A stretch of 64,000 nucleotides of DNA from Bacteroidaceae bacterium (GTDB taxonomy: Bacteria; Bacteroidota; Bacteroidia; Bacteroidales; Bacteroidaceae). Shown here in pieces: positions 1-64,000 of this stretch. Within the stretch, counting starts at the first letter, position 1, and each line of letters opens with the position of its first letter. Position numbers and translations under genes: made by a program. The notes below the pieces were generated by a model. It saw nothing but the letters and a program-made list of their open reading frames with translations, had not been told where the DNA came from and did no database searches. Location of the stretch: assembly GCA_017464815.1 (NCBI GenBank), contig JAFTYI010000035.1:1-64000 (forward strand). The letters run 5' to 3'.

Positions 1-151
1 ATATATAATATAAAATATTCTTTACATGTTACTATCTCTTTTTTGTTTTCTCATTTTTGCTAACTGTAATCTGTAATAACTGTAATCTGTAATAGCGGGG
101 GGGTGTCTTTTCCTGAATAACAGATTCACCTTGCAAAAAAATGCCCAAAAA

Positions 152-183
152 CTTGCATTCGGCTGAAAAATGTTGTATCTTTG
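152..183 (+). promoter_or_regulatory. Promoter-like site pointing into the 3' end of an opposing gene
   Basis: A perfect Bacteroidota -7 box, TATCTTTG, lies at 176-183, with CTTG at 152-155 about 20 nt upstream. It points right, towards the 3' end of the leftward gene at 239-604, so a transcript from it would be antisense to that gene. No convincing rightward ORF follows. The rest of 1-238 is AT-rich, with a short tandem repeat of AACTGTAATCTGTAAT at about 62-93, and I see nothing else in it. Confidence 0.35.
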
Positions 184-238
184 CAGTAGTTAGAGGAATC
201 CCCCCCACTGACGCGGAGTACCCCGAGAAAAGCCCCCC

Positions 239-604
239 TCAACCACGCCACAACCGAGTGAGCATCCGGATAATCGGCCTCACCACCAACGATTGGCGAC
301 ACAGACAGATGACCAGTCCCCCCATCAAGCAAATGAGCATGGCCAACGCATACCCCATTGCCTCGCTACCAATGGTCTCGACGGACACCACCACCAGCCA
401 TTGCGTGGCATAGAACAGCCACATCAGCCCCACGCCTGCCAGCAGGAAGGCCACCACCACCACAGAGAGCAACGCACCCACCTGCCTAGCCACAAACAGG
501 CGCATGCGTTCGAGGTCCGACATCAATAGCCTGCCCAACAGGGCTGACAGGAGGGCAAACATGCCGCCGCCTGTGGTGGAATTCTTCGCGTCATTCTGAG
601 TCAT
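239..604 (-). CDS. Holin-like small membrane protein (phage holin superfamily III-like)
   Basis: Protein of 121 residues. A short polar N-terminus is followed by an amphipathic stretch and two strong hydrophobic segments at about residues 43-62 and 84-104, ending in a basic tail. This is the pattern of Bacteroidales proteins annotated as phage holin family / Holin-X, which sit in the inner membrane and are usually chromosomal rather than phage-borne; their function is not established. I chose the ATG at 604 because the 20 codons upstream of it in the same frame look non-coding. It is divergent from the SPOR gene at 792. Family assignment is by topology and length, so it is moderate. Confidence 0.6.
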   Translation of the reverse strand: MTQNDAKNSTTGGGMFALLSALLGRLLMSDLERMRLFVARQVGALLSVVVVAFLLAGVGLMWLFYATQWLVVVSVETIGSEAMGYALAMLICLMGGLVICLCRQSLVVRPIIRMLTRLWRG

Positions 605-680
605 AGCGGATGAAACGGGTGTTGTTGATAGGTATTCTACGTGGTTTTGCCGTGAAAAACACAAGATGGAGGGGAAAAGT

Positions 681-712
681 TTTGCTTATCTTGGAAATTC
701 TTTGTAATTTTG
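681..712 (+). promoter_or_regulatory. Promoter of the SPOR lipoprotein gene
   Basis: TTTG at 681-684 and TAATTTTG at 705-712 are separated by 20 nt, matching the Bacteroidota -33/-7 consensus. The start codon follows about 80 nt downstream. Confidence 0.65.
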
Positions 713-791
713 CACGTTAATAACAAACTTATAGAGAGAAAACATCCAAGAGTATAAACCGCTAACAAAGCAAAAAAGAGAAAAAGACGTT

Positions 792-1298
792 ATGAAGAAG
801 TATTTCCTCCTGGCCATCGGCCTGTGTATGACCATGGCTTTCACCACCTCGTGCAAGTCAAGTGAAAGTGCCTACAAGAAGGCTTACGAGAAGGCCAAGC
901 AGCAAGAGCTGGCTCAGACCCCCGTGGAAGAGACCGTAGAGGTGGCCCCCGTGCAGACAGCCCCCGTGCAGACGGCTCCCGTAGCCACCACATCAGCCGT
1001 GGTGCGCGAAGAGAAGGTGACCGTGGTGACAGGCAATGCCCTGCAGGACTTCAGCGTGGTGTGTGGCAGCTTCGGCTCACAGGTGAACGCCAACAACCTG
1101 AAGGCAACGCTTGATGCTGCCGGATACAATGCCGTGGTGGCCTACAATGCGTCGAACAGCATGTATCGCGTCATCGTCAGCACCCATCCCACCCGCGAAG
1201 CAGCCGCACAGGCACGCGAGCAGTTCAAGGCACGCTATGCAGGCGACGCTGCCCATGCCGACTTCCAGAAGGCTTGGTTGCTCTACAACGTGAAGTAA
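792..1298 (+). CDS. SPOR domain lipoprotein
   Basis: Protein of 168 residues. It opens with a lipoprotein signal peptide (MKKYFLLAIGLCMTMAFTTSC) with the lipid-accepting Cys at about residue 21. Next come a charged helix, a low-complexity Pro/Val/Thr linker (PVQTAPVQTAPV, about residues 48-65) and a C-terminal SPOR domain at about residues 83-165 (FSVVCGSF...YNAVVAYN...YRVIVSTHPTREAAAQAR). SPOR domains bind denuded glycan strands of septal peptidoglycan, so the protein probably sits in the envelope at division sites. It is followed closely by ruvX. The GAGAGA-rich spacer contains an in-frame alternative start for ruvX that I rejected. Confidence 0.85.
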   Translation: MKKYFLLAIGLCMTMAFTTSCKSSESAYKKAYEKAKQQELAQTPVEETVEVAPVQTAPVQTAPVATTSAVVREEKVTVVTGNALQDFSVVCGSFGSQVNANNLKATLDAAGYNAVVAYNASNSMYRVIVSTHPTREAAAQAREQFKARYAGDAAHADFQKAWLLYNVK

Positions 1299-1336
1299 GA
1301 GAGAGAGAGCGAGAGAGAGGCATCCCCCCCACAATT

Positions 1337-1786
1337 ATGAGCAGAATACTCGCCATCGACTACGGACAGAAGCGCACGGGGTTGGCAGTGACCGACCCCC
1401 TGCAAATCATCGCCAACGGGCTCACCACCGTGGCCACCGCGCAACTGGAGGCATTCATCCTCGACTACGTGAAGCGCGAGCAGGTGGAGCGCATCGTCGT
1501 GGGCCTTCCCCGGCAGAACTCGGGCGAATACTCCGAGAACATGCGGCGCATCACCCCCTTTGTCAACCGGCTGAAGAAGCTGTTGCCCACGATGCCCGTG
1601 GAGATGACGGACGAGCGGTTCACCTCAGTGCTTGCCCACCGCACCATGCTGGAGGCCGGCCTCAAGAAGAAGGACCGCCAGAACAAGGCACTGGTGGACG
1701 AAATCAGCGCCTGCATCATCCTGCAAAGCTACATGGAGGCGCGAAGAAGCAGTCCGGGAGCCCTGCCACCACATTTCTCACTCTGA
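1337..1786 (+). CDS. ruvX: Putative pre-16S rRNA nuclease / Holliday junction resolvase YqgF (RuvX)
   Basis: Protein of 149 residues covering the whole YqgF RNase H-like fold: RILAIDYGQKRTGLAVTD at the N-terminus, VERIVVGLPRQNSGE in the middle, DERFTS and the closing DEISACIILQSYME. The Asp in AIDYG, the Glu in DERFTS and the Asp in VDEISA are the expected acidic metal-binding residues. Known members mature the 5' end of 16S rRNA. I chose the ATG at 1337 because it gives the usual family length. The longer frame beginning upstream reads through a GA-repeat spacer and the end of the SPOR gene. The def gene follows after a 157-nt spacer containing AATTCATAATT-type repeats. Confidence 0.9.
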   Translation: MSRILAIDYGQKRTGLAVTDPLQIIANGLTTVATAQLEAFILDYVKREQVERIVVGLPRQNSGEYSENMRRITPFVNRLKKLLPTMPVEMTDERFTSVLAHRTMLEAGLKKKDRQNKALVDEISACIILQSYMEARRSSPGALPPHFSL

Positions 1787-1943
1787 GAGCGCGAGCGCGT
1801 TGCCGAAAATTGGTTCGAGCACAACTCTCATCAGCTTCGTAGTCATAATTATTCGCTACCGCTCATCAAAACCTCTTTTGATTTATATAATAAAGGACAG
1901 TCAGAATTCATAATTTAGAATTCATAATTCAGAATTAAAAAAA

Positions 1944-2498
1944 ATGATTCTTCCCATTTATATTTACGGCCAACCCGTGTTGAGGAAAGAGGCCGAAGAC
2001 ATCACCCCCGACTATCCCAACTTGAAAGAGCTCATCGCCAACATGTTTGACACGATGGACCGTGCCGAAGGGTGCGGACTGGCCGCACCGCAGATAGGCC
2101 TTGCCATCCGCGTGGTGGTGATTGACCTCGACGTGTTGAGCGACGACTATCCCCAGTACAAAGGCTACCGACGCGCCTTCATCAACCCCCACATCATCGA
2201 GGTAGGCGAGGAGACCGACTCGAAGGACGAAGGCTGCCTCAGTCTGCCCGGCATCAACGAAGCCGTGAAACGCCCCACACGCATCCACGTGAAGTACTTC
2301 GATGCCGAGTGGCAGGAGCACGACGAGTGGGTCGAGGGATTCGAAGCACGTTGCATGCAACACGAGTTTGACCACCTGGAGGGCAAAATGTTCATCGACC
2401 ACCTTGGAGGCCTGCGCAAGCAGATGATCAAGGGCAAACTGAACAACATGCTCAAGGGCAACGTCCGTTGCTCATACCGCGTGAAGACGGTGAAATAA
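1944..2498 (+). CDS. def: Peptide deformylase
   Basis: Protein of 184 residues with all three deformylase motifs: [10 protein letters not shown] at about residue 43 (motif 1), EGCLSLPG at about 95 (motif 2, metal-binding Cys) and QHEFDHLEG at about 138 (motif 3, HExxH-type with two His ligands and the catalytic Glu). It removes the formyl group from the N-terminal Met of new proteins in the cytoplasm. Length and motif spacing are normal. It lies between ruvX and a TPR gene, the common Bacteroidales order, and probably shares their transcript. Confidence 0.95.
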
Positions 2499-2568
2499 GA
2501 AAAAATGTAAATGGAGCGACAACTTCCCTTTTAACTCCCGGCGAAGCGATAACTCCCTCTTAAGAACA

Positions 2569-4617
2569 ATGCCCCGACGACGCCTCCTCCTCATCCTCCT
2601 GCTGACGCTCTCCTCCCTCGTGGGAGCAGTGGCGCAAATCAACACCGACCGGGTGATGATGATAGGGCGCAATGCGCTCTATTTCGAGGACTACGTGCTC
2701 TCCATCCGATACTTCAATCAGGTAATCAATGCCAAGCCCTACCTGCACGCCCCCTACTTCTTCCGCGGCCTTGCCAAACTCAACCTGGAGGATTACCAGG
2801 GAGCCGAACAGGATTGCTCGGAAGCCATCGGGCGCAACCCCTTCGTGGTGGACTATTATCAGGCACGGGGCCTTGCACGCATCCATCAGGGAAAGTACAC
2901 CGAGGCCATCAGCGACTATGAGCAGGCACTGGTGCACGCCCCCGAAAACGTAGGGCTTTGGCACAACCTCATCCTTTGCCGCATGCGCGAAAAGGATTAT
3001 GAGGGCGCACGCGCCAGTGTGGAGCACCTGATGAAGGTCTCGTCGCGCTACGTGCCCGCCTACCTGATGAGCAGCGACGTGTGGATGAAGCAGAAGGACA
3101 CCCTGAAGGCCGAAGCCGACATCAATCGCGCCTTGGAACTGGACAAGTACAACGCCGACACGTGGAGCGTGAGAGCCATGCTGCGCCTGCAACAAGAGCG
3201 CTACAAGGAGGCCGAGGAAGACCTCGGACAAGCCATCCACCTGGCCACGCTGAACGTGGGAAACTACATCAACCGCGCCCTTGCACGCTATCACCAGAAC
3301 AACCTGCGCGGAGCCATGAGCGACTACGACCGCGCCGTGGAGATGGAGCCCGGCAACCTCATCGCCCTCTACAACCGGGGCCTGTTGCGTGCTCAGGTGG
3401 GCGATGACAACCGCGCCATCGAGGACTTCGACCGCGTCATCGACATGGAGCCGGAGAACATGATGGCCATCTTCAACCGCGCCATCCTGCGCGACCAGAC
3501 GGGCGACCTGCGCGGAGCCATCAGCGACTACACCACCGTGCTCGACGAGTACCCCGACTTCATTGCCGGCTATCAGCAACGGGCCGCTGCCCGACGCAAA
3601 GCGGGCGACCGACGTGGCGCCCAGCAGGATGAGGACCGCGTGATGAAGGCCGAAATCGACCGGCGCAACGCCCTGTTTGCCAACAAGGATGCCGAAACCG
3701 GGAAGGAAGAAGAGGATGGGGAAGGGGAGAAGACCCGCAAGAAATCAAACCGCAACGTGAAGAACTACCGCAAGCTGGTGGTGGCCGATAGCGAAGAGCT
3801 GCAACAGAAGTACAAGAACGAATACCGCGGACGCGTGCAGAACCGCAACGTGAAGGTGGAGCTGGAGCCCATGTTTGCACTGACCTACTACCACAAGGAC
3901 AACGAGGTGGACCAATCCGTGAACTACCACAAGATGGTGGACGAGCTGAACAATGCCCGCGTGCTTGGCAAACGCCTCTATATCACCAACCGTGAGACAG
4001 CCCTCAATCAGGAACAGATAAACGAACACTTCACCTCGGTGGACAACTACTCGGCCTCCATCGCAAATGCTCCCCAAAGGGCCGACCTCCGCTTTGCCCG
4101 TGCACTGGACTTCTATCTGGTGCAGGACCTCGCCAGCGCCGTGGACGACCTGACGCAAGCCATCCTTGCCGACGAGGAGTTCATGCCCGCCTACTTCAAC
4201 CGGGCACTCGTCCGCTGCAAGCAACTGGAGTATCAGCGGGCCGAAGAGGCAACCGAGCGGGAAGAGCGACACACGCAAACACCCTCCCTACAGGAAAAGC
4301 GCGGACACATCCACGACTACGAACTGGTGCGTGCCGACCTCGACAAGGTCATCCGGCTGGCGCCCGACTTCGAGTATGCCTACTACAACCGCGCCGTGCT
4401 CTTCTGCCAACAGAGCGACTATCATGCAGCCATCGTCGACCTCAACAAAGCCATCGAGGTGAACCCCTCCTTTGGCGAAGCCTACTTCAACCGGGGACTC
4501 ACACACATCTTCCTCGGCCAAGTGAAAGAGGGCCTTGCCGACCTCAGCAAAGCAGGCGAACTGGGCCTCTTCAAAGCCTACAACATCATCAAGCGCTACA
4601 CCGAGGTGGAAGAGTGA
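2569..4617 (+). CDS. Tetratricopeptide repeat protein, exported
   Basis: Protein of 682 residues. A signal peptide (about residues 1-22, ending VGAVAQ) is followed by at least nine TPR units in two blocks, about residues 35-355 and 500-675. The units show the TPR signature of a Tyr/Asn-Arg turn followed by Ala-x2-Asp-Tyr/Leu helices, for example YFNRALVRCKQLEY and YYNRAVLFCQQSDY. A charged Lys/Glu-rich linker (about 365-395) separates the blocks. TPRs are protein-docking scaffolds; the partner is unknown. The signal peptide suggests a periplasmic or outer-membrane-associated location. It is the last gene of the run before thrS. Function beyond scaffolding cannot be read. Confidence 0.85.
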   Translation: MPRRRLLLILLLTLSSLVGAVAQINTDRVMMIGRNALYFEDYVLSIRYFNQVINAKPYLHAPYFFRGLAKLNLEDYQGAEQDCSEAIGRNPFVVDYYQARGLARIHQGKYTEAISDYEQALVHAPENVGLWHNLILCRMREKDYEGARASVEHLMKVSSRYVPAYLMSSDVWMKQKDTLKAEADINRALELDKYNADTWSVRAMLRLQQERYKEAEEDLGQAIHLATLNVGNYINRALARYHQNNLRGAMSDYDRAVEMEPGNLIALYNRGLLRAQVGDDNRAIEDFDRVIDMEPENMMAIFNRAILRDQTGDLRGAISDYTTVLDEYPDFIAGYQQRAAARRKAGDRRGAQQDEDRVMKAEIDRRNALFANKDAETGKEEEDGEGEKTRKKSNRNVKNYRKLVVADSEELQQKYKNEYRGRVQNRNVKVELEPMFALTYYHKDNEVDQSVNYHKMVDELNNARVLGKRLYITNRETALNQEQINEHFTSVDNYSASIANAPQRADLRFARALDFYLVQDLASAVDDLTQAILADEEFMPAYFNRALVRCKQLEYQRAEEATEREERHTQTPSLQEKRGHIHDYELVRADLDKVIRLAPDFEYAYYNRAVLFCQQSDYHAAIVDLNKAIEVNPSFGEAYFNRGLTHIFLGQVKEGLADLSKAGELGLFKAYNIIKRYTEVEE

Positions 4618-4754
4618 TTCCGGATAGTCTCAGCAGCAAACGTGAATTCAATATAAGGAGCAGAGTATCTCCCATATCTCCCCTAAAATCATAAAAAATC
4701 CCCCATGTCCTCATTTTTTTCGTCAGAAAAGCCGTGAAACTCAAAAGAAATAGC

Positions 4755-4762
4755 TAATTTTG
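4755..4762 (+). promoter_or_regulatory. -7 box of the thrS promoter
   Basis: TAATTTTG fits the Bacteroidota -7 consensus and lies about 32 nt before the thrS start. The -33 element is weak. No T-box-like leader is present, as the leader is too short. Confidence 0.5.
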
Positions 4763-4793
4763 CGGCTCAAAAGACGAAAATATAAAACTGAAT

Positions 4794-6734
4794 ATGATAA
4801 AGATTACATTTCCCGACGGTTCCGTTCGTGAATACAACGAAGGAGTAACCGGCCTGCAGATTGCAGAAAGCATCAGTTCGCGCCTGGCACAAGACGTGCT
4901 CGCATGTGGCGTGAATGGAGAAACTTGGGACCTCTCGCGCCCCATCAACAACGACGCCTCCATCGTCCTCTACAAGTGGGACGACGAGCAGGGAAAACAC
5001 GCCTTCTGGCACACCAGCGCCCACCTCTTGGCCGAGGCATTGCAAGAGCTTTATCCCGGCATCCAGTTCGGCATTGGCCCCGCCATCGAAAGCGGCTTCT
5101 ACTACGACGTTGACCCGGGCGAAACCACCATCAAGGAAGGCGACCTCGCCACCATCGAGAAGAAGATGGCCGAACTTGCCGCAAAGAAAGAGACACTCGT
5201 GCGCCAAGACATCACCAAAGCCGACGCCCTGAAGATGTTCGGCGAACGTGGCGAAACATACAAGTGTGAACTGATTTCCGAACTCGAAGACGGCACCATC
5301 ACCACCTACACACAAGGCGCCTTCACCGACCTCTGCCGTGGTCCTCACCTGGTGAGCACAGCCCCCATCAAGGCCATCAAGCTGACCTCCGTAGCAGGTG
5401 CCTACTGGCGTGGGCAGGAAGACCGCAAGCAGTTGACCCGCATCTATGGTATCAGCTTCCCCAAGAAAAAGATGCTCGACGAATACCTGGCCCTGATGGA
5501 AGAGGCCAAGAAACGCGACCATCGCAAGATTGGCAAGGAGATGGAGCTCTTCATGTTCTCCGAAACCGTAGGTAAGGGCCTCCCCATGTGGTTGCCCAAG
5601 GGCACAGCCCTCCGCCTCCGCCTCGAGGACTTCCTCAAGCGCATCCAGAAGCGCTTCGGCTACCAGCAGGTGATGACTCCCCACATCGGTAACAAGGAAC
5701 TGTGGGTAACCTCGGGCCACTACGCCAAGTACGGCAAGGACTCATTCCAACCCATCCACACACCGGAAGAGAACGAAGAGTACCTGCTCAAGCCCATGAA
5801 CTGCCCGCATCATTGCGAAATATATAAGTACAAGCCCCGCTCGTACAAAGACCTGCCCATCCGCTTGGCCGAGTTCGGTACCGTTTACCGCTACGAGCAG
5901 AGTGGCGAGCTGCATGGCCTTACCCGTGTGCGCAGCTTCACTCAGGACGATGCACACATCTTCTGCCGTCCCGACCAGGTGAAGGACGAGTTCCTCCGCG
6001 TGATGGACATCATCTTCATCATCTTCCGCGCACTGAACTTCGAGAACTTCGAAGCACAAATCTCGCTCCGCGACCAAGAGAACCGCGCCAAGTACATCGG
6101 TAGCGATGAGAACTGGGAGCGTGCCGAACGCGCCATTGTGGAGGCTTGCGAGGAGAAGGGCCTGAAGGCCAAGGTAGAGTATGGCGAAGCCGCCTTCTAC
6201 GGTCCCAAGCTCGACTTCATGGTGAAGGACGCCATCGGACGCCGTTGGCAATTGGGCACCATCCAGGTTGACTACAACCTGCCCGAGCGCTTCGAACTCG
6301 AGTATATGGGCTCCGACAACCTGAAGCACCGTCCCGTGATGATTCACCGCGCACCCTTCGGCTCAATGGAACGCTTCTGTGCCGTGCTCATCGAACACAC
6401 CGGTGGCAAGTTCCCCTTGTGGCTCACACCCGACCAAGTGGTGGTGCTCCCCATCTCGGAGAAGTTCAACGACTACGCCGAAGAAGTTCGCGCTTACCTC
6501 GACAGTCAGGACATCCGCGCCATCGTGGACGACCGCAACGAAAAGATTGGTCGCAAGATTCGCGACAACGAATTGAAGCACATCCCTTACCTGCTTATCG
6601 TGGGCGAGAAAGAAGCCGCAAATGGCGAAGTTTCGGTGCGCAAACAGGGCGAAGGAGACCAAGGAAGCAAAAAAATTGAGGAATTTGCAAAGATTTTGAA
6701 CGAAGAAGTTCAAAATATGATAAATAAGTATTAA
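4794..6734 (+). CDS. thrS: Threonyl-tRNA synthetase
   Basis: Protein of 646 residues, normal for the family. Order of domains: TGS (about 1-62), second N-terminal editing domain with the HTSAHLL motif (about residue 75) and CRGPHL (about 182), class II catalytic core (about 240-540) with the zinc-site motif [10 protein letters not shown] at about 333 and [20 protein letters not shown] (motif 2 region) at about 373, then the anticodon-binding domain from about 545 ([14 protein letters not shown]). It charges tRNA-Thr; the editing domain clears Ser-tRNA-Thr. It is upstream of infC-rpmI-rplT, the conserved order in Bacteroidales. Confidence 0.97.
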
Positions 6735-6788
6735 ATTTGCAGCCGCTTATGCATAAGCAACTCGGATTGGGAACAATTCGGGTTGCTT
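6732..6788 (+). promoter_or_regulatory. Promoter and leader hairpin ahead of infC-rpmI-rplT
   Basis: TAAATTTG at 6732-6739, overlapping the end of thrS, matches the -7 consensus. A hairpin follows, with arms AAGCAACTCG (6755-6764) and CGGGTTGCTT (6779-6788), paired with one G-U. No T-run follows, so it is a leader structure rather than a clear terminator. Autoregulation of this operon by L20 or IF3 is known in other bacteria; here it is only a possibility. Confidence 0.45.
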
Positions 6789-6863
6789 GTGTGTTAAATG
6801 ATAAAGAATAAAATTAATAGAATAAAAACAAAAAAGATTCGAAACGAAACATCAGTTTTTTGA

Positions 6864-7469
6864 ATGAAGAACGACAATTTGAAGGGGCAACACCGAATCA
6901 ATGAACAGATTCGTGCCAAAGAAGTCCGCATTGTGGGCGACGATATGGAGCCGGCCGTTTATCCTATCGCACAAGCATTGAGAATGGCAGAAGATAGAGA
7001 AGTAGACCTGGTGGAGATTTCACCCAACGCTCAGCCGCCCGTATGCAAGCTCATCGATTATTCTAAATTTCTTTATCAGTTAAAGAAGCGTCAGAAAGAG
7101 CAGAAGGCCAAGCAAGTGAAGGTCGACGTGAAGGAAATCCGTTTCGGACCCCAAACAGATGACCACGACTATAACTTCAAGCTCAAACATGCCATCGGCT
7201 TCCTGCAGGATGGCGACAAGGTGAAAGCCTACGTCTTCTTCAAGGGACGTAGCATCCTCTTCAAGGAACAGGGCGAAGTGCTCCTGCTGCGTTTCGCCAA
7301 CGACTTGGAAGAATACGGCAAGGTCGACCAGATGCCCGTGCTCGAAGGAAAGCGCATGACCATCTTCATCAGCCCCAAAAAGGGAATGGCCACCAAGAAA
7401 GGAAATGCCACCCCCCAAGCCAAGAACGAAAAGAAGGCCGAGAAGAAGGAAACAACCACCGAAGAGTAA
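6864..7469 (+). CDS. infC: Translation initiation factor IF-3
   Basis: Protein of 201 residues. The N-terminal domain starts [17 protein letters not shown] and runs to the linker with [23 protein letters not shown] (about residues 70-95). The C-terminal alpha/beta domain carries [30 protein letters not shown] Lys-rich tail typical of Bacteroidales follows. IF-3 binds the 30S subunit, prevents premature 50S joining and checks the start codon. The start used is a normal ATG, not the rare AUU/AUC start found in some bacteria. First gene of the infC-rpmI-rplT operon. Confidence 0.95.
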
Positions 7470-7495
7470 ACAAAAAAAAGAAGAAGAAAACGTGC

Positions 7496-7521
7496 GTAGC
7501 GCCATCGGTATAGTGCGCTGC
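7496..7521 (+). promoter_or_regulatory. Hairpin in the rpmI leader
   Basis: GTAGCGC (7496-7502) can pair with GCGCTGC (7515-7521) in the 88-nt gap before rpmI. The strand AGCGCC is also complementary to GGCGCT at about 7866 in the rplT leader. L20 autoregulates this operon through leader structures in E. coli and other bacteria; a similar role here is speculative. Confidence 0.3.
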
Positions 7522-7557
7522 CACATTATTAATAACAATTTAAACAATTAAAAAAAC

Positions 7558-7755
7558 ATGCCGAAGATTAAGACTAATTCCGGTGCCAAAAAAAGATTCA
7601 CTCTTACCGGAACAGGAAAGATCAAGAGAAAACACGCTTTTCACAGCCACATCTTGACGAAGAAGACTAAGAAGCAAAAGAGAAACCTTTGCCATTCAGG
7701 TTTGGTTGACGCAGCCAACGTGAACTCAGTAAAGCAACTCCTCTGCATGAAGTAA
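7558..7755 (+). CDS. rpmI: 50S ribosomal protein L35
   Basis: Protein of 65 residues, the normal L35 length. It is highly basic, with the signature [20 protein letters not shown] at the N-terminus and the conserved [20 protein letters not shown] segment after it. L35 is a component of the large ribosomal subunit. It lies between infC and rplT as in nearly all bacteria; the gap to rplT is 141 nt. Confidence 0.96.
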
Positions 7756-7896
7756 TCTTTCTGAAAGAACGGAAAAAATTAGCGTAAAAGGAATTAATTA
7801 AAGTTATTAACCGAATGTTTAGCTGACTCAAGTTCACCCGATAAAAAACAAAGAAGACAACAGGGTGGCGCTAACGTTCAAAAAGAATTAAAAACT

Positions 7897-8241
7897 ATGC
7901 CAAGATCAGTAAATCATGTAGCTTCAAGAGCTAAGAGAAAGAAAATTTTAGGTCTTACCCGTGGATACTTTGGTGCCCGCAAGAATGTGTGGACAGTTGC
8001 CAAGAACACTTGGGAAAAGGGTCTTACCTATGCATTCCGCGACCGTCGTAACAAGAAGCGCACTTTCCGCGCATTGTGGATTCAGCGTATCAACGCCGCC
8101 GCTCGCTTGGAAGGTATGTCTTACTCAACACTGATGGGTGCTCTCCACAAGGCAGGTATCGAAATCAACCGCAAGGTGTTGGCTGACCTCGCCATGAATC
8201 ACCCCGAAGCATTCAAGGCTATCGTTGCCAAGGTGAAGTAA
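7897..8241 (+). CDS. rplT: 50S ribosomal protein L20
   Basis: Protein of 114 residues, the normal L20 length: [20 protein letters not shown], then [16 protein letters not shown] and [21 protein letters not shown], closing with the globular part ([19 protein letters not shown]). The basic N-terminal helix threads through 23S rRNA; the C-terminal domain can bind operon mRNA in well-studied bacteria. It is the last gene of the operon and is followed directly by an intrinsic terminator. Confidence 0.97.
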
Positions 8242-8268
8242 GAAAAGAATTTTTTCAGATTTACATAA

Positions 8269-8312
8269 CATGACCCGCTTTTCATCCGTTGAAGAGCGGG
8301 TCATCGTTTTTT
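8269..8312 (+). terminator. Intrinsic terminator of the infC-rpmI-rplT operon
   Basis: ATGACCCGCT (8270-8279) pairs perfectly with AGCGGGTCAT (8295-8304) around a 15-nt loop, followed by a run of seven T. Confidence 0.9.
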
Positions 8313-8325
8313 TATCCCCCCTTGT

Positions 8326-8378
8326 AGAAAGCGAGCATCATTTCTTCATTCCATTGCAGAAAGCGAGCATCATTTCTT
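8326..8378. repeat. Two direct copies of a 21-bp sequence, 32 bp apart
   Basis: AGAAAGCGAGCATCATTTCTT occurs at 8326-8346 and 8358-8378. A degraded third unit may continue beyond the MITE-like element (CATTCCATAGGAAAGAGCAGGCCATCG at about 8617), which suggests that element landed in a pre-existing tandem repeat. Confidence 0.6.
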
Positions 8379-8380
8379 TA

Positions 8381-8612
8381 GGGCCAGTCCGAAAAGTCGG
8401 TTGCAAATTATGCCGTCTCTGTGTCATTCTGAACGCAGTGAAGAATCTGAATACGTCAGCATTATAGTATTCTGCTTGCGTTTACAGATTTTTCGGACAG
8501 AGTCCTCAACAACTCGTCTTCACTGCGTTCAGACGAGTTGTTGAGCGTAGCGAAAAATGACAGAGACATCATGTAAACCAACTTAGATACAACCGACTTT
8601 TCGGACTGACCC
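8381..8612. mobile_element. MITE-like element with 23-bp terminal inverted repeats
   Basis: The left end (8381-8403, GGGCCAGTCCGAAAAGTCGG...) and right end (8590-8612) are inverted copies with one mismatch in 23 bp. A subterminal inverted similarity follows (GTCTCTGTGTCATT at about 8415 against AATGACAGAGAC at about 8556). The centre holds a perfect 13-bp stem, CAACAACTCGTCT / AGACGAGTTGTTG. It is about 232 bp long with no ORF, so any transposition would need a transposase elsewhere. I could not identify a certain target-site duplication. Confidence 0.65.
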
Positions 8613-9600
8613 CTTCATTCCATAGGAAAGAGCAGGCCATCGCTTTCAATCCTTTGTAGAGAGCAAGTTCATCGTATTCCCACCCTTTTTGCAAAGTCAA
8701 GTTAACAAAGCAGGGAAGATTCAAGAAAAAACACACTCGCATCCTCAATTTCCCCCTCAAATCTTTGGCAGATTCGCGAATACTCCCTATATTTGCCTTA
8801 CGAAAGAAAAAGCTAAAGGCCGTATCAGTCAGATTGGGAAACTCATCAAATAAACTGAAATGCCGAGATCAGCTTCGTTCATCAATGGCGTGCCGCCCCT
8901 TCGTGGTTAGGCGGATTACAAAGAGGAACGAGCCCTCAAATCCTTCTACTCGGAGTTTCATCATCATCACTGGTACGGCCACTTTTATACCCCCCTCCCG
9001 CCAAATCCATCATCCCCGAACACCACCGCCCACCATCTGAACAATTGGAGAACAATTGGATAAAGTGAATCGCCGTTTATTGAATGGTTTGAAACGCCCG
9101 AAAGATTTAAATCTTCAGCGCTCAACATCCGTATCTTCAAGCCTCGTCGACCGTATGTCAAACAGCCATCGCCATTGCCAACAGCCATCGCCTAAAAACC
9201 ACCTCCCTACACCCTAAACCATAATCCATAAACCACCCTTCACAGCCTTCACCTCCATACTATACTCACTGCGCCCTCATACTATATAGTATCAGCCCGA
9301 ACGGTTTTAACTCCTCTAACTCCTTCCATAAAAAACCACCCTTCACAGGCTTCACGTCCCTGTAACCCGCTGACCTTCATTCGCTTTCTGTGAACGCAAG
9401 CCCATTCACCACCATTCACAGGCTTCACAAATGTCCCACTTTGTCATCTTTTCAGAATTTTATATGTATCAAATGTTGCATCGCCCGATTTTTATATGTA
9501 TGATTTGTTGCATGGGAGAAAATGATTTCATTCTTCCCACCTTCATTCGCCATTTGGCCCCTCATTTTGTGTTTTACAACATGTTCTGTGAAATATTTCT
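8613..9600. other. Long spacer with no supported gene
   Basis: No frame here reads like a protein. A short stretch near 8910-8970 (ADYKEERALKSFYSEF...) looks faintly coding in one frame and could be a decayed gene fragment. TATATTTG at about 8787 resembles a -7 box. CACCCTTCACAGGCTTCAC-type sequence recurs near 9233, 9337 and 9411. Two direct copies of TTTATATGTAT followed by TGTTGCAT lie at 9459-9481 and 9491-9513, 32 bp apart, about 120 bp before the 6S RNA promoter. Confidence 0.6.
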
Positions 9601-9610
9601 GCATTTATAA

Positions 9611-9640
9611 TTTGTAATTCACAATTAAAGTGTATCTTTG
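9611..9640 (+). promoter_or_regulatory. Promoter of the 6S RNA
   Basis: TTTG at 9611-9614 and a perfect TATCTTTG at 9633-9640, 18 nt apart, place the transcription start at about 9647. Confidence 0.75.
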
Positions 9641-9646
9641 TAGCGT

Positions 9647-9872
9647 GCTTACCTGCATAGGGTACGGGCACAAGACATTTTGATTGCTCATTTTCCACTC
9701 GAATCACCACCTCGACTGAAAGAAAGCGAGCTTTTGAGAACAACCTAACATACATTGGGGTTTGCGCTATACTGCGCAGACTAACCCATAGTATGTTAGG
9801 GGCTTGTGGTGAGCCCGAGTGGAATATGGCGAACGTCTGCGCTTTCTTTTTGCCCATACGTGAAGGTCTGCG
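9647..9872 (+). ncRNA. ssrS: 6S RNA (Bacteroidales-1 RNA motif)
   Basis: About 225 nt that fold end to end into one long interrupted hairpin. Outer pairing is GTACGGGCA (about 9663) with TGCCCATAC (9851-9859). The middle stem is CCACTCG and CACCAC (9695-9710) with GTGGTG and CGAGTGG (9806-9822). A large asymmetric bubble lies at about 9711-9740. The inner stem CCTAACATAC (9744-9753) pairs with GTATGTTAGG (9791-9800) and is capped by GGGTTTGCGC / GCGCAGACTAACCC. 6S RNA has this rod-with-bubble shape and sequesters housekeeping RNA polymerase. From memory, the Bacteroidales-1 motif is typically found downstream of the L20 gene and has been equated with 6S RNA. Position, promoter and fold all fit. 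The 3' end is approximate because no clear T-run follows. Confidence 0.82.
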
Positions 9873-9933
9873 TTGTTGTCGCTGAAGAAATGAGAGAGGC
9901 AATAATGCATAAAACTTTAAATAAACAATCAAA

Positions 9934-10362
9934 ATGAAAAGAATCAGTTTTTTTAGTTGGTCATTGATGCTGGCGGTGCTGGTATTAGGACTGGTAATGG
10001 CGGGGTGTAGTGAAGATGAAGAAGATGCATTTGATAAAACATTAATCCTTGGTTCATGGAGTAACAAGACCATAAAAACAGAGGGAGACACAAAAGTAAC
10101 TATAGAAGTTGTCTATTCTTTCTATGCAAATGGGACAGCTTCTCAAAGAGTTCTTGTTACAATGAGTTATGGAACTTTTATTGAAGATTATGTCATGGAA
10201 GATGTCACCAATCATTATACCTATATCTATAATAAAAATTCAACTGTAACTTTCACCAATCAGAAAAATGAAACTTGGGCGTATGAAGTAAGTGTCTCTG
10301 GTAACAAAATGCGTTTAGGCAATCAAGAGGATGGATATTGGGATTTGACCAAGAAATTATAA
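9934..10362 (+). CDS. Small lipoprotein, lipocalin-like
   Basis: Protein of 142 residues. It has a lipoprotein signal peptide with a hydrophobic core and the lipobox VMAGC, lipid-bearing Cys at about residue 25, then an acidic linker (SEDEEDAFDK). The mature part starts ILGSWSN and alternates short beta strands (VVYSFYANGTA, VTFTNQKNETWAYEVSVSGNKMRL, ending GYWDLTKKL), as in Bacteroidales lipocalin-like lipoproteins. The ligand is unknown. It is AT-richer than the ribosomal genes to its left and begins the AT-rich stretch that runs to 12268. Confidence 0.65.
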   Translation: MKRISFFSWSLMLAVLVLGLVMAGCSEDEEDAFDKTLILGSWSNKTIKTEGDTKVTIEVVYSFYANGTASQRVLVTMSYGTFIEDYVMEDVTNHYTYIYNKNSTVTFTNQKNETWAYEVSVSGNKMRLGNQEDGYWDLTKKL

Positions 10363-10409
10363 ACTTCAGGTGAAACCAAAGGTGTTTACAAATTTAACAG
10401 ACGTAATTC

Positions 10410-10697
10410 ATGAAAGAAGTAGAACAAAACCACGGTTCATACAGACATCTTCTGTTTGACAAACGCTGGCTTGAAAGGCGGGCGCAAATAATCCAACGTG
10501 ACAACTATTGTTGTAGAATTTGTGGAAGCAAAGACAATTTGGTGGTTCATCACAAACAATATCACATTCATGCCATGACGAATTCCAAAAAGTATCCATG
10601 GGATTATGATGACCGTTATTTGGTGACCCTTTGTGAAAGTTGCCACAAGAGAGGACATGCCAAATTTAAAGTACCAAGAAAATATATAACTAAATAA
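10410..10697 (+). CDS. Small HNH endonuclease
   Basis: Protein of 95 residues that is almost entirely an HNH domain: CCRICGSKDNLVVHHKQY at about residues 33-50, then YLVTLCESCHKRGHAKF near the C-terminus. The two CxxC pairs bind structural zinc. The His pair in VVHH, an Asp/Asn further on and the C-terminal His make the beta-beta-alpha metal active site. HNH nucleases cut DNA; the target is unknown. It is only 13 nt upstream of the next gene and so is probably co-transcribed with the coiled-coil and DUF4407 genes. No methyltransferase or transposase accompanies it. Confidence 0.8.
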   Translation: MKEVEQNHGSYRHLLFDKRWLERRAQIIQRDNYCCRICGSKDNLVVHHKQYHIHAMTNSKKYPWDYDDRYLVTLCESCHKRGHAKFKVPRKYITK

Positions 10698-10710
10698 ACA
10701 AATAAAGATT

Positions 10711-11280
10711 ATGGGATTTTTTAATTTTTTCAAGTCAAAACCAATTGACGAAACAGAACAATTAACCGAAGAGCAGAAACCTGAAATCAATGAAGAGGAC
10801 TTCATTGACAATAGCGACCCCGAGGAGGCAAATAATGTGTATAAGGTCTCTTATGGAACAGGTTTCCCGATAGATGCCATCTACGCATATCTCAAGCAAG
10901 ACCTTGAACAAAAGGGATTTGACGATGCAATGGTAAACCCCGAGAATTCATATAAAGAATCGGGAGTGACGTTGATTGAAAATGAACTCAGGCAATTGTT
11001 TGAACAAGTTCGTTTGAGGTATCGCAATGACCTGCGCCTTTTGCAAGTACAAATTGACAACATGGAAAAGCAAGGACTTCCTCATCAGGCCGCCACCTTG
11101 TATGCGCGTAAGGAAACTTACGAAGAACACATGGCAAAGATTGGTGAAATGGAAAAGAAAGTAGAAAATAAGGAAACTAGCGTAATGAGTCCTATCTACA
11201 CCTACGAAAGAGGTTTCTTGAAAGGACTGGCGGCTAAATCCGAAATAATACTCAATGGCAATGGGGAAAGAAGACAATAA
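10711..11280 (+). CDS. Acidic coiled-coil protein of unknown function
   Basis: Protein of 189 residues that I do not recognise. The N-terminus (MGFFNFFKSKPIDETEQ) has a short hydrophobic/basic start and then a strongly acidic segment (about 12-45). A region with GTGFPIDAIYAYLKQDLEQKGFDDAMVNP (about 55-85) looks globular, and about 92-165 is predicted coiled coil (ENELRQLFEQVRLRYRNDLRL...KIGEMEKKVENKE). No signal peptide or membrane segment. It overlaps the start of the DUF4407 gene by 26 nt, implying translational coupling and possibly a physical partnership with that membrane protein. Confidence 0.65.
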   Translation: MGFFNFFKSKPIDETEQLTEEQKPEINEEDFIDNSDPEEANNVYKVSYGTGFPIDAIYAYLKQDLEQKGFDDAMVNPENSYKESGVTLIENELRQLFEQVRLRYRNDLRLLQVQIDNMEKQGLPHQAATLYARKETYEEHMAKIGEMEKKVENKETSVMSPIYTYERGFLKGLAAKSEIILNGNGERRQ

Positions 11281-12268
11281 AATCGGTATAGGAACAAGAT
11301 TTGCTTGTTTCCTAATTGGTTGGAATGCAACCCTTTTGAAAGAGTGTGGCGAGTCAAGTCGAAGGACTTTGCGCAAGTATATGTCTGCCATTATCATTCT
11401 GTCAATTATATGGGGAACCATTGGGTATTGTTTTGCAGAAAGGTATATTGGGCTTGAATCGTTGATAGGAAAACTTGCTACGTCGGTGGTGTTTATAACA
11501 ATCATCATTTGCGTAGAACGATACATTATCCTTACGGGAAAGTTGAGTAAACTGATGGCTACTGCTCGAATATTCATCGCAGTGTTGATGGCTGTACTCG
11601 GTTCTACAATATTCGACCAGATTATTTTCAAGAATGATGTAGAGTTTGAGAAAAAGGAATATTTGACAGAGAAGGTTAATAGTGAGGTTCCTAAAAGAAA
11701 TCAACTCATAGATAAAGAATTAAGTGAACTTGAAATAAACATTGATTCCATCAATAAAAAGTTGGCTGTTTTAGATGAAGAAATATCAAAGAATCCAGCT
11801 AAGAAATTTATCACATTTGAAACAGAGGAAGTAACAACTGGATATGATGAAGAAGGCAAACCAATCAAAGAAAAAAAGATTAAAAGAGTAGAACATCTTA
11901 TCCCAAACCCTTTGATTGACCAAAGAAAATCAACAGAAGGAGTACTAAAACAATATACTGATAGAAAAGTGCTTTTGCAGAATCGTAAACTTGAAACAGA
12001 TAAAATCGTGAGGGAAGAGTACGAAAGTTCTTCCACAGGTTTCTTACAAGAACTTGAAATCCTTTTCACACGAATCATATTTGTCAAATGGATTGCTGGC
12101 GCTTTCTATGTGTTCCTTTTCTTATTCCTTATGCTTCTTGAATTGTTGGTTGTAATGTCAAAAGGTGGTGACGGTGATAGCGATTACGACCTTATCGTAC
12201 AACACCAACAACGAATTAAGGCTGAAACATTGAAAAGAATGGAAGAAGGATTGTTGGCAAAGAAATAG
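11255..12268 (+). CDS. DUF4407 family membrane protein
   Basis: Protein of 337 residues with the DUF4407 layout. A cytoplasmic start is followed by transmembrane segments at about 43-63 and 70-90 and a third at about 103-122 (ARIFIAVLMAVLGSTIFDQI). A long charged domain with coiled-coil character spans about 128-275 (NQLIDKELSELEINIDSINKKLAVLDEEI), then a last membrane helix at about 280-305 (WIAGAFYVFLFLFLMLLELLVV). The family has no established function. The start at 11255 overlaps the previous gene; a second in-frame Met (MGKEDN) lies two codons later. The whole cassette 10410-12268 is AT-rich, suggesting acquisition. Confidence 0.75.
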   Translation: MAMGKEDNKIGIGTRFACFLIGWNATLLKECGESSRRTLRKYMSAIIILSIIWGTIGYCFAERYIGLESLIGKLATSVVFITIIICVERYIILTGKLSKLMATARIFIAVLMAVLGSTIFDQIIFKNDVEFEKKEYLTEKVNSEVPKRNQLIDKELSELEINIDSINKKLAVLDEEISKNPAKKFITFETEEVTTGYDEEGKPIKEKKIKRVEHLIPNPLIDQRKSTEGVLKQYTDRKVLLQNRKLETDKIVREEYESSSTGFLQELEILFTRIIFVKWIAGAFYVFLFLFLMLLELLVVMSKGGDGDSDYDLIVQHQQRIKAETLKRMEEGLLAKK

Positions 12269-12291
12269 CATTAAAGACTCTTTTATTCATT

Positions 12292-12353
12292 CTTCCCCCA
12301 CCTCCGATTTCATCACCGACTAATACATGTGGGATGAACGGGGGTGGGGGAAG
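12292..12353. terminator. Possible terminator-like hairpin after the DUF4407 gene
   Basis: CTTCCCCCACC (12292-12302) pairs with GGTGGGGGAAG (12343-12353), with inner pairing TTCATC / GATGAA. The loop is long and no strong T-run follows, so it may instead be a repeat structure. Confidence 0.35.
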
Positions 12354-12411
12354 TCTGTTATTCCTATTTTGGGAGGAGATGAGAATGATATTTTCTGGAA
12401 TAGGGAGTGTT

Positions 12412-12795
12412 TGGCGGGAGAACGCCAAAACATGACAAATGGGGAGAATATGAAAGTAGAAGCTGAACGGGGAAACGCTAAAGCATGGCAAATGGGAAGG
12501 ACATGAAAGCTGAAGCCGAACGGGGAAACGCTAAAGCATGACAAATGGGAAGGACATGAAAGCTGAAGCTGAACGGGGAAACGCTAAAGCATGGCAAATG
12601 GGAAGGACATGAAAGCTGAAGCCGAACGGGGAAACGCTAAAGCATGACAAATGGGAAGGACATGAAAGCTGAAGCTGAATGGGGAAAACGCTAAAGCATG
12701 ATAAATGGGAAGGACATGAAAGTTGAAGCTGAACGGGGAAACGCTAAAGCATGATAAATGGGAAGAATATGAAAGTTGAAGCTGAATGGGGAAGG
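12412..12795. repeat. Seven-unit 53-bp tandem array left of the RAYT gene
   Basis: Units begin at 12412, 12465, 12518, 12571, 12624, 12677 and 12731 (one unit is 54 bp because of an extra A), with a partial eighth from 12784. The typical unit opens GAACGGGGAAACGCTAAAGC and ends near GAAAGCTGAAGCC. The outermost unit has the hairpin TTGGCG-GGAGAA-CGCCAA in place of the degraded ACGGGGAAACGC core, and is the version most like the repeats on the other side of the transposase. Fifty-three is not a multiple of three, so this is not a protein repeat. Confidence 0.85.
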
Positions 12796-12890
12796 GCAAA
12801 ATAAATGACTAAGGCAGGACGGGAAATACAAAATGATACGGTTTGATAATTTTTTTCGATTCAACTTATGTGTGAATTATAAATAATGAG

Positions 12891-12898
12891 TACTTTTG
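12891..12898 (+). promoter_or_regulatory. -7 box of the RAYT promoter
   Basis: TACTTTTG matches the consensus. It overlaps an in-frame TTG, which is therefore unlikely to be the start codon; the ATG at 12920 lies about 15 nt after the expected transcription start. Confidence 0.5.
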
Positions 12899-12919
12899 TC
12901 GCAAAATCTATTACAACAA

Positions 12920-13933
12920 ATGGCAAAGGTACACTGGACACCGGAGGGGTGGCGATGCGAGAAACAAAAAGATCACTTGTATAGGGCCAAATGGATGGAC
13001 TACAGTTCCCCGTCCATCATGTTGCTGACGTTGGTTACTTCTGACCGTTTGCCTCTTTTGGGCGAGTTACACGGTGAGCAAATCGTTCTCTCTCCCCTTG
13101 GTCAAAGGGTGGCTGAGGAGGTGGAACGGATTCCATCCTACAAGGGGGCTTCGTCAATAGAGATATACAACTATGTGGTAATGCCTGACCACGTGCATAT
13201 TTTACTGCGTATTCATGACCGGTTGCCCAAGCATATAGGACAGTACGTTCGTTGGTTCAAGTATCAATGTTCTAATCTTGCGGCTCTTCCCGCAAGTGAT
13301 GGTAACACTCTGTTTGCTCCTGAATATCACGACCGGCTCCTTACGAGAAAAGGACAGCTTGCCCATATGGCCCGATATATACAGGAGAATCCCCGACGCT
13401 TGGCTCTGAAACGAGCTAACAAAGATTTATTCCGTATCCGACAACATATAAAGATTGGTGAGATTTTCTGTACAGTACTTGGTAACATTTTCCTTGCAAG
13501 ACATCCCCAACGTCAAGTGCTTCAATGTTCGCGCAAATTGACAAACGAACAGATTGAGGCACGAAAAGATGAATGCCTTGCAGAAGCCGCTAATGGTGCA
13601 GTGTTCATCACTGCAGCTATTTCAGAGGGGGAAAAACGAATTGCGCGAACACTTCGTGAGGAGGGTTATCCACTCATTATCCTACTTGAGAAAGGATTTC
13701 CAGAGCCTGATAGTCCGCATTACCGCTACTACAAGCCACAAGGTGTCTATTTTGAGGCTTGTGCAGCTGGCAGGTTGTTGTTGGTGGAGCCGAATGCGGA
13801 ATCGTTTGAGCAAAAAGGAATTGTAGCGAATGTTATGGCTAAAACGGGGGATATTCCGCATACTACACAGCGTTATCGTTTTGTGGCGTTGAATGTTATG
13901 GGTGAGAGCATGTGCAGGGAATTGGATGAATAG
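12920..13933 (+). CDS. REP-associated tyrosine transposase (RAYT, IS200-like Y1 HUH) with extra C-terminal domain
   Basis: Protein of 337 residues. The N-terminal half (about 1-180) is a Y1 transposase: the HUH motif is VVMPDHVHILLRIHDRLP (about residues 84-101) and the catalytic Tyr is in MARYIQENPRRLALKR (about 150-165). RAYTs nick and rejoin single-stranded DNA next to REP hairpins. The C-terminal half (about 190-330) is a separate alpha/beta domain (GAVFITAAISEGEKRIARTL, YPLIILLEKGFPEPDS, AAGRLLLVEP) resembling a DprA/SLOG-like Rossmann fold. Unlike classic IS elements the gene has no flanking IS ends. Instead, tandem arrays with a shared GGCGGGARAACGCC hairpin lie on both sides, as expected for a RAYT and its REPs. 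Start chosen after the -7 box. Confidence 0.82.
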   Translation: MAKVHWTPEGWRCEKQKDHLYRAKWMDYSSPSIMLLTLVTSDRLPLLGELHGEQIVLSPLGQRVAEEVERIPSYKGASSIEIYNYVVMPDHVHILLRIHDRLPKHIGQYVRWFKYQCSNLAALPASDGNTLFAPEYHDRLLTRKGQLAHMARYIQENPRRLALKRANKDLFRIRQHIKIGEIFCTVLGNIFLARHPQRQVLQCSRKLTNEQIEARKDECLAEAANGAVFITAAISEGEKRIARTLREEGYPLIILLEKGFPEPDSPHYRYYKPQGVYFEACAAGRLLLVEPNAESFEQKGIVANVMAKTGDIPHTTQRYRFVALNVMGESMCRELDE

Positions 13934-13934
13934 A

Positions 13935-14165
13935 CTCGGCGGGAAAACGCCGAGGCGAAACAAAGACAGGAGAGAGAAGAGCATAATAAAAAAGCAAGAA
14001 GGGGAAAATGGGAACTTGGCGGGAAAACGCCGAGACGAGACAAGGGCTGGAGAGAGAAGAGCATAATAAAAAAGCAAGAAGGGGAAAATGGGAACTTGGC
14101 GGGAAAACGACGAGGCGAGACAAAGGGGTGGAGAGAGAAGAGAATTAACGCCGAGGAGAGACAAA
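13935..14165. repeat. 80-bp tandem array right of the RAYT gene with hairpin cores
   Basis: Three units spaced exactly 80 bp, with GGCGGGAAAACG cores at about 13938, 14018 and 14098, plus a truncated fourth near 14148. The first core forms CTCGGCG-GGAAAA-CGCCGAG, a 7-bp stem with a 6-nt loop, immediately after the RAYT stop codon. The rest of the unit is purine-rich (GGAGAGAGAAGAGCATAATAAAAAAGC). The core matches the hairpin in the outermost unit of the array on the left of the gene. Confidence 0.85.
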
Positions 14166-14240
14166 AGGCTGAAGGGGAGAACGAATATAGGAGGGGGGAA
14201 ATAAAAACAAGAGGGAAAACAAAAAACAGGTGGGCAATGG

Positions 14241-14271
14241 TTGATTGTTTGGGGGAATTGCATTATCTTTG
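14241..14271 (+). promoter_or_regulatory. Promoter of the CotH/dockerin-like gene
   Basis: Perfect -7 box TATCTTTG at 14264-14271 with TTGATTG at 14241-14247 upstream. The start codon is 50 nt downstream, after AATCCTATTTATCCTATTT. Confidence 0.55.
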
Positions 14272-14320
14272 ACGGCGAAAAGTTTATGATTCTTAATCCT
14301 ATTTATCCTATTTAGAAAAT

Positions 14321-17300
14321 ATGGTGCGAAATACGGTTGTTTTTCTTGCGGCAATGCTTGTTGCGGTTGTTATGAAGGCGGAGAGGTATTATGTGTATTT
14401 TTCCGACGGAAGGGTGTGGGGGTACCCGAAGGAGATGGTGAAGGAGGTGAAGAGTGATGACGCGGAGGGATATAGCCTTACATTGTTGAACGACAGTGTG
14501 TTGAGTTGGGGCAGTGCGGAGATTGAGCGGTTGAGTGAGTTGCCACCTGCATTTCCTGCTATGACGGCTTTGGCTTTTATGGAGGAGTTGAACGATGAAC
14601 TGACGGACGATGTGGATGCCGTGATTACCGACGACGGACGGGCTGTGGCTTCGGTGGCTTCTATCGGAAAGTATCTGACTCCGACTTTTGTGCTTGACGC
14701 TCCTGATGCAAAGGCTTATGTTGATGGGGTAGAGCAGGTGAGTGGTGTGTCGAGGTTACGTTTTGCTGACGAGGTTACTTATGTCGTTGCAAACGATGGA
14801 TACGAGCAGCTTGCTTACGTCAAACTTTCGGACGAGGTGTGGAGTGAAACGGGGATTACCGTGGAGCAGATTCCATTGACTGCTGATATGCTTTCAACCA
14901 ATGCGCCTACAAGCATTGAGGGTGAGGGGTTGGATATGATGCTCGACGGAAACAACTCGACGTTTTTTCATTCTACGTGGTCGAAAGATGCTGTGTACGA
15001 GGTTGACTTGACGAAGCAGGTTTATGTTCAGGTTGACTTGACGAAAGGGGTCAAGGAGTTTCAGTTCCAGTATGTAAGCCGTCCGAATACCGAACGTTAC
15101 AACATACAGGAATGGAAGATTGAGGCTTCGGCCGATGGCGTTTTGTGGAATGAGGTAGAGGTGCTTGACGAAGCTGGCGGACTTGTCGTTTCGGGACAAG
15201 GTGTTGACTATACATCGCCCGTCATTTCAATGGACAAGGCTTACACTCACTTGCGCTTTACGGCTACGAAGGTGGGCTACAAAAACTATCTCTGCCTGGC
15301 TGAACTTAACCTTTATGAAGTGACTGGTAAGGTGGATGAACCGGAACTGTTGAAACCTGCCACGTATGCTTACAGTATGGAGCCTATGGGTCGTGAAGTG
15401 ACGATTGATGTTGATTGGCCGACGGAGCGTGCAGTGTCTGTGCCACGCATTGATATAGACATTGATGGTGGGGTAATGGTGACAAGCAAGGACTATTACC
15501 TCAATGCCTTGATAACGATTCAAGGGCAAGGTGTGTGGCCCGACTTCGTGGATTCGGTGCAGATAAAAGGGCGTGGCAATACTAGTTGGCGCGACTTTGA
15601 CAAGAAGCCTTACCGGTTGAAGTTTGCCAAGTCGGTGAAACCTTTCGGATGGAAGAAGGGTAAGAACTGGAACCTGCTTGCACAAGCCCAAAAGGGATCG
15701 ATGATGACAAACCCGATAGCCATGAAGATTGCACGCATGGTGGATGCGGCGGCGGCCAACGATGCAATGCCTGTGGAGCTTTACATGAACGGAAAGTACT
15801 TGGGCAGCTACCTCTTTACGCAGAAAACGGGGTTGGCAAACAACAGTGTTGACCTTGAGGACGAAACGCAAGCCACATTTTTGGAATTGGACAAATACTA
15901 CGATGAGGTGTACAAGTTCAAGTCTAAATGGTACAAACTGCCTGTGAACATCAAGGAACCAGACCTTTCGGAAGGTGAATCATTGCTGACGCTCGATCAG
16001 ATACAGGCAGATTTCAACACGTTCGAGACTTCAGTAAAAAGGAACAGCAACTTCGAGCGATTCGTGGATTTGGACAAGCTGGTACGCTTCATGTTGGTGA
16101 ACGAGCTGGTACTCAACATTGAATTGGGACATCCGAAAAGTGTGTTCCTCTATCGCGAAAACTTGAACGATATGAACACAGCCTATACCTTTGGCCCCGT
16201 TTGGGACTTTGATTGGGCTTACGGATATGAAATTAATCGCAATTATTGCACGATAGGTAGTACTAATTATATATTCGACAGTCTTACCTCATCGCCCGGA
16301 AATAGTTTCTTTTCCGCTCTTTGGCAATCAAGCCCGTGGGTGAAGTGCCTCTATTACCGGTTGTGGAAACATTTCATGGCAAATCACTTGCAGGAGGTGC
16401 TTGACTATGTGGACGACTATTATGACTTTGCCAAGACTTCGTTCGTAAACAACACAACTGCGTGGAGCGACGGTGACGGGTATGAAACCCATGCTGCAAA
16501 CATGAAACAATGGCTTGCCGAACGAGCGGACTTCCTCATGGATAACCTTGAGGTTTATGAAGATGATGCTACGACGCCTTATACCTATGGTGACACAAAC
16601 AACGATGGCGAAATCAGCGAAGCCGACTTGCAGACATTGTTGGCACACATGTTTGAAGAAGAAGAGGGAGGAACTACAATCTTCAAAGAACAGGCCGACA
16701 TTGATGCCAATGGTCGGGTCTCAATAAGTGATTTGGCTTGGATGAGCAACCTGATTGCACGCACGGAAAACGTGGAGTCATCGAACCTGATGAACTGGAG
16801 TGAGTGGGATATAACGAGCGACGAAAACGAGTTTCCCTTATCGCTGACAACCGTCGAAACCACTAAAGGACGCGCATGGGAACTCACGGCGTCATTGACA
16901 AACAATCACCCTTACGTGGCTTGTACAATGGACCTTGCATTGCCCGATGGCATCATCGTTGACACCACCCGGTCAAACTTCGAACTTGGCGAACGAGTCA
17001 AGGATTCACACATTTTCACGGGCAGACACATCGAGTATAATGTGTATCGGATTATCGGATATTCGCCCCTTAACTTGGCCATGAGCGGAACCGAAGGAAT
17101 ACTCTTCAACCTTCCATTGACTGCTAATGCTCCTAGAAGTGAAGGTGTTTACCCCATTGCCTTTAATATGATACGCTTTGCCAAAGCTGATGGCACGGAA
17201 GTGTCTTTTTATGATGCAATAGACTATCTGTCGGTAAGTGCCAACGACATCCACCCCCTCACAAATGATGCTCAAGTTCAATGGCCTGCCGACATTTACG

Positions 17301-17398
17301 ATTTGCAAGGCCGATTGATTCGCCGACAAGCCACTTCGCTTGAAGGACTTGAAAAGGGCATTTACGTTGTTGGAGGGAGAAAGGTGGTTAAGAATTAA
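14321..17398 (+). CDS. Secreted CotH-kinase protein with F5/8-type and dockerin-like domains
   Basis: Protein of 1025 residues. Signal peptide at about 1-21. A discoidin (F5/8 C)-like beta sandwich spans about 190-335 (DGNNSTFFHSTWS...YIQVDL-type strands, LCLAELNLYE). A CotH kinase domain spans about 385-745: IKGRGNTSWRDFDKKPYRL, NWNLLAQAQKGSMMTNPIA, and FGPVWDFDWAYG holding the metal-binding Asp pair. Two dockerin-like calcium loops follow, DTNNDGEISEADLQTLL (about 764) and DIDANGRVSISDLAWMSNL (about 801). A beta-rich, cohesin-like domain comes next, and a C-terminal tail (IYDLQGRLIRRQ...GIYVVGGRKVVK) resembles Bacteroidota sorting or anchoring tails. CotH-family enzymes phosphorylate secreted proteins in Bacillus; the substrate here is unknown. 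It is preceded by its own promoter and followed by an AT-rich repeat. Confidence 0.8.
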   Translation: MVRNTVVFLAAMLVAVVMKAERYYVYFSDGRVWGYPKEMVKEVKSDDAEGYSLTLLNDSVLSWGSAEIERLSELPPAFPAMTALAFMEELNDELTDDVDAVITDDGRAVASVASIGKYLTPTFVLDAPDAKAYVDGVEQVSGVSRLRFADEVTYVVANDGYEQLAYVKLSDEVWSETGITVEQIPLTADMLSTNAPTSIEGEGLDMMLDGNNSTFFHSTWSKDAVYEVDLTKQVYVQVDLTKGVKEFQFQYVSRPNTERYNIQEWKIEASADGVLWNEVEVLDEAGGLVVSGQGVDYTSPVISMDKAYTHLRFTATKVGYKNYLCLAELNLYEVTGKVDEPELLKPATYAYSMEPMGREVTIDVDWPTERAVSVPRIDIDIDGGVMVTSKDYYLNALITIQGQGVWPDFVDSVQIKGRGNTSWRDFDKKPYRLKFAKSVKPFGWKKGKNWNLLAQAQKGSMMTNPIAMKIARMVDAAAANDAMPVELYMNGKYLGSYLFTQKTGLANNSVDLEDETQATFLELDKYYDEVYKFKSKWYKLPVNIKEPDLSEGESLLTLDQIQADFNTFETSVKRNSNFERFVDLDKLVRFMLVNELVLNIELGHPKSVFLYRENLNDMNTAYTFGPVWDFDWAYGYEINRNYCTIGSTNYIFDSLTSSPGNSFFSALWQSSPWVKCLYYRLWKHFMANHLQEVLDYVDDYYDFAKTSFVNNTTAWSDGDGYETHAANMKQWLAERADFLMDNLEVYEDDATTPYTYGDTNNDGEISEADLQTLLAHMFEEEEGGTTIFKEQADIDANGRVSISDLAWMSNLIARTENVESSNLMNWSEWDITSDENEFPLSLTTVETTKGRAWELTASLTNNHPYVACTMDLALPDGIIVDTTRSNFELGERVKDSHIFTGRHIEYNVYRIIGYSPLNLAMSGTEGILFNLPLTANAPRSEGVYPIAFNMIRFAKADGTEVSFYDAIDYLSVSANDIHPLTNDAQVQWPADIYDLQGRLIRRQATSLEGLEKGIYVVGGRKVVKN

Positions 17399-17486
17399 AG
17401 AGTTAAGAGTTAAAAGTTAAAAGTTAAGAATTAAAAGTTAAAAATTAAAAGTTAAAAATTAAAAGTTAAAAAATAGAAGTTAGGAG
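17397..17486. repeat. AT-rich degenerate tandem repeat (AGTTAAAAGTTAA)
   Basis: About ten copies of a 7-10 bp unit (AGTTAAA / AATTAAA) lie between the convergent CotH-like gene and mltG. It is one of several low-complexity spacers in the window. Confidence 0.8.
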
Positions 17487-17497
17487 TTGAGGGAATT

Positions 17498-18529
17498 TCA
17501 TTTTATTCCCCTTCGGTTCAATGCTTGCTGGTAGCGGCGGGCATTGGCATTGTGTTGGGCAAGGGTAGTGGCAAAGTTGTGGGTGCCCGAGAAGTCCTCC
17601 TTGGCACACATGTAGAGGTAGTTGTGGCGGGCGGGATTGAGCACAGCCTCCAATGCCGACATGGAAGGGATGCGGATAGGACCCGGTGGGAGACCTTCAT
17701 ATATATAGGTATTATAGGGCGAGTCGATGGTGAGGTGTTTGTTGAGGATGCGGCGTAGGGTGGGGTCGCCGGTGGCAAACTTCACCGTCGGGTCGGCTTG
17801 GAGGAGCATCCCCCGGCGTAAGCGGTTGAGATAGAGGCCGGCCACGATGGGCTTCTCGGAGTTGACGGCCGTCTCTTCGTCCACAATCGAAGCCAAGGTG
17901 GCCACTTCTATAGGCGAGAGTCCTTGAGCGGCAGCCTTCTTTTGTCGCTCCGTCGTCCAATAGGCGTTGTACTCCTTTTGAAAACGTTGCATCAGTTTCT
18001 CCACGGGGATGTCCCAATACACCTCGTAGGTGTTGGGGATGAAGAGGGCGGGAAGGGTCTCAGCCGTATATCCCAAACTGTCCCGATAGGCAGGGCAAGA
18101 GAGGGTGTCGGAAATCTTCTGCTCGCTCAGCATCAATTGCTTGGAGAGGGCTTGTGCCAAGCGGTCGATGGTGCGCACACTGGGCACTACCAGGCGCACG
18201 GGCGATTGCCATCCGAGCTTGAGCCGGCGGATGGCGGTGCGCAGATTGTCTGTCGGGTCGAACAGATAACTTCCCGTCTGCACGTGGGTATACTCCTCAT
18301 GCTTCATCAGCCAATCAAAGGCCTCGGGATGCTTGGGCGAAAGCACCTCGTGTACCTTGTGGCTCACCGAGTCGGGGGTGTCGTCGGCGTCGATGTAGAG
18401 GCGTGCAGTGCTTGCAATGTGAAAGGCGGGAGTAAAGAAACGGTCGTAGGCCACATAGCCACCAATGCCAATGGCGACAAAGATGACGAAGAGCGAAACG
18501 CCCAGTGCGATGAGGTGTTTTCTGTTCAT
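17498..18529 (-). CDS. mltG: Endolytic transglycosylase MltG
   Basis: Protein of 343 residues, normal for the family. One membrane anchor at about residues 7-29, then the YceG/MltG domain: a LysM-like part (about 45-130), the core PALFIPNTYEVYWDIPVE (about 155), the catalytic Glu in VATLASIVDEETA (about 212), and VAGLYLNRLRRGMLLQADPTVKFATGD, SPYNTYIYEGLPPGPI and NPARHNYLYMCAKEDFSGTHNFA. It cleaves nascent glycan strands in the periplasm and is thought to terminate their growth. It is transcribed leftward after the NlpE-like gene, with a promoter in the 102-nt gap. Confidence 0.93.
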   Translation of the reverse strand: MNRKHLIALGVSLFVIFVAIGIGGYVAYDRFFTPAFHIASTARLYIDADDTPDSVSHKVHEVLSPKHPEAFDWLMKHEEYTHVQTGSYLFDPTDNLRTAIRRLKLGWQSPVRLVVPSVRTIDRLAQALSKQLMLSEQKISDTLSCPAYRDSLGYTAETLPALFIPNTYEVYWDIPVEKLMQRFQKEYNAYWTTERQKKAAAQGLSPIEVATLASIVDEETAVNSEKPIVAGLYLNRLRRGMLLQADPTVKFATGDPTLRRILNKHLTIDSPYNTYIYEGLPPGPIRIPSMSALEAVLNPARHNYLYMCAKEDFSGTHNFATTLAQHNANARRYQQALNRRGIK

Positions 18530-18538
18530 GATTGAAAA

Positions 18539-18604
18539 AAAGTTTGCGCAAGTTTGCGGTTTCGGCTTGCAAATGTAGCCTTTCCTGCAAACTTACGCAA
18601 CTTT
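18539..18604 (-). promoter_or_regulatory. mltG promoter inside a 19/18-bp inverted repeat
   Basis: On the leftward strand, TACATTTG (18570-18577 on the + strand as CAAATGTA) fits the -7 box. It is enclosed by AAAGTTTGCGCAAGTTTGC (18539-18557) and its imperfect inverse GCAAACTTACGCAACTTT (18587-18604). This could be an operator or an RNA hairpin in the leader. Confidence 0.4.
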
Positions 18605-18631
18605 TCGGGGGATTTTTATGATAATCAAACC

Positions 18632-19114
18632 TCAATCCTTCCCTGTATCCACTTTCACGATGTCGTAGCTGGTGTCGGTGGTCATCTCCATCAGGCTATC
18701 GTTCACCATGCGCAGTGTGGTGTCGTTCACCACCAGGAAGTATATGGGTGCTTCGCCCGTGTTGGGAGTCAGCTTCACGGCCTTCTTCGGTTGGTTCTTC
18801 ACCGTCTTCTGTATCTTTTGTTGCTTTCCCTTGGTGCTGAATGCGACATTCTTGCTGGGGCCTTGCGCATCCAAGTAAATCATATCGATGGTGAAGAGGG
18901 TGTCCTTCCCACGGATTTCCTCGTTCAGTGTGAGAATATAGTCGACACCCGGGCCATCGGCCGCCGGCAATGTGCCACGATACACTTCGGTGATGTCCTC
19001 GATGCCTGCCGAGTCGGTGGCTATCACGTCGATTTCGGCCACGTTGTTTTGTTGTTTGGATTGGCACGAAGCCAAGGCTGCTACGAGGGCGGCCAGCATA
19101 AATACTTTTTTCAT
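18632..19114 (-). CDS. NlpE-like lipoprotein
   Basis: Protein of 160 residues. Signal peptide with lipobox ALASC (Cys about 17), a short linker, then an NlpE N-terminal-like beta barrel: YRGTLPAADGPGVDYILTLN (about 45-64), DTLFTIDMIYLDA, and the closing strands PIYFLVVNDTTLRMVNDSL. In E. coli NlpE is an outer-membrane lipoprotein that senses surface contact and envelope stress. Bacteroidota members usually have only this N-terminal domain, as here, without the CXXC motif of copper-binding NlpE. Its spacing from mltG suggests linked but separately started transcription. Confidence 0.75.
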   Translation of the reverse strand: MKKVFMLAALVAALASCQSKQQNNVAEIDVIATDSAGIEDITEVYRGTLPAADGPGVDYILTLNEEIRGKDTLFTIDMIYLDAQGPSKNVAFSTKGKQQKIQKTVKNQPKKAVKLTPNTGEAPIYFLVVNDTTLRMVNDSLMEMTTDTSYDIVKVDTGKD

Positions 19115-19202
19115 TGTCTCTTTTTCTTTAATGGTTTTGTCACTATAACACTTTTCGCCATAAAATGTTTGTCTGAGATGACCGTATTCTTGATTTTTAT
19201 TG

Positions 19203-19210
19203 TACCTTTG
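19203..19210 (+). promoter_or_regulatory. -7 box of the GH51 gene
   Basis: TACCTTTG matches the -7 consensus, 46 nt before the start codon. The -33 element is not obvious. Confidence 0.5.
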
Positions 19211-19255
19211 CCCACGGAAGAAAAAAAATTGTTTACCTTATAAATTATAACAGAC

Positions 19256-20815
19256 ATGAAAAAAGCATTTTTAGGAGCAGCCCTTCTGGCCACGTTACCC
19301 ATGATGGCGCAACAGAAGGCAACCGTCACCGTGCATCCCGAACAGGGAAAGGAGATAATCAGCAAACACATCTATGGCCAATTTGCCGAACACCTGGGCA
19401 CCTGCATCTATGGTGGTTTGTGGGTAGGCGAGGATTCGCCGATACCCAACACCAATGGTTATCGCAACGATGTGTTGGGCGCATTGAAGAACTTGCAGAT
19501 TCCTAACCTCCGCTGGCCGGGCGGATGCTTTGCCGACGAATACCACTGGATGGACGGCATTGGCCCCAAGGAGAATCGTCCGCGCATGGTGAACAACAAC
19601 TGGGGTGGCACCGTGGAGGACAACAGCTTCGGTACCCACGAGTTCTTGAACCTGTGCGAACTGCTTGGTTGTGAGCCTTATGTGAGCATGAACGTAGGTA
19701 GCGGCTCGGTGCAAGAAACGGCCCAATGGGTTGAGTATATGACCGCTAAGGATGGCCCCATGGCCAAGTTGCGCAAGCAAAACGGACGCGAAGAGCCTTG
19801 GAAGGTGAAGTTCATCGGCGTGGGCAACGAGAGCTGGGGATGCGGTGGAAACATGCGTCCCGAATATTATGCCGACCTCTATCGTCGCTATCAGACCTAT
19901 TGTCGCAACTACGATGGCAACCGTCTGTTCAAGATTGCCAGTGGTGCCAGCGACTATGACTACAACTGGACAGAGGTGCTGATGAAGAATGCCGCCGGCC
20001 AGATGCAGGGCCTTTCACTTCACTACTACACCTGTGCCGGATGGTCAGGAAGCAAGGGCTCGGCCACTGAATTCGACGATGCACAATACTACTGGGCATT
20101 GGGCAAATGCCTTGAAATCGAAGAGGTTATCCAAAAGCACATCGCCATTATGGACAAGTATGACAAGCGCAAGCGTGTGGCCTTGATGTTGGACGAGTGG
20201 GGCACTTGGTGGGACGAAGAGCCGGGCACCATCCGCGGACACCTCTATCAGCAGAACACCATGCGCGACGCCTTTGTGGCCGCCTTGTCACTGAATGTTT
20301 TCCACAAGTATACCGACCGTCTGAAGATGACCAACATCGCCCAGATTGCCAACGTGCTCCAGAGCATGATTCTCACCAAGGGAGACAAGATGGTGCTCAC
20401 TCCCACCTACCACGTGTTTGACATGTACAAGGTGCATCAGGAGGCCATCCACCTGCCGTTGACACTCGTTTGCGACACCATGACCGCACGCAGCGACTAC
20501 TTCGGACGTCGGGAGGGAGAGCGCAAGTTGCCCATGATGAGTGTGACCGCTTCACGCGACAAGGACGGCATCATCCACATCTCACTGGCCAACGTCAGCT
20601 TAAAGGAGACAAGCGAAATCGAGCTGAACCTCGACGGCATCAAGGTGAAGGAAGTGGCTGGCTCAATCCTCACATCCAAGCACATCGAGGATCACAACAC
20701 CTTTGAAAACCCCGACCTCGTGAAACCCGTCCCCTTCAAGGGAGCCAAGGTGAGCAAGGGCACACTGAAGGTGAAACTTCCCGCCATGTCTATCGTGACA
20801 TTGGAGGTGAAGTGA
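19256..20815 (+). CDS. Alpha-L-arabinofuranosidase, glycoside hydrolase family 51
   Basis: Protein of 519 residues. Signal peptide about 1-19 (ending MMAQ). The GH51 (beta/alpha)8 barrel starts [20 protein letters not shown] and [14 protein letters not shown]. The acid/base Glu is in [14 protein letters not shown] (about residue 190) and the nucleophile Glu in [12 protein letters not shown] (about 310). A C-terminal beta sandwich (about 390-519) completes the fold. It removes arabinofuranosyl residues from arabinan or arabinoxylan, after export. Monocistronic by context: it has its own promoter and a clear terminator. No SusC/SusD pair lies near it, so it is not part of a polysaccharide utilisation locus in this window. 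Confidence 0.93.
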
Positions 20816-20835
20816 GTGAGTGAAGAATGAAGAAC

Positions 20836-20888
20836 GAAGAGTGAAGAATCATAATGTACAAACTATTGGATTCTTCACTCTTCACTTT
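20836..20888 (+). terminator. Terminator of the GH51 gene
   Basis: GAAGAGTGAAGAATC (20836-20850) pairs perfectly with GATTCTTCACTCTTC (20869-20883), followed by ACTTTTTACT. Confidence 0.75.
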
Positions 20889-20945
20889 TTACTCTTCGTT
20901 TTTACTGATTCTTCGTTTTAAAGATTCAAAAAAGCAGTTCAATAT

Positions 20946-20976
20946 TTTGCCGTTTCACAGAAAAGCATTACTTTTG
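20946..20976 (+). promoter_or_regulatory. Promoter of tRNA-Thr
   Basis: TTTG at 20946-20949, 19 nt, then TACTTTTG at 20969-20976: an ideal Bacteroidota promoter 32 nt before the tRNA. Confidence 0.75.
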
Positions 20977-21007
20977 CACGCGCTTTCAGAGAAAAGAAGG
21001 CCGGTTT

Positions 21008-21080
21008 GCCGAAATAACTCAGTTGGTAGAGTAGCTCATTCGTAATGAGCAAGTCGCGGGTTCGAGTCCCGCTTTCGGCT
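21008..21080 (+). tRNA. tRNA-Thr (anticodon CGT)
   Basis: A 73-nt cloverleaf. Acceptor GCCGAAA (21008-21014) pairs with TTTCGGC (21073-21079), discriminator T. The anticodon stem GCTCA/TGAGC encloses loop TTCGTAA with anticodon CGT at 21041-21043. The T arm contains GGGTTCGAGTCCC. CCA is not encoded. It reads ACG threonine codons. Confidence 0.95.
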
Positions 21081-21103
21081 CAAAAAGAGAGAAAACAGAA
21101 AGA

Positions 21104-21150
21104 AGGAAAGCGTTTGTCGGATTTTACCGGCAAACGCTTTCCTCATTTTC
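21104..21150. terminator. Strong hairpin terminator between tRNA-Thr and hsp20
   Basis: AGGAAAGCGTTTGTCGG (21104-21120) pairs over 17 bp (one G-U) with CCGGCAAACGCTTTCCT (21127-21143), followed by CATTTTCTT. It probably ends the tRNA transcript; a second function for the leftward hsp20 gene is possible. Confidence 0.8.
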
Positions 21151-21230
21151 TTACCCTACCTGAGAAAACTTTTTTCTCCGTCAGGAAAAAATATTTTTCA
21201 GACACGAAAAAAAACCTCCTTCCGTAGTCA

Positions 21231-21731
21231 TCACATGATTTCAATGCTTCGCACACTCTCCACCTTGGCCTGTTGCTTCACACGGGGAAGTCGGATTTTC
21301 AGCACACCGTTCTTCATCTTGGCACAAATGCCCTCCTTGTCCACATCGTCGGGCAGGATAAGGGTTTGCTGGAATTTGCTATACGAGAACTCGCGACGCA
21401 AGTAGCGTCCCTCTTTCTCCTTTTCCTCCTTCTTGTTCTCCTCCTGTCCCTCGGGCTTCTTTTCGCCATCCTTCCCGTCGCATCCGCAATCGGTGCAACA
21501 GCTCTTCTTCTCCATCTTTATCACCAGGTCGTTATCCTTGTTGACGTGGATGTCAAAGTCATCCTTGCACATCCCCGGTGCGGCCACCTCCACCTTGTAC
21601 TCCTTATCGGTTTCCATCACATTGATGGCCGGTGCCGTAGGGTTGGCCTTCATCACCCAATTGTTGTCGAAAAAGTCGCTGAAAATGCTGGGCAACCAAC
21701 CTTGTCCGGCACTACGTTTCATAGGCATCAT
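21231..21731 (-). CDS. Small heat-shock protein Hsp20 with Cys/Lys-rich insertion
   Basis: Protein of 166 residues. The alpha-crystallin domain runs from about residue 36 (PAINVMETDKEYKVEVAAPG) to the C-terminal KNGVLKIRLPR (about 140-150). The Bacteroidales signature GRYLRREFSYSKFQQTLILP is present at about 107. Between them, about residues 78-106 hold an insertion with four Cys within six residues (CCTDCGC) and then a run of Lys/Glu. Small heat-shock proteins bind unfolding proteins without ATP. The insertion sits in the mobile loop of the fold and is longer and more Cys-rich than I expect for the family. AGGAGAAAC upstream is a good ribosome-binding site. Confidence 0.9.
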   Translation of the reverse strand: MMPMKRSAGQGWLPSIFSDFFDNNWVMKANPTAPAINVMETDKEYKVEVAAPGMCKDDFDIHVNKDNDLVIKMEKKSCCTDCGCDGKDGEKKPEGQEENKKEEKEKEGRYLRREFSYSKFQQTLILPDDVDKEGICAKMKNGVLKIRLPRVKQQAKVESVRSIEIM

Positions 21732-22021
21732 AATTTGTTTCTCCTTTTTTGTTTAAGTTTAACAATACATTATTTCTTGACGAACGCCTCGACCGTCCTT
21801 GTCCCCTTACCGCTCGTTCAAAAGGGGAGAACTGGTGTCACGCTTGCCATCCGGGCCTCCCTCAATCGTGGTAGGTTCTGTACATTTGCTCATTTGTGAA
21901 CAAGCAAAGCGGGGACAGAGGAAGCGGCCTTCGGCGTTCAGTCACATAAATGCACGAGCCGCCCGTAAGGTTCACCCCTGCGGTGCAGATTAAATATCGT
22001 TTATGAGGAGGAAAGCCTTTT

Positions 22022-23086
22022 TTAGTATTTCCGCCCAAGCAGGAAAAACAAAATGCGGGGGAAACGGGTGCGCAAAAGACGGAAGAGCACCAACAGGATG
22101 GCAATGGTGAGAGGAGGAATCAGGAAGTATCTGACCAATGTCCATCCCTCTCCGCCAAACGGAAGCAGATGGCCCAATCCCCACGCCACCGCACTGAGCA
22201 ATAGCAACGAGTGGCCAAGGTAGATGAACATGCTCGCCTGAGTGAAGCGAGGATTAATGAGGCACTCAATCGACATCTGTGACCGACTGATGAGGTTACA
22301 AACGGCCACTGTGCCAAACAACAGGTAGCAGAGCATCGTGGCCGTACTCTGCTCACACGTTACGACAACCAACGAAAGAGCGCCAGCGATGTAAGAAATT
22401 ATCCTGCATTTCGAGAAGGAATCAAACATCTCTTTTCCTTGAATCGAGAAGGTGGTTCCTAAAACAAAAAAGGCCAAATGATGGGCACTGCACACCTGCC
22501 CGGTGGGCCACCATCCGAACAAGTCGCAAGCCATCAAAAGGAGAAACGGGAAAAATCCGCCACGTCGCACAAGCGGATGAATCAGCGGAGCCATCAGGCA
22601 GAAGACCATCAAGTCGCGCAAAAACCATGTGGCCAACAACACGGGCGCCGGATAATGAGGATTGCCATCCCACATGAGGCGCCATCCGCCAAAAGTTTCA
22701 ATGACATTTGCCACACCTTGCCCGCCCTCATTTATCCATGCTGGGAGAGTCAACGTTATCAGTTTCAATGTATTCCACACTACATAAGGCATCAGCAACG
22801 TGAGGGCACGTTGTCGGGTTTTATCCACATATTTTCCCCACGACCATCGCTCCATATTCACAAAGTAGAGGTAACCCGAGATAAGGAAGAATCCGGGCAC
22901 GGCAATGGCCGAGAGGATGTGCGAGAAGAAGAACTGGACATCCATGACGAGACTCCCTCTCACCAACTCTTCGCCAGGCAATAGGCCATGACCATACGTG
23001 TGGATGAACACCACCAGTATGGCAAAGAGCAAGCGCAAGTGCTCGATAGAGGGATTGTAGGGAAGGCGTCCCGACGGTTTGTCCAT
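22022..23086 (-). CDS. Membrane acyltransferase, family 3
   Basis: Protein of 354 residues with about ten hydrophobic segments. The N-terminal signature is SIEHLRLLFAILVVFIHTYGHG (about 14-35); the His is the presumed catalytic residue. Membrane helices follow to the basic C-terminus (RLLRTRFPRILFFLLGRKY). Acyltransferase 3 proteins move acetyl or other acyl groups onto surface sugars or peptidoglycan; the substrate cannot be read. It lies 17 nt after the AlaX gene on the same strand, so the two are probably co-transcribed, though no functional link is evident. Confidence 0.82.
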   Translation of the reverse strand: MDKPSGRLPYNPSIEHLRLLFAILVVFIHTYGHGLLPGEELVRGSLVMDVQFFFSHILSAIAVPGFFLISGYLYFVNMERWSWGKYVDKTRQRALTLLMPYVVWNTLKLITLTLPAWINEGGQGVANVIETFGGWRLMWDGNPHYPAPVLLATWFLRDLMVFCLMAPLIHPLVRRGGFFPFLLLMACDLFGWWPTGQVCSAHHLAFFVLGTTFSIQGKEMFDSFSKCRIISYIAGALSLVVVTCEQSTATMLCYLLFGTVAVCNLISRSQMSIECLINPRFTQASMFIYLGHSLLLLSAVAWGLGHLLPFGGEGWTLVRYFLIPPLTIAILLVLFRLLRTRFPRILFFLLGRKY

Positions 23087-23103
23087 ATTTATCCCACGTT
23101 ATG

Positions 23104-23565
23104 TCACACCAGTTTGAAGACGATGCGGAAGACACCGTGCTCATCGTAGCGCCAACTATTTATCTTGAAAATACCTATTTCACGTGTATTCTCCACGTGG
23201 GCACCGATGCAGGCACACACGTCGTAGTCGCCGATGCGCACTAGGCGGAGGGTGGCGCTGGCATCGTCGGGCAACTTGCTGGTGTCCACCTCGGGCGGCA
23301 GGTTGTCGCGCGTGGCAAACTCATACGTCACGGGTAATCCTTGAGCAATCACCTCGTTCATCCGTCGCTCAATCTCCTGCACCTGCTCCTCGGTGGGACA
23401 TTCGGCCAATGGCCAGCTGATTTTGCTCTTCTTCCGCTCGATATGTGCGTTGCGCGAGCGTTCGCAACCAAACATCCGTATCATCGTCTGATTCAACAGA
23501 TGCTCCGCCGTATGACTTGGCGGATACTCCTGCTTGTTGTGGTCGTTAAGAATGGGTTCTTCCAT
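23104..23565 (-). CDS. Alanyl-tRNA editing protein, AlaX type
   Basis: Protein of 153 residues consisting of the tRNA_SAD editing domain without a synthetase. The zinc site is made by HTAEHLLNQ (His 18 and 22, HxxxH) and by the Cys and His of YDVCACIGAHV (about residue 113-123). AlaX proteins hydrolyse Ser-tRNA-Ala and Gly-tRNA-Ala in trans. The length fits the short AlaX-S class. It is the first gene of a leftward pair with the acyltransferase, with its own promoter at 23591. Confidence 0.88.
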   Translation of the reverse strand: MEEPILNDHNKQEYPPSHTAEHLLNQTMIRMFGCERSRNAHIERKKSKISWPLAECPTEEQVQEIERRMNEVIAQGLPVTYEFATRDNLPPEVDTSKLPDDASATLRLVRIGDYDVCACIGAHVENTREIGIFKINSWRYDEHGVFRIVFKLV

Positions 23566-23590
23566 ATTGTCTGATTCTTTAATTTTTGTG

Positions 23591-23659
23591 CAAATTTATC
23601 CATTATCGACGAAACAACCAACGATTTCATGGATAATCACAGATTTTGCACTATCTTTG
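23591..23659. promoter_or_regulatory. Divergent promoters between alaX and the HpaII-like gene
   Basis: Leftward: TAAATTTG, seen as CAAATTTA at 23591-23598. Rightward: TATCTTTG at 23652-23659. The two -7 boxes are about 54 nt apart, so the two start regions are close and could share regulation. Confidence 0.55.
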
Positions 23660-23690
23660 CCACGCAATATAATATAAGGTATAAGAAGAT

Positions 23691-24785
23691 ATGGCATTCG
23701 AAGCATCAAGACGTGATTGGAGTGAGCTGTACGCTTTCTTCCGCCTGCTGGCCGATGGCTATGTGTGCGCAGGAAAGGGCGACGGCACTCCGGATGAAGA
23801 AAAACGACTGACCGTGGCCCTTGTGCAACGCGAGGAGCACGACGGCACACGCCGATATATCATTGAAGGAGAGGACATCCACATCGTGGGCGAGGGGAGA
23901 GACGAACGCTTCCCGCGCGAAGATTTTGGCACCGTGGCCCAACTGGTGGGCGACATGCTGAAGCAGGGTGGGGGTGAAGAGGAACTGACTTCGCCCGATG
24001 GCGTGGAGGAGTTTCTCGATGCCGTGGCCATCTACAACCTGGAGGCGAAGACCGATGACCGCACGGATTTCTACGTAGCCTTCTGGAGTGTGGACGCTCC
24101 GCTCGTGGGCTTCCGCTCCTATTCGCGCTTGGGCGGCATGATTCCCTTGCTCGATGGAGGAAGGGCTGCCAACATCAAGTTTGAGCAGACGGGCGTGCGT
24201 TTCCCCAACCCTACGGTGAACAAAATCAACTGGTTGGAGTCGCCCAACGAGGTGCTCGACCGCATGTTGATGATTGAGCGCATGGGCGGAGTGCTGAAGT
24301 ACAACGACGTGGCCGACAAGGTTTTCCGTAGCAACCTGCTGATGATTGACCTCCACTTCCCGCGCATTGCCGCAGAGATGCTCCGCACCATGTACTACGA
24401 GGGAATCACCCGCATCTCCGAACTGACCGAACGCATCAAGGAAATCAACCCCCTGAAGATAAAGACCGAACTCATCGAGAAGCACCGCTTCTACGAGTTC
24501 AAGGTGAAGCAGTTCCTCCTCGCCTTGGCCATGGGGATGCGTCCCGCCAAGCTCTACAACGGCACCGACTCGGCCGTAGAGGGATTCATCTACACCGATG
24601 CCGAAGGGCGCACACTCTGCTACCACAAGGCCGACCGGCAGACGTTCGAGGACTTCCTCTACAACCACACCCGCCTGGAGAAAGGTCCGCTCGAAAAAGA
24701 CAAGTATGGCTACCTCGAGCGCGAGAATAATCTCTACTACTTCAAACTGAACCTGAAAGTAGGGTTTGTGAAGAGGAGCAAGTAA
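23691..24785 (+). CDS. HpaII-family restriction endonuclease-like protein, orphan
   Basis: Protein of 364 residues. It opens RRDWSELYAFFRLLADGYVC, like the start of HpaII-family nucleases (typically NKGEWSE followed by a helix). A central segment PLVGFRSYSRLGGMIPLLDGG RAANIKFEQ (about 139-167) matches the family's GFSIKSxLGxxxTLLNASxxTNF block, which carries the PD-(D/E)xK-like core. In this copy the expected Lys is not at the usual place (FRSYS instead of SIKS). No DNA methyltransferase lies nearby, although a 5mC-type partner would be needed if the enzyme were active. Assignment is from remembered family patterns. It may be a catalytically dead or repurposed relative. It has its own promoter. 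Confidence 0.6.
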   Translation: MAFEASRRDWSELYAFFRLLADGYVCAGKGDGTPDEEKRLTVALVQREEHDGTRRYIIEGEDIHIVGEGRDERFPREDFGTVAQLVGDMLKQGGGEEELTSPDGVEEFLDAVAIYNLEAKTDDRTDFYVAFWSVDAPLVGFRSYSRLGGMIPLLDGGRAANIKFEQTGVRFPNPTVNKINWLESPNEVLDRMLMIERMGGVLKYNDVADKVFRSNLLMIDLHFPRIAAEMLRTMYYEGITRISELTERIKEINPLKIKTELIEKHRFYEFKVKQFLLALAMGMRPAKLYNGTDSAVEGFIYTDAEGRTLCYHKADRQTFEDFLYNHTRLEKGPLEKDKYGYLERENNLYYFKLNLKVGFVKRSK

Positions 24786-24830
24786 TCATAATTTATAATT
24801 CATAATTAATAATTCATAATTAATAACAAC
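24786..24830. repeat. AT-rich spacer repeat (AATTCATAATTAAT)
   Basis: Three near copies of ATAATTCATAATTAA between two rightward genes. The same motif type occurs at 1905-1935 and 54690-54715. Confidence 0.7.
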
Positions 24831-24831
24831 C

Positions 24832-25281
24832 ATGTTATTCGACCAAATCAGCAACGACATCAAAGAGGCCATGAAGGCCCGTGACAAAGTGCGCTTGGAG
24901 ACCTTGCGCAATGTGAAAAAAGTATTCTTGGAGGCAAAGACAGCACCGGGAGCCAACGACGAGCTTTCTGACGAAGCAGCTATCAAGATTATCCAAAAGT
25001 TGGCCAAGCAGGGAAAAGACGCGGCCTCCATCTACGAAGGTCAGGGACGTGCCGACCTTGCCAGTGACGAGTTGGCACAGGTGGCTGTGCTTGAAGACTA
25101 CTTGCCCAAGCAGATGAGCGCCGACGAACTGAAAGCTGCTCTGGCAGAGATTATCGCCCAAGTGGGTGCCGCAGGTCCTCAAGACATGGGCAAGGTGATG
25201 GGCGTGGCCACCAAGCAACTGGCCGGACGTGCCGAAGGACGCGCCATCTCGGCTTGTGTGAAGGAATTGTTGATTAAGTAA
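24832..25281 (+). CDS. GatB/YqeY domain protein
   Basis: Protein of 149 residues covering the YqeY fold: MLFDQISNDIKEAMKARDKVRLETLRNVKK at the start, IIQKLAKQGKDAASIYEGQGRADLASDELAQVAVLEDYLPKQMS (in pieces, about 65-105), and GPQDMGKVMGVATKQLAGRAEGRAISACVKELL at the end. The fold is shared with the tail of the GatB amidotransferase subunit, which recognises misacylated tRNA. Stand-alone YqeY is cytoplasmic and its role is not settled. Normal length. Followed by a large inverted repeat. Confidence 0.92.
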   Translation: MLFDQISNDIKEAMKARDKVRLETLRNVKKVFLEAKTAPGANDELSDEAAIKIIQKLAKQGKDAASIYEGQGRADLASDELAQVAVLEDYLPKQMSADELKAALAEIIAQVGAAGPQDMGKVMGVATKQLAGRAEGRAISACVKELLIK

Positions 25282-25291
25282 AAGAAGAGAG

Positions 25292-25389
25292 AGACCCTCC
25301 CCCTTACCCCTCCCTCTATGGAGGGGAGTAAAAAGTAAAGCATAACAATCTATCCCCCCTCCATAGAGGGAGGGGTTGGGGGAGGGTCT
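25292..25389. repeat. Long inverted repeat (CCCTCCCTCTATGGAGGGG type)
   Basis: The left arm (25292-25328, AGACCCTCCCCCTTACCCCT...) and right arm (25353-25389) are near-perfect inverses over about 37 bp with a 24-nt loop. Each arm itself contains the palindrome CCTCTATGGAGG / CCTCCATAGAGG. It ends 10 nt before the DMT permease start codon. It could end the yqeY transcript, or be a REP-type repeat. Confidence 0.8.
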
Positions 25390-25399
25390 ATTATTGACT

Positions 25400-26308
25400 A
25401 TGAACTCAAAACTCCTCGGCCATCTGGCATGTTTCATTGCCTACTCCATCTTTGGCATCAACATCATCGTCTGCAAAGATTTGACAAGCGGACACCTCAT
25501 TTCGCCCATGGCTCTTTTCTGCCTGCGCTCCACAGGGGCAGGGTTGCTCTTTTGGCTCATCTCCCTATTTGTCCCTGGCGAAAAGGTAGAACGCAAGGAT
25601 TTTATAAAAATATTCATGGCCTCCGTCCTCGGCTTCTTCCTCACACAGATAACTTTTCTCATAGCTATACCTGACATCACTCCCATGGATTGCTCCATCG
25701 TCAGTGCCATCTCGCCCATCCTGACGATGTTCATTGCTGCCTTTGCCCTGAAGGAACCCATCACCTTGCGCAAAGCGGGTGGGGTAGCCATCAGTTTCGT
25801 GGGCATCATCCTGCTGATACTCAATAGTGTCAGCGTCTCTGACTCTTCGCGTCAGACAACCCTCATGGGCATTCTCCTCATCATTGCCAATTGCCTCAGT
25901 TTCTCGCTCTACTTAGGCATCTTCAAGCCCCTTATCGCCCGCTATCCGGTGGTTACGTTCATGAAGTGGATATTCCTTTTCTCCACCCTCATGTCCCTTC
26001 CCTTTGCCGGTCACGAGATAGTCACCCTCGACTATGCCTCCCTCTCCGGCACCTTCCTCTCCGAACTGGCTTACCTCATCATCTGCGCCACCTTCGTCAC
26101 CTACTTCCTCATCCCTGTCGGTCAGAAGCGCATCCGCCCAACACTGGTGAGCATGTACTCCTACGTGCAACCCATCATCGCCACCACCATCAGCATCTGT
26201 CTCGGCATGGACACCCTCGGCTGGCAAAAGGTGCTTGCCGCTCTCATGGTCTTCGGCGGTGTCCTCATGGTGAACTTCAGCCGTAGTGCGAAGGCAGGAG
26301 CATCATAA
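25400..26308 (+). CDS. DMT-superfamily permease (EamA type)
   Basis: Protein of 302 residues with ten hydrophobic segments in two five-helix EamA repeats, roughly 5-140 and 155-295. Typical signatures are ALFCLRSTGAGLLFWLI, ITPMDCSIVSAISPILTMFIAAFALKEPITLRKAGGVAISFVGIILL in the first half and SMYSYVQPIIATTISICLGMDTLGWQK in the second (about 258). Such permeases export metabolites, often amino acids or nucleotides; the substrate cannot be read. I chose the ATG at 25400 because the frame upstream runs through the inverted repeat. A DUF2271 gene follows after 43 nt. Confidence 0.88.
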   Translation: MNSKLLGHLACFIAYSIFGINIIVCKDLTSGHLISPMALFCLRSTGAGLLFWLISLFVPGEKVERKDFIKIFMASVLGFFLTQITFLIAIPDITPMDCSIVSAISPILTMFIAAFALKEPITLRKAGGVAISFVGIILLILNSVSVSDSSRQTTLMGILLIIANCLSFSLYLGIFKPLIARYPVVTFMKWIFLFSTLMSLPFAGHEIVTLDYASLSGTFLSELAYLIICATFVTYFLIPVGQKRIRPTLVSMYSYVQPIIATTISICLGMDTLGWQKVLAALMVFGGVLMVNFSRSAKAGAS

Positions 26309-26351
26309 ACCGTTTGTCTTAGAATATTATTCACTAAAAAAACAATTTGAT

Positions 26352-26945
26352 ATGAAAAAGATTATCACCATGTGTCTGCTCATCGCCACCTCCCTCGGCA
26401 TGTTGGCCTTGAATGACGGAAAGAAGAAGTCCTCAACGGACAAGTGTGTAGAGATTACGTTCGACTACGAGCGCAAGTCAGGCCCCGGCTCAAACCAGTA
26501 TGCCGTGTGGATTGAGAACGAGAAAAGCGAAGTCGTAAAGACCCTCTTCGTCACCTCATTCACCACCAAAGGCCGTGTGCGCGAAGGACAACCCATCAAA
26601 CGTGGCTACACCTATCGCCCGGCTTGCGTACCCACATGGGTGACCAATGCCAAAGCAGCCGAGATGACCGACACCGAGCTTGACGCATTCACTGGAGCCA
26701 CTCCCAAAGAGAGCGGCAAGCAAACCTTCCTTTGGGACTTCACCGACAACGAAGGCAAGCGCGTAGCCAAGGGAACCTACAAGGTGTTTGTCGAGGCGAC
26801 TCTCAAAAACGAGTGCCGCATCCAATTCTCAGGCTCCGTCAGCACCAAAGCCAAGAAAGGCGAAGTGACCATGAACGTCATCGAAACCGGCTCCGACGAA
26901 CAATATGCCGGCATGGTGAAGAACGTCAAAGTGGTGATGAAATAA
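26352..26945 (+). CDS. DUF2271 domain exported protein
   Basis: Protein of 197 residues. Signal peptide about 1-20 (IITMCLLIATSLGMLAL), then the DUF2271 beta-sandwich: QYAVWIENEKSEVVKTLFVT (about 49-68), KRGYTYRPACVPTWV (about 80), and KQTFLWDFTDNEGKRVAKGTYKVFVEA (about 125-151), the last like the FlgD/fibronectin-type strand pattern. Family members are periplasmic, often near flavin-transfer or redox proteins; no such partner is here. Start chosen at the ATG with MKK; the frame extends into the end of the permease gene but that part is not a credible start. Confidence 0.78.
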   Translation: MKKIITMCLLIATSLGMLALNDGKKKSSTDKCVEITFDYERKSGPGSNQYAVWIENEKSEVVKTLFVTSFTTKGRVREGQPIKRGYTYRPACVPTWVTNAKAAEMTDTELDAFTGATPKESGKQTFLWDFTDNEGKRVAKGTYKVFVEATLKNECRIQFSGSVSTKAKKGEVTMNVIETGSDEQYAGMVKNVKVVMK

Positions 26946-26946
26946 A

Positions 26947-27542
26947 CCTGTAAACATTTCATCACTTGCAATGTAAGGAAACAGAAAACACTCACTCCTT
27001 CGCCGACATCATCCCAAGGCTCAACCAACCTTAGCCTTGGGATGATGTCTTCTTATCCATAAGCTGAACATCAAGCATTTATGCATCGCTTAAAATTTTG
27101 CCCATTTTTCGTGCGAAAGAAAAGTTGCGTGCATACAGGCGATTCTCGCACAGTCTGTTTTGCATAATTATACAAGGTTGGTGTATAAATATGCATTCAT
27201 CGCCAATTCAAAAAAGTGCTTGTCCCTCCCATTCAGCAGCATTTTCAGGCCACCTATCCTAAACTTCCGCTCTTTCGCTCCTAAAGTTCCGCCGAAGAAG
27301 TCCTAAATTTCCATCGGAGCGCAACTGCGCACGGGCGCAACCTCTCCTAAACTTCTGCGCATCTTTAGGATAGGATGAACGGAAACAACCGCTTGTAATC
27401 AACTTTACAGACCATCCTCTTTTTATCCTTATGTATATTTATGCAAAAATACGCTCCTCACACAGTGTTCCCCTTTGACAAGATAGAAAGGAAATGAAAG
27501 TGCGTGATTTATTACTGAATGGTGTAAATAAAAAGTATTTAA
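26947..27542. repeat. Dispersed intergenic element, copy 1 (about 590 bp) with ARG-box-like palindromes
   Basis: This segment is similar along its length to 47796-48395. Shared landmarks in order: TGTAAACATTTCA; GCGATTCTCRC; two ARG-box-like palindromes, TGCATAATTATACA (27161-27174) and TGTATAAATATGCA (27182-27195); CCTATCCTAAAC; several TCCTAAAsTTCC units; TTTAGGATAGG; a third palindrome TGTATATTTATGCA (27432-27445); CCCCTTTGACAA; and the end ATTACTGAATGGTGTAAA. No protein-coding frame is conserved. No terminal inverted repeat of transposon type was seen. It fills most of the 800-bp gap between the DUF2271 gene and the toxin-antitoxin pair. Confidence 0.75.
27007..27050 (+). terminator. Terminator of the DUF2271 gene
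   Basis: CATCATCCCAAGGCT (27007-27021) pairs perfectly with AGCCTTGGGATGATG (27033-27047), followed by TCTTCTT. The right half also matches the 22-bp repeat unit found at 31240 and 55725. Confidence 0.7.
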
Positions 27543-27688
27543 ACTCCTCCTCGTTCAATAGGGGAGGGAATCCTCCGTCCATCCGCATTTCGGAGAGGAC
27601 GTGCCGATTATCTTGAAGAAATTAAAGTCCCCCCCCCTTTGAGTCAGAAGATGAATTCAACAAAAATGTGACAAAAAATCCGTTTTCT

Positions 27689-27719
27689 TTTGAGTTTATA
27701 ATAAAACCCTTTATCTTTG
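27689..27719 (+). promoter_or_regulatory. Promoter of the toxin-antitoxin pair
   Basis: TTTG at 27689-27692, 19 nt, then TATCTTTG at 27712-27719, a perfect Bacteroidota promoter 31 nt before the antitoxin start. Confidence 0.75.
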
Positions 27720-27750
27720 CATAATCAATTAACTATATAAAAGATAAAAT

Positions 27751-27936
27751 ATGTACGTTATAGAGCAAAACACCCGCAATATTACCGTCCGTCTCAGCAA
27801 TTCCCGTTGGAGTCGTCTGATGGAGTTGGAAAATGCTTATCGCATGGCCAAAGCCATTGTACGTGCAAAAAAGGAGTGCGAAACCGCACCTTCAATGAAT
27901 AAAGATGAAGCCTTGAAATTCATAGAATCATTATGA
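27751..27936 (+). CDS. Antitoxin of a RelE/ParE-type pair
   Basis: Protein of 61 residues, acidic at its end and basic in the middle: MYVIEQNTRNITVRLSNSRWSRLMELENAYRMAKAIVRAKKE, then SMNKDEALKFIESL. It has the size and position of type II antitoxins: the gene stops inside the start of the RelE-like gene with a 4-nt ATGA overlap. The family is not one I can name. Its DNA-binding fold is unclear. Antitoxins of this kind neutralise the toxin and repress their own promoter. Confidence 0.65.
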   Translation: MYVIEQNTRNITVRLSNSRWSRLMELENAYRMAKAIVRAKKECETAPSMNKDEALKFIESL

Positions 27937-28273
27937 TAACCCAAATTAGGTTTTCAGAAGACTTTCAGAAAGCATTCAAGAAACTAAAGAAACGCTATCG
28001 TTCTTTACCTGAAGATTTCAAGACTTTACTGAATTCTCTCGTAGAGAATCCTGTCCAAGGGACAGAATTACACGATGGTATGCGTAAAATACGTTTGGGC
28101 ATATCTTCAAAAAAAATAGCGGAAAACGTGGTGGAGGCCGAGTTATCATACGCTTGACCATTAACGATACAATCCTCTCTTTTCTCTACATTTACGACAA
28201 AAGTGACATCCCTAATGTCTCAGACGAATTTCTCCACAGCATTATTTTGGAGATTGAGAGAGATTATAATTGA
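27933..28273 (+). pseudogene. RelE/ParE-family toxin with a frameshift in a poly-A tract
   Basis: The first 56 or so codons read as a RelE/ParE toxin (RFSEDFQKAFKKLKKRYRSLPEDFKTLLNSL, then GTELHDGMRKIRLGISS). At about 28107-28114 a run of eight A leads into the wrong frame, and translation stops at 28157 after 74 residues. With one A more, the frame continues SGKRGGGRVIIRLTINDTIL and then LYIYDKSDIPN to a stop at 28273, giving a full-length toxin of about 113 residues with the conserved GKxGGxRVI motif. This could be a true inactivating mutation, a slippery site read through by ribosomes or polymerase, phase variation, or a sequencing error. Confidence 0.75.
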
Positions 28274-28353
28274 AATGTCTATACATAAAAACATTTGAGA
28301 TAGGTGATTTCTTGAAAAACAAAAAGAACATTGCCATTTATTAAAAAAAAGAA

Positions 28354-28404
28354 GACAAAAAAACAGAAGGACAAGAGGCTTTTGAGTTCCTCTTGTCCTT
28401 CTGT
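28354..28404 (-). terminator. Terminator of the leftward GH13 gene
   Basis: CCTCTTGTCCTTCTGT (28389-28404) pairs perfectly with ACAGAAGGACAAGAGG (28363-28378). On the leftward strand the hairpin is followed by a T-run (the A-run at 28354-28362 on the + strand). Confidence 0.8.
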
Positions 28405-28428
28405 CCTTTTGTCTGAATAAGCTATATC

Positions 28429-30120
28429 TTACAACTTCACCTTCAATACTTTTCCGCTGAAGCCATCGATGTGGGTGGTGACTTGGAGGGTGGGAGAGAG
28501 GGTGATATCCTCTTTCTTGCCCGTCAGGAGGTCGGTGGCTTTGAGGGATTCTTTCTCGGGGATTTCAAGGAAGTCGAAAGCATGGGCGGGGATGTTGATG
28601 CCCACTTCGGCCGGTGCTTCGTCGAAATTGACCACTACGAGGATGAGTTCCTTCTTCAGCTTGCGGAGGAAGGTGAAGTGGCGATGGGAGTTGAAGCGAG
28701 GATTGTCGTAGTTGGCATACATGAGGTCGTAGAAGGAGCCTTCGGCAAGGGCTTTCTCCGAGGTGCAGAGGTTGAGCACGCGGGTATAGAAGGCCTGAAG
28801 GGCTTTCTCCTCGTCGGTGAGGAGTTTGCCATCGAACTTGCCTCCATTGCGCCAACGACGGATGGTGTCGACCGTCCAATAGTCGAAGATGGTGGTGCGT
28901 CCGTCGCGTCCGCTGAAGCCCTCTTCATCCATGCCGCGTTCGCCAAACTCCTGTCCGAAATACACCATCACGGGATTGACGTTCATGCAAGCGCTGACAA
29001 TCATGGCGGGACGGGCCTTCACGGCATTTCCGGCAAAGAAGTCGGAAGCGATGCGTTGCTCGTCGTGATTCTCGAGGAAATTGAGCATCTGATGCTGGAT
29101 GCCTTCGAGACTCTGCCAACATCCAGTGATGGCGGAGGCCGACTGGCCATGGCAGGTGACGGCCTTCAACGTGTCGTAAAGTCCCACTTTATCATAAAGG
29201 TAGTCGAACTTTCCGCACCAAAGGTAGTTGCGGTATTCGGCGGTGTTATACACTTCGGCGATGAAGATGATGTCTGGATACTGCTCCTTCACCTGCGGGA
29301 TGACCCATCCCCAGAAGGCGCAAGGCACCATCTCGGCCATGTCGCAACGGAAGCCGTCAACGCCTTTGGAAGCCCAGAAGAGGAGGATGTCGCGCATCTT
29401 CATCCATGTGTCGGGCGTAGGATCGAAGTGCCATTGGCCTCCGCCTTGGTAATCGACGCCGTAGTTGAGCTTCACCGTCTCGTACCAGTCGTTCACGCTT
29501 GGCCAAGCATCAAAACGGTCGTTGCCCGTTGCCTTGGCGGGAAACTCCACGTAAGGCTCGGCGGCATCCTTCGAGAGGTCGATGTGTCCCTCCAGCTTCG
29601 TGCCGGGGATGTAGTAGAAATTGTTTTGCGGAGAGAAGGCCCAATCGCGATTGTCCCCTTCGCCCAAGTCCTTCACACCCTCGGGTTTGGCATCCGAAGC
29701 GTATTGGCGGGCTACATGGTTGGGCACGAAGTCCATAATCATCTTAAGGCCGGCCTTGTGGGTGCGCTTCACCAAGTTCTCAAACTCCTTCATGCGCTCG
29801 GGCACCGAGGTGGCAAGGTCGGGGTCGATGTCGTAGTAATCCTTGATGGCGTAAGGCGATCCGGCCTTACCTTTCACCACGGCGGGATGGTCGGGACGGA
29901 TGCCATAGCGACGGTAATCTGTCTGCGTGGCGTGTTCGATGACGCCTGTGTACCAGATGTGTGTGGCACCCAATGCCTTGATTTCCTCCAAAGCCTTGGT
30001 GGTGAAATCGGCCATGCGTCCGCATCCGTTCGCGGCCTTGTCGCCATTGGGAGTGAGGCGCGTATTGTTGTTTCCGAAGAGTCGGGTAAATACTTGGTAG
30101 ATGACGAATTTGTTGTCCAT
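28429..30120 (-). CDS. Alpha-amylase family glycoside hydrolase (GH13)
   Basis: Protein of 563 residues without a signal peptide, so probably cytoplasmic. GH13 motifs: region I MIMDFVPNHVAR (about 130), region II GVDGFRCDMAEM with the nucleophile Asp (about 257), region III IIFIAEVYNT with the acid/base Glu (about 290), region IV MLNFLENHDEQRIAS with the transition-state Asp (about 357). A C-terminal beta domain follows from about 470. It acts on alpha-1,4 glucans or oligosaccharides; the exact specificity cannot be read. It is flanked by a terminator and a 73-nt palindrome. A long open frame on the opposite strand (28471-30147) is a codon-bias shadow. Confidence 0.9.
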   Translation of the reverse strand: MDNKFVIYQVFTRLFGNNNTRLTPNGDKAANGCGRMADFTTKALEEIKALGATHIWYTGVIEHATQTDYRRYGIRPDHPAVVKGKAGSPYAIKDYYDIDPDLATSVPERMKEFENLVKRTHKAGLKMIMDFVPNHVARQYASDAKPEGVKDLGEGDNRDWAFSPQNNFYYIPGTKLEGHIDLSKDAAEPYVEFPAKATGNDRFDAWPSVNDWYETVKLNYGVDYQGGGQWHFDPTPDTWMKMRDILLFWASKGVDGFRCDMAEMVPCAFWGWVIPQVKEQYPDIIFIAEVYNTAEYRNYLWCGKFDYLYDKVGLYDTLKAVTCHGQSASAITGCWQSLEGIQHQMLNFLENHDEQRIASDFFAGNAVKARPAMIVSACMNVNPVMVYFGQEFGERGMDEEGFSGRDGRTTIFDYWTVDTIRRWRNGGKFDGKLLTDEEKALQAFYTRVLNLCTSEKALAEGSFYDLMYANYDNPRFNSHRHFTFLRKLKKELILVVVNFDEAPAEVGINIPAHAFDFLEIPEKESLKATDLLTGKKEDITLSPTLQVTTHIDGFSGKVLKVKL

Positions 30121-30143
30121 TTCTTCTTTGTTACTGAAATTAA

Positions 30144-30216
30144 TTAGGCACGGATTTCACGGATTTCACGGTCATAATCAAAACTTATCCGTGTAATCCG
30201 CGTAATCCGTGCCTAA
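30144..30216. repeat. Palindrome of period-9 CGGAT repeats
   Basis: The left arm TTAGGCACGGATTTCACGG... (30144-30171) and right arm (30189-30216) are inverted copies with three mismatches in 28, around a 17-nt loop. Each arm is three repeats of RACRCGGAT with period 9. The same arm sequence, slightly changed, bounds the 52056-52253 element. It lies between the fabD stop and the GH13 start. Confidence 0.8.
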
Positions 30217-30229
30217 AAATTAAGTGGCT

Positions 30230-31117
30230 TTACGCAATGCCGTGGGCATTAGCTTCTTTGTCAATCTTCTTGATAAGTCCTTGAAGCACAGCGCCGGGGC
30301 CGCATTCGGTGAAGTCGTCGGCACCATCGGCCAGCATGTTCTTCACCGTCTGTGTCCAACGGACAGAAGCGGTGAGCTGAGCAACGAGGTTTGCCTTGAT
30401 TTCCTCGGGATCGGTGTGAGGAAGAGCATCCACATTCTGATAAACGGGGCACTTGGGCGTGCTGAACTGAGTAGCTTGGATAGCTGCTTCCAGCTCTACC
30501 TTGGCAGGATCCATCAACGGAGAGTGGAAAGCACCGCCCACCTTCAGGGGAAGGGCACGCTTGGCACCGGCCTCCTTCATCAGCTCGCAAGCGCGGTTGA
30601 TGCCTTCGATGGTGCCTGAGATGACAATCTGACCCGGGCAATTGTAGTTGGCAGCAACTACCACTTCGCCTTCGCGAGTCACTTGGTCGCAAATTTCCTC
30701 TACCTTGTCGTCGCCAAGGGCAATCACGGCGGCCATGGTCGAGGGCTGAGCCTCGCAAGCCTTCTGCATAGCCATGGCACGAGCGTAAACGAGTTTCAAA
30801 CCATCTTCGAACGACAGGGCACCAGCGGCTACCAATGCACTGAACTCGCCGAGCGAGTGGCCGGCGGTCATTTCGGGCTTGAAATCATCGCCCATGCAGA
30901 GGGCTGAGATTACGGAGTGGAGGAATACGGCAGGTTGTGTCACCTTTGTCTGACGGAGGTCTTCGTCAGTGCCTTCAAACATAATATCGGTAATGCGATA
31001 TCCGAGGATATCATTTGCTTTCTCAAACAGTTCCTTAGCCAGAGCTGAGTTTTCGTAGAGGTCTTTACCCATACCTACAAACTGGGCCCCTTGACCGGGG
31101 AATACAAACGCTTTCAT
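30230..31117 (-). CDS. fabD: Malonyl-CoA:ACP transacylase
   Basis: Protein of 295 residues. N-terminal VFPGQGAQFVGMG; catalytic Ser 88 in TAGHSLGEFSAL; oxyanion/Arg region around YARAMAMQ; catalytic His in GGAFHSPLM (about 198); VYQNVDALPHTD; and the C-terminal DFTECGPGAVLQGLIKKI. It loads malonyl groups from CoA onto acyl carrier protein for fatty acid synthesis. It has its own promoter at 31155. Other fab genes are not adjacent. Confidence 0.95.
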   Translation of the reverse strand: MKAFVFPGQGAQFVGMGKDLYENSALAKELFEKANDILGYRITDIMFEGTDEDLRQTKVTQPAVFLHSVISALCMGDDFKPEMTAGHSLGEFSALVAAGALSFEDGLKLVYARAMAMQKACEAQPSTMAAVIALGDDKVEEICDQVTREGEVVVAANYNCPGQIVISGTIEGINRACELMKEAGAKRALPLKVGGAFHSPLMDPAKVELEAAIQATQFSTPKCPVYQNVDALPHTDPEEIKANLVAQLTASVRWTQTVKNMLADGADDFTECGPGAVLQGLIKKIDKEANAHGIA

Positions 31118-31154
31118 ATTACTTTGTTTTACTTATTAATTTGAAAATCGGGCG

Positions 31155-31162
31155 CAAAGGTA
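31155..31162 (-). promoter_or_regulatory. -7 box of the fabD promoter
   Basis: CAAAGGTA on the + strand is TACCTTTG on the leftward strand, about 38 nt before the fabD start. Confidence 0.5.
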
Positions 31163-31239
31163 CTCATAATTATTGAGATGTGGAAACTTCGGAGGCGTTT
31201 TTCAACCATTATCCTCTTTTCTGCTCGAATTATTAAAAG

Positions 31240-31305
31240 ACCTTAACCCTGGCTTAAGGTTACCTTAACCTTGGCTTAAGGGCACCTTAACCGCCGGCTG
31301 ATGCC
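31240..31305. repeat. Three 22-bp tandem repeats
   Basis: Units at 31240-31261, 31262-31283 and 31284-31305, beginning ACCTTAACCCTGGCTTAAGG. They are of the same family as the five units at 55725-55834. The third unit includes the stop region of thiD, so the last residues of ThiD (about SAGG) are repeat-encoded. Confidence 0.8.
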
Positions 31306-32183
31306 GCCTCATGTTTGAGGTGAATGCCGACGAAGTTTTTTTCCTCCACGGGAGAAAACTTTTTTAAGGGTAGGGGAGAAAAAAAGTGATTCAATGCCCC
31401 GTGGCCGTGGCCAAACTTCACGTCGGCTCCTTGGCGGATGGCTTGGCTCACATACTCCTTGGCTTGGCGGACGGCGGTGGGCAAATCGTGGCCACACGCA
31501 CACAAGGCGGCAATGGCCGAGGAGAGGGTGCATCCCGTGCCGTGGGTGTTGGGCGTTGCCACCTTTGCCGAATGGAGGAGGAGGCACTCGTCGGCATCGG
31601 GCATCAGCAGGAGGTCAACCATGTCGTCGCCCTCCAGATGGCCCCCCTTCAACAGGATGGCATAGTTGCCCCACCGGCGCAGGTGATGAATCCCGCGCTT
31701 CATGTCGTCGAGCGTGTCGAAGGCTCTTCCCACAAGAGCCTCGGCCTCACGCAGATTGGGAGTGATGAGGGAGCAAAGGGGGAAAAGCTCGGCCTTCATC
31801 GCCTCCACGGCCTCCTCCGCCATCAGCCGGTGACCACTGGTGGAGACCATGACGGGGTCGCAGATGATTGCCGACGGACGATAACGCCGTAGGACGGAGG
31901 CGATTGCACCCACCGTCGCGGCATTGCCAACCATCCCTATCTTCACCGCTTGCGGACGAAGGTCGTCCATGACGGCCTCCATCTGAGCAGCCACCACATC
32001 GGGCACCACGGGATGGACGGAGCGCACTCCACGAGTGTCCTGCACGGTGATGGCCGTGATAGCCGTGGCGGCATAGGCTCCCAAGGCGGAAATGGCCTTC
32101 ACGTCGGCTTGCACACCCGCCCCTCCACAACTGTCAGAACCTGCCACACTGAGCACCGTCGGATAGAGAAAAACGTTATTCAT
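31287..32183 (-). CDS. thiD: Hydroxymethylpyrimidine / phosphomethylpyrimidine kinase
   Basis: Protein of 298 residues. Signature motifs: VLSVAGSDSCGGAGVQADVKAISALGAYA at the start (substrate binding), QAVKIGMVGNA (about 95), ICDPVMVSTSGHRLM (about 125), and the ATP/anion-hole motif NTHGTGCTLSSAIAALCACG (about 220-240). It phosphorylates HMP twice in thiamine synthesis. The C-terminus is some 25 residues longer than usual and runs into a tandem repeat. It stands alone, with no other thi gene in the window, so it may be used for salvage. Confidence 0.93.
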   Translation of the reverse strand: MNNVFLYPTVLSVAGSDSCGGAGVQADVKAISALGAYAATAITAITVQDTRGVRSVHPVVPDVVAAQMEAVMDDLRPQAVKIGMVGNAATVGAIASVLRRYRPSAIICDPVMVSTSGHRLMAEEAVEAMKAELFPLCSLITPNLREAEALVGRAFDTLDDMKRGIHHLRRWGNYAILLKGGHLEGDDMVDLLLMPDADECLLLHSAKVATPNTHGTGCTLSSAIAALCACGHDLPTAVRQAKEYVSQAIRQGADVKFGHGHGALNHFFSPLPLKKFSPVEEKNFVGIHLKHEAASAGG

Positions 32184-32237
32184 TTTACACCTTTTATATA
32201 TTTACGCGGCAAAAATACGCTTTTCTTTCTGAAAAAG

Positions 32238-32268
32238 TTGCAAAAACAAAAAACAATATTTACTTTTG
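32238..32268 (+). promoter_or_regulatory. Promoter of the UDP-glucuronate decarboxylase gene
   Basis: TACTTTTG at 32261-32268 with GTTG at about 32237-32240, 20 nt upstream. Confidence 0.5.
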
Positions 32269-32342
32269 CTCCACCGAAAAGGGCTTTTTGCCTATTTTGA
32301 GTTAAAAATATGACTTATTAAATCTAAGGAACAGTCTCTCGA

Positions 32343-33287
32343 ATGAAAAGAATATTGGTGAGCGGAGGAGCCGGTTTCATAGGCTCTCATTTGTGCACAC
32401 GGCTGGTGAATGAAGGAAACGACGTCATCTGTCTGGACAATTACTATACCGGAAGCAAAGAGAATGTGTGGCACCTGATAGGCCGTCCCAATTTTGAATT
32501 GGTGCGCCACGACATTGTGAACCCCTATTGGGCAGAGGTGGACGAGATTTACAACCTCGCCTGTCCGGCTTCACCCATCCACTATCAGCACGACCCCATA
32601 CAGACGACCAAGACAGCCGTTGTGGGTTCGCTCAACATGCTGGGCCTTGCCAAGCGCGTGAATGCCAAGATATTGCAGGCATCAACGAGCGAAGTGTACG
32701 GCGACCCCTCCATCCATCCGCAACCCGAGGAGTACTGGGGAAACGTGAATCCCGTGGGCATCCGCTCGTGCTACGACGAAGGCAAGCGGTGCGCCGAAAC
32801 CCTCTTCATGGATTACCACCGACGCCACGGAGTGAGGATAAAGATTATCCGCATCTTCAACACCTACGGCCCCCGCATGTTGGCACACGACGGACGCGTG
32901 GTGTCGAACTTCGTGGTGCAGGCGCTCAAGGGACAAGACCTCACCATCTATGGCGACGGACATCAGACGCGCAGCTTCCAGTACGTGGACGACCTGGTGG
33001 AGGGAATGATTCGCGTGATGGAGCACACCAGCGACGACTTCTTAGGCCCCATCAACATCGGCAATCCCGGCGAATTCACCATGTTGGAATTGGCCGAAAT
33101 GGTCATCAAACTGACCCAGTCGAAGTCGAAAATCGTCTTCGAACCCCTCCCACACGACGACCCGCGCCAACGCAAACCGGACATCTCGCTGGCCAAGAAG
33201 GTGCTCGATTGGGAGCCCAAGGTGCAATTGGAAGAGGGACTTGGACACATGATAGAATATTTCAAAGGAATCATAGATAAAATCTGA
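32343..33287 (+). CDS. UDP-glucuronate decarboxylase (UDP-xylose synthase)
   Basis: Protein of 314 residues of the extended SDR family. NAD-binding [14 protein letters not shown] at residues 8-21, then [14 protein letters not shown], the catalytic Thr/Ser in [17 protein letters not shown], and the Tyr-x3-Lys pair in [12 protein letters not shown] (about 141-152). The run [18 protein letters not shown] and the C-terminal [16 protein letters not shown] fit UXS enzymes. It converts UDP-glucuronate to UDP-xylose for surface polysaccharides. It is separated by only 5 nt from the kinase gene that follows, so the two are co-transcribed. Confidence 0.9.
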
Positions 33288-33292
33288 ATCTT

Positions 33293-34444
33293 ATGGCCAT
33301 GAACGAAAAAGTGACGGTTGACATAAATCCGTCCGACTATAAAATTTTGGTGGTAGACGACGTGATGCCTAACGTGCTGTTGCTGAAGGTGATGTTGTCC
33401 AACGAGAAGTTCAACGTCATCACCGCATCCAACGGCGAACAAGCCATCGAACAGGTGCGCAACGAGAATCCCGACTTGATTCTGCTCGACGTGATGATGC
33501 CCGGCCTCACCGGCTACGAGGTGGCTGAAATCTTGCAGAAAGACCCCAATACATCCGAAATACCCATTATCTTCCTGACGGCACTTAACACCTCGGAAGA
33601 CATCGTTCGCGGCTTCCGCATGGGAGGAAGCGACTTCATCTCCAAGCCCTTCAACAAGGAGGTACTTATCGTGCGCGTGAAATACCAGCTCTCACTCGTA
33701 GCTGCCAAGCGCATCATCCTCCAACAAAACGAGGAGTTGCAACGCACCATTGCCGGACGCGACAAGCTCTACTCCGTCATCGCCCACGACCTGCGCTCGC
33801 CCATGAGCACGGTGAAGATGGTGCTGAACATGCTCACCGAATCCACCTCGCCCGACTCCATCGGCGAAGAGGCCTTCAGCATGCTCTCCATGGTGAACAC
33901 CCAGTCGGAAGAGGTGTTTGCCCTGTTGGACAACCTGTTGAAGTGGACAAAGAGCCAGGTGGGAAGGCTCAACGTGGTGTCGCAACGCTTCCAGGTGGAC
34001 GAAATTGTGGTGTCGGTCATCCAAGTCTTCCGCATGGTGGCCGAAGCCAAAGGCATCTGCATCGAAGTGGGAGAGTGTGAGAAGCTGAACGTCTATGCCG
34101 ACATTGACATGTGCAAAACCGTGCTCCGCAACTTCCTGAGCAACGCCATCAAGTTCAGCAACCAAGGAAACAAGATAATCGTGTCGGTAAAGAAGGAAGA
34201 AGGAAATTTTGCCCGCATCAGTGTGCGCGACTTCGGTTGCGGCATCAGCGAAGAGGATCAAGCCAAACTCTTCCACACCGCCACACACTTCAGCAAATAT
34301 GGCACCAACAACGAGGAAGGCTCGGGCCTCGGTCTCTTGCTTTGTCAGGACTTCGCCATCAAAAACGGTGGCAACGTCTACCTTGAATCCATCGTCGGCG
34401 AAGGCTCAACCTTCAGCTTCACCGTGCCGTTGGTGAGTGATTAA
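33293..34444 (+). CDS. Response-regulator / histidine-kinase hybrid (REC-HisKA-HATPase)
   Basis: Protein of 383 residues, soluble. N-terminal receiver domain (about 14-130): ILVVDDVMPN, phospho-acceptor Asp in PDLILLDVMMPG (about 64), Thr in PIIFLTALNT and Lys in FISKPFNKE. Then HisKA with the phospho-His in YSVIAHDLRSPMSTV (about 162), and a HATPase_c domain with RNFLSNAIKFSNQ (N box), DFGCGISEEDQ and GSGLGLLLCQDF. No sensor or membrane domain is present. It is the second gene after UDP-glucuronate decarboxylase, 5 nt apart; a link to polysaccharide control is inference. Confidence 0.92.
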   Translation: MAMNEKVTVDINPSDYKILVVDDVMPNVLLLKVMLSNEKFNVITASNGEQAIEQVRNENPDLILLDVMMPGLTGYEVAEILQKDPNTSEIPIIFLTALNTSEDIVRGFRMGGSDFISKPFNKEVLIVRVKYQLSLVAAKRIILQQNEELQRTIAGRDKLYSVIAHDLRSPMSTVKMVLNMLTESTSPDSIGEEAFSMLSMVNTQSEEVFALLDNLLKWTKSQVGRLNVVSQRFQVDEIVVSVIQVFRMVAEAKGICIEVGECEKLNVYADIDMCKTVLRNFLSNAIKFSNQGNKIIVSVKKEEGNFARISVRDFGCGISEEDQAKLFHTATHFSKYGTNNEEGSGLGLLLCQDFAIKNGGNVYLESIVGEGSTFSFTVPLVSD

Positions 34445-34451
34445 GGTGTAA

Positions 34452-34535
34452 GGTTTAAGGTTTAGGGTGTAAGGTGTAGGGAGATTGTTGGATTAAGATA
34501 CACAAGCATAAACCTTAAACCCTAAACCTTAAACC
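34452..34535. terminator. Inverted TTTAGGG-type repeats between convergent genes
   Basis: GGTTTAAGGTTTAGGGTGTA (34452 onwards) pairs with the copy at 34511-34535 (AACCTTAAACCCTAAACCTT...) over about 25 bp with few mismatches. It lies between two converging genes and may act as a two-way terminator, though no T-run is present. The same heptamer-like sequence recurs at 51967, 57289 and 57713. Confidence 0.5.
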
Positions 34536-35767
34536 ACCACCCACACGAGGTATTGCGTCTCCCGTCCGATGGGCGTGAGCGGCATGTATCCTTGGCGGAT
34601 GCGTCCGTTGGTGGAGAGGGTCAGAGGAAACTCCTCCGTCCGTCGGGCATGAGCCTCCTTCAAGGCTTCAGTGGTAGGGTAGTAGTCGACCACAAAGCGC
34701 CCTTGGCAACCCGCCTCGACATAGCGCTCGTAGAAAATGTGAGCCACCACACCCATATTCATCCGCAAGTTGATTTCCACACACGGATGAAGCGCGTACA
34801 CCTCACCACCATCACACGGATGAAGCGCACAAGCCTCACCACCGTCTTCCCTTGCATCCATGCGGCAAATCATCATGTCCACTCCGACGTAGCCACAATA
34901 ATGGGCGCCCACGCGCTCTCCAATGATGTTTTGCAAGGTGGTGCGCACGGTGTGCAACGTCGCTCGGGGGACACGCGTGGCCAACTCCTCCTCAATCGAC
35001 TCATCCGTCATCAGCCGGTTGCCCTCGTAAGCACCGTTGGCGTCGGTCACAAAACTCGAATATCCCACAAAGGAGAGGGGAGAGCCGTCGCCCGCCGAGT
35101 AAAACTCCATCGCGAAGTCCTTTACCTTATTATATAAAGGTTCAACCACCACGGCGCCTTGTTGGTCAAGCGTGCGCACACACCATCCGCTCAAGGGCGG
35201 TTGGTAGCATCCTTGTGCGCGACGCAACCCCTTTCCACTGCTCGACCATGGCGCTTTCAACATGGTGGCCGGATGCGCTTCCACCCGTCGGGCAATCTCC
35301 CCTTCGGTGACACACAGGGCCGACTCACCCGTCAGCGGATGCTCGCTGGAGAGGCGACGCATCACCTCGGCCAACACCTCCACGGCCACCTGTCTGCCCG
35401 ACAAGCGACGCAAGGCATCCATCTCGTCCGCGTCAGGAAGATGTTCATCAGAAAGGCCACGCCCCCTCATCTGCTTGACGAGCGCCGCATTCCATCCCCA
35501 AGGGGAGAGAGGTTGATTGGGAAGTGTTTCCCTATCTGTAATCCACTTTATTTCAGAGTGGAGAAGATTGTTTGGTGAAGTTTTACTCCAATAATACAAC
35601 GCATCACTGGCGGGTATGAGCACAGCATCGCCATCGGCCGCATACCATGCCGGCAAAAAGGCCAAGTCGGTCGCCATGCGTCTGGCCGAGCGGGGAGGCA
35701 GGTAATTGGCATCGCCATTGGCCAATGCCAAGTCGCTATCAGGGTTGAAAACATACGTCTTTGCCAT
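34529..35767 (-). CDS. ATP-grasp-like protein of unknown function
   Basis: Protein of 412 residues. It begins TYVFNPDSDLALANGDANYLPPRSAR, a Bacteroidales signature of unnamed function. The middle resembles an ATP-grasp fold: TMLKAPWSSSGKGLRRA (about 169-185, nucleotide-binding loop), AVVVEPLYNKVKDFAMEFY, and the metal-binding CVEINLRMNMG near about 330. An in-frame 33-bp tandem duplication at about 34785-34850 encodes ALHPCDGGEVYALHPC just before that motif. ATP-grasp enzymes ligate carboxylates to amines; the substrate is unknown. It has its own promoter, divergent from the AAA ATPase gene. Confidence 0.65.
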   Translation of the reverse strand: MAKTYVFNPDSDLALANGDANYLPPRSARRMATDLAFLPAWYAADGDAVLIPASDALYYWSKTSPNNLLHSEIKWITDRETLPNQPLSPWGWNAALVKQMRGRGLSDEHLPDADEMDALRRLSGRQVAVEVLAEVMRRLSSEHPLTGESALCVTEGEIARRVEAHPATMLKAPWSSSGKGLRRAQGCYQPPLSGWCVRTLDQQGAVVVEPLYNKVKDFAMEFYSAGDGSPLSFVGYSSFVTDANGAYEGNRLMTDESIEEELATRVPRATLHTVRTTLQNIIGERVGAHYCGYVGVDMMICRMDAREDGGEACALHPCDGGEVYALHPCVEINLRMNMGVVAHIFYERYVEAGCQGRFVVDYYPTTEALKEAHARRTEEFPLTLSTNGRIRQGYMPLTPIGRETQYLVWVVV

Positions 35768-35810
35768 GAATAAAAGGGCTTTGTGAGAGACATTTTACAT
35801 AAAGATGCTG

Positions 35811-35879
35811 CAAAGATAAAAAAAAGTTCAATATTTTGCTATCTCTACTTTGCAATTTGTGGAATCTTTGCTATCTTTG
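35811..35879. promoter_or_regulatory. Divergent promoters of the ATP-grasp-like and AAA ATPase genes
   Basis: Leftward -7 box TATCTTTG (as CAAAGATA at 35811-35818). Rightward TTTG at 35849-35852, 19 nt, TATCTTTG at 35872-35879. Confidence 0.7.
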
Positions 35880-35914
35880 CACCGAAATAGAATCATAGGA
35901 TTCAAAATAGAGGA

Positions 35915-37096
35915 ATGGAAGTCTTTTATCGTACACATAATTACCTTATTGAGCACATCAGTGACTCCCTTGTTCGTCGTGACCTGATGGACGAGATTGA
36001 TTGGAGTGACCGTCTGATTGGCATCAAGGGGACCCGCGGCGTAGGGAAAACCACTTTCCTGCTACAATACGCCAAGGAGAAATACGGCACCGACCGTTCA
36101 TGTCTCTACATCAACTTGAACAACTTCTATTTTCAAGGACGCGGCATTGCCGACTTTGCCGGTGAATTCCAGAAGCGGGGTGGGCGAGTGTTGCTCATCG
36201 ACCAAGTGTTCAAGCAACCCGACTGGAGTCACGAGCTCCGCTTGTGCTACGACCGCTATCCGAGCCTGAAGATTGTCTTCACAGGGTCGTCGGTCATGCG
36301 CTTGAAGGAGGAAAACCCCGAACTCAACGGCATCGTCAAATCCTACAACTTGCGTGGATTCTCTTTCCGTGAGTTCATCAATCTGCAGACGGGCAACAAT
36401 TTCCCCGCTTACACCCTCGACGACATACTCAACAACCACGAGCACATTGTGAAGAACATCCTTCCCAAGGTGCGCCCACAAGAGTATTTTCAGGACTATC
36501 TCCACCATGGTTTCTACCCCTTCTTCTTGGAGAAGCGCAACTTCTCGGAGAACCTGCTGAAGACCATGAACATGATGATTGAGGTGGACATCCTGTTGTT
36601 GAAGCAGATTGAGTTGAAATATTTGTCCAAGATAAAGAAGTTGCTTTATCTGTTGGCGGTAAACGGCCCTGTGGCGCCCAACATCAGCCAGTTGGCAATT
36701 GACATACAGACGTCGCGCGCCACGGTGATGAACTACATCAAATACTTGGCCGACGCCCGCCTTATCAACATGATTTACGCCAAGGGCGAGGAGTTTCCCA
36801 AGAAGCCTGCCCGTGTGATGATGCACAACACCAGCCTGTTGTACAGCATCTATCCCGTAAAAGTCGAGGAGCAGCACGTGTTGGAGACCTTCTTCCTCAA
36901 TAACTTGTGGAAAGACCACAAGTTGAGCAAAGGCGAAAAGGGAATGTCTTTCCTTGTTGACGGAGAGAAACAATTCCGCATCTGCACCGATGGATGCCGG
37001 ATGAAGAACAGCCCCAACCACTACTACGCCATGCATCGGTCAGTGGTCGGACACGGCAATCAGATTCCCCTGTGGCTGTTCGGATTCTTGTATTGA
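35915..37096 (+). CDS. AAA ATPase (AAA_14 type, DUF4143-related)
   Basis: Protein of 393 residues. Walker A GTRGVGKTTFLLQY at about 40-53. The Walker B region is RVLLIDQVFKQPDWSHELR (about 89-107), where the usual DE pair is DQ. A sensor motif KIVFTGSSVMRL follows, then the winged-helix and C-terminal region of these proteins (NISQLAIDIQTSRATVMNYIKYLADARLINMI, about 260-292). The C-terminal nuclease-like part common in this group seems reduced. These ATPases are abundant in Bacteroidales and are mostly uncharacterised. The Glu-to-Gln change would weaken hydrolysis if the alignment is right. It has a strong promoter of its own. Confidence 0.8.
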   Translation: MEVFYRTHNYLIEHISDSLVRRDLMDEIDWSDRLIGIKGTRGVGKTTFLLQYAKEKYGTDRSCLYINLNNFYFQGRGIADFAGEFQKRGGRVLLIDQVFKQPDWSHELRLCYDRYPSLKIVFTGSSVMRLKEENPELNGIVKSYNLRGFSFREFINLQTGNNFPAYTLDDILNNHEHIVKNILPKVRPQEYFQDYLHHGFYPFFLEKRNFSENLLKTMNMMIEVDILLLKQIELKYLSKIKKLLYLLAVNGPVAPNISQLAIDIQTSRATVMNYIKYLADARLINMIYAKGEEFPKKPARVMMHNTSLLYSIYPVKVEEQHVLETFFLNNLWKDHKLSKGEKGMSFLVDGEKQFRICTDGCRMKNSPNHYYAMHRSVVGHGNQIPLWLFGFLY

Positions 37097-37196
37097 GCCT
37101 TTTCAGGACTTCCAAGAAAAAGAAACATTGTGAGTGAAACATTAAATAGAAAAAAGATAATAATAAACTAATTTACTAATTAATTTATATTAGATT

Positions 37197-40100
37197 ATGG
37201 CTAAAGAAAAAAAGTTTATCACGTGTGATGGTAACCAAGCTGCCGCTCATATCTCGTATATGTTCAGCGAAGTAGCAGCTATCTATCCCATCACTCCCTC
37301 TTCTACGATGGCAGAATACGTAGACGAGTGGGCAGCACAGGGCCGCAAGAACATCTTCGGCGAAACAGTGCTCGTTCAGGAAATGCAGTCTGAAGGCGGT
37401 GCCGCCGGTGCCGTTCACGGTTCACTTCAGGCAGGTGCTCTGACCTCAACTTATACGGCTTCTCAGGGTCTTCTCCTGATGATCCCCAACATGTATAAGA
37501 TTGCCGGTGAGTTCCTTCCCTGCGTTTTCCACGTGTCAGCCCGTACATTGGCTTCTCACGCCCTCTGTATCTTTGGTGACCATCAGGACGTAATGTCTTG
37601 CCGTCAGACAGGCTTCGCCATGTTGGCCGAGGGTTCAGTGCAGGAAGTTATGGACTTGGCAGGTGTGGCTCACTTGGCAACTATCAAGAGCCGCGTGCCC
37701 TTCTTGAACTTCTTCGACGGTTTCCGCACCTCTCATGAGATTCAGAAGATTGAGATGCTCGAGAACGAAGACCTCGCTCCGCTGGTTGACCAGCAGGCTT
37801 TGGCTGAGTTCCGTAGTCGTGCTCTCACTCCCGAGAAGCCCGTTGCACGCGGTATGGCCGAAAACCCCGACACATTCTTCGCTCACCGCGAGTCATGCAA
37901 CACATATTATGAAAATGTACCCGCCATCGTTGAGGAGTACATGGACAAGATTTCTGAAATCACCGGTCGCAAGTACGGCCTCTTCAACTACTACGGTGCC
38001 GAGGATGCTGAGCGCGTAATCATCCTGATGGGTTCAGCCACTGAGGCTGCTCGCGAGGCTATCGACTACCTGACTGCTCAGGGCGAAAAGGTTGGTATGG
38101 TCAGCGTTCACCTCTATCGTCCCTTCTCTGCCAAGCACTTCCTTGCTGCTGTGCCCAAGACAGCCAAGCGCATTGCCGTATTGGATAGAACTAAGGAGCC
38201 CGGAGCAAATGGCGAACCTCTCTACCTCGACGTTAAGGAGTGCTTCTACGGACAGGCCGATGCTCCCGTTATCGTGGGCGGACGCTACGGTTTGGGTTCA
38301 AACGACACTACTCCTGCACAGATTCTCTCTGTATACGAGAACCTCGCTTTGCCCCAGCCTAAGAACGGCTTCACCATCGGTATCGTTGACGACGTCACCT
38401 TCACTTCACTTCCTCAGAAGGAAGAAATCGCTATGGGTGGCGAAGGCATGTTCCAAGCCAAGTTCTTCGGTCTTGGTGCTGACGGTACTGTAGGTGCCAA
38501 CAAGAACTCAGTGAAGATTATTGGTGACAACACCAACAAGCATTGCCAGGCATACTTCTCTTACGACTCTAAGAAGTCAGGAGGTTTCACCTGCTCTCAC
38601 CTCCGTTTCGGTGACACTCCCATCCGCTCTACCTACTTGGTGACTACGCCTAACTTCGTAGCTTGCCACGTACAGGCTTACCTGAAGATGTACGACGTTA
38701 CCCGCGGTCTTCAGAAGAACGGTACTTTCCTTTTGAATACCATTTGGGAAGGCGACGAGTTGGCAGCCAACCTGCCCAACAACGTGAAGAAGTACTTTGC
38801 AGAGAACAACATCACCGTTTACTATATCAACGCCACCAAGATTGCTCAGGAAATCGGCCTTGGTAACCGCACCAACACCATCCTCCAGAGCGCATTCTTC
38901 CGCATCACCGAGGTTATCCCCGTTGACCTTGCCATCGAGCAGATGAAGAAGTTCATCGTGAAGTCTTACGGCAAGAAGGGTGAGGACGTTGTGAACAAGA
39001 ACTATGCCGCCGTTGACCGTGGTGGTGAGTACAAGCAGCTCCCCGTTGATGCCGCTTGGGCCAACCTCCCCGCCGACGAGAAGGAAGCCAACAACGATCC
39101 CGCATTCATCAACGAAGTGGTTCGCCCCATCAACGCTCAGAATGGCGACCTGCTCCCCGTTTCAGCATTCAAGGGTATCGAAGACGGTACTTGGCCTCAG
39201 GGCACATCCGCTTACGAAAAGCGTGGTGTAGCCGCATTCGTCCCCACATGGGAAGCCGAGAACTGTATCCAGTGTAACAAGTGTGCCTTCGTTTGTCCTC
39301 ACGCTTGCATCCGTCCGTTCGTAATGGACGAAGCAGAGGCAGCCGGCTTGAACGCCGCCACTATCGAGGTGAAGGCTCCTGCCACCATGAAGGGTATGAA
39401 GTTCCGTATGCAGGTAGGCGTTATGGATTGCTTGGGTTGCGGCAACTGTGTTGACGTATGTCCCGGATTCCCCAAGACAGGTCCTGCCCTCAAGATGGTG
39501 CCCCTGGAAGGCGAGCTCGGCGAAGCTGCCAACTGGGATTACTGCGTGAAGAACGTGAAGAGCAAGCAAGACCTTGTTGACATCAAGCAAAGCCCGAAGA
39601 ACTCTCAGTTCGCTACTCCTTTGTTTGAGTTCTCAGGTGCCTGCTCAGGTTGTGGTGAAACTCCGTACGTGAAGCTGATTTCTCAGCTCTTCGGTGACCG
39701 CGAAATCGTGGCCAACGCTACCGGATGTTCTTCAATCTACTCAGGTTCAATCCCCTCAACTCCCTACACTACCAACGAGAAGGGTCAGGGTCCCGCATGG
39801 GCAAACTCACTGTTCGAGGACTTCTGCGAGTTCGGTCTCGGTATGGTACTTGCCAACAAGAAGATGAAGGCTCGCGTAGAGGCTATCCTGACAGAGGCCA
39901 TCGCTTGCGATTGCACTCCCGCCGAGTTCAAGGCCGCTGCACAAGAGTGGATTGACGGCAAGGAAGACGCTGAAGCCTCTAAGGCAGCTGCTGCCAAGCT
40001 GAACCCCATGATTGCCGAAGGTGCAGCCAAGGGTTGCGAAACTTGCACCAAGTTGGCCGAGTTGAGCCACTACCTCGTTAAGCGTTCTCAGTGGATCATC

Positions 40101-40748
40101 GGTGGCGACGGTGCCTCTTACGACATCGGTTACGGCGGTCTCGACCACGTGATTGCCAGTGGTGAAGATGTGAACATCCTCGTACTCGATACCGAGGTTT
40201 ACTCTAACACCGGTGGCCAGTCATCTAAGGCCACTCCGCTCGGCGCCATCGCCAAGTTTGCCGCTTCAGGTAAGCGCGTTCGCAAGAAAGACCTCGGTAT
40301 GATTGCCACCACTTACGGTTACGTATATGTAGCTCAAATCGCTATGGGTGCCGACCAGGCTCAGTGCTTGAAGGCCATCCGCGAGGCAGAGGCATATCCC
40401 GGTCCTTCAATCATCATCGCTTACGCACCCTGTATCAACCACGGTTTGAAGAAGGGTATGGGTAAGGCACAGGCCGAGGAAGCTGCTGCTGTACAGTGCG
40501 GTTACTGGCACCTGTGGCGCTACAATCCCGCTCTCGAGGCTGAGGGTAAGAATCCGTTCTCACTCGACTCTAAGGAGCCCCAGTGGGAAGGCTTCCAAGA
40601 CTTCTTGAAGGGCGAGGTGCGTTTCGCATCCGTGATGAAGCAGTATCCTGCCGAAGCTGCCGACCTCTTCCAAGCTTGCGAAGACATGGCCAAGCGTCGC
40701 TACCAGAGCTACGTGCGCATGACCAAGATGGACTGGTCAAACGAGTAA
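37197..40748 (+). CDS. nifJ: Pyruvate:ferredoxin (flavodoxin) oxidoreductase, single-chain
   Basis: Protein of 1183 residues, normal for the single-chain enzyme. The pyruvate-binding N-terminal domain includes YPITPSSTMAEYVDEWAAQG (about 29-48). A gamma-like domain starts about 420 (GLGADGTVGANKNSVKIIG). Two 4Fe-4S clusters: CIQCNKCAFVCPHACIRPF (about 687) and CLGCGNCVDVCPGFPK (about 743). The thiamine diphosphate domain has ACSGCGETPYVKLISQLFGD (about 815), GCSSIYSGS, and GGDGASYDIGYGGLDHVIASG with DTEVYSNTGGQSSKATPLG. It oxidises pyruvate to acetyl-CoA with reduced ferredoxin, the main anaerobic route. It is monocistronic with a clear terminator. Codon choice looks strongly biased, as in highly expressed genes. 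Confidence 0.97.
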   Translation: MAKEKKFITCDGNQAAAHISYMFSEVAAIYPITPSSTMAEYVDEWAAQGRKNIFGETVLVQEMQSEGGAAGAVHGSLQAGALTSTYTASQGLLLMIPNMYKIAGEFLPCVFHVSARTLASHALCIFGDHQDVMSCRQTGFAMLAEGSVQEVMDLAGVAHLATIKSRVPFLNFFDGFRTSHEIQKIEMLENEDLAPLVDQQALAEFRSRALTPEKPVARGMAENPDTFFAHRESCNTYYENVPAIVEEYMDKISEITGRKYGLFNYYGAEDAERVIILMGSATEAAREAIDYLTAQGEKVGMVSVHLYRPFSAKHFLAAVPKTAKRIAVLDRTKEPGANGEPLYLDVKECFYGQADAPVIVGGRYGLGSNDTTPAQILSVYENLALPQPKNGFTIGIVDDVTFTSLPQKEEIAMGGEGMFQAKFFGLGADGTVGANKNSVKIIGDNTNKHCQAYFSYDSKKSGGFTCSHLRFGDTPIRSTYLVTTPNFVACHVQAYLKMYDVTRGLQKNGTFLLNTIWEGDELAANLPNNVKKYFAENNITVYYINATKIAQEIGLGNRTNTILQSAFFRITEVIPVDLAIEQMKKFIVKSYGKKGEDVVNKNYAAVDRGGEYKQLPVDAAWANLPADEKEANNDPAFINEVVRPINAQNGDLLPVSAFKGIEDGTWPQGTSAYEKRGVAAFVPTWEAENCIQCNKCAFVCPHACIRPFVMDEAEAAGLNAATIEVKAPATMKGMKFRMQVGVMDCLGCGNCVDVCPGFPKTGPALKMVPLEGELGEAANWDYCVKNVKSKQDLVDIKQSPKNSQFATPLFEFSGACSGCGETPYVKLISQLFGDREIVANATGCSSIYSGSIPSTPYTTNEKGQGPAWANSLFEDFCEFGLGMVLANKKMKARVEAILTEAIACDCTPAEFKAAAQEWIDGKEDAEASKAAAAKLNPMIAEGAAKGCETCTKLAELSHYLVKRSQWIIGGDGASYDIGYGGLDHVIASGEDVNILVLDTEVYSNTGGQSSKATPLGAIAKFAASGKRVRKKDLGMIATTYGYVYVAQIAMGADQAQCLKAIREAEAYPGPSIIIAYAPCINHGLKKGMGKAQAEEAAAVQCGYWHLWRYNPALEAEGKNPFSLDSKEPQWEGFQDFLKGEVRFASVMKQYPAEAADLFQACEDMAKRRYQSYVRMTKMDWSNE

Positions 40749-40776
40749 TCCGACCCGTTTTGATTAAATACTAATG

Positions 40777-40814
40777 AATGGCGACCCTCCTTCCGCGGAG
40801 AGTCGCCATTTTTG
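40777..40814 (+). terminator. Terminator of nifJ
   Basis: AATGGCGAC (40777-40785) pairs with GTCGCCATT (40802-40810), inner pairing CTCC/GGAG, followed by a T-run. Confidence 0.85.
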
Positions 40815-40865
40815 CATTATTTTAATCTCTATTTTTAATCATTTGCAAACATTTATCCGTCCTTC

Positions 40866-40968
40866 ATGATTACTGATTGATGTAAAGAAAAGCGTCAGTT
40901 CATATTGCACATAAGCGGTTATATTTCTATGTTCTTTACTTTCGTCTTTTCACCTCGGAAGGTTCTCG
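40866..40968. repeat. Fragments of two dispersed repeats at the island's left edge
   Basis: ATTACTGATTGATGTAAAGAAAAGCGTCAGTTCA (about 40867-40900) matches the right end of the long dispersed elements (at about 27511 and 48355). Next to it, 40907-40968 is an almost exact direct copy of 49873-49935, which there holds the 3' end of the DUF4160 gene. Here the copy supplies the last codons of the Fic gene in a different frame. Confidence 0.8.
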
Positions 40969-41853
40969 ATTGCAAGGAATCCCCATCCTGTCCAACAACT
41001 CTTTGTAGCGGTCTTGGGCCGTCAGACAGGTGTCCATCAGATAACCTTTGATGTGGGGCCATTGCTGGAGGCCGCGGTAATAGAACATTTTCAAGTCGTC
41101 GGTAATGATGAAGGGAATTTCTCCCGTAGCCAGGCACTCCTTGAACATCAGCAAGCGTCCCACACGTCCGTTACCATCTTGAAAGGGGTGGATGGCTTCG
41201 AAACGTTGGTGCAGGTCAATAATGTCCTCCAACGTCTTCTTTCTCTTCCCGTTGTATGCGGCAAGCAAAGCTTTCATTTCTGCATGCACGCGGTCGGGAT
41301 GGGTGGTTTCCATCCCCCCGACCTCATTAGGAAGAAGCTTGTAGTCGCCCACGGCAAACCACTCCCGACGGGCATCCGAGGTCCCGCTCTTCAACGTGTG
41401 GTGCAAGGTTTTGATGAAAGTTTCAATCAATTTCTCCATTGCATGGTCAATGATGAGGTCGATGCATCGGAAGTGGTTAGTCGTCTCGATGATATCGTCC
41501 ACGTTCATGCTTTCCCCCGTGTTCATCCCAATGGTGTTTGTCTCGAAGATGTAGCGCGTCTGTTCATGCGTAAGGCGGCTTCCCTCGATGTGGTTAGAGT
41601 TGTAGGTGAGGTCAATCTGCGTGCGGTGGTAGATGCTCCCTTTCATCCCGCTCTCCTTCTGTTGTCGCAACAGGGCCAACAAAGGAGGTATGTTTTGGTT
41701 TTTTCGTGAGGGCAGAGTTGCCTCGGCCGGGATATTCCAAGTTTTCCCCATAAGGAAGGCTCCTTCAATCTTCCCCATAGCGCAATAGTTGCGTGCGGTG
41801 CGTTCTGATATGCCATACTTTAAGGCAAACTCTCCAACTGAAATATAATCCAT
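40936..41853 (-). CDS. Fic-domain protein with N-terminal HTH and inhibitory helix
   Basis: Protein of 305 residues. N-terminal MerR/excisionase-like HTH (about 2-47: YISVGEFALKYGISERTARN, MGKTWNIP). The Fic inhibitory motif [S/T]xxxE[G/N] is present as SNHIEGS (about 86-92). The Fic motif is AIHPFQDGNGRVGRLL (about 224-240), with catalytic His and the full anion-binding loop. Fic enzymes transfer AMP (or other groups) from nucleotides to target proteins. A palindromic operator in the promoter suggests self-repression by the HTH. I chose ATG 41853 over the upstream TTG. The last eight or so codons (PSEVKRRK) lie in a duplicated block, so the native C-terminus has probably been replaced. Confidence 0.85.
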   Translation of the reverse strand: MDYISVGEFALKYGISERTARNYCAMGKIEGAFLMGKTWNIPAEATLPSRKNQNIPPLLALLRQQKESGMKGSIYHRTQIDLTYNSNHIEGSRLTHEQTRYIFETNTIGMNTGESMNVDDIIETTNHFRCIDLIIDHAMEKLIETFIKTLHHTLKSGTSDARREWFAVGDYKLLPNEVGGMETTHPDRVHAEMKALLAAYNGKRKKTLEDIIDLHQRFEAIHPFQDGNGRVGRLLMFKECLATGEIPFIITDDLKMFYYRGLQQWPHIKGYLMDTCLTAQDRYKELLDRMGIPCNREPSEVKRRK

Positions 41854-41864
41854 ACTATTCTTCT

Positions 41865-41928
41865 TTATCGGCAAGTTTTCATTCCATTTTCGGGTGCAAA
41901 TATAGCGATTTTTGCCGTTATCGGCAAG
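41865..41928 (-). promoter_or_regulatory. Promoter and palindromic operator of the fic gene
   Basis: The leftward -7 box TATATTTG is CAAATATA at 41897-41904. TTGC at 41925-41928 sits at the -33 position, 19-20 nt away. Between them and over the -33 lies the palindrome TTGCCG-TTAT-CGGCAA (41912-41927). A second TTATCGGCAAG lies at 41865-41875, in the leader just before the ATG. Such a pair is what an HTH autoregulator would bind. Confidence 0.6.
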
Positions 41929-42010
41929 AAAGATGGGCTGTAACGTGAAATTGGCAGATAATGCAGATTCTTTTTGAGAGTTTTCCTTGCTTGGTGGTAG
42001 TAAAATGCAA

Positions 42011-44488
42011 TCATATAACCTTAGCTCTATTTATTACTGTGGTTACTTCCAATTCACATCCCATTGTCCAATACTTATAACCATCAATATAGAGGTAAGG
42101 TTGACGATAATCGCACCAATCTTCAAGAATACCGAGCACTCGTTGTGCCCACACAAAATGTTCAAATTCTGCATCTGTTAATGGAGACTTACCTTTCACT
42201 ATGTACTCATGAGGCCATTGTGGCATGGTTTTGGCATATGTCCATTCACAATGGTTTATGTATTCACGAATTGTTTCTTCATCAAATAGGTTCATATACT
42301 TATTAAGCAACCTCAATCCTGCCAATACTCGGTCTTCGATATCAATCTTCTGTTCGTCTTGCTTGATTTTATAAGACTCCAAGAGTTCGTCATTCTCGTT
42401 GTAAACAGAGTATTCATCATCGTCCAATGTTAAATAGAGATGTTGATTGTCCAGATAGAGTTTACCTTTTTGACCGTTATTATATTCAGAGAATGAATAA
42501 TCTCCTATTCTGAGTCCCTTATTATTACCTCCTGCAATATCGTAAAGTGTTTTCAAAAAGACGTCATAATTAAAACCGAATCTAAGTTCTGTAATCATCA
42601 TGATTACTTTGTATGAATTTCGTTCATTGTTAACATGATCACGCCAATAATACTTACCGTATCTATTGGGTAACATCGAGTTGTACTTTATCAAATAGTA
42701 GCGAACAGGCATTTCTTTTGAGCATTGAAGATATTTCTGATATATATCTTTCAACGAATCATTGGTGAATTCCTCATGTTCAGCCAATAGCTTATGCAAC
42801 ACATGGCTCAATCCATCGCTATTTCTTAGGGGGCTAAAGAGAGTCCTCCAAACATTTGTACTAATTCTTGTATCAGATGTTCCGATTTGATAACGCCATC
42901 CGTCTTCTTCAAAATAATCACCAGTGGCAAGCAATGCTTTGTTTACGTCGTTCAAGTCGCAACTGAACAAACTATAGAAGCGTTCGCACCAATCCACATG
43001 TTCAAGCCCTATAGTATGTATATAGCCATTCAGGTACTTATGATCTTCAAGTTTGAACAACATTTCAGCCATTTCTGGGTGTTCGGTTGTCCATTGGAGT
43101 TTCTCTATCTCTTCATCAAATTGTCTTGATTGGAATCTTGCCTTACCTTCTTCTACTTGTTCAAGCTTACCAAATCTTATAATATCATCCACTTGAGAAA
43201 GCAACACTTGCATAAATTCTGAACGTAATGTGTTCGAAGAATTCTTGATAAGGTTATTGACAATTCTCAATCTCCTACGGAAATCAATGTCATTTATTTC
43301 ATCTTGAGACTTCAAATAGAGTAGGAAAGAATATAGCAATATGGTTCTTCCTAAGGGGAACATGGGGCTTACTCCTTTCTTTCTTCCATAGCTTTTGCAA
43401 CACTCATTGAATAAGTCGGGGATTGAATCGTTTGTATCTCTTTCTTCTACAAGTATTTTACCTACTTCGTACGTATCCCTTGAAATATAGCCATTAAAGA
43501 ATTCTTTCACATCTATCTTTGTCCATAAGTCAAAGCACTCCTCCAAAAAGAGCATATTTTCTTTGGCTTTAGGACAAGCCAGGGAAAATTGTTGTTCGGC
43601 AATGTCAAATTCATCCCTGATTTCAAGTTTGCCCTCCTTGTAACTGATTATGTCGCTAATAAAATGGATGTATCTAAGAAATTCATCATCCACCACGTTA
43701 TCAACTTCATCTTGCTGAATACCACTATTGCGATATGGCCACAACAAATCAGTCCATTCACAATCCATCTTGCGACAAATTCGTTTGGCAATGTCTTCAT
43801 CCACTCCTTTCATCTTCAACTCCAATTCGGCTTTGAAGTGCTCAAATTGGCTCAATGGTTTTCCTCGTGAATTCATTTTGATATAGATTTCATCGGTGAT
43901 TCCCAATTCTTCAAGTGATAAGAAGTAGAAAGTAATGGCATCGTTCATCAGTTTATCCCATAAATTCTCCGTTTCTTTGAATGTCTCATGTATAGCATCC
44001 AGCATCACCATCATGGATTGAACCGTTGGGTCATTATCCCACTCAAACAAGAACCAAGCTTCATCATAGATTTGCTCGGAAAGTGTTACCTGAGTGAAAT
44101 CAGGAGTGTAGGAAATCAAGTGTTTGCAAAACTCTCTACTACTTATACGTGTTTCATAAGAGAAGTTAGCCAAGAATGAATATTCTTCTTTTGCAATGCT
44201 CTCATGTTTAGCAATGTAATAATGCAATAAGAATAGGGTTGTCAAGCGTTGTTGCCCATCAAGGGGAGTTAATATGCCATCCTTGTCCTTATTTCCATAA
44301 ATAAAGTCAAGTGTTATTGGATCTTCATTAACCAAAGCATTGTACAACACTTCCAAAAAACGTTCGCGGATACGATTTACATTTGGAGACGTACGACCTT
44401 GCGCATAATCTCGCTGAACAATGGGAATAGTGATACCCTTAATTTCTTCCCCATTCAATACATCTTTAAATCTTTTTATATTATTCAT
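42011..44488 (-). CDS. DUF262 (GmrS-like) protein, second gene of a pair
   Basis: Protein of 825 residues. The N-terminal DUF262/ParB-like nucleotide-using domain shows IPIVQRDYAQGRTSPNVNRIR (about 21-41) and the signature DGQQRLTTLFLLHYY (about 77-91). The long remainder is helical and I cannot place it; I see no DUF1524 HNH motif, unlike the partner gene. A late segment contains a beta-rich patch (KGKLYLDNQHLYLTLDDDEYSVY, about 700). The start codon overlaps the stop of the upstream DUF262-DUF1524 gene by 4 nt (ATGA), implying coupling. DUF262 proteins of the GmrSD type restrict phages with modified DNA; a defence role here is inference from family and context. AT-rich relative to flanks. 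Confidence 0.8.
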   Translation of the reverse strand: MNNIKRFKDVLNGEEIKGITIPIVQRDYAQGRTSPNVNRIRERFLEVLYNALVNEDPITLDFIYGNKDKDGILTPLDGQQRLTTLFLLHYYIAKHESIAKEEYSFLANFSYETRISSREFCKHLISYTPDFTQVTLSEQIYDEAWFLFEWDNDPTVQSMMVMLDAIHETFKETENLWDKLMNDAITFYFLSLEELGITDEIYIKMNSRGKPLSQFEHFKAELELKMKGVDEDIAKRICRKMDCEWTDLLWPYRNSGIQQDEVDNVVDDEFLRYIHFISDIISYKEGKLEIRDEFDIAEQQFSLACPKAKENMLFLEECFDLWTKIDVKEFFNGYISRDTYEVGKILVEERDTNDSIPDLFNECCKSYGRKKGVSPMFPLGRTILLYSFLLYLKSQDEINDIDFRRRLRIVNNLIKNSSNTLRSEFMQVLLSQVDDIIRFGKLEQVEEGKARFQSRQFDEEIEKLQWTTEHPEMAEMLFKLEDHKYLNGYIHTIGLEHVDWCERFYSLFSCDLNDVNKALLATGDYFEEDGWRYQIGTSDTRISTNVWRTLFSPLRNSDGLSHVLHKLLAEHEEFTNDSLKDIYQKYLQCSKEMPVRYYLIKYNSMLPNRYGKYYWRDHVNNERNSYKVIMMITELRFGFNYDVFLKTLYDIAGGNNKGLRIGDYSFSEYNNGQKGKLYLDNQHLYLTLDDDEYSVYNENDELLESYKIKQDEQKIDIEDRVLAGLRLLNKYMNLFDEETIREYINHCEWTYAKTMPQWPHEYIVKGKSPLTDAEFEHFVWAQRVLGILEDWCDYRQPYLYIDGYKYWTMGCELEVTTVINRAKVI

Positions 44489-46209
44489 AACAGAATCTCC
44501 TCTTTTAAATAATCTTTCAAAATCTCGTTCATCTTATCAACATAAGCTTTCCGGTCATCTTCCGCCCAAAAGTGAAAATCAATCTCATTGCCTTGCCCTG
44601 CTGAGTAATATTTCAAGAATACCATTTTGGTGCAATACGGAATAAATTGTCCCTCTGAATCCATTTTTATGATGGCAAGTCGTTTAGCGTCAAACAAACC
44701 ATTGTTCAATGCCGAATTTGCTGAAGCTTGAAGTAATGCCATGTTCGACAAAGTATGAACATACTCGGTGCCTTCATTCTTTTTGGAGAGTAAAGTGGTA
44801 ATACGGTCTGATAAATTCGTAAATTCTGCATCCGTTAGTTTTTCATTATTTATGGCCACATCAATTGTCTCAAGAAGACGGGTAATCTCATCAGCACCAT
44901 AAACCTTACTCATCCCTTTTACTGAATCGACATGATGTCTCAGCCATGTTTTCCACTTGTCTTGCGTATTCAGTTTCAGAGAATTTTGAGCATGAATGTG
45001 TTCAAGACTCCAACGTTCGGTATTGAATTCTTTGAAAGGGAAACGGGATGCCGAGCCATTCTTCATTATTGAAACGACGTTGAAAAGCAAAAGCACCTTA
45101 GTTATTTCGTCATAATCATTTTCGTATGATAATTCAGAATAAGCTTTTTTGAAATTTATACTTCTCTTGATGCGTTCATCAAGGTAGCTTTCCATTTCAG
45201 ATTTTCTTTGCTCCTTTGTCTCATTCATCAAGATGTCGATGGTCGTTTCTCCTGAAGATATCAAATAACCTATCTTATGGTACAAATCATCTTTTTTATA
45301 CCACTCTTTCAAGCGATAATAATAAAGTAGAATTTCTTCCCATAGCGCAGCGAGATTCTCTCTTCGTTCGCTAAACCATAGGAATGTAGCAAACAAATCC
45401 CGCTCATCATCTTTTTTATTAGCCATAAAATCAAAGATGAGTTCAATCCTTGTTGGATAAGATTCGGCTTTTTTACGAGTGAGAAAATACCAAAAGTCTT
45501 CATCGTGAAGTTCGCGCTCTATCGTATCCCATTGTAACGCCAATTCTTGAGGCCTTATTAAATTGTTTTTGTCATTACCTGAGCGACATAAGAATAGAGC
45601 TTTTACCAATTCTGCATTTGTTAAAGGTATGCGACCAATATTAAGACGAGTAAACAACTTGATAGCATCTTCATCCGTGCAATTACTTATTTCGTACCAT
45701 ATTACTTGAATTATACTCTCAAAACATTTAGCAAGTCCTCCAGCGACATGAAGTGGTTTTTCCTTTTTAGGCTCAGCAAACCATTTCTCAACAGTTTTAT
45801 AGGCTCGATGAATAAAGTAGAAGTCGATATTGTCGTTTGCTAAAACCTCATTATCCATCTGCTTGAAGAACTCAGAATTCTTATTGCGAGTTTCATAGAT
45901 GATTGAATAATTAAGGTCATCAATATAATCGGGCCATCTATTGACCATATACTTATATATAATGTAAAGGGTGGTCAAGCGTTGTTGCCCATCAATCAAT
46001 TCAAAAGAATCATCACTCTTCTTTCTCACGACAATTGGCTGCAAACAATATGCTTTTTTCTTCTTGTCATATACATCATATATATCATCAAGCAATGCAC
46101 GCACTTGAATTTCACTCCATCTGTAACCTCGTTGGTAGGAAGGGATATAAAATGCACCTTGTATTTTTCCTACCAACTTTGGGTCTAATTGAATACTATT
46201 CTGATTCAT
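44485..46209 (-). CDS. DUF262-DUF1524 protein (GmrSD-like), first gene of a pair
   Basis: Protein of 574 residues. N-terminal DUF262 with FYIPSYQRGYRWSEIQVRAL (about 21-40) and the ParB-like motif ELIDGQQRLTTLYIIYKY (about 65-82). C-terminal DUF1524 with the HNH-type motif WSLEHIHAQNS (about 398-408) and a conserved HTLSNMALLQASANSAL segment (about 485-501), the full two-domain plan of GmrSD. GmrSD uses nucleotides with the DUF262 domain and cuts glucosylated hydroxymethylcytosine DNA with the DUF1524 domain. I chose ATG 46209, because the upstream TTG lies in a TATATTTG -7 box (46240-46247 on the + strand). Confidence 0.87.
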   Translation of the reverse strand: MNQNSIQLDPKLVGKIQGAFYIPSYQRGYRWSEIQVRALLDDIYDVYDKKKKAYCLQPIVVRKKSDDSFELIDGQQRLTTLYIIYKYMVNRWPDYIDDLNYSIIYETRNKNSEFFKQMDNEVLANDNIDFYFIHRAYKTVEKWFAEPKKEKPLHVAGGLAKCFESIIQVIWYEISNCTDEDAIKLFTRLNIGRIPLTNAELVKALFLCRSGNDKNNLIRPQELALQWDTIERELHDEDFWYFLTRKKAESYPTRIELIFDFMANKKDDERDLFATFLWFSERRENLAALWEEILLYYYRLKEWYKKDDLYHKIGYLISSGETTIDILMNETKEQRKSEMESYLDERIKRSINFKKAYSELSYENDYDEITKVLLLFNVVSIMKNGSASRFPFKEFNTERWSLEHIHAQNSLKLNTQDKWKTWLRHHVDSVKGMSKVYGADEITRLLETIDVAINNEKLTDAEFTNLSDRITTLLSKKNEGTEYVHTLSNMALLQASANSALNNGLFDAKRLAIIKMDSEGQFIPYCTKMVFLKYYSAGQGNEIDFHFWAEDDRKAYVDKMNEILKDYLKEEILL

Positions 46210-46330
46210 GATGTTCAAATTTATAAAGTTAACCACTTGCAAATATACAAATTATTCAAATAAAGTACTTGATTTTGAATAATTATTCTGTGATTATTTT
46301 GCCATATCATATTTTCATACTATATTCGCA

Positions 46331-46431
46331 ACGTGAAGTCTGTAGGCTGGACGGACAACCGTCGGTCTTCTTCGGGCATTAAGTTGTCGGCTTCACCGAA
46401 AGCGTAGAGGTTGCTCCTCTGACGCTTTTTA
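46331..46431 (+). ncRNA. Candidate small structured RNA
   Basis: A stand-alone rightward unit in the 300-bp gap between two leftward genes. A near-consensus -7 box TATATTCG lies at about 46321-46328. The predicted RNA has nested stems GTGAAG (46333-46338) with CTTCAC (46391-46396), and GACAAC (46354-46359) with GTTGTC (46383-46388). It ends in an intrinsic terminator: AGCGT-AGAGG (46401-46410) with CCTCT-G-ACGCT (46416-46426), then a T-run. No ORF of note. I do not recognise a known RNA family. Confidence 0.5.
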
Positions 46432-46542
46432 TATTTTATGTCTATAACATTACCACTTAGACCAACAACTATCACCTCCTTAATTTTTCTCTTACTTTTT
46501 AGATGAATTTATTTGTAAACACCTAAATCTACTGTATATAGT

Positions 46543-47094
46543 TTAAAATCCATTCTCTTTCAAAATATCAAAGTCGTGTTTATACACTGGTGGATATTGC
46601 TTACCAGTCTTCACTTCGTGGAAATAATTTTTGTAAGCGGTTGGATTTCTGTGATGCGAATGTAGTATCATGTGACATCGCCAACATACAGGGATTAAGA
46701 CCTCCTGAATTTGAGCCTTCTCTTTGTCATTAGCTGTGCCATCAAGTAGTTTGGGAAGATAACTTAATGTCACATTATAATCGGTGTTGTGTGTCATCAA
46801 AATTCCTTTTGTCTGACCACATATTTCACACTTGTGAGGAGACTCAATCAATCCCATATCCCTTGCCTTACAAAAGAGTCTGTAGGATTTTTCGCGCTGG
46901 GCACCTGTCCATTTTTTATAATTATTCATGGTAAAACTTTTATCAAAATATTGGAATGACAATTGTTTTTTACTTATCAATTCTTCAAGCTCTGAAAATG
47001 CAACGAATGTTGCATCAATTTTATACTTGATATGCTCTGCACGTTTAGCATTGTACTCCTCCAAACGCATTATATTTCTTCTTCCTCTATACAT
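46543..47094 (-). CDS. HNH-like zinc-finger nuclease
   Basis: Protein of up to 183 residues. The C-terminal part has two CxxC pairs around a HNH-like core: CEICGQTKGILMTHNTDYN (about 108-126) and IPVCWRCHMILHSHHRNP (about 151-168). The N-terminal half is charged and helical. The family is likely HNH endonuclease-like, but key spacing is unusual. The second Met (MRLEEYN, start 47070) has a better ribosome-binding site (AGAGGAAGAA) and may be the true start. It lies 32 nt after the HIRAN gene on the same strand and about 300 bp ahead of the DUF262 pair, so it may belong to the same island function. Confidence 0.65.
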   Translation of the reverse strand: MYRGRRNIMRLEEYNAKRAEHIKYKIDATFVAFSELEELISKKQLSFQYFDKSFTMNNYKKWTGAQREKSYRLFCKARDMGLIESPHKCEICGQTKGILMTHNTDYNVTLSYLPKLLDGTANDKEKAQIQEVLIPVCWRCHMILHSHHRNPTAYKNYFHEVKTGKQYPPVYKHDFDILKENGF

Positions 47095-47126
47095 AATTCG
47101 TAATTTATTTTATTAATGAATCCTCC

Positions 47127-47486
47127 TTATTCTTTTCTATTTACCCGAATAGTAATCCTTATCTGGTTTTCGGGATGAGCCTCAGGATTGATTTTGTTGA
47201 TTCGGCACTCGAAAATCTCTGACCATCCGGCATCAAACAACAATGCTATCTGTTCATTCTCATCGCAAGGGATGTAACCAAGGAGAAATTCTTCGCATTC
47301 AGCTCTTTGGTCATCACATGCTCTTTCGTACACCACGGCCACAGCGTCGGGGTCGTGGCGATTGTCGGCATCGCGAACGAGTTTAAGTTTGGTGCCCACT
47401 TTCAATTCTTCCCACACTTCGTCGGCATCATGATACTTCCGACCTGCCAAATGGCACTCCATAAAAAATAACTTCTTTGCTTTCAT
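47127..47486 (-). CDS. HIRAN-domain protein
   Basis: Protein of 119 residues that is essentially one HIRAN domain: FFMECHLAGRKYHDADEVWEELKVG (about 7-31), LKLVRDADNRHDPDAVAVVYE (about 34-54), LLGYIPCDENEQIALLFDAGW (about 68-88). HIRAN domains bind DNA 3' ends or stalled forks and occur in HLTF-type helicases and, alone, in mobile and defence contexts. Stand-alone forms are common in Bacteroidales, with no set function. Co-directional with the HNH-like gene downstream. Confidence 0.85.
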   Translation of the reverse strand: MKAKKLFFMECHLAGRKYHDADEVWEELKVGTKLKLVRDADNRHDPDAVAVVYERACDDQRAECEEFLLGYIPCDENEQIALLFDAGWSEIFECRINKINPEAHPENQIRITIRVNRKE

Positions 47487-47795
47487 AATTACTAATGTTT
47501 AAAATGAATTTGTGGACAAAATTATCGACAGATTGTCTCAAATCGTGGGACATGTTTGAGCTTTTTTCAGTTTTTACTTCATTTTTTTGCTGTTTTATGG
47601 CTTATTTTGCCATTTTTTCTCAAATATGGTCGAAAAAAGGGAGGGCACCGATGCCCAGCAATACGAACGTGAGTTGAGAAGGATGATTTCGTTGATGCGT
47701 TGAGATGTTGCTCCGCAACGGTTAAATATAATGGGAAACTACGTGTACTTTTAGAGTTAAAAGAAACATCTACGGCAACAAGCCAAAGAACCATC
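47487..47795. other. Gene-free spacer holding a duplicated HAD gene end
   Basis: No credible complete gene. The main feature is the fragment at 47648-47727 described separately. The rest (47487-47647 and 47728-47795) shows no recognisable signal. Confidence 0.6.
47648..47727 (+). pseudogene. Fragment duplicating the 3' end of the HAD phosphatase gene
   Basis: The sequence from GATGCCCAGCAATACGAACG to the TTGCTCCGCAACGGTT hairpin matches 50950-51030 with few changes. It encodes DAQQYERELRRMISLMR followed by a stop, against DARQYERELRRLISLMR in the intact gene at 50395-51003. Only the end of the gene is present, in the same orientation. It marks a past duplication, deletion or insertion between 47.6 and 51.0 kb. 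Confidence 0.8.
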
Positions 47796-48395
47796 TTGTA
47801 AACATTTCACCATGCATTGCGTAAAGAAACAGAAAAAAAGAACATTTCTTCACGGACATTCCCCATGGCTGGCACCACCTTGTCCAAAGGCTAACAGCGC
47901 TCGTTCACAGGTTGAGTATCAATAACTTGCAGTGGAAGCAGAATTTTTATCGGTTTCCAAACAAAACAAAGTCCGCACTCATATACGCGATTCTCACGCG
48001 GTCAATTCTGCATATTTATGCTGAACGAGTGCATAATTATGCATTCAAGCATTGTCATGAGGCCGATTGCCTCCCCATCCGACAAAGCATTTCTGTGCAA
48101 CCTATCCTAAACGTCCACCGGACCGCTCCTAAACTTCCACTGAATTTCTCCTGCACACGCGCCGATTCTCTGGTGCGCACGAGCGGAAATTCTCCTACGC
48201 GTCCGCGCATGTTTAGGATAGGAGGGGCGGAAACACCCGTTTGCGACCGACTTTGCAATCCTGCCTCTCTCACCCCTCATGCATATTTATTCAGAAAATT
48301 CCCCGTCGCGCAACATTCCCCTTTGACAAAACTGCCATAAAATAGAGACAAAGGAAATATTACTGAGTGGTGTAAAGAAATGCGTCAATTGAGGG
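47796..48395. repeat. Dispersed intergenic element, copy 2 (about 600 bp) with ARG-box-like palindromes
   Basis: Counterpart of 26947-27542, diverged but co-linear. It keeps TGTAAACATTTCA at the left, GCGATTCTCAC, palindromes TGCATATTTATGCT (48009-48022) and TGCATAATTATGCA (48030-48043), CCTATCCTAAAC, TCCTAAACTTCC units, GTTTAGGATAGG, a third palindrome TGCATATTTATTCA (48280-48293), CCCCTTTGACAA, and ATTACTGAGTGGTGTAAAGAAATGCGTCA at the right. No gene is seen in this stretch. Confidence 0.75.
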
Positions 48396-48457
48396 TTGAC
48401 ACAGAAGTACTGCACTTTCAACGTCCGTAACGAAGGTTTCAGAGGCGTCGTACCATT

Positions 48458-48670
48458 TTATAAATTCTCCACAATCTCGTCGGTATAGTGTTTGAAGAAA
48501 TCATGATTGAGAATCATGCTGATGCGCAGAAGCAGTTCTGTATCAATGCTTCTGCGTTGGAAAATATCATATACGTTCGTCCGGTCGCAAAAGAGTTTCC
48601 TTGCAAACCAACTGACCGTTCGCTCTTGGCGATGCAGTTCCTCCTGTATGAGTTTTCCGATGTGTAGCAT
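48458..48670 (-). CDS. Small HTH (XRE-like) protein
   Basis: Protein of 70 residues. LIQEELHRQERTVSWFARKLFCDRTNVYDIFQRRSIDTELLLRIS (about 7-51) has the length and hydrophobic pattern of a lambda-repressor-type helix-turn-helix, with the recognition helix near RTNVYDIFQ. Such small proteins usually repress nearby promoters. No partner toxin is adjacent; the 49450-48716 gene lies 45 nt upstream on the same strand and could be co-transcribed. Confidence 0.65.
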   Translation of the reverse strand: MLHIGKLIQEELHRQERTVSWFARKLFCDRTNVYDIFQRRSIDTELLLRISMILNHDFFKHYTDEIVENL

Positions 48671-48715
48671 ATAAAAATGGGCGGAACCATTCAGTACTTA
48701 TTTCCGAACTGCGTA

Positions 48716-49450
48716 TTATGAATTTAAAATTTCAATTACTTCCCAAAAATCTTCTTTATTTTTATCAAGCATATAAGGCAATAAAATGCTACAATACGAA
48801 TCCATAAAAGAATGCGACAGTTGCAACTCTTTCAAAATTTGCCAATCTGATCTGTATGAACTATTTAATGATTCTAATAATATATATAAACTATCTAGTG
48901 TAGAATCTTTAATTCCATACGTTTCTATTATTTCAGTACGACTATTTCTATTGATTAATATTTCTACAAGAACATCAATATACTTTTTTCCGTTAGATAA
49001 TACCTTGTTATAATTGGAAACAGAAAAGTTCCATTTTTCAATTTTAAACTCTGAATTCATTGTGTACTCTGCTTTATCAGTTCTGAAAATAAAAGGAGTA
49101 CAAAATGCAACTTCTATAGGAGTTTCTTTAATTACAGAGATAATATAATCTCGTAAAGTTATAATACTTACATCTCCATTCTTAAATTCAGTCATAAAAG
49201 GTCGATCCAGCAAATCTGTTTTATAACCAGTTTTCATAGAACGCTTTATACAGTTCTGCAATTGATCATTATACCATAAAATTGCCCTGTCTGCCTCAAA
49301 TAATTCATATTCAAAATCATGTCCACTATCAATTGCACATGAAATAATTTTACTCAAAACAGGATGTTTTCGTTTAAATTTTTCTTCTGCGGATTCCCCT
49401 GTTAATTGGGACATAGGAATTTTCCTCTCTTTATTTAAATTTTCTTTCAT
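48716..49450 (-). CDS. Protein of unknown function in the island
   Basis: Protein of 244 residues that I do not recognise. It is AT-rich in codon use and mostly helical. Visible parts are a Lys-rich start (MKENLNKERKIPMSQLTGESAEEKFKRKHP), a middle with SIITLRDYIISVIKETPIEVAFCTPFIF, and an Ile/Leu/Ser-rich C-terminal half (TLDSLYILLESLNSSYRSDWQILKEL). No signal peptide or membrane helix. The base composition differs clearly from the flanking HAD and housekeeping genes, consistent with acquisition. It precedes a small HTH gene on the same strand. Confidence 0.6.
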   Translation of the reverse strand: MKENLNKERKIPMSQLTGESAEEKFKRKHPVLSKIISCAIDSGHDFEYELFEADRAILWYNDQLQNCIKRSMKTGYKTDLLDRPFMTEFKNGDVSIITLRDYIISVIKETPIEVAFCTPFIFRTDKAEYTMNSEFKIEKWNFSVSNYNKVLSNGKKYIDVLVEILINRNSRTEIIETYGIKDSTLDSLYILLESLNSSYRSDWQILKELQLSHSFMDSYCSILLPYMLDKNKEDFWEVIEILNS

Positions 49451-49638
49451 GAGTTTATATGATTCGTATAATATTTGCTACTATCGTATCAAATATGCAT
49501 TCACACCATATGGATGTACAAAATCTCCTGTAATCGAGACGAACGATAAAGCTTTAGCATAATTATCATAGCACAAAAGGCATTTGCATCCTACACATTT
49601 GAGTTACAAATTCATAAAAGAATAAGCAAAAGATTCTA

Positions 49639-49878
49639 TTATTGCTTCAACAATTCACACACCGAATAGACTTTGCTTAAGTCGGCAAAGGTGAAATACT
49701 GGTCATCCAATATCATCCATTCAGAACGTTGCTTCAACGAAAGGTGCTTAATCTCGGGGAAGAAACTGAGCGGCACAATGATTTGGCGACCGTCCGTCAA
49801 AGAGGCAGCCATTTTTCCACGGAATGAGGAGAAGTCCAACTTCTTAATTCCTACTGATACATTGTTCATCTTGCACAT
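49639..49878 (-). CDS. DUF2442 protein
   Basis: Protein of 79 residues with the DUF2442 pattern: FSSFRGKMAASLTDGRQIIVPLSFFPEIKHLSLKQRSEWMILDD, the family's strand-turn-strand followed by PL-x2-FP and a helix. DUF2442 genes are very often paired with DUF4160 genes, and the pair behaves like a type II toxin-antitoxin module by genomic distribution; activity is not proven. Here the DUF4160 gene is 6 nt upstream. Confidence 0.8.
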   Translation of the reverse strand: MCKMNNVSVGIKKLDFSSFRGKMAASLTDGRQIIVPLSFFPEIKHLSLKQRSEWMILDDQYFTFADLSKVYSVCELLKQ

Positions 49879-49935
49879 AAGCGGTTATTTTTCTATGTTC
49901 TTTACTTTCGTCTTTTCACCTCGGAAGGTTCTCGA
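49873..49935. repeat. Direct repeat shared with 40907-40968
   Basis: About 62 bp (TTGCACATAAGCGGTTATTT... to CCTCGGAAGGTTCTCG) nearly identical and in the same orientation as 40907-40968, 9 kb away. It covers the end of the DUF4160 gene and the spacer to DUF2442. Confidence 0.85.
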
Positions 49936-50181
49936 AATCTGTTCGTTGATAAACTCCCAATGTCTCTCGATAGCAGCAACGATCATTTCGTTGTCCTTGG
50001 CACTTAGTTGGGATTCGGCAATTTCAACACACTTTTGCCCATTTTGTTCTATCCATATTTTGGCAATAGAGCGCATGTGTCTCGTACCCTTTCGAAACAC
50101 ATGTATGTGACGACGATTGTCATTGACATCTGTCGGAATTGAAACCAACAAAAACATTTTCAAAAATGCTAACTGTCCCAT
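49885..50181 (-). CDS. DUF4160 protein
   Basis: Protein of 98 residues, or 90 if it starts at the second Met (MFLLVSIPTDVN, start 50157), which is the more usual family start. The core VNDNRRHIHVFRKGTRHMRSIAKIWIE contains the conserved His pair of DUF4160, and a helical C-terminal half (AAIERHWEFINEQISRTF) follows. It is paired with the DUF2442 gene. Its last 20 codons lie in a block duplicated at 40907-40968, at the end of the fic gene. Confidence 0.78.
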   Translation of the reverse strand: MGQLAFLKMFLLVSIPTDVNDNRRHIHVFRKGTRHMRSIAKIWIEQNGQKCVEIAESQLSAKDNEMIVAAIERHWEFINEQISRTFRGEKTKVKNIEK

Positions 50182-50348
50182 AAATGTGTCATTACATTAC
50201 ACCGAATTTCATTTACTTGCGCAAAGATAAAGAAAATATTAGAAACAACAACTAACTTTTTGGATTAAAGTGCTATATTATGCGTCATAAATCACTCTCA
50301 ATGCGAGAATGGATTACCATTTTCTTCGCAAAAGTAAAAGAAATGCCT

Positions 50349-50356
50349 TATCTTTG
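50349..50356 (+). promoter_or_regulatory. -7 box of the HAD-WYL genes
   Basis: Perfect TATCTTTG, 39 nt before the HAD start. The -33 element is weak. Confidence 0.55.
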
Positions 50357-50394
50357 CACCCTCATACTATATCATCATTAAGTTTATTTCAATC

Positions 50395-51003
50395 ATGATA
50401 AAGAACCTGATATTTGACTTTGGAAAGGTGCTCGTGGATTACGATTTCGAGGCTTTTTTCCGCCGATATATCACTGATGAAGAGAGGTGTCGGGCTTTTA
50501 CGCCGGTGCTCCACAATGAGGAGGTGCAACGCATGTTCGACCGCGAGGAGCGCCCTGTGGATGAAATCATCGAAGAGATTATCTGCCAACACAGGGAGTT
50601 TGAACAGGAAATACGCTTCTTCGACAAGCATTACCCCGAGATTGTGACCAACGAGGTGGAGGGGATGCGCACACTGCTCACACAGTTGAAAGGGGAGGGA
50701 TACAGGCTCTATGGCCTCACGAACTGGTGCAGTAAGGTATACCTCACCATGGCTCAGTTTGAGATTTTCAACCTGCTCGACGGATACATCATCTCCACAG
50801 AAGAGAAGGTGATCAAGCCCGAAGCGGAAATCTATCACCGGCTATTCGACAAGTTCAATCTGAAGCCCGAAGAGTGCATCTTTGCGGACGACAGGGTCGA
50901 GAACATCGAGGGTGGCAGGCGCGTGGGCATGGAGGGCATTGTGTTCACTGATGCCCGGCAATACGAGCGTGAGTTGAGAAGACTAATTTCGTTGATGCGT
51001 TGA
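50395..51003 (+). CDS. HAD-superfamily phosphatase (subfamily IA)
   Basis: Protein of 202 residues. HAD motif I is LIFDFGKVLVDYD (nucleophile first Asp, about 7), a helical cap domain follows (about 15-85), motif II is YGLTNW (about 104), motif III Lys in EEKVIKPEAEIYHRL (about 141), and motif IV FADDRVENIEGGRRVGM (about 161). The HAD-IA/YihX type hydrolyses sugar phosphates or similar. Here the second Asp of motif I is replaced by Gly (DFG rather than DxD), as in some haloacid-dehalogenase-like and YihX-like members. It is followed after 52 nt by a WYL regulator. Its 3' end has a partial copy at 47648. Confidence 0.87.
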   Translation: MIKNLIFDFGKVLVDYDFEAFFRRYITDEERCRAFTPVLHNEEVQRMFDREERPVDEIIEEIICQHREFEQEIRFFDKHYPEIVTNEVEGMRTLLTQLKGEGYRLYGLTNWCSKVYLTMAQFEIFNLLDGYIISTEEKVIKPEAEIYHRLFDKFNLKPEECIFADDRVENIEGGRRVGMEGIVFTDARQYERELRRLISLMR

Positions 51004-51055
51004 GATGTGTTGCTCCGCAACGGTTGATACGCTTAAGCATTATTTTTGAATCACC

Positions 51056-51973
51056 ATGAAAATATCTGCAAAATTCAAAGAATACATCTGGTTGGTGAAC
51101 ACCATACGCAAGGCGCGGAAAATTTCCTTCGCTGATTTGCAAAAGAAGTGGCTCGACACGGAGATGAGCGAAGGGGTGGAGCTGGCACGTGCTACCTTCA
51201 ACCGGCATAAGGATGCCATTGAGGACATCTTTGGCATCTACATCGAGTGTGACCGCCATGAAAACCGATACTACATAGGCAACGAGGGGGTGCTGGCCGA
51301 GGACTCGGTGCAGAACTGGATGCTCTCCACCCTGTCGGTGAGCAATGACATGAGCGAAAACCTCTCTCTTCAAGACCGCATCTTGCTTGAGTCCATTCCG
51401 TCGGAATACGGGCGTTTGGGAGAGATGACAGAGGCCATGAAGAAGCGCGTGTGTCTGAGCATGGAGTATCAGAAATACGGACACTCTGAGGTGAAAAGGG
51501 TGACGCTGGAGCCTTATTGCATCAAGTTGTTCAAGAGGCGCTGGTATGTGTTCGGCCGATTGCACGACGAGGGCATGGAGGGTGACAACTACCGCATCTA
51601 TTCCTTTGACCGCATCAAGGAGATTGTGTTGACCGACTTGCACTATGACTTACCGGCTGACTTCAGTGCCAAAGAGTTGTTCAGGGATTATTACGGCATA
51701 TTGCTGAGCCACGACACAAGGGCGGAGCGCATCGTGGTGAGGGCGCACGGCAACGAGCGCTTCTATGTGCGCGACCTGCCCATACACCATAGCCAACGGG
51801 AGATAGGGGAAGGGGAGGAGTTTGCCGACTTTGAATTGCGGATGCACGCCACGTCGGACTTCTGTAGCCATGTGTTGAGCCGTAGCAACCAATTGCAGGT
51901 GCTCGAACCTGAGTGGCTGGTAAAGAAGGTGAAGGCGATGTTACTGGATGCCTTGGAGAGGTATGAGGTTTAA
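51056..51973 (+). CDS. WYL-domain transcriptional regulator
   Basis: Protein of 305 residues. The N-terminal winged HTH (about 8-65: YIWLVNTIRKARKISFADLQKKW, ATFNRHKDAIEDIFGIYIECDR) is followed by a WYL domain (about 140-215: VTLEPYCIKLFKRRWYVFGRLHD, YRIYSFDRIKEIVLTD) and a C-terminal WCX-like extension (about 220-300). WYL domains bind nucleic acid or nucleotide ligands, and such regulators often control defence genes. It lies at the right edge of the defence-like island, next to the HAD gene, so control of the island is possible but not shown. Confidence 0.88.
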   Translation: MKISAKFKEYIWLVNTIRKARKISFADLQKKWLDTEMSEGVELARATFNRHKDAIEDIFGIYIECDRHENRYYIGNEGVLAEDSVQNWMLSTLSVSNDMSENLSLQDRILLESIPSEYGRLGEMTEAMKKRVCLSMEYQKYGHSEVKRVTLEPYCIKLFKRRWYVFGRLHDEGMEGDNYRIYSFDRIKEIVLTDLHYDLPADFSAKELFRDYYGILLSHDTRAERIVVRAHGNERFYVRDLPIHHSQREIGEGEEFADFELRMHATSDFCSHVLSRSNQLQVLEPEWLVKKVKAMLLDALERYEV

Positions 51974-51998
51974 GGTTTAGGGTTTAGGGTTTAGGGGT
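51966..51998. repeat. TTTAGGG-like tandem heptamers
   Basis: GGTTTAAGGTTTAGGGTTTAGGGTTTAGGGG directly overlaps the end of the WYL gene. The same type lies at 34443-34535, 57289-57330 and 57713-57740. Confidence 0.8.
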
Positions 51999-52018
51999 CA
52001 AACTATAAACATCAAAAT

Positions 52019-52056
52019 AAAAAGAGGGCAGTGTCAAATGCCCTCTTTCATTTTTT
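52019..52056 (+). terminator. Terminator of the HAD-WYL genes
   Basis: AAAGAGGGCA (52021-52030) pairs perfectly with TGCCCTCTTT (52039-52048) around GTGTCAAA, followed by CATTTTTT. Confidence 0.85.
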
Positions 52057-52253
52057 AGACGCGGATGACGCGGATAACGCGGATAAATTATAATCTTTAT
52101 TCGCCTTTCGGCTCATCGACCATACCAAAAGAAAAAATAGAGAGATGTATCCGATGAACGGAGCGAATAAAACCTCTTTTGATTTTCTCATTAAGGTATG
52201 GTCGGGTATAATAATCAAGAAAAATCCGCGTCATCCGCGTCATCCGCGTCTAA
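52056..52253. repeat. About 200-bp element bounded by period-9 CGGAT inverted repeats
   Basis: The left arm TTAGACGCGGATGACGCGGA... (52056-52085) and right arm (52224-52253) are near-perfect inverses of 30 bp. Each is three RACGCGGAT units with period 9. The arms match those of the palindrome at 30144-30216. The 138-bp interior has no ORF but contains an inverse pair, GACCATACC (about 52119) / GGTATGGTC (about 52195). Confidence 0.75.
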
Positions 52254-52308
52254 AAAGTCAGTTTTGACACAGCCCTCCTTTTATTTCCTTACGAAGGAGG
52301 GGCGTCAA

Positions 52309-54669
52309 TCAATACTTGAAGCCGTCCTTCTTGACGTAGATGCGGTAGTTCTTGATGCCACCGGGCACTTCCTTCTCCATGCGGGGGAGGTATTGGAAGG
52401 CGGTGAGTGTCTGCACACTACCGAGGTCGATGACGATGGAGTGGGGGAACTTGACTCCACCTACGGTGCTCCAGTAGGTTGACTCCTGAAGGTCGTAGAG
52501 CTTGTCGCCCGCACGGTTGCCACGGTTGGTCTCTTCGCTATCGGCGTAGGAGATTGTCCAAGGCTCGCGGCTCAGGCGTTCGCCATTCTGGTCGAGCAGG
52601 TAGCACTCGGCGATGCAGGCAATGTCCTTGCCATCGTGGGCATCGAGGGCTTCGATGCATACGTAGCGACCACTGACGGGGGCGTCGAACTTCACCTCCT
52701 GCCATCCGTTGCCGGGTGCAAAGGCTCCCTTGGCTACGGGCTTTTCACCGGCGAGGTTCAAGGTCTGGCCCTCCTTGCGGTGAGTCTTGGGCTTCACGTT
52801 GTTCAGCTTGTCGATGATGGGTTTGTTGAGTCCCTCTACGACGGGGCTTTCGGGACCTACGACGTCGAGGACAATGATTTCGTTCTTACCCTTCTTCAAC
52901 CAGCAACCGGGCATGTAGAGGGTCTGCTGGGGGCCGATATTCCAGAAACGGCCGATGGCGTGGCCATTGACATACACTTGGCCTTTGCCCCAAGATTCCA
53001 TATTGATGAAAGTGTCGCCCACTTTCTTGAGGTTGAAGGTGCCGCGGTAGTAGCCCATCTTGCCGGTGAGGGCGTCGTGGCGCATCTCCAGTGTCATGGG
53101 ACCTTCGAAGGCGTTGAGGGCTGTCTGATAATCATCGGGGATGGTTGCCATCTCCCAGTTCTTGAGGTCGTAGGTGGCGGTGTGTCCGTTCACTTCGGTG
53201 GTGAGGAGCACCTTGTCGGTGATTCCCTTGAAGTCCTTGATGGCGCGACCGAAGTTGATGCGGCCCATGCCTTCAACGAGGATGACGAGGACATCGCCCT
53301 GCTTCACTGAGGGGAGGGTGAGGGAGGTTTCGTGAAGCACGCGGTCGAGCTTGCCGATGTACTTGCCATTGATATAGACCTGTGCATAGTCGTGTCCGTC
53401 CTTCAGTGTGAGGAGACTCTGGCTCTTGATTTCGGGCAGGGTGGTGGAGTACTTCACGGTTCCCCATCCCATGTTGAGGTCTTCGAAGGTCTTCACCTCG
53501 CGGCTCTGCGTGCGGCCGCGGATGCCACGGTCGATGGGCACGAACTGGTCGAGTGTCACCTTGGGGAAAGAGACGAGGGGCATGGGAGCCTTGGGCACGG
53601 AGGGGAGCTTCTTGTCGGAAAACTCGGCCATCATCTCGCGGAGTTCGTAGTACTTGGGAGTGGCGTGGCCATACTCGTTGATGGGTGCGTCGTAGTCGTA
53701 AGAGGTGACGTCGGGAGCAAAGCCGGGCGAGTTGGCGCCAGCCCAATGGCCGAAGCTGGTGCCTCCGTGAGTCATGTAGAGGCTGAACGAGATGCCTTTC
53801 TCAAGCATTTCGCGCATGCCGGCCACCATGTCTTTGCTGTCGCGTGTCTCATGACGTCCGCCCCACTTGTCGAACCATCCGCTCCAAAACTCTGAGCACA
53901 TGAGCGGAGAGTCGGGACGAAGCTCTTTCAGCTTGCGGAACTGCTGGTCGATGTTTGAGCCGGTGCCGAAGTTCATTGTCCACACGAGGTCGTCGAGACC
54001 GTTGTTGGTGAAGTTGCTGGCCCAGTCGCACTGGAAGAGGGTGACATCGGTGAAGCCGGCGCGACGCACGATGTCGCGGATGTTAGAGACGTAGGGCTTG
54101 TCGGTGCCATAAGAACCGTACTCGTTCTCAACCTGCACCATGATGATGTTTCCGCCACGAGCCAACTGAAGGTCAGCCAACTGCTTGCCCACCTCTTTCT
54201 CAAAGATTTCTACGCGCTCGAGGAAGTAGGGGTCGTTTTCGCGCAAGCGGATGTCCTTCTTCTTGAGCAACCACCAGGGGAGTCCGCCCATTTCCCACTC
54301 GGCACACACGTAGGGGCCAGGGCGCACGATGATGTACATGCCATGCTTCTGAGCCAGACGGCAGAAGGCGGCAATGTCGTTGTTGCCGGTGAAGTCGAAC
54401 TTGCCCTCCTCCTGCTCATGGATATTCCAGAAGACATAGAGGCAGATGGTGTTCATACCCAATGCCTTGCACATCTTGATGCGGTGCTCCCAATAGGCTT
54501 GGGGGATGCGCGGATAGTGAATCTCGGCGGCCTTCACCACGAAGGGCTCACCGTTGAGCAGGAAAGTGCCTTTGCCCACCTCGAAGGTCTCGGGTTGCTT
54601 GGCTTTTCCGAATGCACTTCCCGTGGCCATAAGGGCGGCGACGAGCAGAAGAATGATTTTGTTTCTCAT
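52309..54669 (-). CDS. Beta-galactosidase, glycoside hydrolase family 35
   Basis: Protein of 786 residues. Signal peptide about 1-21. The GH35 barrel starts FLLNGEPFVVKAAEIHYPRI and includes NTICLYVFWNIHE and RPGPYVCAEWEMGGLPWWLL. The acid/base Glu is in MVQVENEYGSYG (about residue 181) and the nucleophile Glu in SPLMCSEFWSGWFDKWGG (about 256). Beta-sandwich domains with AQVYINGKYIGKLDR and GQVYVNGHAIGRFWNIGPQQ follow, and a C-terminal F5/8-type domain closes (about 650-786). It releases terminal galactose from polysaccharides after export. It lies 42 nt after the GH16 gene on the same strand, so the two probably act together. Confidence 0.94.
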   Translation of the reverse strand: MRNKIILLLVAALMATGSAFGKAKQPETFEVGKGTFLLNGEPFVVKAAEIHYPRIPQAYWEHRIKMCKALGMNTICLYVFWNIHEQEEGKFDFTGNNDIAAFCRLAQKHGMYIIVRPGPYVCAEWEMGGLPWWLLKKKDIRLRENDPYFLERVEIFEKEVGKQLADLQLARGGNIIMVQVENEYGSYGTDKPYVSNIRDIVRRAGFTDVTLFQCDWASNFTNNGLDDLVWTMNFGTGSNIDQQFRKLKELRPDSPLMCSEFWSGWFDKWGGRHETRDSKDMVAGMREMLEKGISFSLYMTHGGTSFGHWAGANSPGFAPDVTSYDYDAPINEYGHATPKYYELREMMAEFSDKKLPSVPKAPMPLVSFPKVTLDQFVPIDRGIRGRTQSREVKTFEDLNMGWGTVKYSTTLPEIKSQSLLTLKDGHDYAQVYINGKYIGKLDRVLHETSLTLPSVKQGDVLVILVEGMGRINFGRAIKDFKGITDKVLLTTEVNGHTATYDLKNWEMATIPDDYQTALNAFEGPMTLEMRHDALTGKMGYYRGTFNLKKVGDTFINMESWGKGQVYVNGHAIGRFWNIGPQQTLYMPGCWLKKGKNEIIVLDVVGPESPVVEGLNKPIIDKLNNVKPKTHRKEGQTLNLAGEKPVAKGAFAPGNGWQEVKFDAPVSGRYVCIEALDAHDGKDIACIAECYLLDQNGERLSREPWTISYADSEETNRGNRAGDKLYDLQESTYWSTVGGVKFPHSIVIDLGSVQTLTAFQYLPRMEKEVPGGIKNYRIYVKKDGFKY

Positions 54670-54711
54670 ACGTTGTTTTTAATTGTGAATTATTAATTAT
54701 GAATCATTATT

Positions 54712-55566
54712 TTATTTCTGATATACTCTGACGTAGTCGATTTCGTAGCGCATGGGGAAGGCTTCGTCGTCGATGTATCCGCCATTGTTGCCTCCCAAAG
54801 CCAAGTTCAGCAGGAGGTAATGGGGTTGGTGGAAGGGGTTCTTGTGTCCGCCCGGCTCGCCGTTCTTCACTTTGGAGAGGTCGGTTTCGTTGAGCAACTC
54901 GTTGTCCAGGTAGAGGCGGATGAAGTTCTCATCCCAATCCATGCGCCACACGTGAAACTTGCTTGCCCAATCGGGGTCGTCACTCAAGAACTTCTTCATG
55001 GGGATGGCCCTGCTGTCCCAATGGGCCACCCACCGTTGGTCGGTTCCCCATGAGGTGTTGGCCAGGATGACGGGCTTGCCCTCCTGACGATAGAACTCCA
55101 TGATGTCTACCTCGCCACACGAAGGCCACTCCATGTTGCACCCGAGTGTCCAGAAAGCCGGCCATGCACCAGGGCCCACGGGGATGCGCGCACGCATCTC
55201 GAAACGTCCGTAGAGGAACTCTTTCTTGCCCTGTGTCTTGATGGACGAGGAGGTGTAGCGTGCATACTTGCGATTTTTTCGCCAGTCGTAGCTGTCAGGC
55301 TCATAGAAAGGATTTTTCACCCGCTCCTGACGGGCTTCGATGATGAGCAAGCCATCTTGGCAAATGGCATTGTCCGGCTGATACCACTGGGCTTCGTTGT
55401 TGCGGGCAAAACCATGCTCGTAGCTCCACACCCATTGGTTGGGTTTGCCGTCGGTGTCGAACTCATCGCTCCACACCAGTTTCCACTCTTGTGCCTGCAC
55501 GTTCATTGCCAACATACCTCCGAAAAGAAGGCTCCACAGGCGACTTGTCATAAATGTAGTCTTCAT
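54712..55566 (-). CDS. Endo-beta-1,3(4)-glucanase-like enzyme, glycoside hydrolase family 16
   Basis: Protein of 284 residues. Signal peptide about 1-25, then the GH16 jelly roll: WKLVWSDEFDTDGKPNQWVW (about 28-47), YGRFEMRARIPVGPGAWPAFWTLG (about 119-142), and the catalytic motif SCGEVDIMEFY (E-x-D-x2-E, about 149-159, nucleophile first Glu, acid/base last). The C-terminus is LLLNLALGGNNGGY and YEIDYVRVYQK. The pattern fits laminarinase or mixed-linkage glucanase subfamilies; galactanase activity cannot be excluded given the GH35 partner. It is the first gene of the GH16-GH35 pair. No SusC/SusD genes are adjacent. Confidence 0.92.
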   Translation of the reverse strand: MKTTFMTSRLWSLLFGGMLAMNVQAQEWKLVWSDEFDTDGKPNQWVWSYEHGFARNNEAQWYQPDNAICQDGLLIIEARQERVKNPFYEPDSYDWRKNRKYARYTSSSIKTQGKKEFLYGRFEMRARIPVGPGAWPAFWTLGCNMEWPSCGEVDIMEFYRQEGKPVILANTSWGTDQRWVAHWDSRAIPMKKFLSDDPDWASKFHVWRMDWDENFIRLYLDNELLNETDLSKVKNGEPGGHKNPFHQPHYLLLNLALGGNNGGYIDDEAFPMRYEIDYVRVYQK

Positions 55567-55724
55567 CGTTTACTCGTTTTTCATGTATATAATAGCATAA
55601 TATGGGGCAAAGATAGATAATTAAATTAGAAATCAAAAATTATAAATTAAAAATGTGTCAAGGGGGGAGGCACATTCCCTATCTTTTGCCACAAACAAGG
55701 CTATCTGCCCCTTAGAATAGGGCA

Positions 55725-55834
55725 ACCTTAGCCCTGGGTTAAGGTTGCCTTAGCCCAAGGATGAGGTCACCTTACCCCTGGGATGAGGTCACCTTAGCCC
55801 AAGGATGAGGTCACCTTAACCCTGGGATGAGGTC
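55725..55834. repeat. Five 22-bp tandem repeats
   Basis: Units at 55725, 55747, 55769, 55791 and 55813, with consensus about ACCTTARCCCWRGGATGAGG. Odd and even units alternate CCTGGGATG and CCAAGGATG. Same family as at 31240-31305 and the terminator at 27033. The last unit touches the stop codon of the ABC ATPase gene. Confidence 0.9.
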
Positions 55835-57281
55835 ACCTGTGTCGCTTCAGGTGGAGACGATGGGTGATGCACGAGGGGAGTTCCTCCTCGTAGTGGCTCA
55901 CCATGATGAGCGTCTTTCCCGGGCGCTGGCAGAAGGTGTCGATAATCTCCTTCACCATCTCTCCGTTGCAGACATCAAGGCCGTGCAAAGGTTCGTCGAG
56001 GATGAGCAACTGGGGATCTTTGACAAAGGCACGCGCCAACAGGCAGAGGCGTTGCTCACCACTGGAGAGGGTGAGGAAATCGCGGTCGCGCAAGTGAAGA
56101 ATGCCGAAGAGCTGCATCCACCATTCACACACGGTGCGTTGCTCGGGAAGGGTGCGCCGGTAGAGGCCCACCGAGTCGTGAAGGCCCGAAGCCACAATGT
56201 CGATGGCCGGCAGGTTTTTCAGATAGGCGCGGTGCATCTCGGGCGAGACGTAGCCGATGTGCTTCTTTATCTCCCAAATGCTTTCGCCCGTGCCTCGGCG
56301 ACGGTCAAAGAGGGTGATGTCGCAAGCGTAGGATTGCGGATTGTCGGCACAGACGAGGCTCAACAACGTAGATTTTCCCGCACCGTTTTCACCCGAAAGT
56401 GCCCATCGCTCGCCATTCATCACCGTCCAGTTGAGCGTGTTCAGGATGGTGCGCTCACCATAGCGGATGGAGACGTTGCGAAGCTCCACAATCTTCTCAG
56501 CCTCAATGTCATCCGTCCGACGAGGGAGGGAGAGCAGGGCTTTCCGCTTCTCATCGTCCAACACTTCCGCACTTTGGCGACAGATGCCCCTGTGCTCCGC
56601 CAACGTCCGCTTCTCGCCACACGTCATCTCCTCCACCTCCACCACGTGGGTGATGAAGTCGGGGATGTCCTCCGTTTTAGAGAGGACGAGGATGAGTTGC
56701 AAGTCGCTCTCCCGCGTCAATGCCTCGAGCAATTGGCGCAACTGGGTGCGCGTGGCAACGTCCAAGCCGATGAAGGGATTGTCCAAGATGAGCACACGCG
56801 GATTGCCGATGAGTGCCTTCGTCAGGTGAAACTTGCGCATCTCGCCACTTGAGAGCAGGATGGAGGTCTTTGCCAGCATCTCCTCAATGCCGAAGAGCTG
56901 ATAGAGACGACGGCGCATTTCCAGGTCGCCTCCCTCAGGCATCAGTTCGGCCACGGTAGGGTAGATGTCGGCATCCTGGCTGTTCCATCGTTGCTGGTAG
57001 TAGTAGCTTCCCTCGGCCGTGTCGCCATAGGTGTCGCGAAAAGCCATGTAGCGGATGTTGTCGAACGCCATGCGCGAGGTGCGCGGTGCGAAGTCATACT
57101 CCACATCATTCATTAACAGGGGATATTTGCCAATGAGCGTGTTCACTAGCTCGCTCTTTCCTCCGCCGTTAGGCCCCACGATGGCCATGTGTTCGCCCGC
57201 CTCAAGGACAAAGTTTATGGGCGCCTTCATGCGGTGAATCGGATGACGGGCAATGCCGTCGGTTATCTTTATAATGCTCAT
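55833..57281 (-). CDS. Double ATPase of ABC type (ModF-like)
   Basis: Protein of 482 residues with two ABC ATPase domains and no membrane part. Domain 1 (about 1-240): Walker A GPNGGGKSELVN (about 36), signature LLSSGEMRKFHLTKAL, Walker B VLILDNPFIGLD, where Asn replaces the catalytic Glu. Domain 2 (about 265-480): Walker A GENGAGKSTLLSL, signature TLSSGEQRLCLLARA, Walker B LLILDEPLHGLD with the Glu present. ModF/PhrA-type proteins have this plan, linked in E. coli to molybdate and photorepair loci, but without a fixed role. No permease is adjacent. One degenerate and one intact site is a common asymmetric arrangement. Confidence 0.87.
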   Translation of the reverse strand: MSIIKITDGIARHPIHRMKAPINFVLEAGEHMAIVGPNGGGKSELVNTLIGKYPLLMNDVEYDFAPRTSRMAFDNIRYMAFRDTYGDTAEGSYYYQQRWNSQDADIYPTVAELMPEGGDLEMRRRLYQLFGIEEMLAKTSILLSSGEMRKFHLTKALIGNPRVLILDNPFIGLDVATRTQLRQLLEALTRESDLQLILVLSKTEDIPDFITHVVEVEEMTCGEKRTLAEHRGICRQSAEVLDDEKRKALLSLPRRTDDIEAEKIVELRNVSIRYGERTILNTLNWTVMNGERWALSGENGAGKSTLLSLVCADNPQSYACDITLFDRRRGTGESIWEIKKHIGYVSPEMHRAYLKNLPAIDIVASGLHDSVGLYRRTLPEQRTVCEWWMQLFGILHLRDRDFLTLSSGEQRLCLLARAFVKDPQLLILDEPLHGLDVCNGEMVKEIIDTFCQRPGKTLIMVSHYEEELPSCITHRLHLKRHR

Positions 57282-57288
57282 GTTGGTA

Positions 57289-57330
57289 AGGTTTAGGATT
57301 TAGGGTTTAGGGATTAGGGTTTAGGGATTT
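57289..57330. repeat. TTTAGGG-like heptamers left of the four-helix-bundle gene
   Basis: GGTTTAGGATTTAGGGTTTAGGGATTAGGGTTTAGGG. They encode the last residues (SLNPNP) of the leftward gene at 57307-57675. The opposite orientation occurs on the other side of the gene at 57713-57740 (CCTTAAACTCTACACCTTAAACC). Confidence 0.85.
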
Positions 57331-57675
57331 TCTTAAACCTGAAAGTGGACGAGCTATGTTTTTTATCTCTTCAATTATAGCCATTAAATCTTCTTCTGAA
57401 ATATAATTCAGTCTCTTTGCTATATTAAATTGACAATAAGTTTCCATAAGCGACGAATAACTTATTTCAATAAAATGGATTTTCTCTTTGTCTGAGAATC
57501 TACTCATTCCTTCAGCTATATTTGAGGGGACAGATACAGAAGCTCTTCTTATCTGATTTCCAAGAGAATAAACCTCTTCTTTTGGAAATTTCTGCAATAA
57601 CAAATAAACATGCTCGACAAAATCCAAACTTCTTTGATATACTACCAAATTCTCGAAACTAAAGATTTCATTCAT
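57307..57675 (-). CDS. Four-helix-bundle protein (23S rRNA intervening-sequence type)
   Basis: Protein of 122 residues of the S23/IVP-like four-helix-bundle family: FENLVVYQRSLDFVEHVYLLLQKFPKEE (about 6-33), the hallmark SLGNQIRRASVSVPSNIAEG (about 37-56), then EKIHFIEISYSSLMETYCQFNIA. Members were first found in intervening sequences inside 23S rRNA genes and are now seen scattered in Bacteroidota genomes; function is unknown. It sits between two TTTAGGG-like repeats in opposite orientation and separates the ABC gene from ruvC. Its end is repeat-encoded. It is AT-richer than its neighbours. Confidence 0.88.
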   Translation of the reverse strand: MNEIFSFENLVVYQRSLDFVEHVYLLLQKFPKEEVYSLGNQIRRASVSVPSNIAEGMSRFSDKEKIHFIEISYSSLMETYCQFNIAKRLNYISEEDLMAIIEEIKNIARPLSGLRKSLNPNP

Positions 57676-57736
57676 TTTAATCCTTATTCTTATAATCTAC
57701 GATAAAACCTATTCCTTAAACTCTACACCTTAAACC

Positions 57737-58303
57737 CTACACCTTTCTATCCGGATTTTTTTGAAGAAAATCTTTCCATCCCCGATAGCCCTTCTCCATC
57801 GTCGGGCGCCCCATCTGCAGATAGTGGCAATAGGCAACGCCGAGGGCATCGGTGGCATCCAATGAAGGGCCGAAGTCCTGACTCTCAATGTGAAGCATTC
57901 GCTGAAGCATACCGGCCACCTGTTCTTTGCTGGCGGCTCCGTTGCCGGTGATGGCCATCTTGATTTTCAGGGGGGCATACTCGGTAATAGGGATATCGCG
58001 ACTGATGGCTGCGGCCATGGCCACCCCTTGTGCACGGCCGAGCTTGAGCATCGATTGCACATTCTTGCCGAAGAAGGGGGCTTCGATGGCCAGTTCGTCG
58101 GGCAAATAGGACTCAATGATGCCAGTGACACGCTGGAAGATGTGCCCCAACTTCAGGTAGGGGTCGCTCATCTTGCGCAGGTCGATGACGCCAAGCGCCA
58201 CCACCTCCGGCTTGGTGCCCGTGACCTTCAGCACACCGTATCCCATGACGTTTGTGCCAGGGTCAATGCCAAGGATAATCTTCTCTTTTACAGGCTGTAT
58301 CAC
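57737..58303 (-). CDS. ruvC: Holliday junction resolvase RuvC
   Basis: Protein of 188 residues. Catalytic acidic residues in [15 protein letters not shown] (Asp about 13), [19 protein letters not shown] (Glu about 73), and [15 protein letters not shown] (Asp pair about 146-149). The motif [21 protein letters not shown] is normal. It cuts Holliday junctions during recombination, together with RuvAB. The start overlaps the stop of the DUF4286 gene by 4 nt, so they are coupled. Confidence 0.95.
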
Positions 58304-58605
58304 TCGATTACCTCCATTAACGTAGGAAATCCTACCACTTTATCCTTGAAGACCTTCAGCATCTCGGCATTCAAGCCGGCGCCTTGCGTAGTGTGCCACT
58401 GGTGCAGTGTGCGCGTGTCCTCCACCTCCCATTGCAGGGAGAAACACTCCGAATCCTGCTCCTTATGGCTGAGAATGCGTGTAAGGCGCGGATGTTTCAG
58501 TCGGCCATCAGCTTCAACCTGAGGCATATACACTTCGTGTAACCAAATGACGAAGTTGCGTGCGTCATCGTTACCTGTCTGATAAGTGGTGTTGTAAATC
58601 AGCAT
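58300..58605 (-). CDS. DUF4286 family protein
   Basis: Protein of 101 residues: [28 protein letters not shown] at the start and the closing [32 protein letters not shown], with the ferredoxin-like alpha/beta pattern of DUF4286. The function is unknown; the gene is typically next to ruvC in Bacteroidales, as here with a 4-nt overlap. I chose ATG 58605, since the longer frame starts with TTG. Confidence 0.8.
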
Positions 58606-58703
58606 AGTTTTCAATATATATTATTTTAGACAAAAGAACAGAAGTACATAAGAAATAATATCTTTTTGTTCTTATGTTCTTATGTCAAGAATACACACTC
58701 ATA

Positions 58704-58732
58704 TAAAAAAAGAGAAGCAAACCTGCTTCTCT
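58704..58732 (-). terminator. Terminator of tRNA-Ala
   Basis: On the leftward strand AGAGAAGCA (58724-58732 reversed) pairs with TGCTTCTCT (58711-58719 reversed), followed by seven T (the A-run at 58704-58710). Confidence 0.8.
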
Positions 58733-58745
58733 ATGTTTCTTTTTG

Positions 58746-58819
58746 TGGAGCATACGAGAGTCGAACTCGTTACCTCTTGACTGCCAGTCAAGCGCTCTAG
58801 CCAAGTGAGCTAATGCCCC
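58746..58819 (-). tRNA. tRNA-Ala (anticodon GGC)
   Basis: A 74-nt cloverleaf on the leftward strand. Acceptor GGGGCAT pairs with ATGCTCC, discriminator A. Anticodon stem CTTGA/TCAAG, loop CTGGCAG, anticodon GGC. The T arm contains GAGTTCGACTC. CCA is not encoded. It reads GCC and GCU alanine codons. Confidence 0.93.
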
Positions 58820-58894
58820 ATTCCCTAAATGCGGTGCAAAGATACGGTGATTTTTTGAACTGACAAAATAATCAGCGAATATTTTCATAGTTTT

Positions 58895-58925
58895 TTTGTC
58901 CTTCCCTCAGTTTGCACTATATTTG
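58895..58925 (+). promoter_or_regulatory. Promoter of the FAD oxidoreductase gene
   Basis: TTTG at 58895-58898, 19 nt, TATATTTG at 58918-58925: an ideal Bacteroidota promoter, 36 nt before the start. Confidence 0.75.
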
Positions 58926-58960
58926 CAGGCGCTTTCTATTATATATAAATAGGTATAGGA

Positions 58961-60547
58961 ATGATACAGGAATACCAACTCAGATTGTTGCCCCAACAGG
59001 CAGCCAATGAACAGAGCATCATGCAATATGTGGCCCGCGAGAAGGGCATGGACGTGCGCACCATCAAGGCCGTGAGGGTGTTGAAGCGCGGCATCGACGC
59101 CCGTCAGCGTACCATCTACGTGAACCTCAGTGTGAGGGTGTTCATCAACGAAATGCCACCAAAGGAAGAATTTGTGCGCACCCATTATCCCAACGTGGAG
59201 GGGCGGCCACAGGTCATTGTTGTGGGAGCCGGCCCTGGCGGATTGTTTGCGGCACTGAGGCTGATTGAGTTAGGCTTACGACCCGTGGTGGTGGAGCGTG
59301 GCAAGGATGTACATGCCCGCCGGGTGGATATTGCCCGCATCTCGCGCGAACACAAAGTGGACGGCGAGTCGAACTACAGTTTCGGCGAAGGCGGAGCAGG
59401 TGCCTACTCCGATGGAAAACTGTTCACCCGAAGCAAGAAGCGCGGAAATGTAGAGAAGATACTGAACGTCTTCTGCCAACATGGTGCCAGCACCTCCATC
59501 CTCTCTGATGCTCATCCCCACATCGGTACCGACAAGTTACCCCTTGTCATCGAAGCCATGCGCAACACCATCATCCGCTCGGGTGGGGAGGTACACTTCG
59601 AAACCCGCATGGATGCACTGATTATAGAGGGAGATGAGGTGAAGGGTATCGTCACTCAGGCGGGACGCGAGTTCATCGGTTCCGTCATCTTGGCCACCGG
59701 CCACTCGGCACGCGATGTCTTCCGTTGGTTGCAGGCCAACGGAGTGACACTGGAAGCCAAGGGACTGGCCGTGGGCGTACGCCTTGAACACGAGGCTCAC
59801 CTCATCGACCAGATACGCTACCACAATAAGAACGGACGTGGCCGCTACCTGCCTGCCGCCGAATACAGCTTTGTCGCCCAAGCAGGGGGCAGGGGAGTGT
59901 ACAGCTTCTGCATGTGTCCGGGAGGCTTTGTTGTGCCCGCCGCCACAGGCCCCGAACAAGTGGTGGTCAATGGCATGTCGCCCAGCAACCGTGGCGGACG
60001 ATGGAGTAACTCGGGCATGGTGGTGGAGATTCATCCCGAGGACGTCATCCAAGAAAAACTCCTCCCCGAGGGAGCCAATGCGGACGACCCGCTTGTGATG
60101 ATGTATTTTCAGGAGAAACTCGAACGCGAATGTTGGCTGGCCGGCGGCATGAAGCAGACGGCGCCCGCACAACGTATGGCTGACTTCACCCGCCGCAAGT
60201 TGAGCTACGACCTTCCACAAACATCCTATTCACCAGGTGTAGTGTCTTCCCCCTTACACTTTTGGATGCCCACGTTCATCACCGAACGTTTGGCACAAGG
60301 ATTCACTCAATTCGACCGTGTATCACGAGGTTTCCTTACGAACGAAGCACTGATGATAGGTGTGGAGACACGCACCTCGTCGCCCGTCCGCATCGTTCGT
60401 GATAGAGAGACCCTCCAACACATCACAGTGAAGGGGCTCTTTCCTTGTGGCGAAGGGGCCGGTTACGCAGGCGGCATCGTCTCTGCCGGTATGGACGGAG
60501 AGCGGTGCGCCGAGGCCGTAGCACAAATGTTAGAGACACGTGCATAG
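58961..60547 (+). CDS. FAD-dependent oxidoreductase (COG2509-like)
   Basis: Protein of 528 residues. An N-terminal ferredoxin-like domain (about 1-80) precedes the FAD-binding VIVVGAGPGGLFAALRLIELG (about 86-106) and VVVERGKD. Then GESNYSFGEGGAGAYSDGKL (about 136-155), ILATGHSARDVFRWL (about 247), VYSFCMCPGGFVVPAA (about 312) and the C-terminal GLFPCGEGAGYAGGIVSAGMDG. This is the plan of the uncharacterised FAD-dependent dehydrogenases of COG2509, which are cytoplasmic. The electron acceptor and substrate are unknown. It is monocistronic with its own promoter. Confidence 0.88.
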   Translation: MIQEYQLRLLPQQAANEQSIMQYVAREKGMDVRTIKAVRVLKRGIDARQRTIYVNLSVRVFINEMPPKEEFVRTHYPNVEGRPQVIVVGAGPGGLFAALRLIELGLRPVVVERGKDVHARRVDIARISREHKVDGESNYSFGEGGAGAYSDGKLFTRSKKRGNVEKILNVFCQHGASTSILSDAHPHIGTDKLPLVIEAMRNTIIRSGGEVHFETRMDALIIEGDEVKGIVTQAGREFIGSVILATGHSARDVFRWLQANGVTLEAKGLAVGVRLEHEAHLIDQIRYHNKNGRGRYLPAAEYSFVAQAGGRGVYSFCMCPGGFVVPAATGPEQVVVNGMSPSNRGGRWSNSGMVVEIHPEDVIQEKLLPEGANADDPLVMMYFQEKLERECWLAGGMKQTAPAQRMADFTRRKLSYDLPQTSYSPGVVSSPLHFWMPTFITERLAQGFTQFDRVSRGFLTNEALMIGVETRTSSPVRIVRDRETLQHITVKGLFPCGEGAGYAGGIVSAGMDGERCAEAVAQMLETRA

Positions 60548-60574
60548 GCCAATAGGCCACCATATGAAGATTGA

Positions 60575-61639
60575 TTAATCGGGCAGATTCAACTCCATAA
60601 CCACGGGGTTATGGTCGCTCCAATTGTAGTTTTTGGAATAATAGTTCACCCCTCCTAACTCCTCGGAGTGAAAGATATAATCAATTCTCATCAGCCCTTT
60701 AGCCCCACGATAGGTGTACATATATCCCTTTCCGGCTGATTTGAAGCCGTCCTTCATCCGCCCCTTCAAGCACTTATAGGTGTAAGAAGAGGGGGTGTCG
60801 TTGAAGTCACCACAAAGGATCATCGGAGTGCGTGTCTCCTTCACGATGTCCGATATGATGTCAGCTTGCTCTGCACGACGGATATATTCGTACCCCATAC
60901 GGTTCGACACCATCGTCACACGCTGACCATTGTCTACCGCTATTCCCTTCTGCTCCATCTTGGCCGCATGGCGCAAGACACTGTTCACGCCCGTTGTCTG
61001 CATGTGCACGTTGAACACGCGCACCTCCTTGCCACGACCGACCTCGATGTCAATCCATTGGGCACAATTGTTCGACTCACGGAAGGTAATGTAGTCCCTC
61101 TTTTTGATAGGGAATTTGCTGAACGCGGCCACACTGCCCGATATTGTCTGATAGGGGAAAATGGTCTCCAAGAACTTGCTGACACGCTCGGGACGCCCCG
61201 AAACAAAGTCGCGATACTCCTGAAAACAAACGACGTTAATGTTCTCGTCTTCAATGAAGCGCTTGATTTCATCCACCGAATCGTCCTGATTGTCATCAAC
61301 AAAGTTGCGGGCATTCAGTGTCATCACCTTCAACATGTAACCGTCGGGCTCCTCTCCATCAGACACCAATTGGATGGTGGCCGAAATGAAATGATAGTTG
61401 GCAAGCAATGCCAACATCGGCAACAGGAACCAGAACTTGCGACGTATGGCCCAATAAACAAGGACAACCGCATTGACAATCAACAACACAGGCAGAGCAA
61501 GACCTATCATTGTCATAAACATATTCAACCTGGGACTGACATTTCCCGCAAAGGAGCCCAACACGGTGACAACCGCCAACACAAAGGTCAACACAATTGA
61601 TAAAAAATAGGCGAACTTGAACAGCGCTAATTTACCCAT
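60575..61639 (-). CDS. Membrane-anchored endonuclease/exonuclease/phosphatase family protein
   Basis: Protein of 354 residues. Three hydrophobic segments at about 8-30, 38-60 and 66-85 precede an EEP domain: VMTLNARNF (Asn/metal site, about 105), VVCFQEYRDF (Glu, about 137), VFNVHMQTTG, MILCGDFNDTPSSYTY (Asp-x-Asn, about 272), and the closing WSDHNPVVMEL (Asp-His pair, about 341). All catalytic residues are present. EEP enzymes cleave phosphodiesters in nucleic acids or lipids; the membrane anchors favour an envelope-facing substrate. Leftward and alone. Confidence 0.88.
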   Translation of the reverse strand: MGKLALFKFAYFLSIVLTFVLAVVTVLGSFAGNVSPRLNMFMTMIGLALPVLLIVNAVVLVYWAIRRKFWFLLPMLALLANYHFISATIQLVSDGEEPDGYMLKVMTLNARNFVDDNQDDSVDEIKRFIEDENINVVCFQEYRDFVSGRPERVSKFLETIFPYQTISGSVAAFSKFPIKKRDYITFRESNNCAQWIDIEVGRGKEVRVFNVHMQTTGVNSVLRHAAKMEQKGIAVDNGQRVTMVSNRMGYEYIRRAEQADIISDIVKETRTPMILCGDFNDTPSSYTYKCLKGRMKDGFKSAGKGYMYTYRGAKGLMRIDYIFHSEELGGVNYYSKNYNWSDHNPVVMELNLPD

Positions 61640-61694
61640 AACCGGCTTTTTTTATAAAAGATTTGAAAATTCGCGGGCAAATATACAAAAAACA

Positions 61695-61725
61695 TTGCAT
61701 AATTCAATTTTATTGCCTAATTTTG
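61695..61725 (+). promoter_or_regulatory. Promoter of the response regulator gene
   Basis: TTGC at 61695-61698, 19 nt, TAATTTTG at 61718-61725. Confidence 0.6.
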
Positions 61726-61813
61726 TTGCATCAAATAGAATCGTAAGGAGGATAATCAACGAAAAGCACCTCCAGAAAACATGTCGACCTTAAAACTTTA
61801 AAAACAGAATAAT

Positions 61814-62170
61814 ATGAAAACAGTGTTAATTGCAGAAGATACCGATAGCAACTATTTGCTATTGAGTATTGTATTGCGGAAGAGGTATAATCTGACGCGG
61901 GCCTACAATGGTCAGGAGGCCATTGAACTTTATCAGTCAAGCAAGCCCGACCTCATCCTGATGGACATCAAAATGCCCATCATGGACGGATTGGAAGCAA
62001 CTCGTGAAATCCGGAAAATGGACACGGAGACCCCCATCATTGCGCTCACAGCCAACGCCTTTGACAGCGATAAGCAAAAGGCTAAAGAGGCAGGATGCAA
62101 CGGTTACATGGCCAAGCCCATCGTTGCGGCCGAACTGCTTGTGTTGATGCAAGAGTATCTTGGCGAATAA
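61814..62170 (+). CDS. Single-domain response regulator
   Basis: Protein of 118 residues that is one receiver domain: VLIAEDTDSNYLLL (acidic pair about 6-8), phospho-acceptor Asp in PDLILMDIKMPIMDG (about 52), Thr in TPIIALTANAFD (about 80), Lys in GYMAKPIVAAE (about 103). No output domain. Its strong similarity to hybrid-kinase receivers suggests it takes part in a phosphorelay. The hybrid kinase at 33293 is the only other two-component gene in the window; pairing is unproven. Confidence 0.9.
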   Translation: MKTVLIAEDTDSNYLLLSIVLRKRYNLTRAYNGQEAIELYQSSKPDLILMDIKMPIMDGLEATREIRKMDTETPIIALTANAFDSDKQKAKEAGCNGYMAKPIVAAELLVLMQEYLGE

Positions 62171-62193
62171 GATGCCATCGAGGAAAAGGGAAC

Positions 62194-62242
62194 AAACAAG
62201 AAGGAGCTGTGTCGGCCACCCGAACACAGCTTCTTCTTGTTT
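62194..62242. terminator. Two-way terminator between the response regulator and glycosyltransferase genes
   Basis: AACAAGAAGGAGCTGTGT (62195-62212) pairs with ACACAGCTTCTTCTTGTT (62224-62241) with one mismatch. T- and A-rich sequence lies on both sides. Confidence 0.8.
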
Positions 62243-62272
62243 ATCAGTAATCCCGTTATCCTCCCTTCATTT

Positions 62273-63454
62273 CTATGCCCGCTTGGCCTTTTCCCATGTG
62301 CCACTTCCCCGCTTCCGGCTCAAGTAGAAGACACCTTTTATAACATTCACGTTCATAAACGTAAAATAGTAAGGAACGTATAGGAACTTGTTCTTGATTT
62401 GCCTTTTTGACAGGGCATATCCCCCGTAAGCCAACAGGTAGAAAATGACCTGCGCCACAAGCAACACGTCATACACAACACCACTGGAAACAAACACGAG
62501 CCACACGTTCAAAGGAAGCAACGCAAAAAGGGCCAACGGAGTGATTGACCAACGAAGCACCCGGTGAGAAACGTATTGGAAAGAGACAATCCCATGCCTG
62601 AAGATATTCATCAATCCACGCAATCGCCATATACTCTGAAGTCCGCCGGCAGCAATGCGCACCTTGCGTTTCCTCTCTTCACTCATGTCTGCTGAGCCAC
62701 CTTCAATAGCATACGCCTCAGCACAATAGGCAATCTTATATCCACGTTGGACGATGCGCATGGAGAGAATAAAATCATCAAGCAACGTAGTGCGATCCAT
62801 CTTCTCAAACAACTCTGTGCGGATGGCAAACAACTCACCAGCCGCACCCATGGCCGAATACAAGCGGCCATCCAAGCGTTTCAGAGCTGACTCGTACTTC
62901 CAATACAACCCCTCGCCACCACCTGCGGCATTGTCCTTTTCCTTCGCGGCAATCCGCTTTTCGCCGGCCACACATCCGACACCAGCATCCTCGAAACAAG
63001 CAACTATCTCCCGTATCGACTTGCTGTTTATCATAGTGTTGGCATCGGTAAACACCACTATCGGCGTTGTCACGTGCTCCATCGCTCTATTCAATGCCGC
63101 CGTTTTCCCCTGTCGCTCTGATTGGTAGAGAATCTTCACCCGACTGTATTGTTCAAGCAACAGATTCGTCCGATCAGTGGAGCCATCTGTCACCCACAGG
63201 AAGTGCAACTTGTGTGCCGGATAGTCCAACGCCAACGAATTCTCCATTTTTTCCTCGACCACCTCCTCCTCGTTATAGGCCGCAACCAACAGAGTCACTT
63301 CAGGAAGAGACGCATCGCCAAGCAGGGGAGTCTCCCTCCGTCTGACAAACAATTCCTTCACCTTCACCATCAGATACAGCACCATGCCATACCCGATGTA
63401 TGTATAGAAAACCAAGGCTAGACATAGCCAAAACACACATTCAAGCATACTCAT
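62273..63454 (-). CDS. Family 2 glycosyltransferase, membrane-bound
   Basis: Protein of 393 residues. An N-terminal membrane helix (about 5-28) is followed by a GT2 catalytic domain: VTLLVAAYNEEEVVEEKMEN (about 53-72), FLWVTDGSTDRT (DxD-like, about 87), VVFTDANTM (about 130), and the acceptor-side LLDDFILSMRIVQRGYKIAY (about 221-240). The motif IRIAAGGLQSIWR replaces the classic QxxRW. Three C-terminal helices (about 300-380) resemble those of processive or membrane GT2 enzymes. It adds sugars from nucleotide donors to a surface glycan. The next glycosyltransferase starts 1 nt away on the same strand, so both belong to one polysaccharide operon. Confidence 0.9.
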   Translation of the reverse strand: MSMLECVFWLCLALVFYTYIGYGMVLYLMVKVKELFVRRRETPLLGDASLPEVTLLVAAYNEEEVVEEKMENSLALDYPAHKLHFLWVTDGSTDRTNLLLEQYSRVKILYQSERQGKTAALNRAMEHVTTPIVVFTDANTMINSKSIREIVACFEDAGVGCVAGEKRIAAKEKDNAAGGGEGLYWKYESALKRLDGRLYSAMGAAGELFAIRTELFEKMDRTTLLDDFILSMRIVQRGYKIAYCAEAYAIEGGSADMSEERKRKVRIAAGGLQSIWRLRGLMNIFRHGIVSFQYVSHRVLRWSITPLALFALLPLNVWLVFVSSGVVYDVLLVAQVIFYLLAYGGYALSKRQIKNKFLYVPYYFTFMNVNVIKGVFYLSRKRGSGTWEKAKRA

Positions 63455-63455
63455 C

Positions 63456-64000
63456 CTATTCCTTTATTATATTATCGTCTGTATCTTCATATGATTCCTT
63501 GCGGGTAAACAATCGTCCCACTCCCTTAATGGCCTTCACCATGCGAACCTTAAAACTGTTGAAAAAGGAGCCGTCGGATGCCACCGTACCAAACCCCGTA
63601 ACAGCACGCGCCTTGCGCTTATGAATGAATCTGATTTTTCCATATTTCTTCAATTCAAGAGCTAACGACCCATCTTCACCACGAATGATATCTGTGCGGA
63701 TTCCTATTTTTTGAGCCAATTCAGTTTCATACGCAAACACCAGTCCTCTGACACTCAATTCGGGCCGGTTAAAATGTTGGAGCCACAAGTAAATGTCACG
63801 CGACAATTCATAACATTTCAGTCCTATCCACGAATGTTGCTCATCTTGAATATAACTCCATGATGAACATACCCCCACCACGTCACCATCCAATAAAGCA
63901 TCGACCATAGTCTCAACATACCGGGCTGGATACATGGTGTCAGCATCAATGTTTATATGGAATTTACCTCGTGAATGACTTAATCCGCATTGTCGCGCAT
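63456..64000 (-). CDS. Family 2 glycosyltransferase, N-terminus beyond the window
   Basis: The frame is open from the right edge to 63456, so only the C-terminal 181 residues are seen. It begins ARQCGLSHSRGKFHINIDADTMYP, which is the GT2 region just before and through the metal-binding DAD motif. Then LLDGDVVGVCSSW, VFAYETELAQKIGIRTDIIRGEDGSLALELK with the ED acceptor motif, and a basic C-terminus. It sits directly upstream of the other GT2 gene on the same strand (1-nt gap). The apparent ATG at 63935 is internal. Confidence 0.85.
   Translation of the reverse strand, partial: ARQCGLSHSRGKFHINIDADTMYPARYVETMVDALLDGDVVGVCSSWSYIQDEQHSWIGLKCYELSRDIYLWLQHFNRPELSVRGLVFAYETELAQKIGIRTDIIRGEDGSLALELKKYGKIRFIHKRKARAVTGFGTVASDGSFFNSFKVRMVKAIKGVGRLFTRKESYEDTDDNIIKE

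Follow-up and report, generated by a model that had tools for sequence, protein, structure and literature searches.

The described systems closest to the locus analyzed here are the REPtron or TnpA_REP (RAYT) systems of E. coli, Stenotrophomonas, and Marinomonas, in which a HUH/Tyr single-strand nuclease is encoded beside its hairpins (PMC8266576). There, related RAYTs bind folded single-strand REPs and cut next to the hairpin, the REPs of Marinomonas are said to cluster near their gene, and those of Stenotrophomonas possess an 8-bp stem and a 3-nt loop (PMC8266576). In a survey of TnpA_Y1 proteins, subclass 2.4 from Bacteroidetes (median 194 aa, motif NH[IFV]H, GT[AG]G REPs) carries in-frame REPs between HuH and Tyr, a trait called unique to 2.4, and subclass 2.6, also from Bacteroidetes (median 179 aa, Tyr motif YIH[QN]NP), is flanked by atypical secondary structures, with no in-gene hairpin mentioned in the passages on it (PMC6006769). 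The survey further links large C-terminal domains to a lack of REPs (PMC6006769), and REPs inside genes at large are already known (PMC3733652).

The locus studied here lies in a stretch of 64,000 nucleotides, referred to as the window. It resembles the REPtrons in that a gene for a HUH/Tyr nuclease stands beside its hairpins, which cluster near the gene as in Marinomonas, and many in-gene hairpins of its relatives have the stem and loop sizes of the Stenotrophomonas REPs. Unlike the REPtrons, it lacks a GTAG tetranucleotide, its hairpins are confined to the locus, and it has a large C-terminal domain and an in-gene hairpin. With subclass 2.4 it shares the in-frame hairpin between HuH and Tyr, but its protein has 337 aa and a DHVH motif, and its in-gene hairpin is no GTAG REP; with subclass 2.6 it shares the atypical flanking structures, but differs from it in protein length, in the Tyr motif, and in the hairpin within the gene, which the passages on 2.6 do not mention. 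In-frame REPs at the same position of the gene are therefore already published for another subclass, and the present locus is a variant of that arrangement. A literature search, mostly at the level of titles and abstracts, found no description of a clade combining a large C-terminal domain with atypical and in-gene hairpins.

In our judgment this is probably a REPtron-like locus, consisting of a RAYT-kind Y1 HUH transposase with an extra C-terminal domain that carries its likely cognate hairpins upstream of the gene, in frame within it, and directly after its stop codon. The protein would most likely recognize these hairpins where the DNA is single-stranded, such as in the lagging-strand template, and Tyr153 would cut beside them before the ends are rejoined. 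The outcome in the window's genome would be local, with hairpins at the locus only, both in the gene and on its flanks, and with adjacent arm-less tails amplified in tandem, probably by slippage; in relatives, the right hairpin would also have been rearranged. What the analysis shows is the anatomy, the occurrence of the hairpin beside the gene in several species, its confinement in the assembled part of this genome, its dispersal in two genomes of a related genus, and the excess of in-gene hairpins. By contrast, we infer that the protein binds and cuts the hairpins, as related RAYTs do, that it acts through the lagging strand, and what brought about the amplification.

The transposase gene (12920..13933, plus strand, with an alternative TTG start at 12896) encodes a Y1 HUH/Tyr protein of RAYT-like type, the translation of which contains the motifs PDHVH and YIQENP. 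Counted from the start at 12920, the codons of the HUH motif (H91-V-H93) occupy 13190..13198 and that of Tyr153 13376..13378, and neither of the HUH histidines nor Tyr153 varies among 21 aligned sequences, that of the window protein included. The protein passes the Pfam model Y1_Tnp with 25.5 bits (curated cut-off 23), whereas its 45.2 bits for the NCBIfam model REP_Tyr_transpos are far under the curated cut-off of 80; the latter model is matched by all 21 aligned members at the loose threshold of E ≤ 1. These matches bear out the preliminary description, made from the letters alone, which had recognized a RAYT-like protein with HUH and Tyr motifs. A profile of the 21 aligned sequences detects the ISDra2 transposase structures (2xm3, E 2.5e-4) with the nuclease half only, and the TnpA proteins of IS200/IS605 belong to the same nuclease family. 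The C-terminal extension (residues ~176-337; 13445..13930, plus strand) gave no match in searches against known families. A likeness of this domain to DprA in hhalign comparisons (E 0.051, improving to 0.0055 with a deeper profile, at a probability of 6.6%) was dropped and is not claimed, because an N-terminal control scored about equally (E 0.0084).

On both sides of the gene, tandem arrays contain a common hairpin with a 7-bp stem and a 6-nt purine loop. Tandem Repeats Finder delimits a left array of 53-bp units (12416..12793, 7.1 copies, 92% matches) and a right array of 80-bp units (13934..14142, 2.6 copies, 92% matches), in agreement with the seven and three units counted earlier. That one hairpin core is common to both arrays was likewise recovered by a repeat search, in which 12409-12440 matches at 13934, 14014, and 14094. 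When folding as single-stranded DNA is compared with shuffled sequences, the outermost left hairpin, TTTGGCG-GGAGAA-CGCCAAA (12410..12429), obtains a z score of -4.4, and the first right hairpin, CTCGGCG-GGAAAA-CGCCGAG (13935..13954), which begins 1 nt past the stop codon, one of -5.6. The second right hairpin (14015..14034) has one G-T pair (z -2.3) and the third (14095..14114) one broken pair (z -1.1); a half copy belonging to repeat family D4 and consisting of right arm and tail only follows at 14147..14165. All of these lie on the plus strand, the left and right flanking hairpins thus sharing one orientation.

The inner units of the left array behave differently. Of the four that were folded, two being identical, none surpasses its shuffles (z +0.3 to +1.1), and by eye they retain text like the loop and right arm and are devoid of the left arm. 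The left array therefore seems to have arisen by amplifying a unit already deprived of its left arm. The inner units had been described as decayed forms of the core; the further proposal that REP units were amplified on each side is wrong for the left one, where the amplified units that were tested have no hairpin. In the relatives L025, L026, and L083, one intact hairpin is likewise followed by arm-less tails (seen by eye and uncounted). Further upstream, directly after the preceding gene, an inverted repeat (CTTCCCCCACC ... GGTGGGGGAAG, window 12297-12353) was noticed by eye and is perhaps a terminator.

The many copies of the core expected elsewhere in the genome are not found. In the assembly of 2.63 Mb (58 contigs, about 79% complete, so that some copies could be hidden), the exact core GGCGGGARAACGCC occurs three times, each time at this locus, compared with zero matches for the reversed pattern. 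With as many as 2 mismatches allowed, the genome yields 20 matches, of which four belong to the locus, and the reversed control yields 22. Neither these searches nor a wider pattern or a covariance model revealed dispersed copies beyond control level in this genome. In-gene hairpins show no dispersal in a 459-kb sample of the same genome (window included) or in a 400-kb sample of genome G233. A reading as dispersed REPs thus fails for the window's genome. A second identical copy of the transposase gene is absent from it as well, the next relative being a divergent RAYT-like gene (L007, G000:C6:76599-77555), about 49% identical over part of its length, which has an in-gene hairpin of its own (CTGCGAT-TCA-ATCGCAG) and is without the flanking core.

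Within the genus, the gene is present in three of 15 genomes at E ≤ 1e-30, and of these 15 the three gene-bearing ones alone contain the exact pattern CGGCGGRARAACGCCG, in each case adjoining the gene. If as many as 2 mismatches are tolerated, the pattern is matched in all 15, mostly near control level, with some genomes above it (e.g., G012 with 20 vs. 10). A covariance model built from 11 hairpins was run over 21 genomes, with at most 150 first-pass candidates scored per genome, and gave 12 matches at E < 1e-5; 11 of these are the training sequences, adjoining the gene in seven genomes, and the sole new one lies in G065 on another contig. Strong matches beside the gene thus exist in seven of nine gene-bearing genomes, the two without one being G065 and G267, and the 12 congeners devoid of the gene have no strong match (best E 0.0095). 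As had been proposed, the hairpins go with the gene: versions of them stand beside it in most gene-bearing relatives, and as far as tested the hairpin is tied to the gene. In the 11-hairpin model five of the seven stem pairs are changed on both sides, i.e., in a compensating manner, a count that leans towards structure as the model hairpins were partly picked for perfect stems. No 5' tetranucleotide of the GTAG/GTGG type is conserved among the 11 hairpins, and L026 has a decayed right hairpin that folds no better than shuffles (z +0.2). Twelve of the weaker matches to the model were looked at: three, all in G167, belong to a single other repeat; another, in G278 (C30), resembles by eye a decayed copy of the hairpin of genus g30, and the others seemed unrelated by eye. 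The G167 repeat (L164, L165, and L166) is found on three contigs with similar flanks and has the hairpin CCTATGCG-GAAAAA-CGCATAGG in minus-strand reading.

The hairpins at both ends of IS200/IS605 elements have the same orientation, as do the flanking hairpins here, and the left and right hairpins might accordingly be the two ends of a low-copy IS200-like insertion sequence, moving rarely as a whole unit. The patchy occurrence of the gene within the genus is consistent with this, and so are the gene neighbors, which differ between species; in genus g30, the upstream neighbor is present in seven of 19 genomes. Moreover, G288 has no transposase between the two genes that enclose it in G083 and G167; the two are direct neighbors there, and the transposase must therefore have been gained or lost in g30. 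However, the intergenic DNA of G288 does not align, so that the gained or lost piece has no readable borders. An empty site was not found for the window's own neighbors: the match to the downstream neighbor in G002 starts only at 14245, and the left neighbors are not syntenic. In contrast to IS200/IS605, the unit is not multi-copy in its genome, it has arrays, and its protein has a C-terminal extension alien to IS200 TnpA; no relatives on viral contigs, plasmids, or phages were confirmed. Tandem hairpin copies and in-gene hairpins are, to our knowledge, not features of IS200. On balance, we consider an insertion sequence of this kind unlikely.

Two rearrangements involve the right hairpin. In a comparison of G083, G065, and G167 (L059-L061, L122), the right hairpin of G065 has about 760 bp, which look like an mnmC-type methyltransferase gene, in place of its left arm and loop, and the hairpin copy of G065 on another contig includes the last bases of the gene. 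Compared by eye with L026, L025 is missing the right hairpin together with the end of the next gene. It is a guess that the enzyme caused these two events.

In other groups the hairpins may be dispersed. The gene-adjacent hairpin GCCGCAG-ACAA-CTGCGGC of two genomes from genus g19 has, at up to 2 mismatches, 13 matches in G201 (control 0) and 10 in G175 (control 1), only three of which lie at the gene in either case. Since the hairpin of the gene is dispersed in these two genomes, relatives of the window locus do behave as a REP/RAYT system, and the dispersal expected of such a system is seen in a related genus. By pattern, a second palindrome precedes 14 of the 20 g19 copies that were fetched, plus one differing by a single letter; the dispersed compound element of G201 and G175 (L095-L114) consists of the palindrome GGCCGTGCTTCGCCGGCC, 6 nt, the hairpin GCCGCAGAAAACTGCGGC, and the tail GTACAGGAAAGC. 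In the GCGGATANAATCCGC group, exact matches are found solely beside the gene in four of five genomes, and the fifth, G240, has one-mismatch matches only, two of them adjoining the gene. Each of the five also has one one-mismatch match away from the gene, against one control match overall, a slight excess which we do not read as dispersal. Dispersed and largely locus-confined states therefore both exist, and the homologous genes of the wider family, many of which hold an in-gene hairpin, may represent stages of one system.

The part of the locus that seems most worth following is a hairpin inside the coding sequence, absent from the preliminary description. It reads CTTGCGG-GAAGAG-CCGCAAG on the minus strand (13277..13296, z -4.6), in an orientation opposite to that of the flanking hairpins, and sits between the HUH and Tyr motifs. 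In the window's clade its pairing is kept, with two pairs changed on both sides (CTTGCGG/CCGCAAG, CTCGCGG/CCGCGAG, and CTCTCGG/CCGAGAG). A search of 301 genomes from one bacterial family detected homologs of the gene in 74, and 91 genes (window, L007, L025, L026, L059-L085, and L209-L268), chosen among the matches listed with some contig-end or weaker matches left out, were surveyed for hairpins with a perfect stem of at least 7, a loop of 3-7, and at least 4 G+C per arm. Of the 91 genes, 61 have such a hairpin in the coding sequence (dinucleotide shuffles 17.1, sd 3.6), 26 have one within the left 400 nt (3.3 by shuffling), and 15 have one within the 60 nt that follow the gene (0.4 by shuffling).

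They are concentrated between the two catalytic motifs. Among the 89 genes in which both motifs were recognized (L065 and L074 being dropped, and L078 and L079, the interval of which was mis-set by the motif search, being counted as without hairpin), 53 possess a hairpin between HUH and Tyr, against a mean of 5.0 and a maximum of 10 in 100 synonymous-codon shuffles. Hairpin density amounts to 2.99 per kb in this interval and to 0.25 in the remainder of these genes. When each 60% identity cluster is represented by a single gene, a HUH-Tyr hairpin is present in 15 of 35, this being a plain count outside the shuffle comparison. Of 87 family genes (L078 and L079 being omitted), 34 lack an in-gene hairpin under the same criterion. 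The in-gene hairpins comprise 33 distinct inner stems, and 39 of 72 combine a stem of 8 or 9 with a loop of 3.

Genes with a hairpin have longer HUH-to-Tyr stretches (median 279 nt in 53 genes) than those without (210 nt in 34 genes; L078 and L079 excluded), which suggests that the in-gene hairpin arose by insertion. In L063 an identical hairpin is repeated within the gene, which looks like insertion as well. L063 and L064 also contain a long low-complexity in-frame insert rich in Asn, Ala, and Thr between HUH and Tyr. A 7-nt arm is common to in-gene and flanking hairpins in seven of 18 genes, compared with 13 of 306 between-locus pairs, the 18 genes not being independent and the two sides of the comparison using slightly different in-gene limits. 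With the five usable representatives of 60% clusters, internal and flanking stems gave no signal, as 817 of 5000 permutations reached the observed mean. It is a quite doubtful idea that the gene keeps its own recognition hairpin, which would encode a variable loop between the catalytic motifs so that DNA target and protein co-change. If true, enzyme and substrate would have a built-in link, which would explain how hairpins diversify fast while the system persists.

The hairpins might instead be operators, in DNA or mRNA, by which the protein controls its own gene after having lost mobility, a possibility that would suit their local confinement, seen in the window's genome as well as the GCGGATANAATCCGC group, and the position of one hairpin directly past the stop codon and of another within the gene. 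Yet such self-regulation leaves the dispersal in G201 and G175 and the tandem copies unexplained, and the repeats in L063 look like insertion; we regard it as quite unlikely. That the hairpins are a mutational by-product is very improbable: template switching during replication, which reportedly can give rise to hairpins (PMC8794818), might make or mend perfect ones in a variable loop that tolerates insertion, as the longer HUH-to-Tyr stretches indicate, but flanking hairpins are strongly enriched too, and the arms common to in-gene and flanking hairpins (negative in the test with five representatives) speak against it.

Apart from this locus, the window contains two separate arrays of similar 22-bp units, at 31240-31292 (ACCTTAACCCTGGCTTAAGGGC) and at 55725-55838 (ACCTTAGCCCTGGGATGAGGTC).
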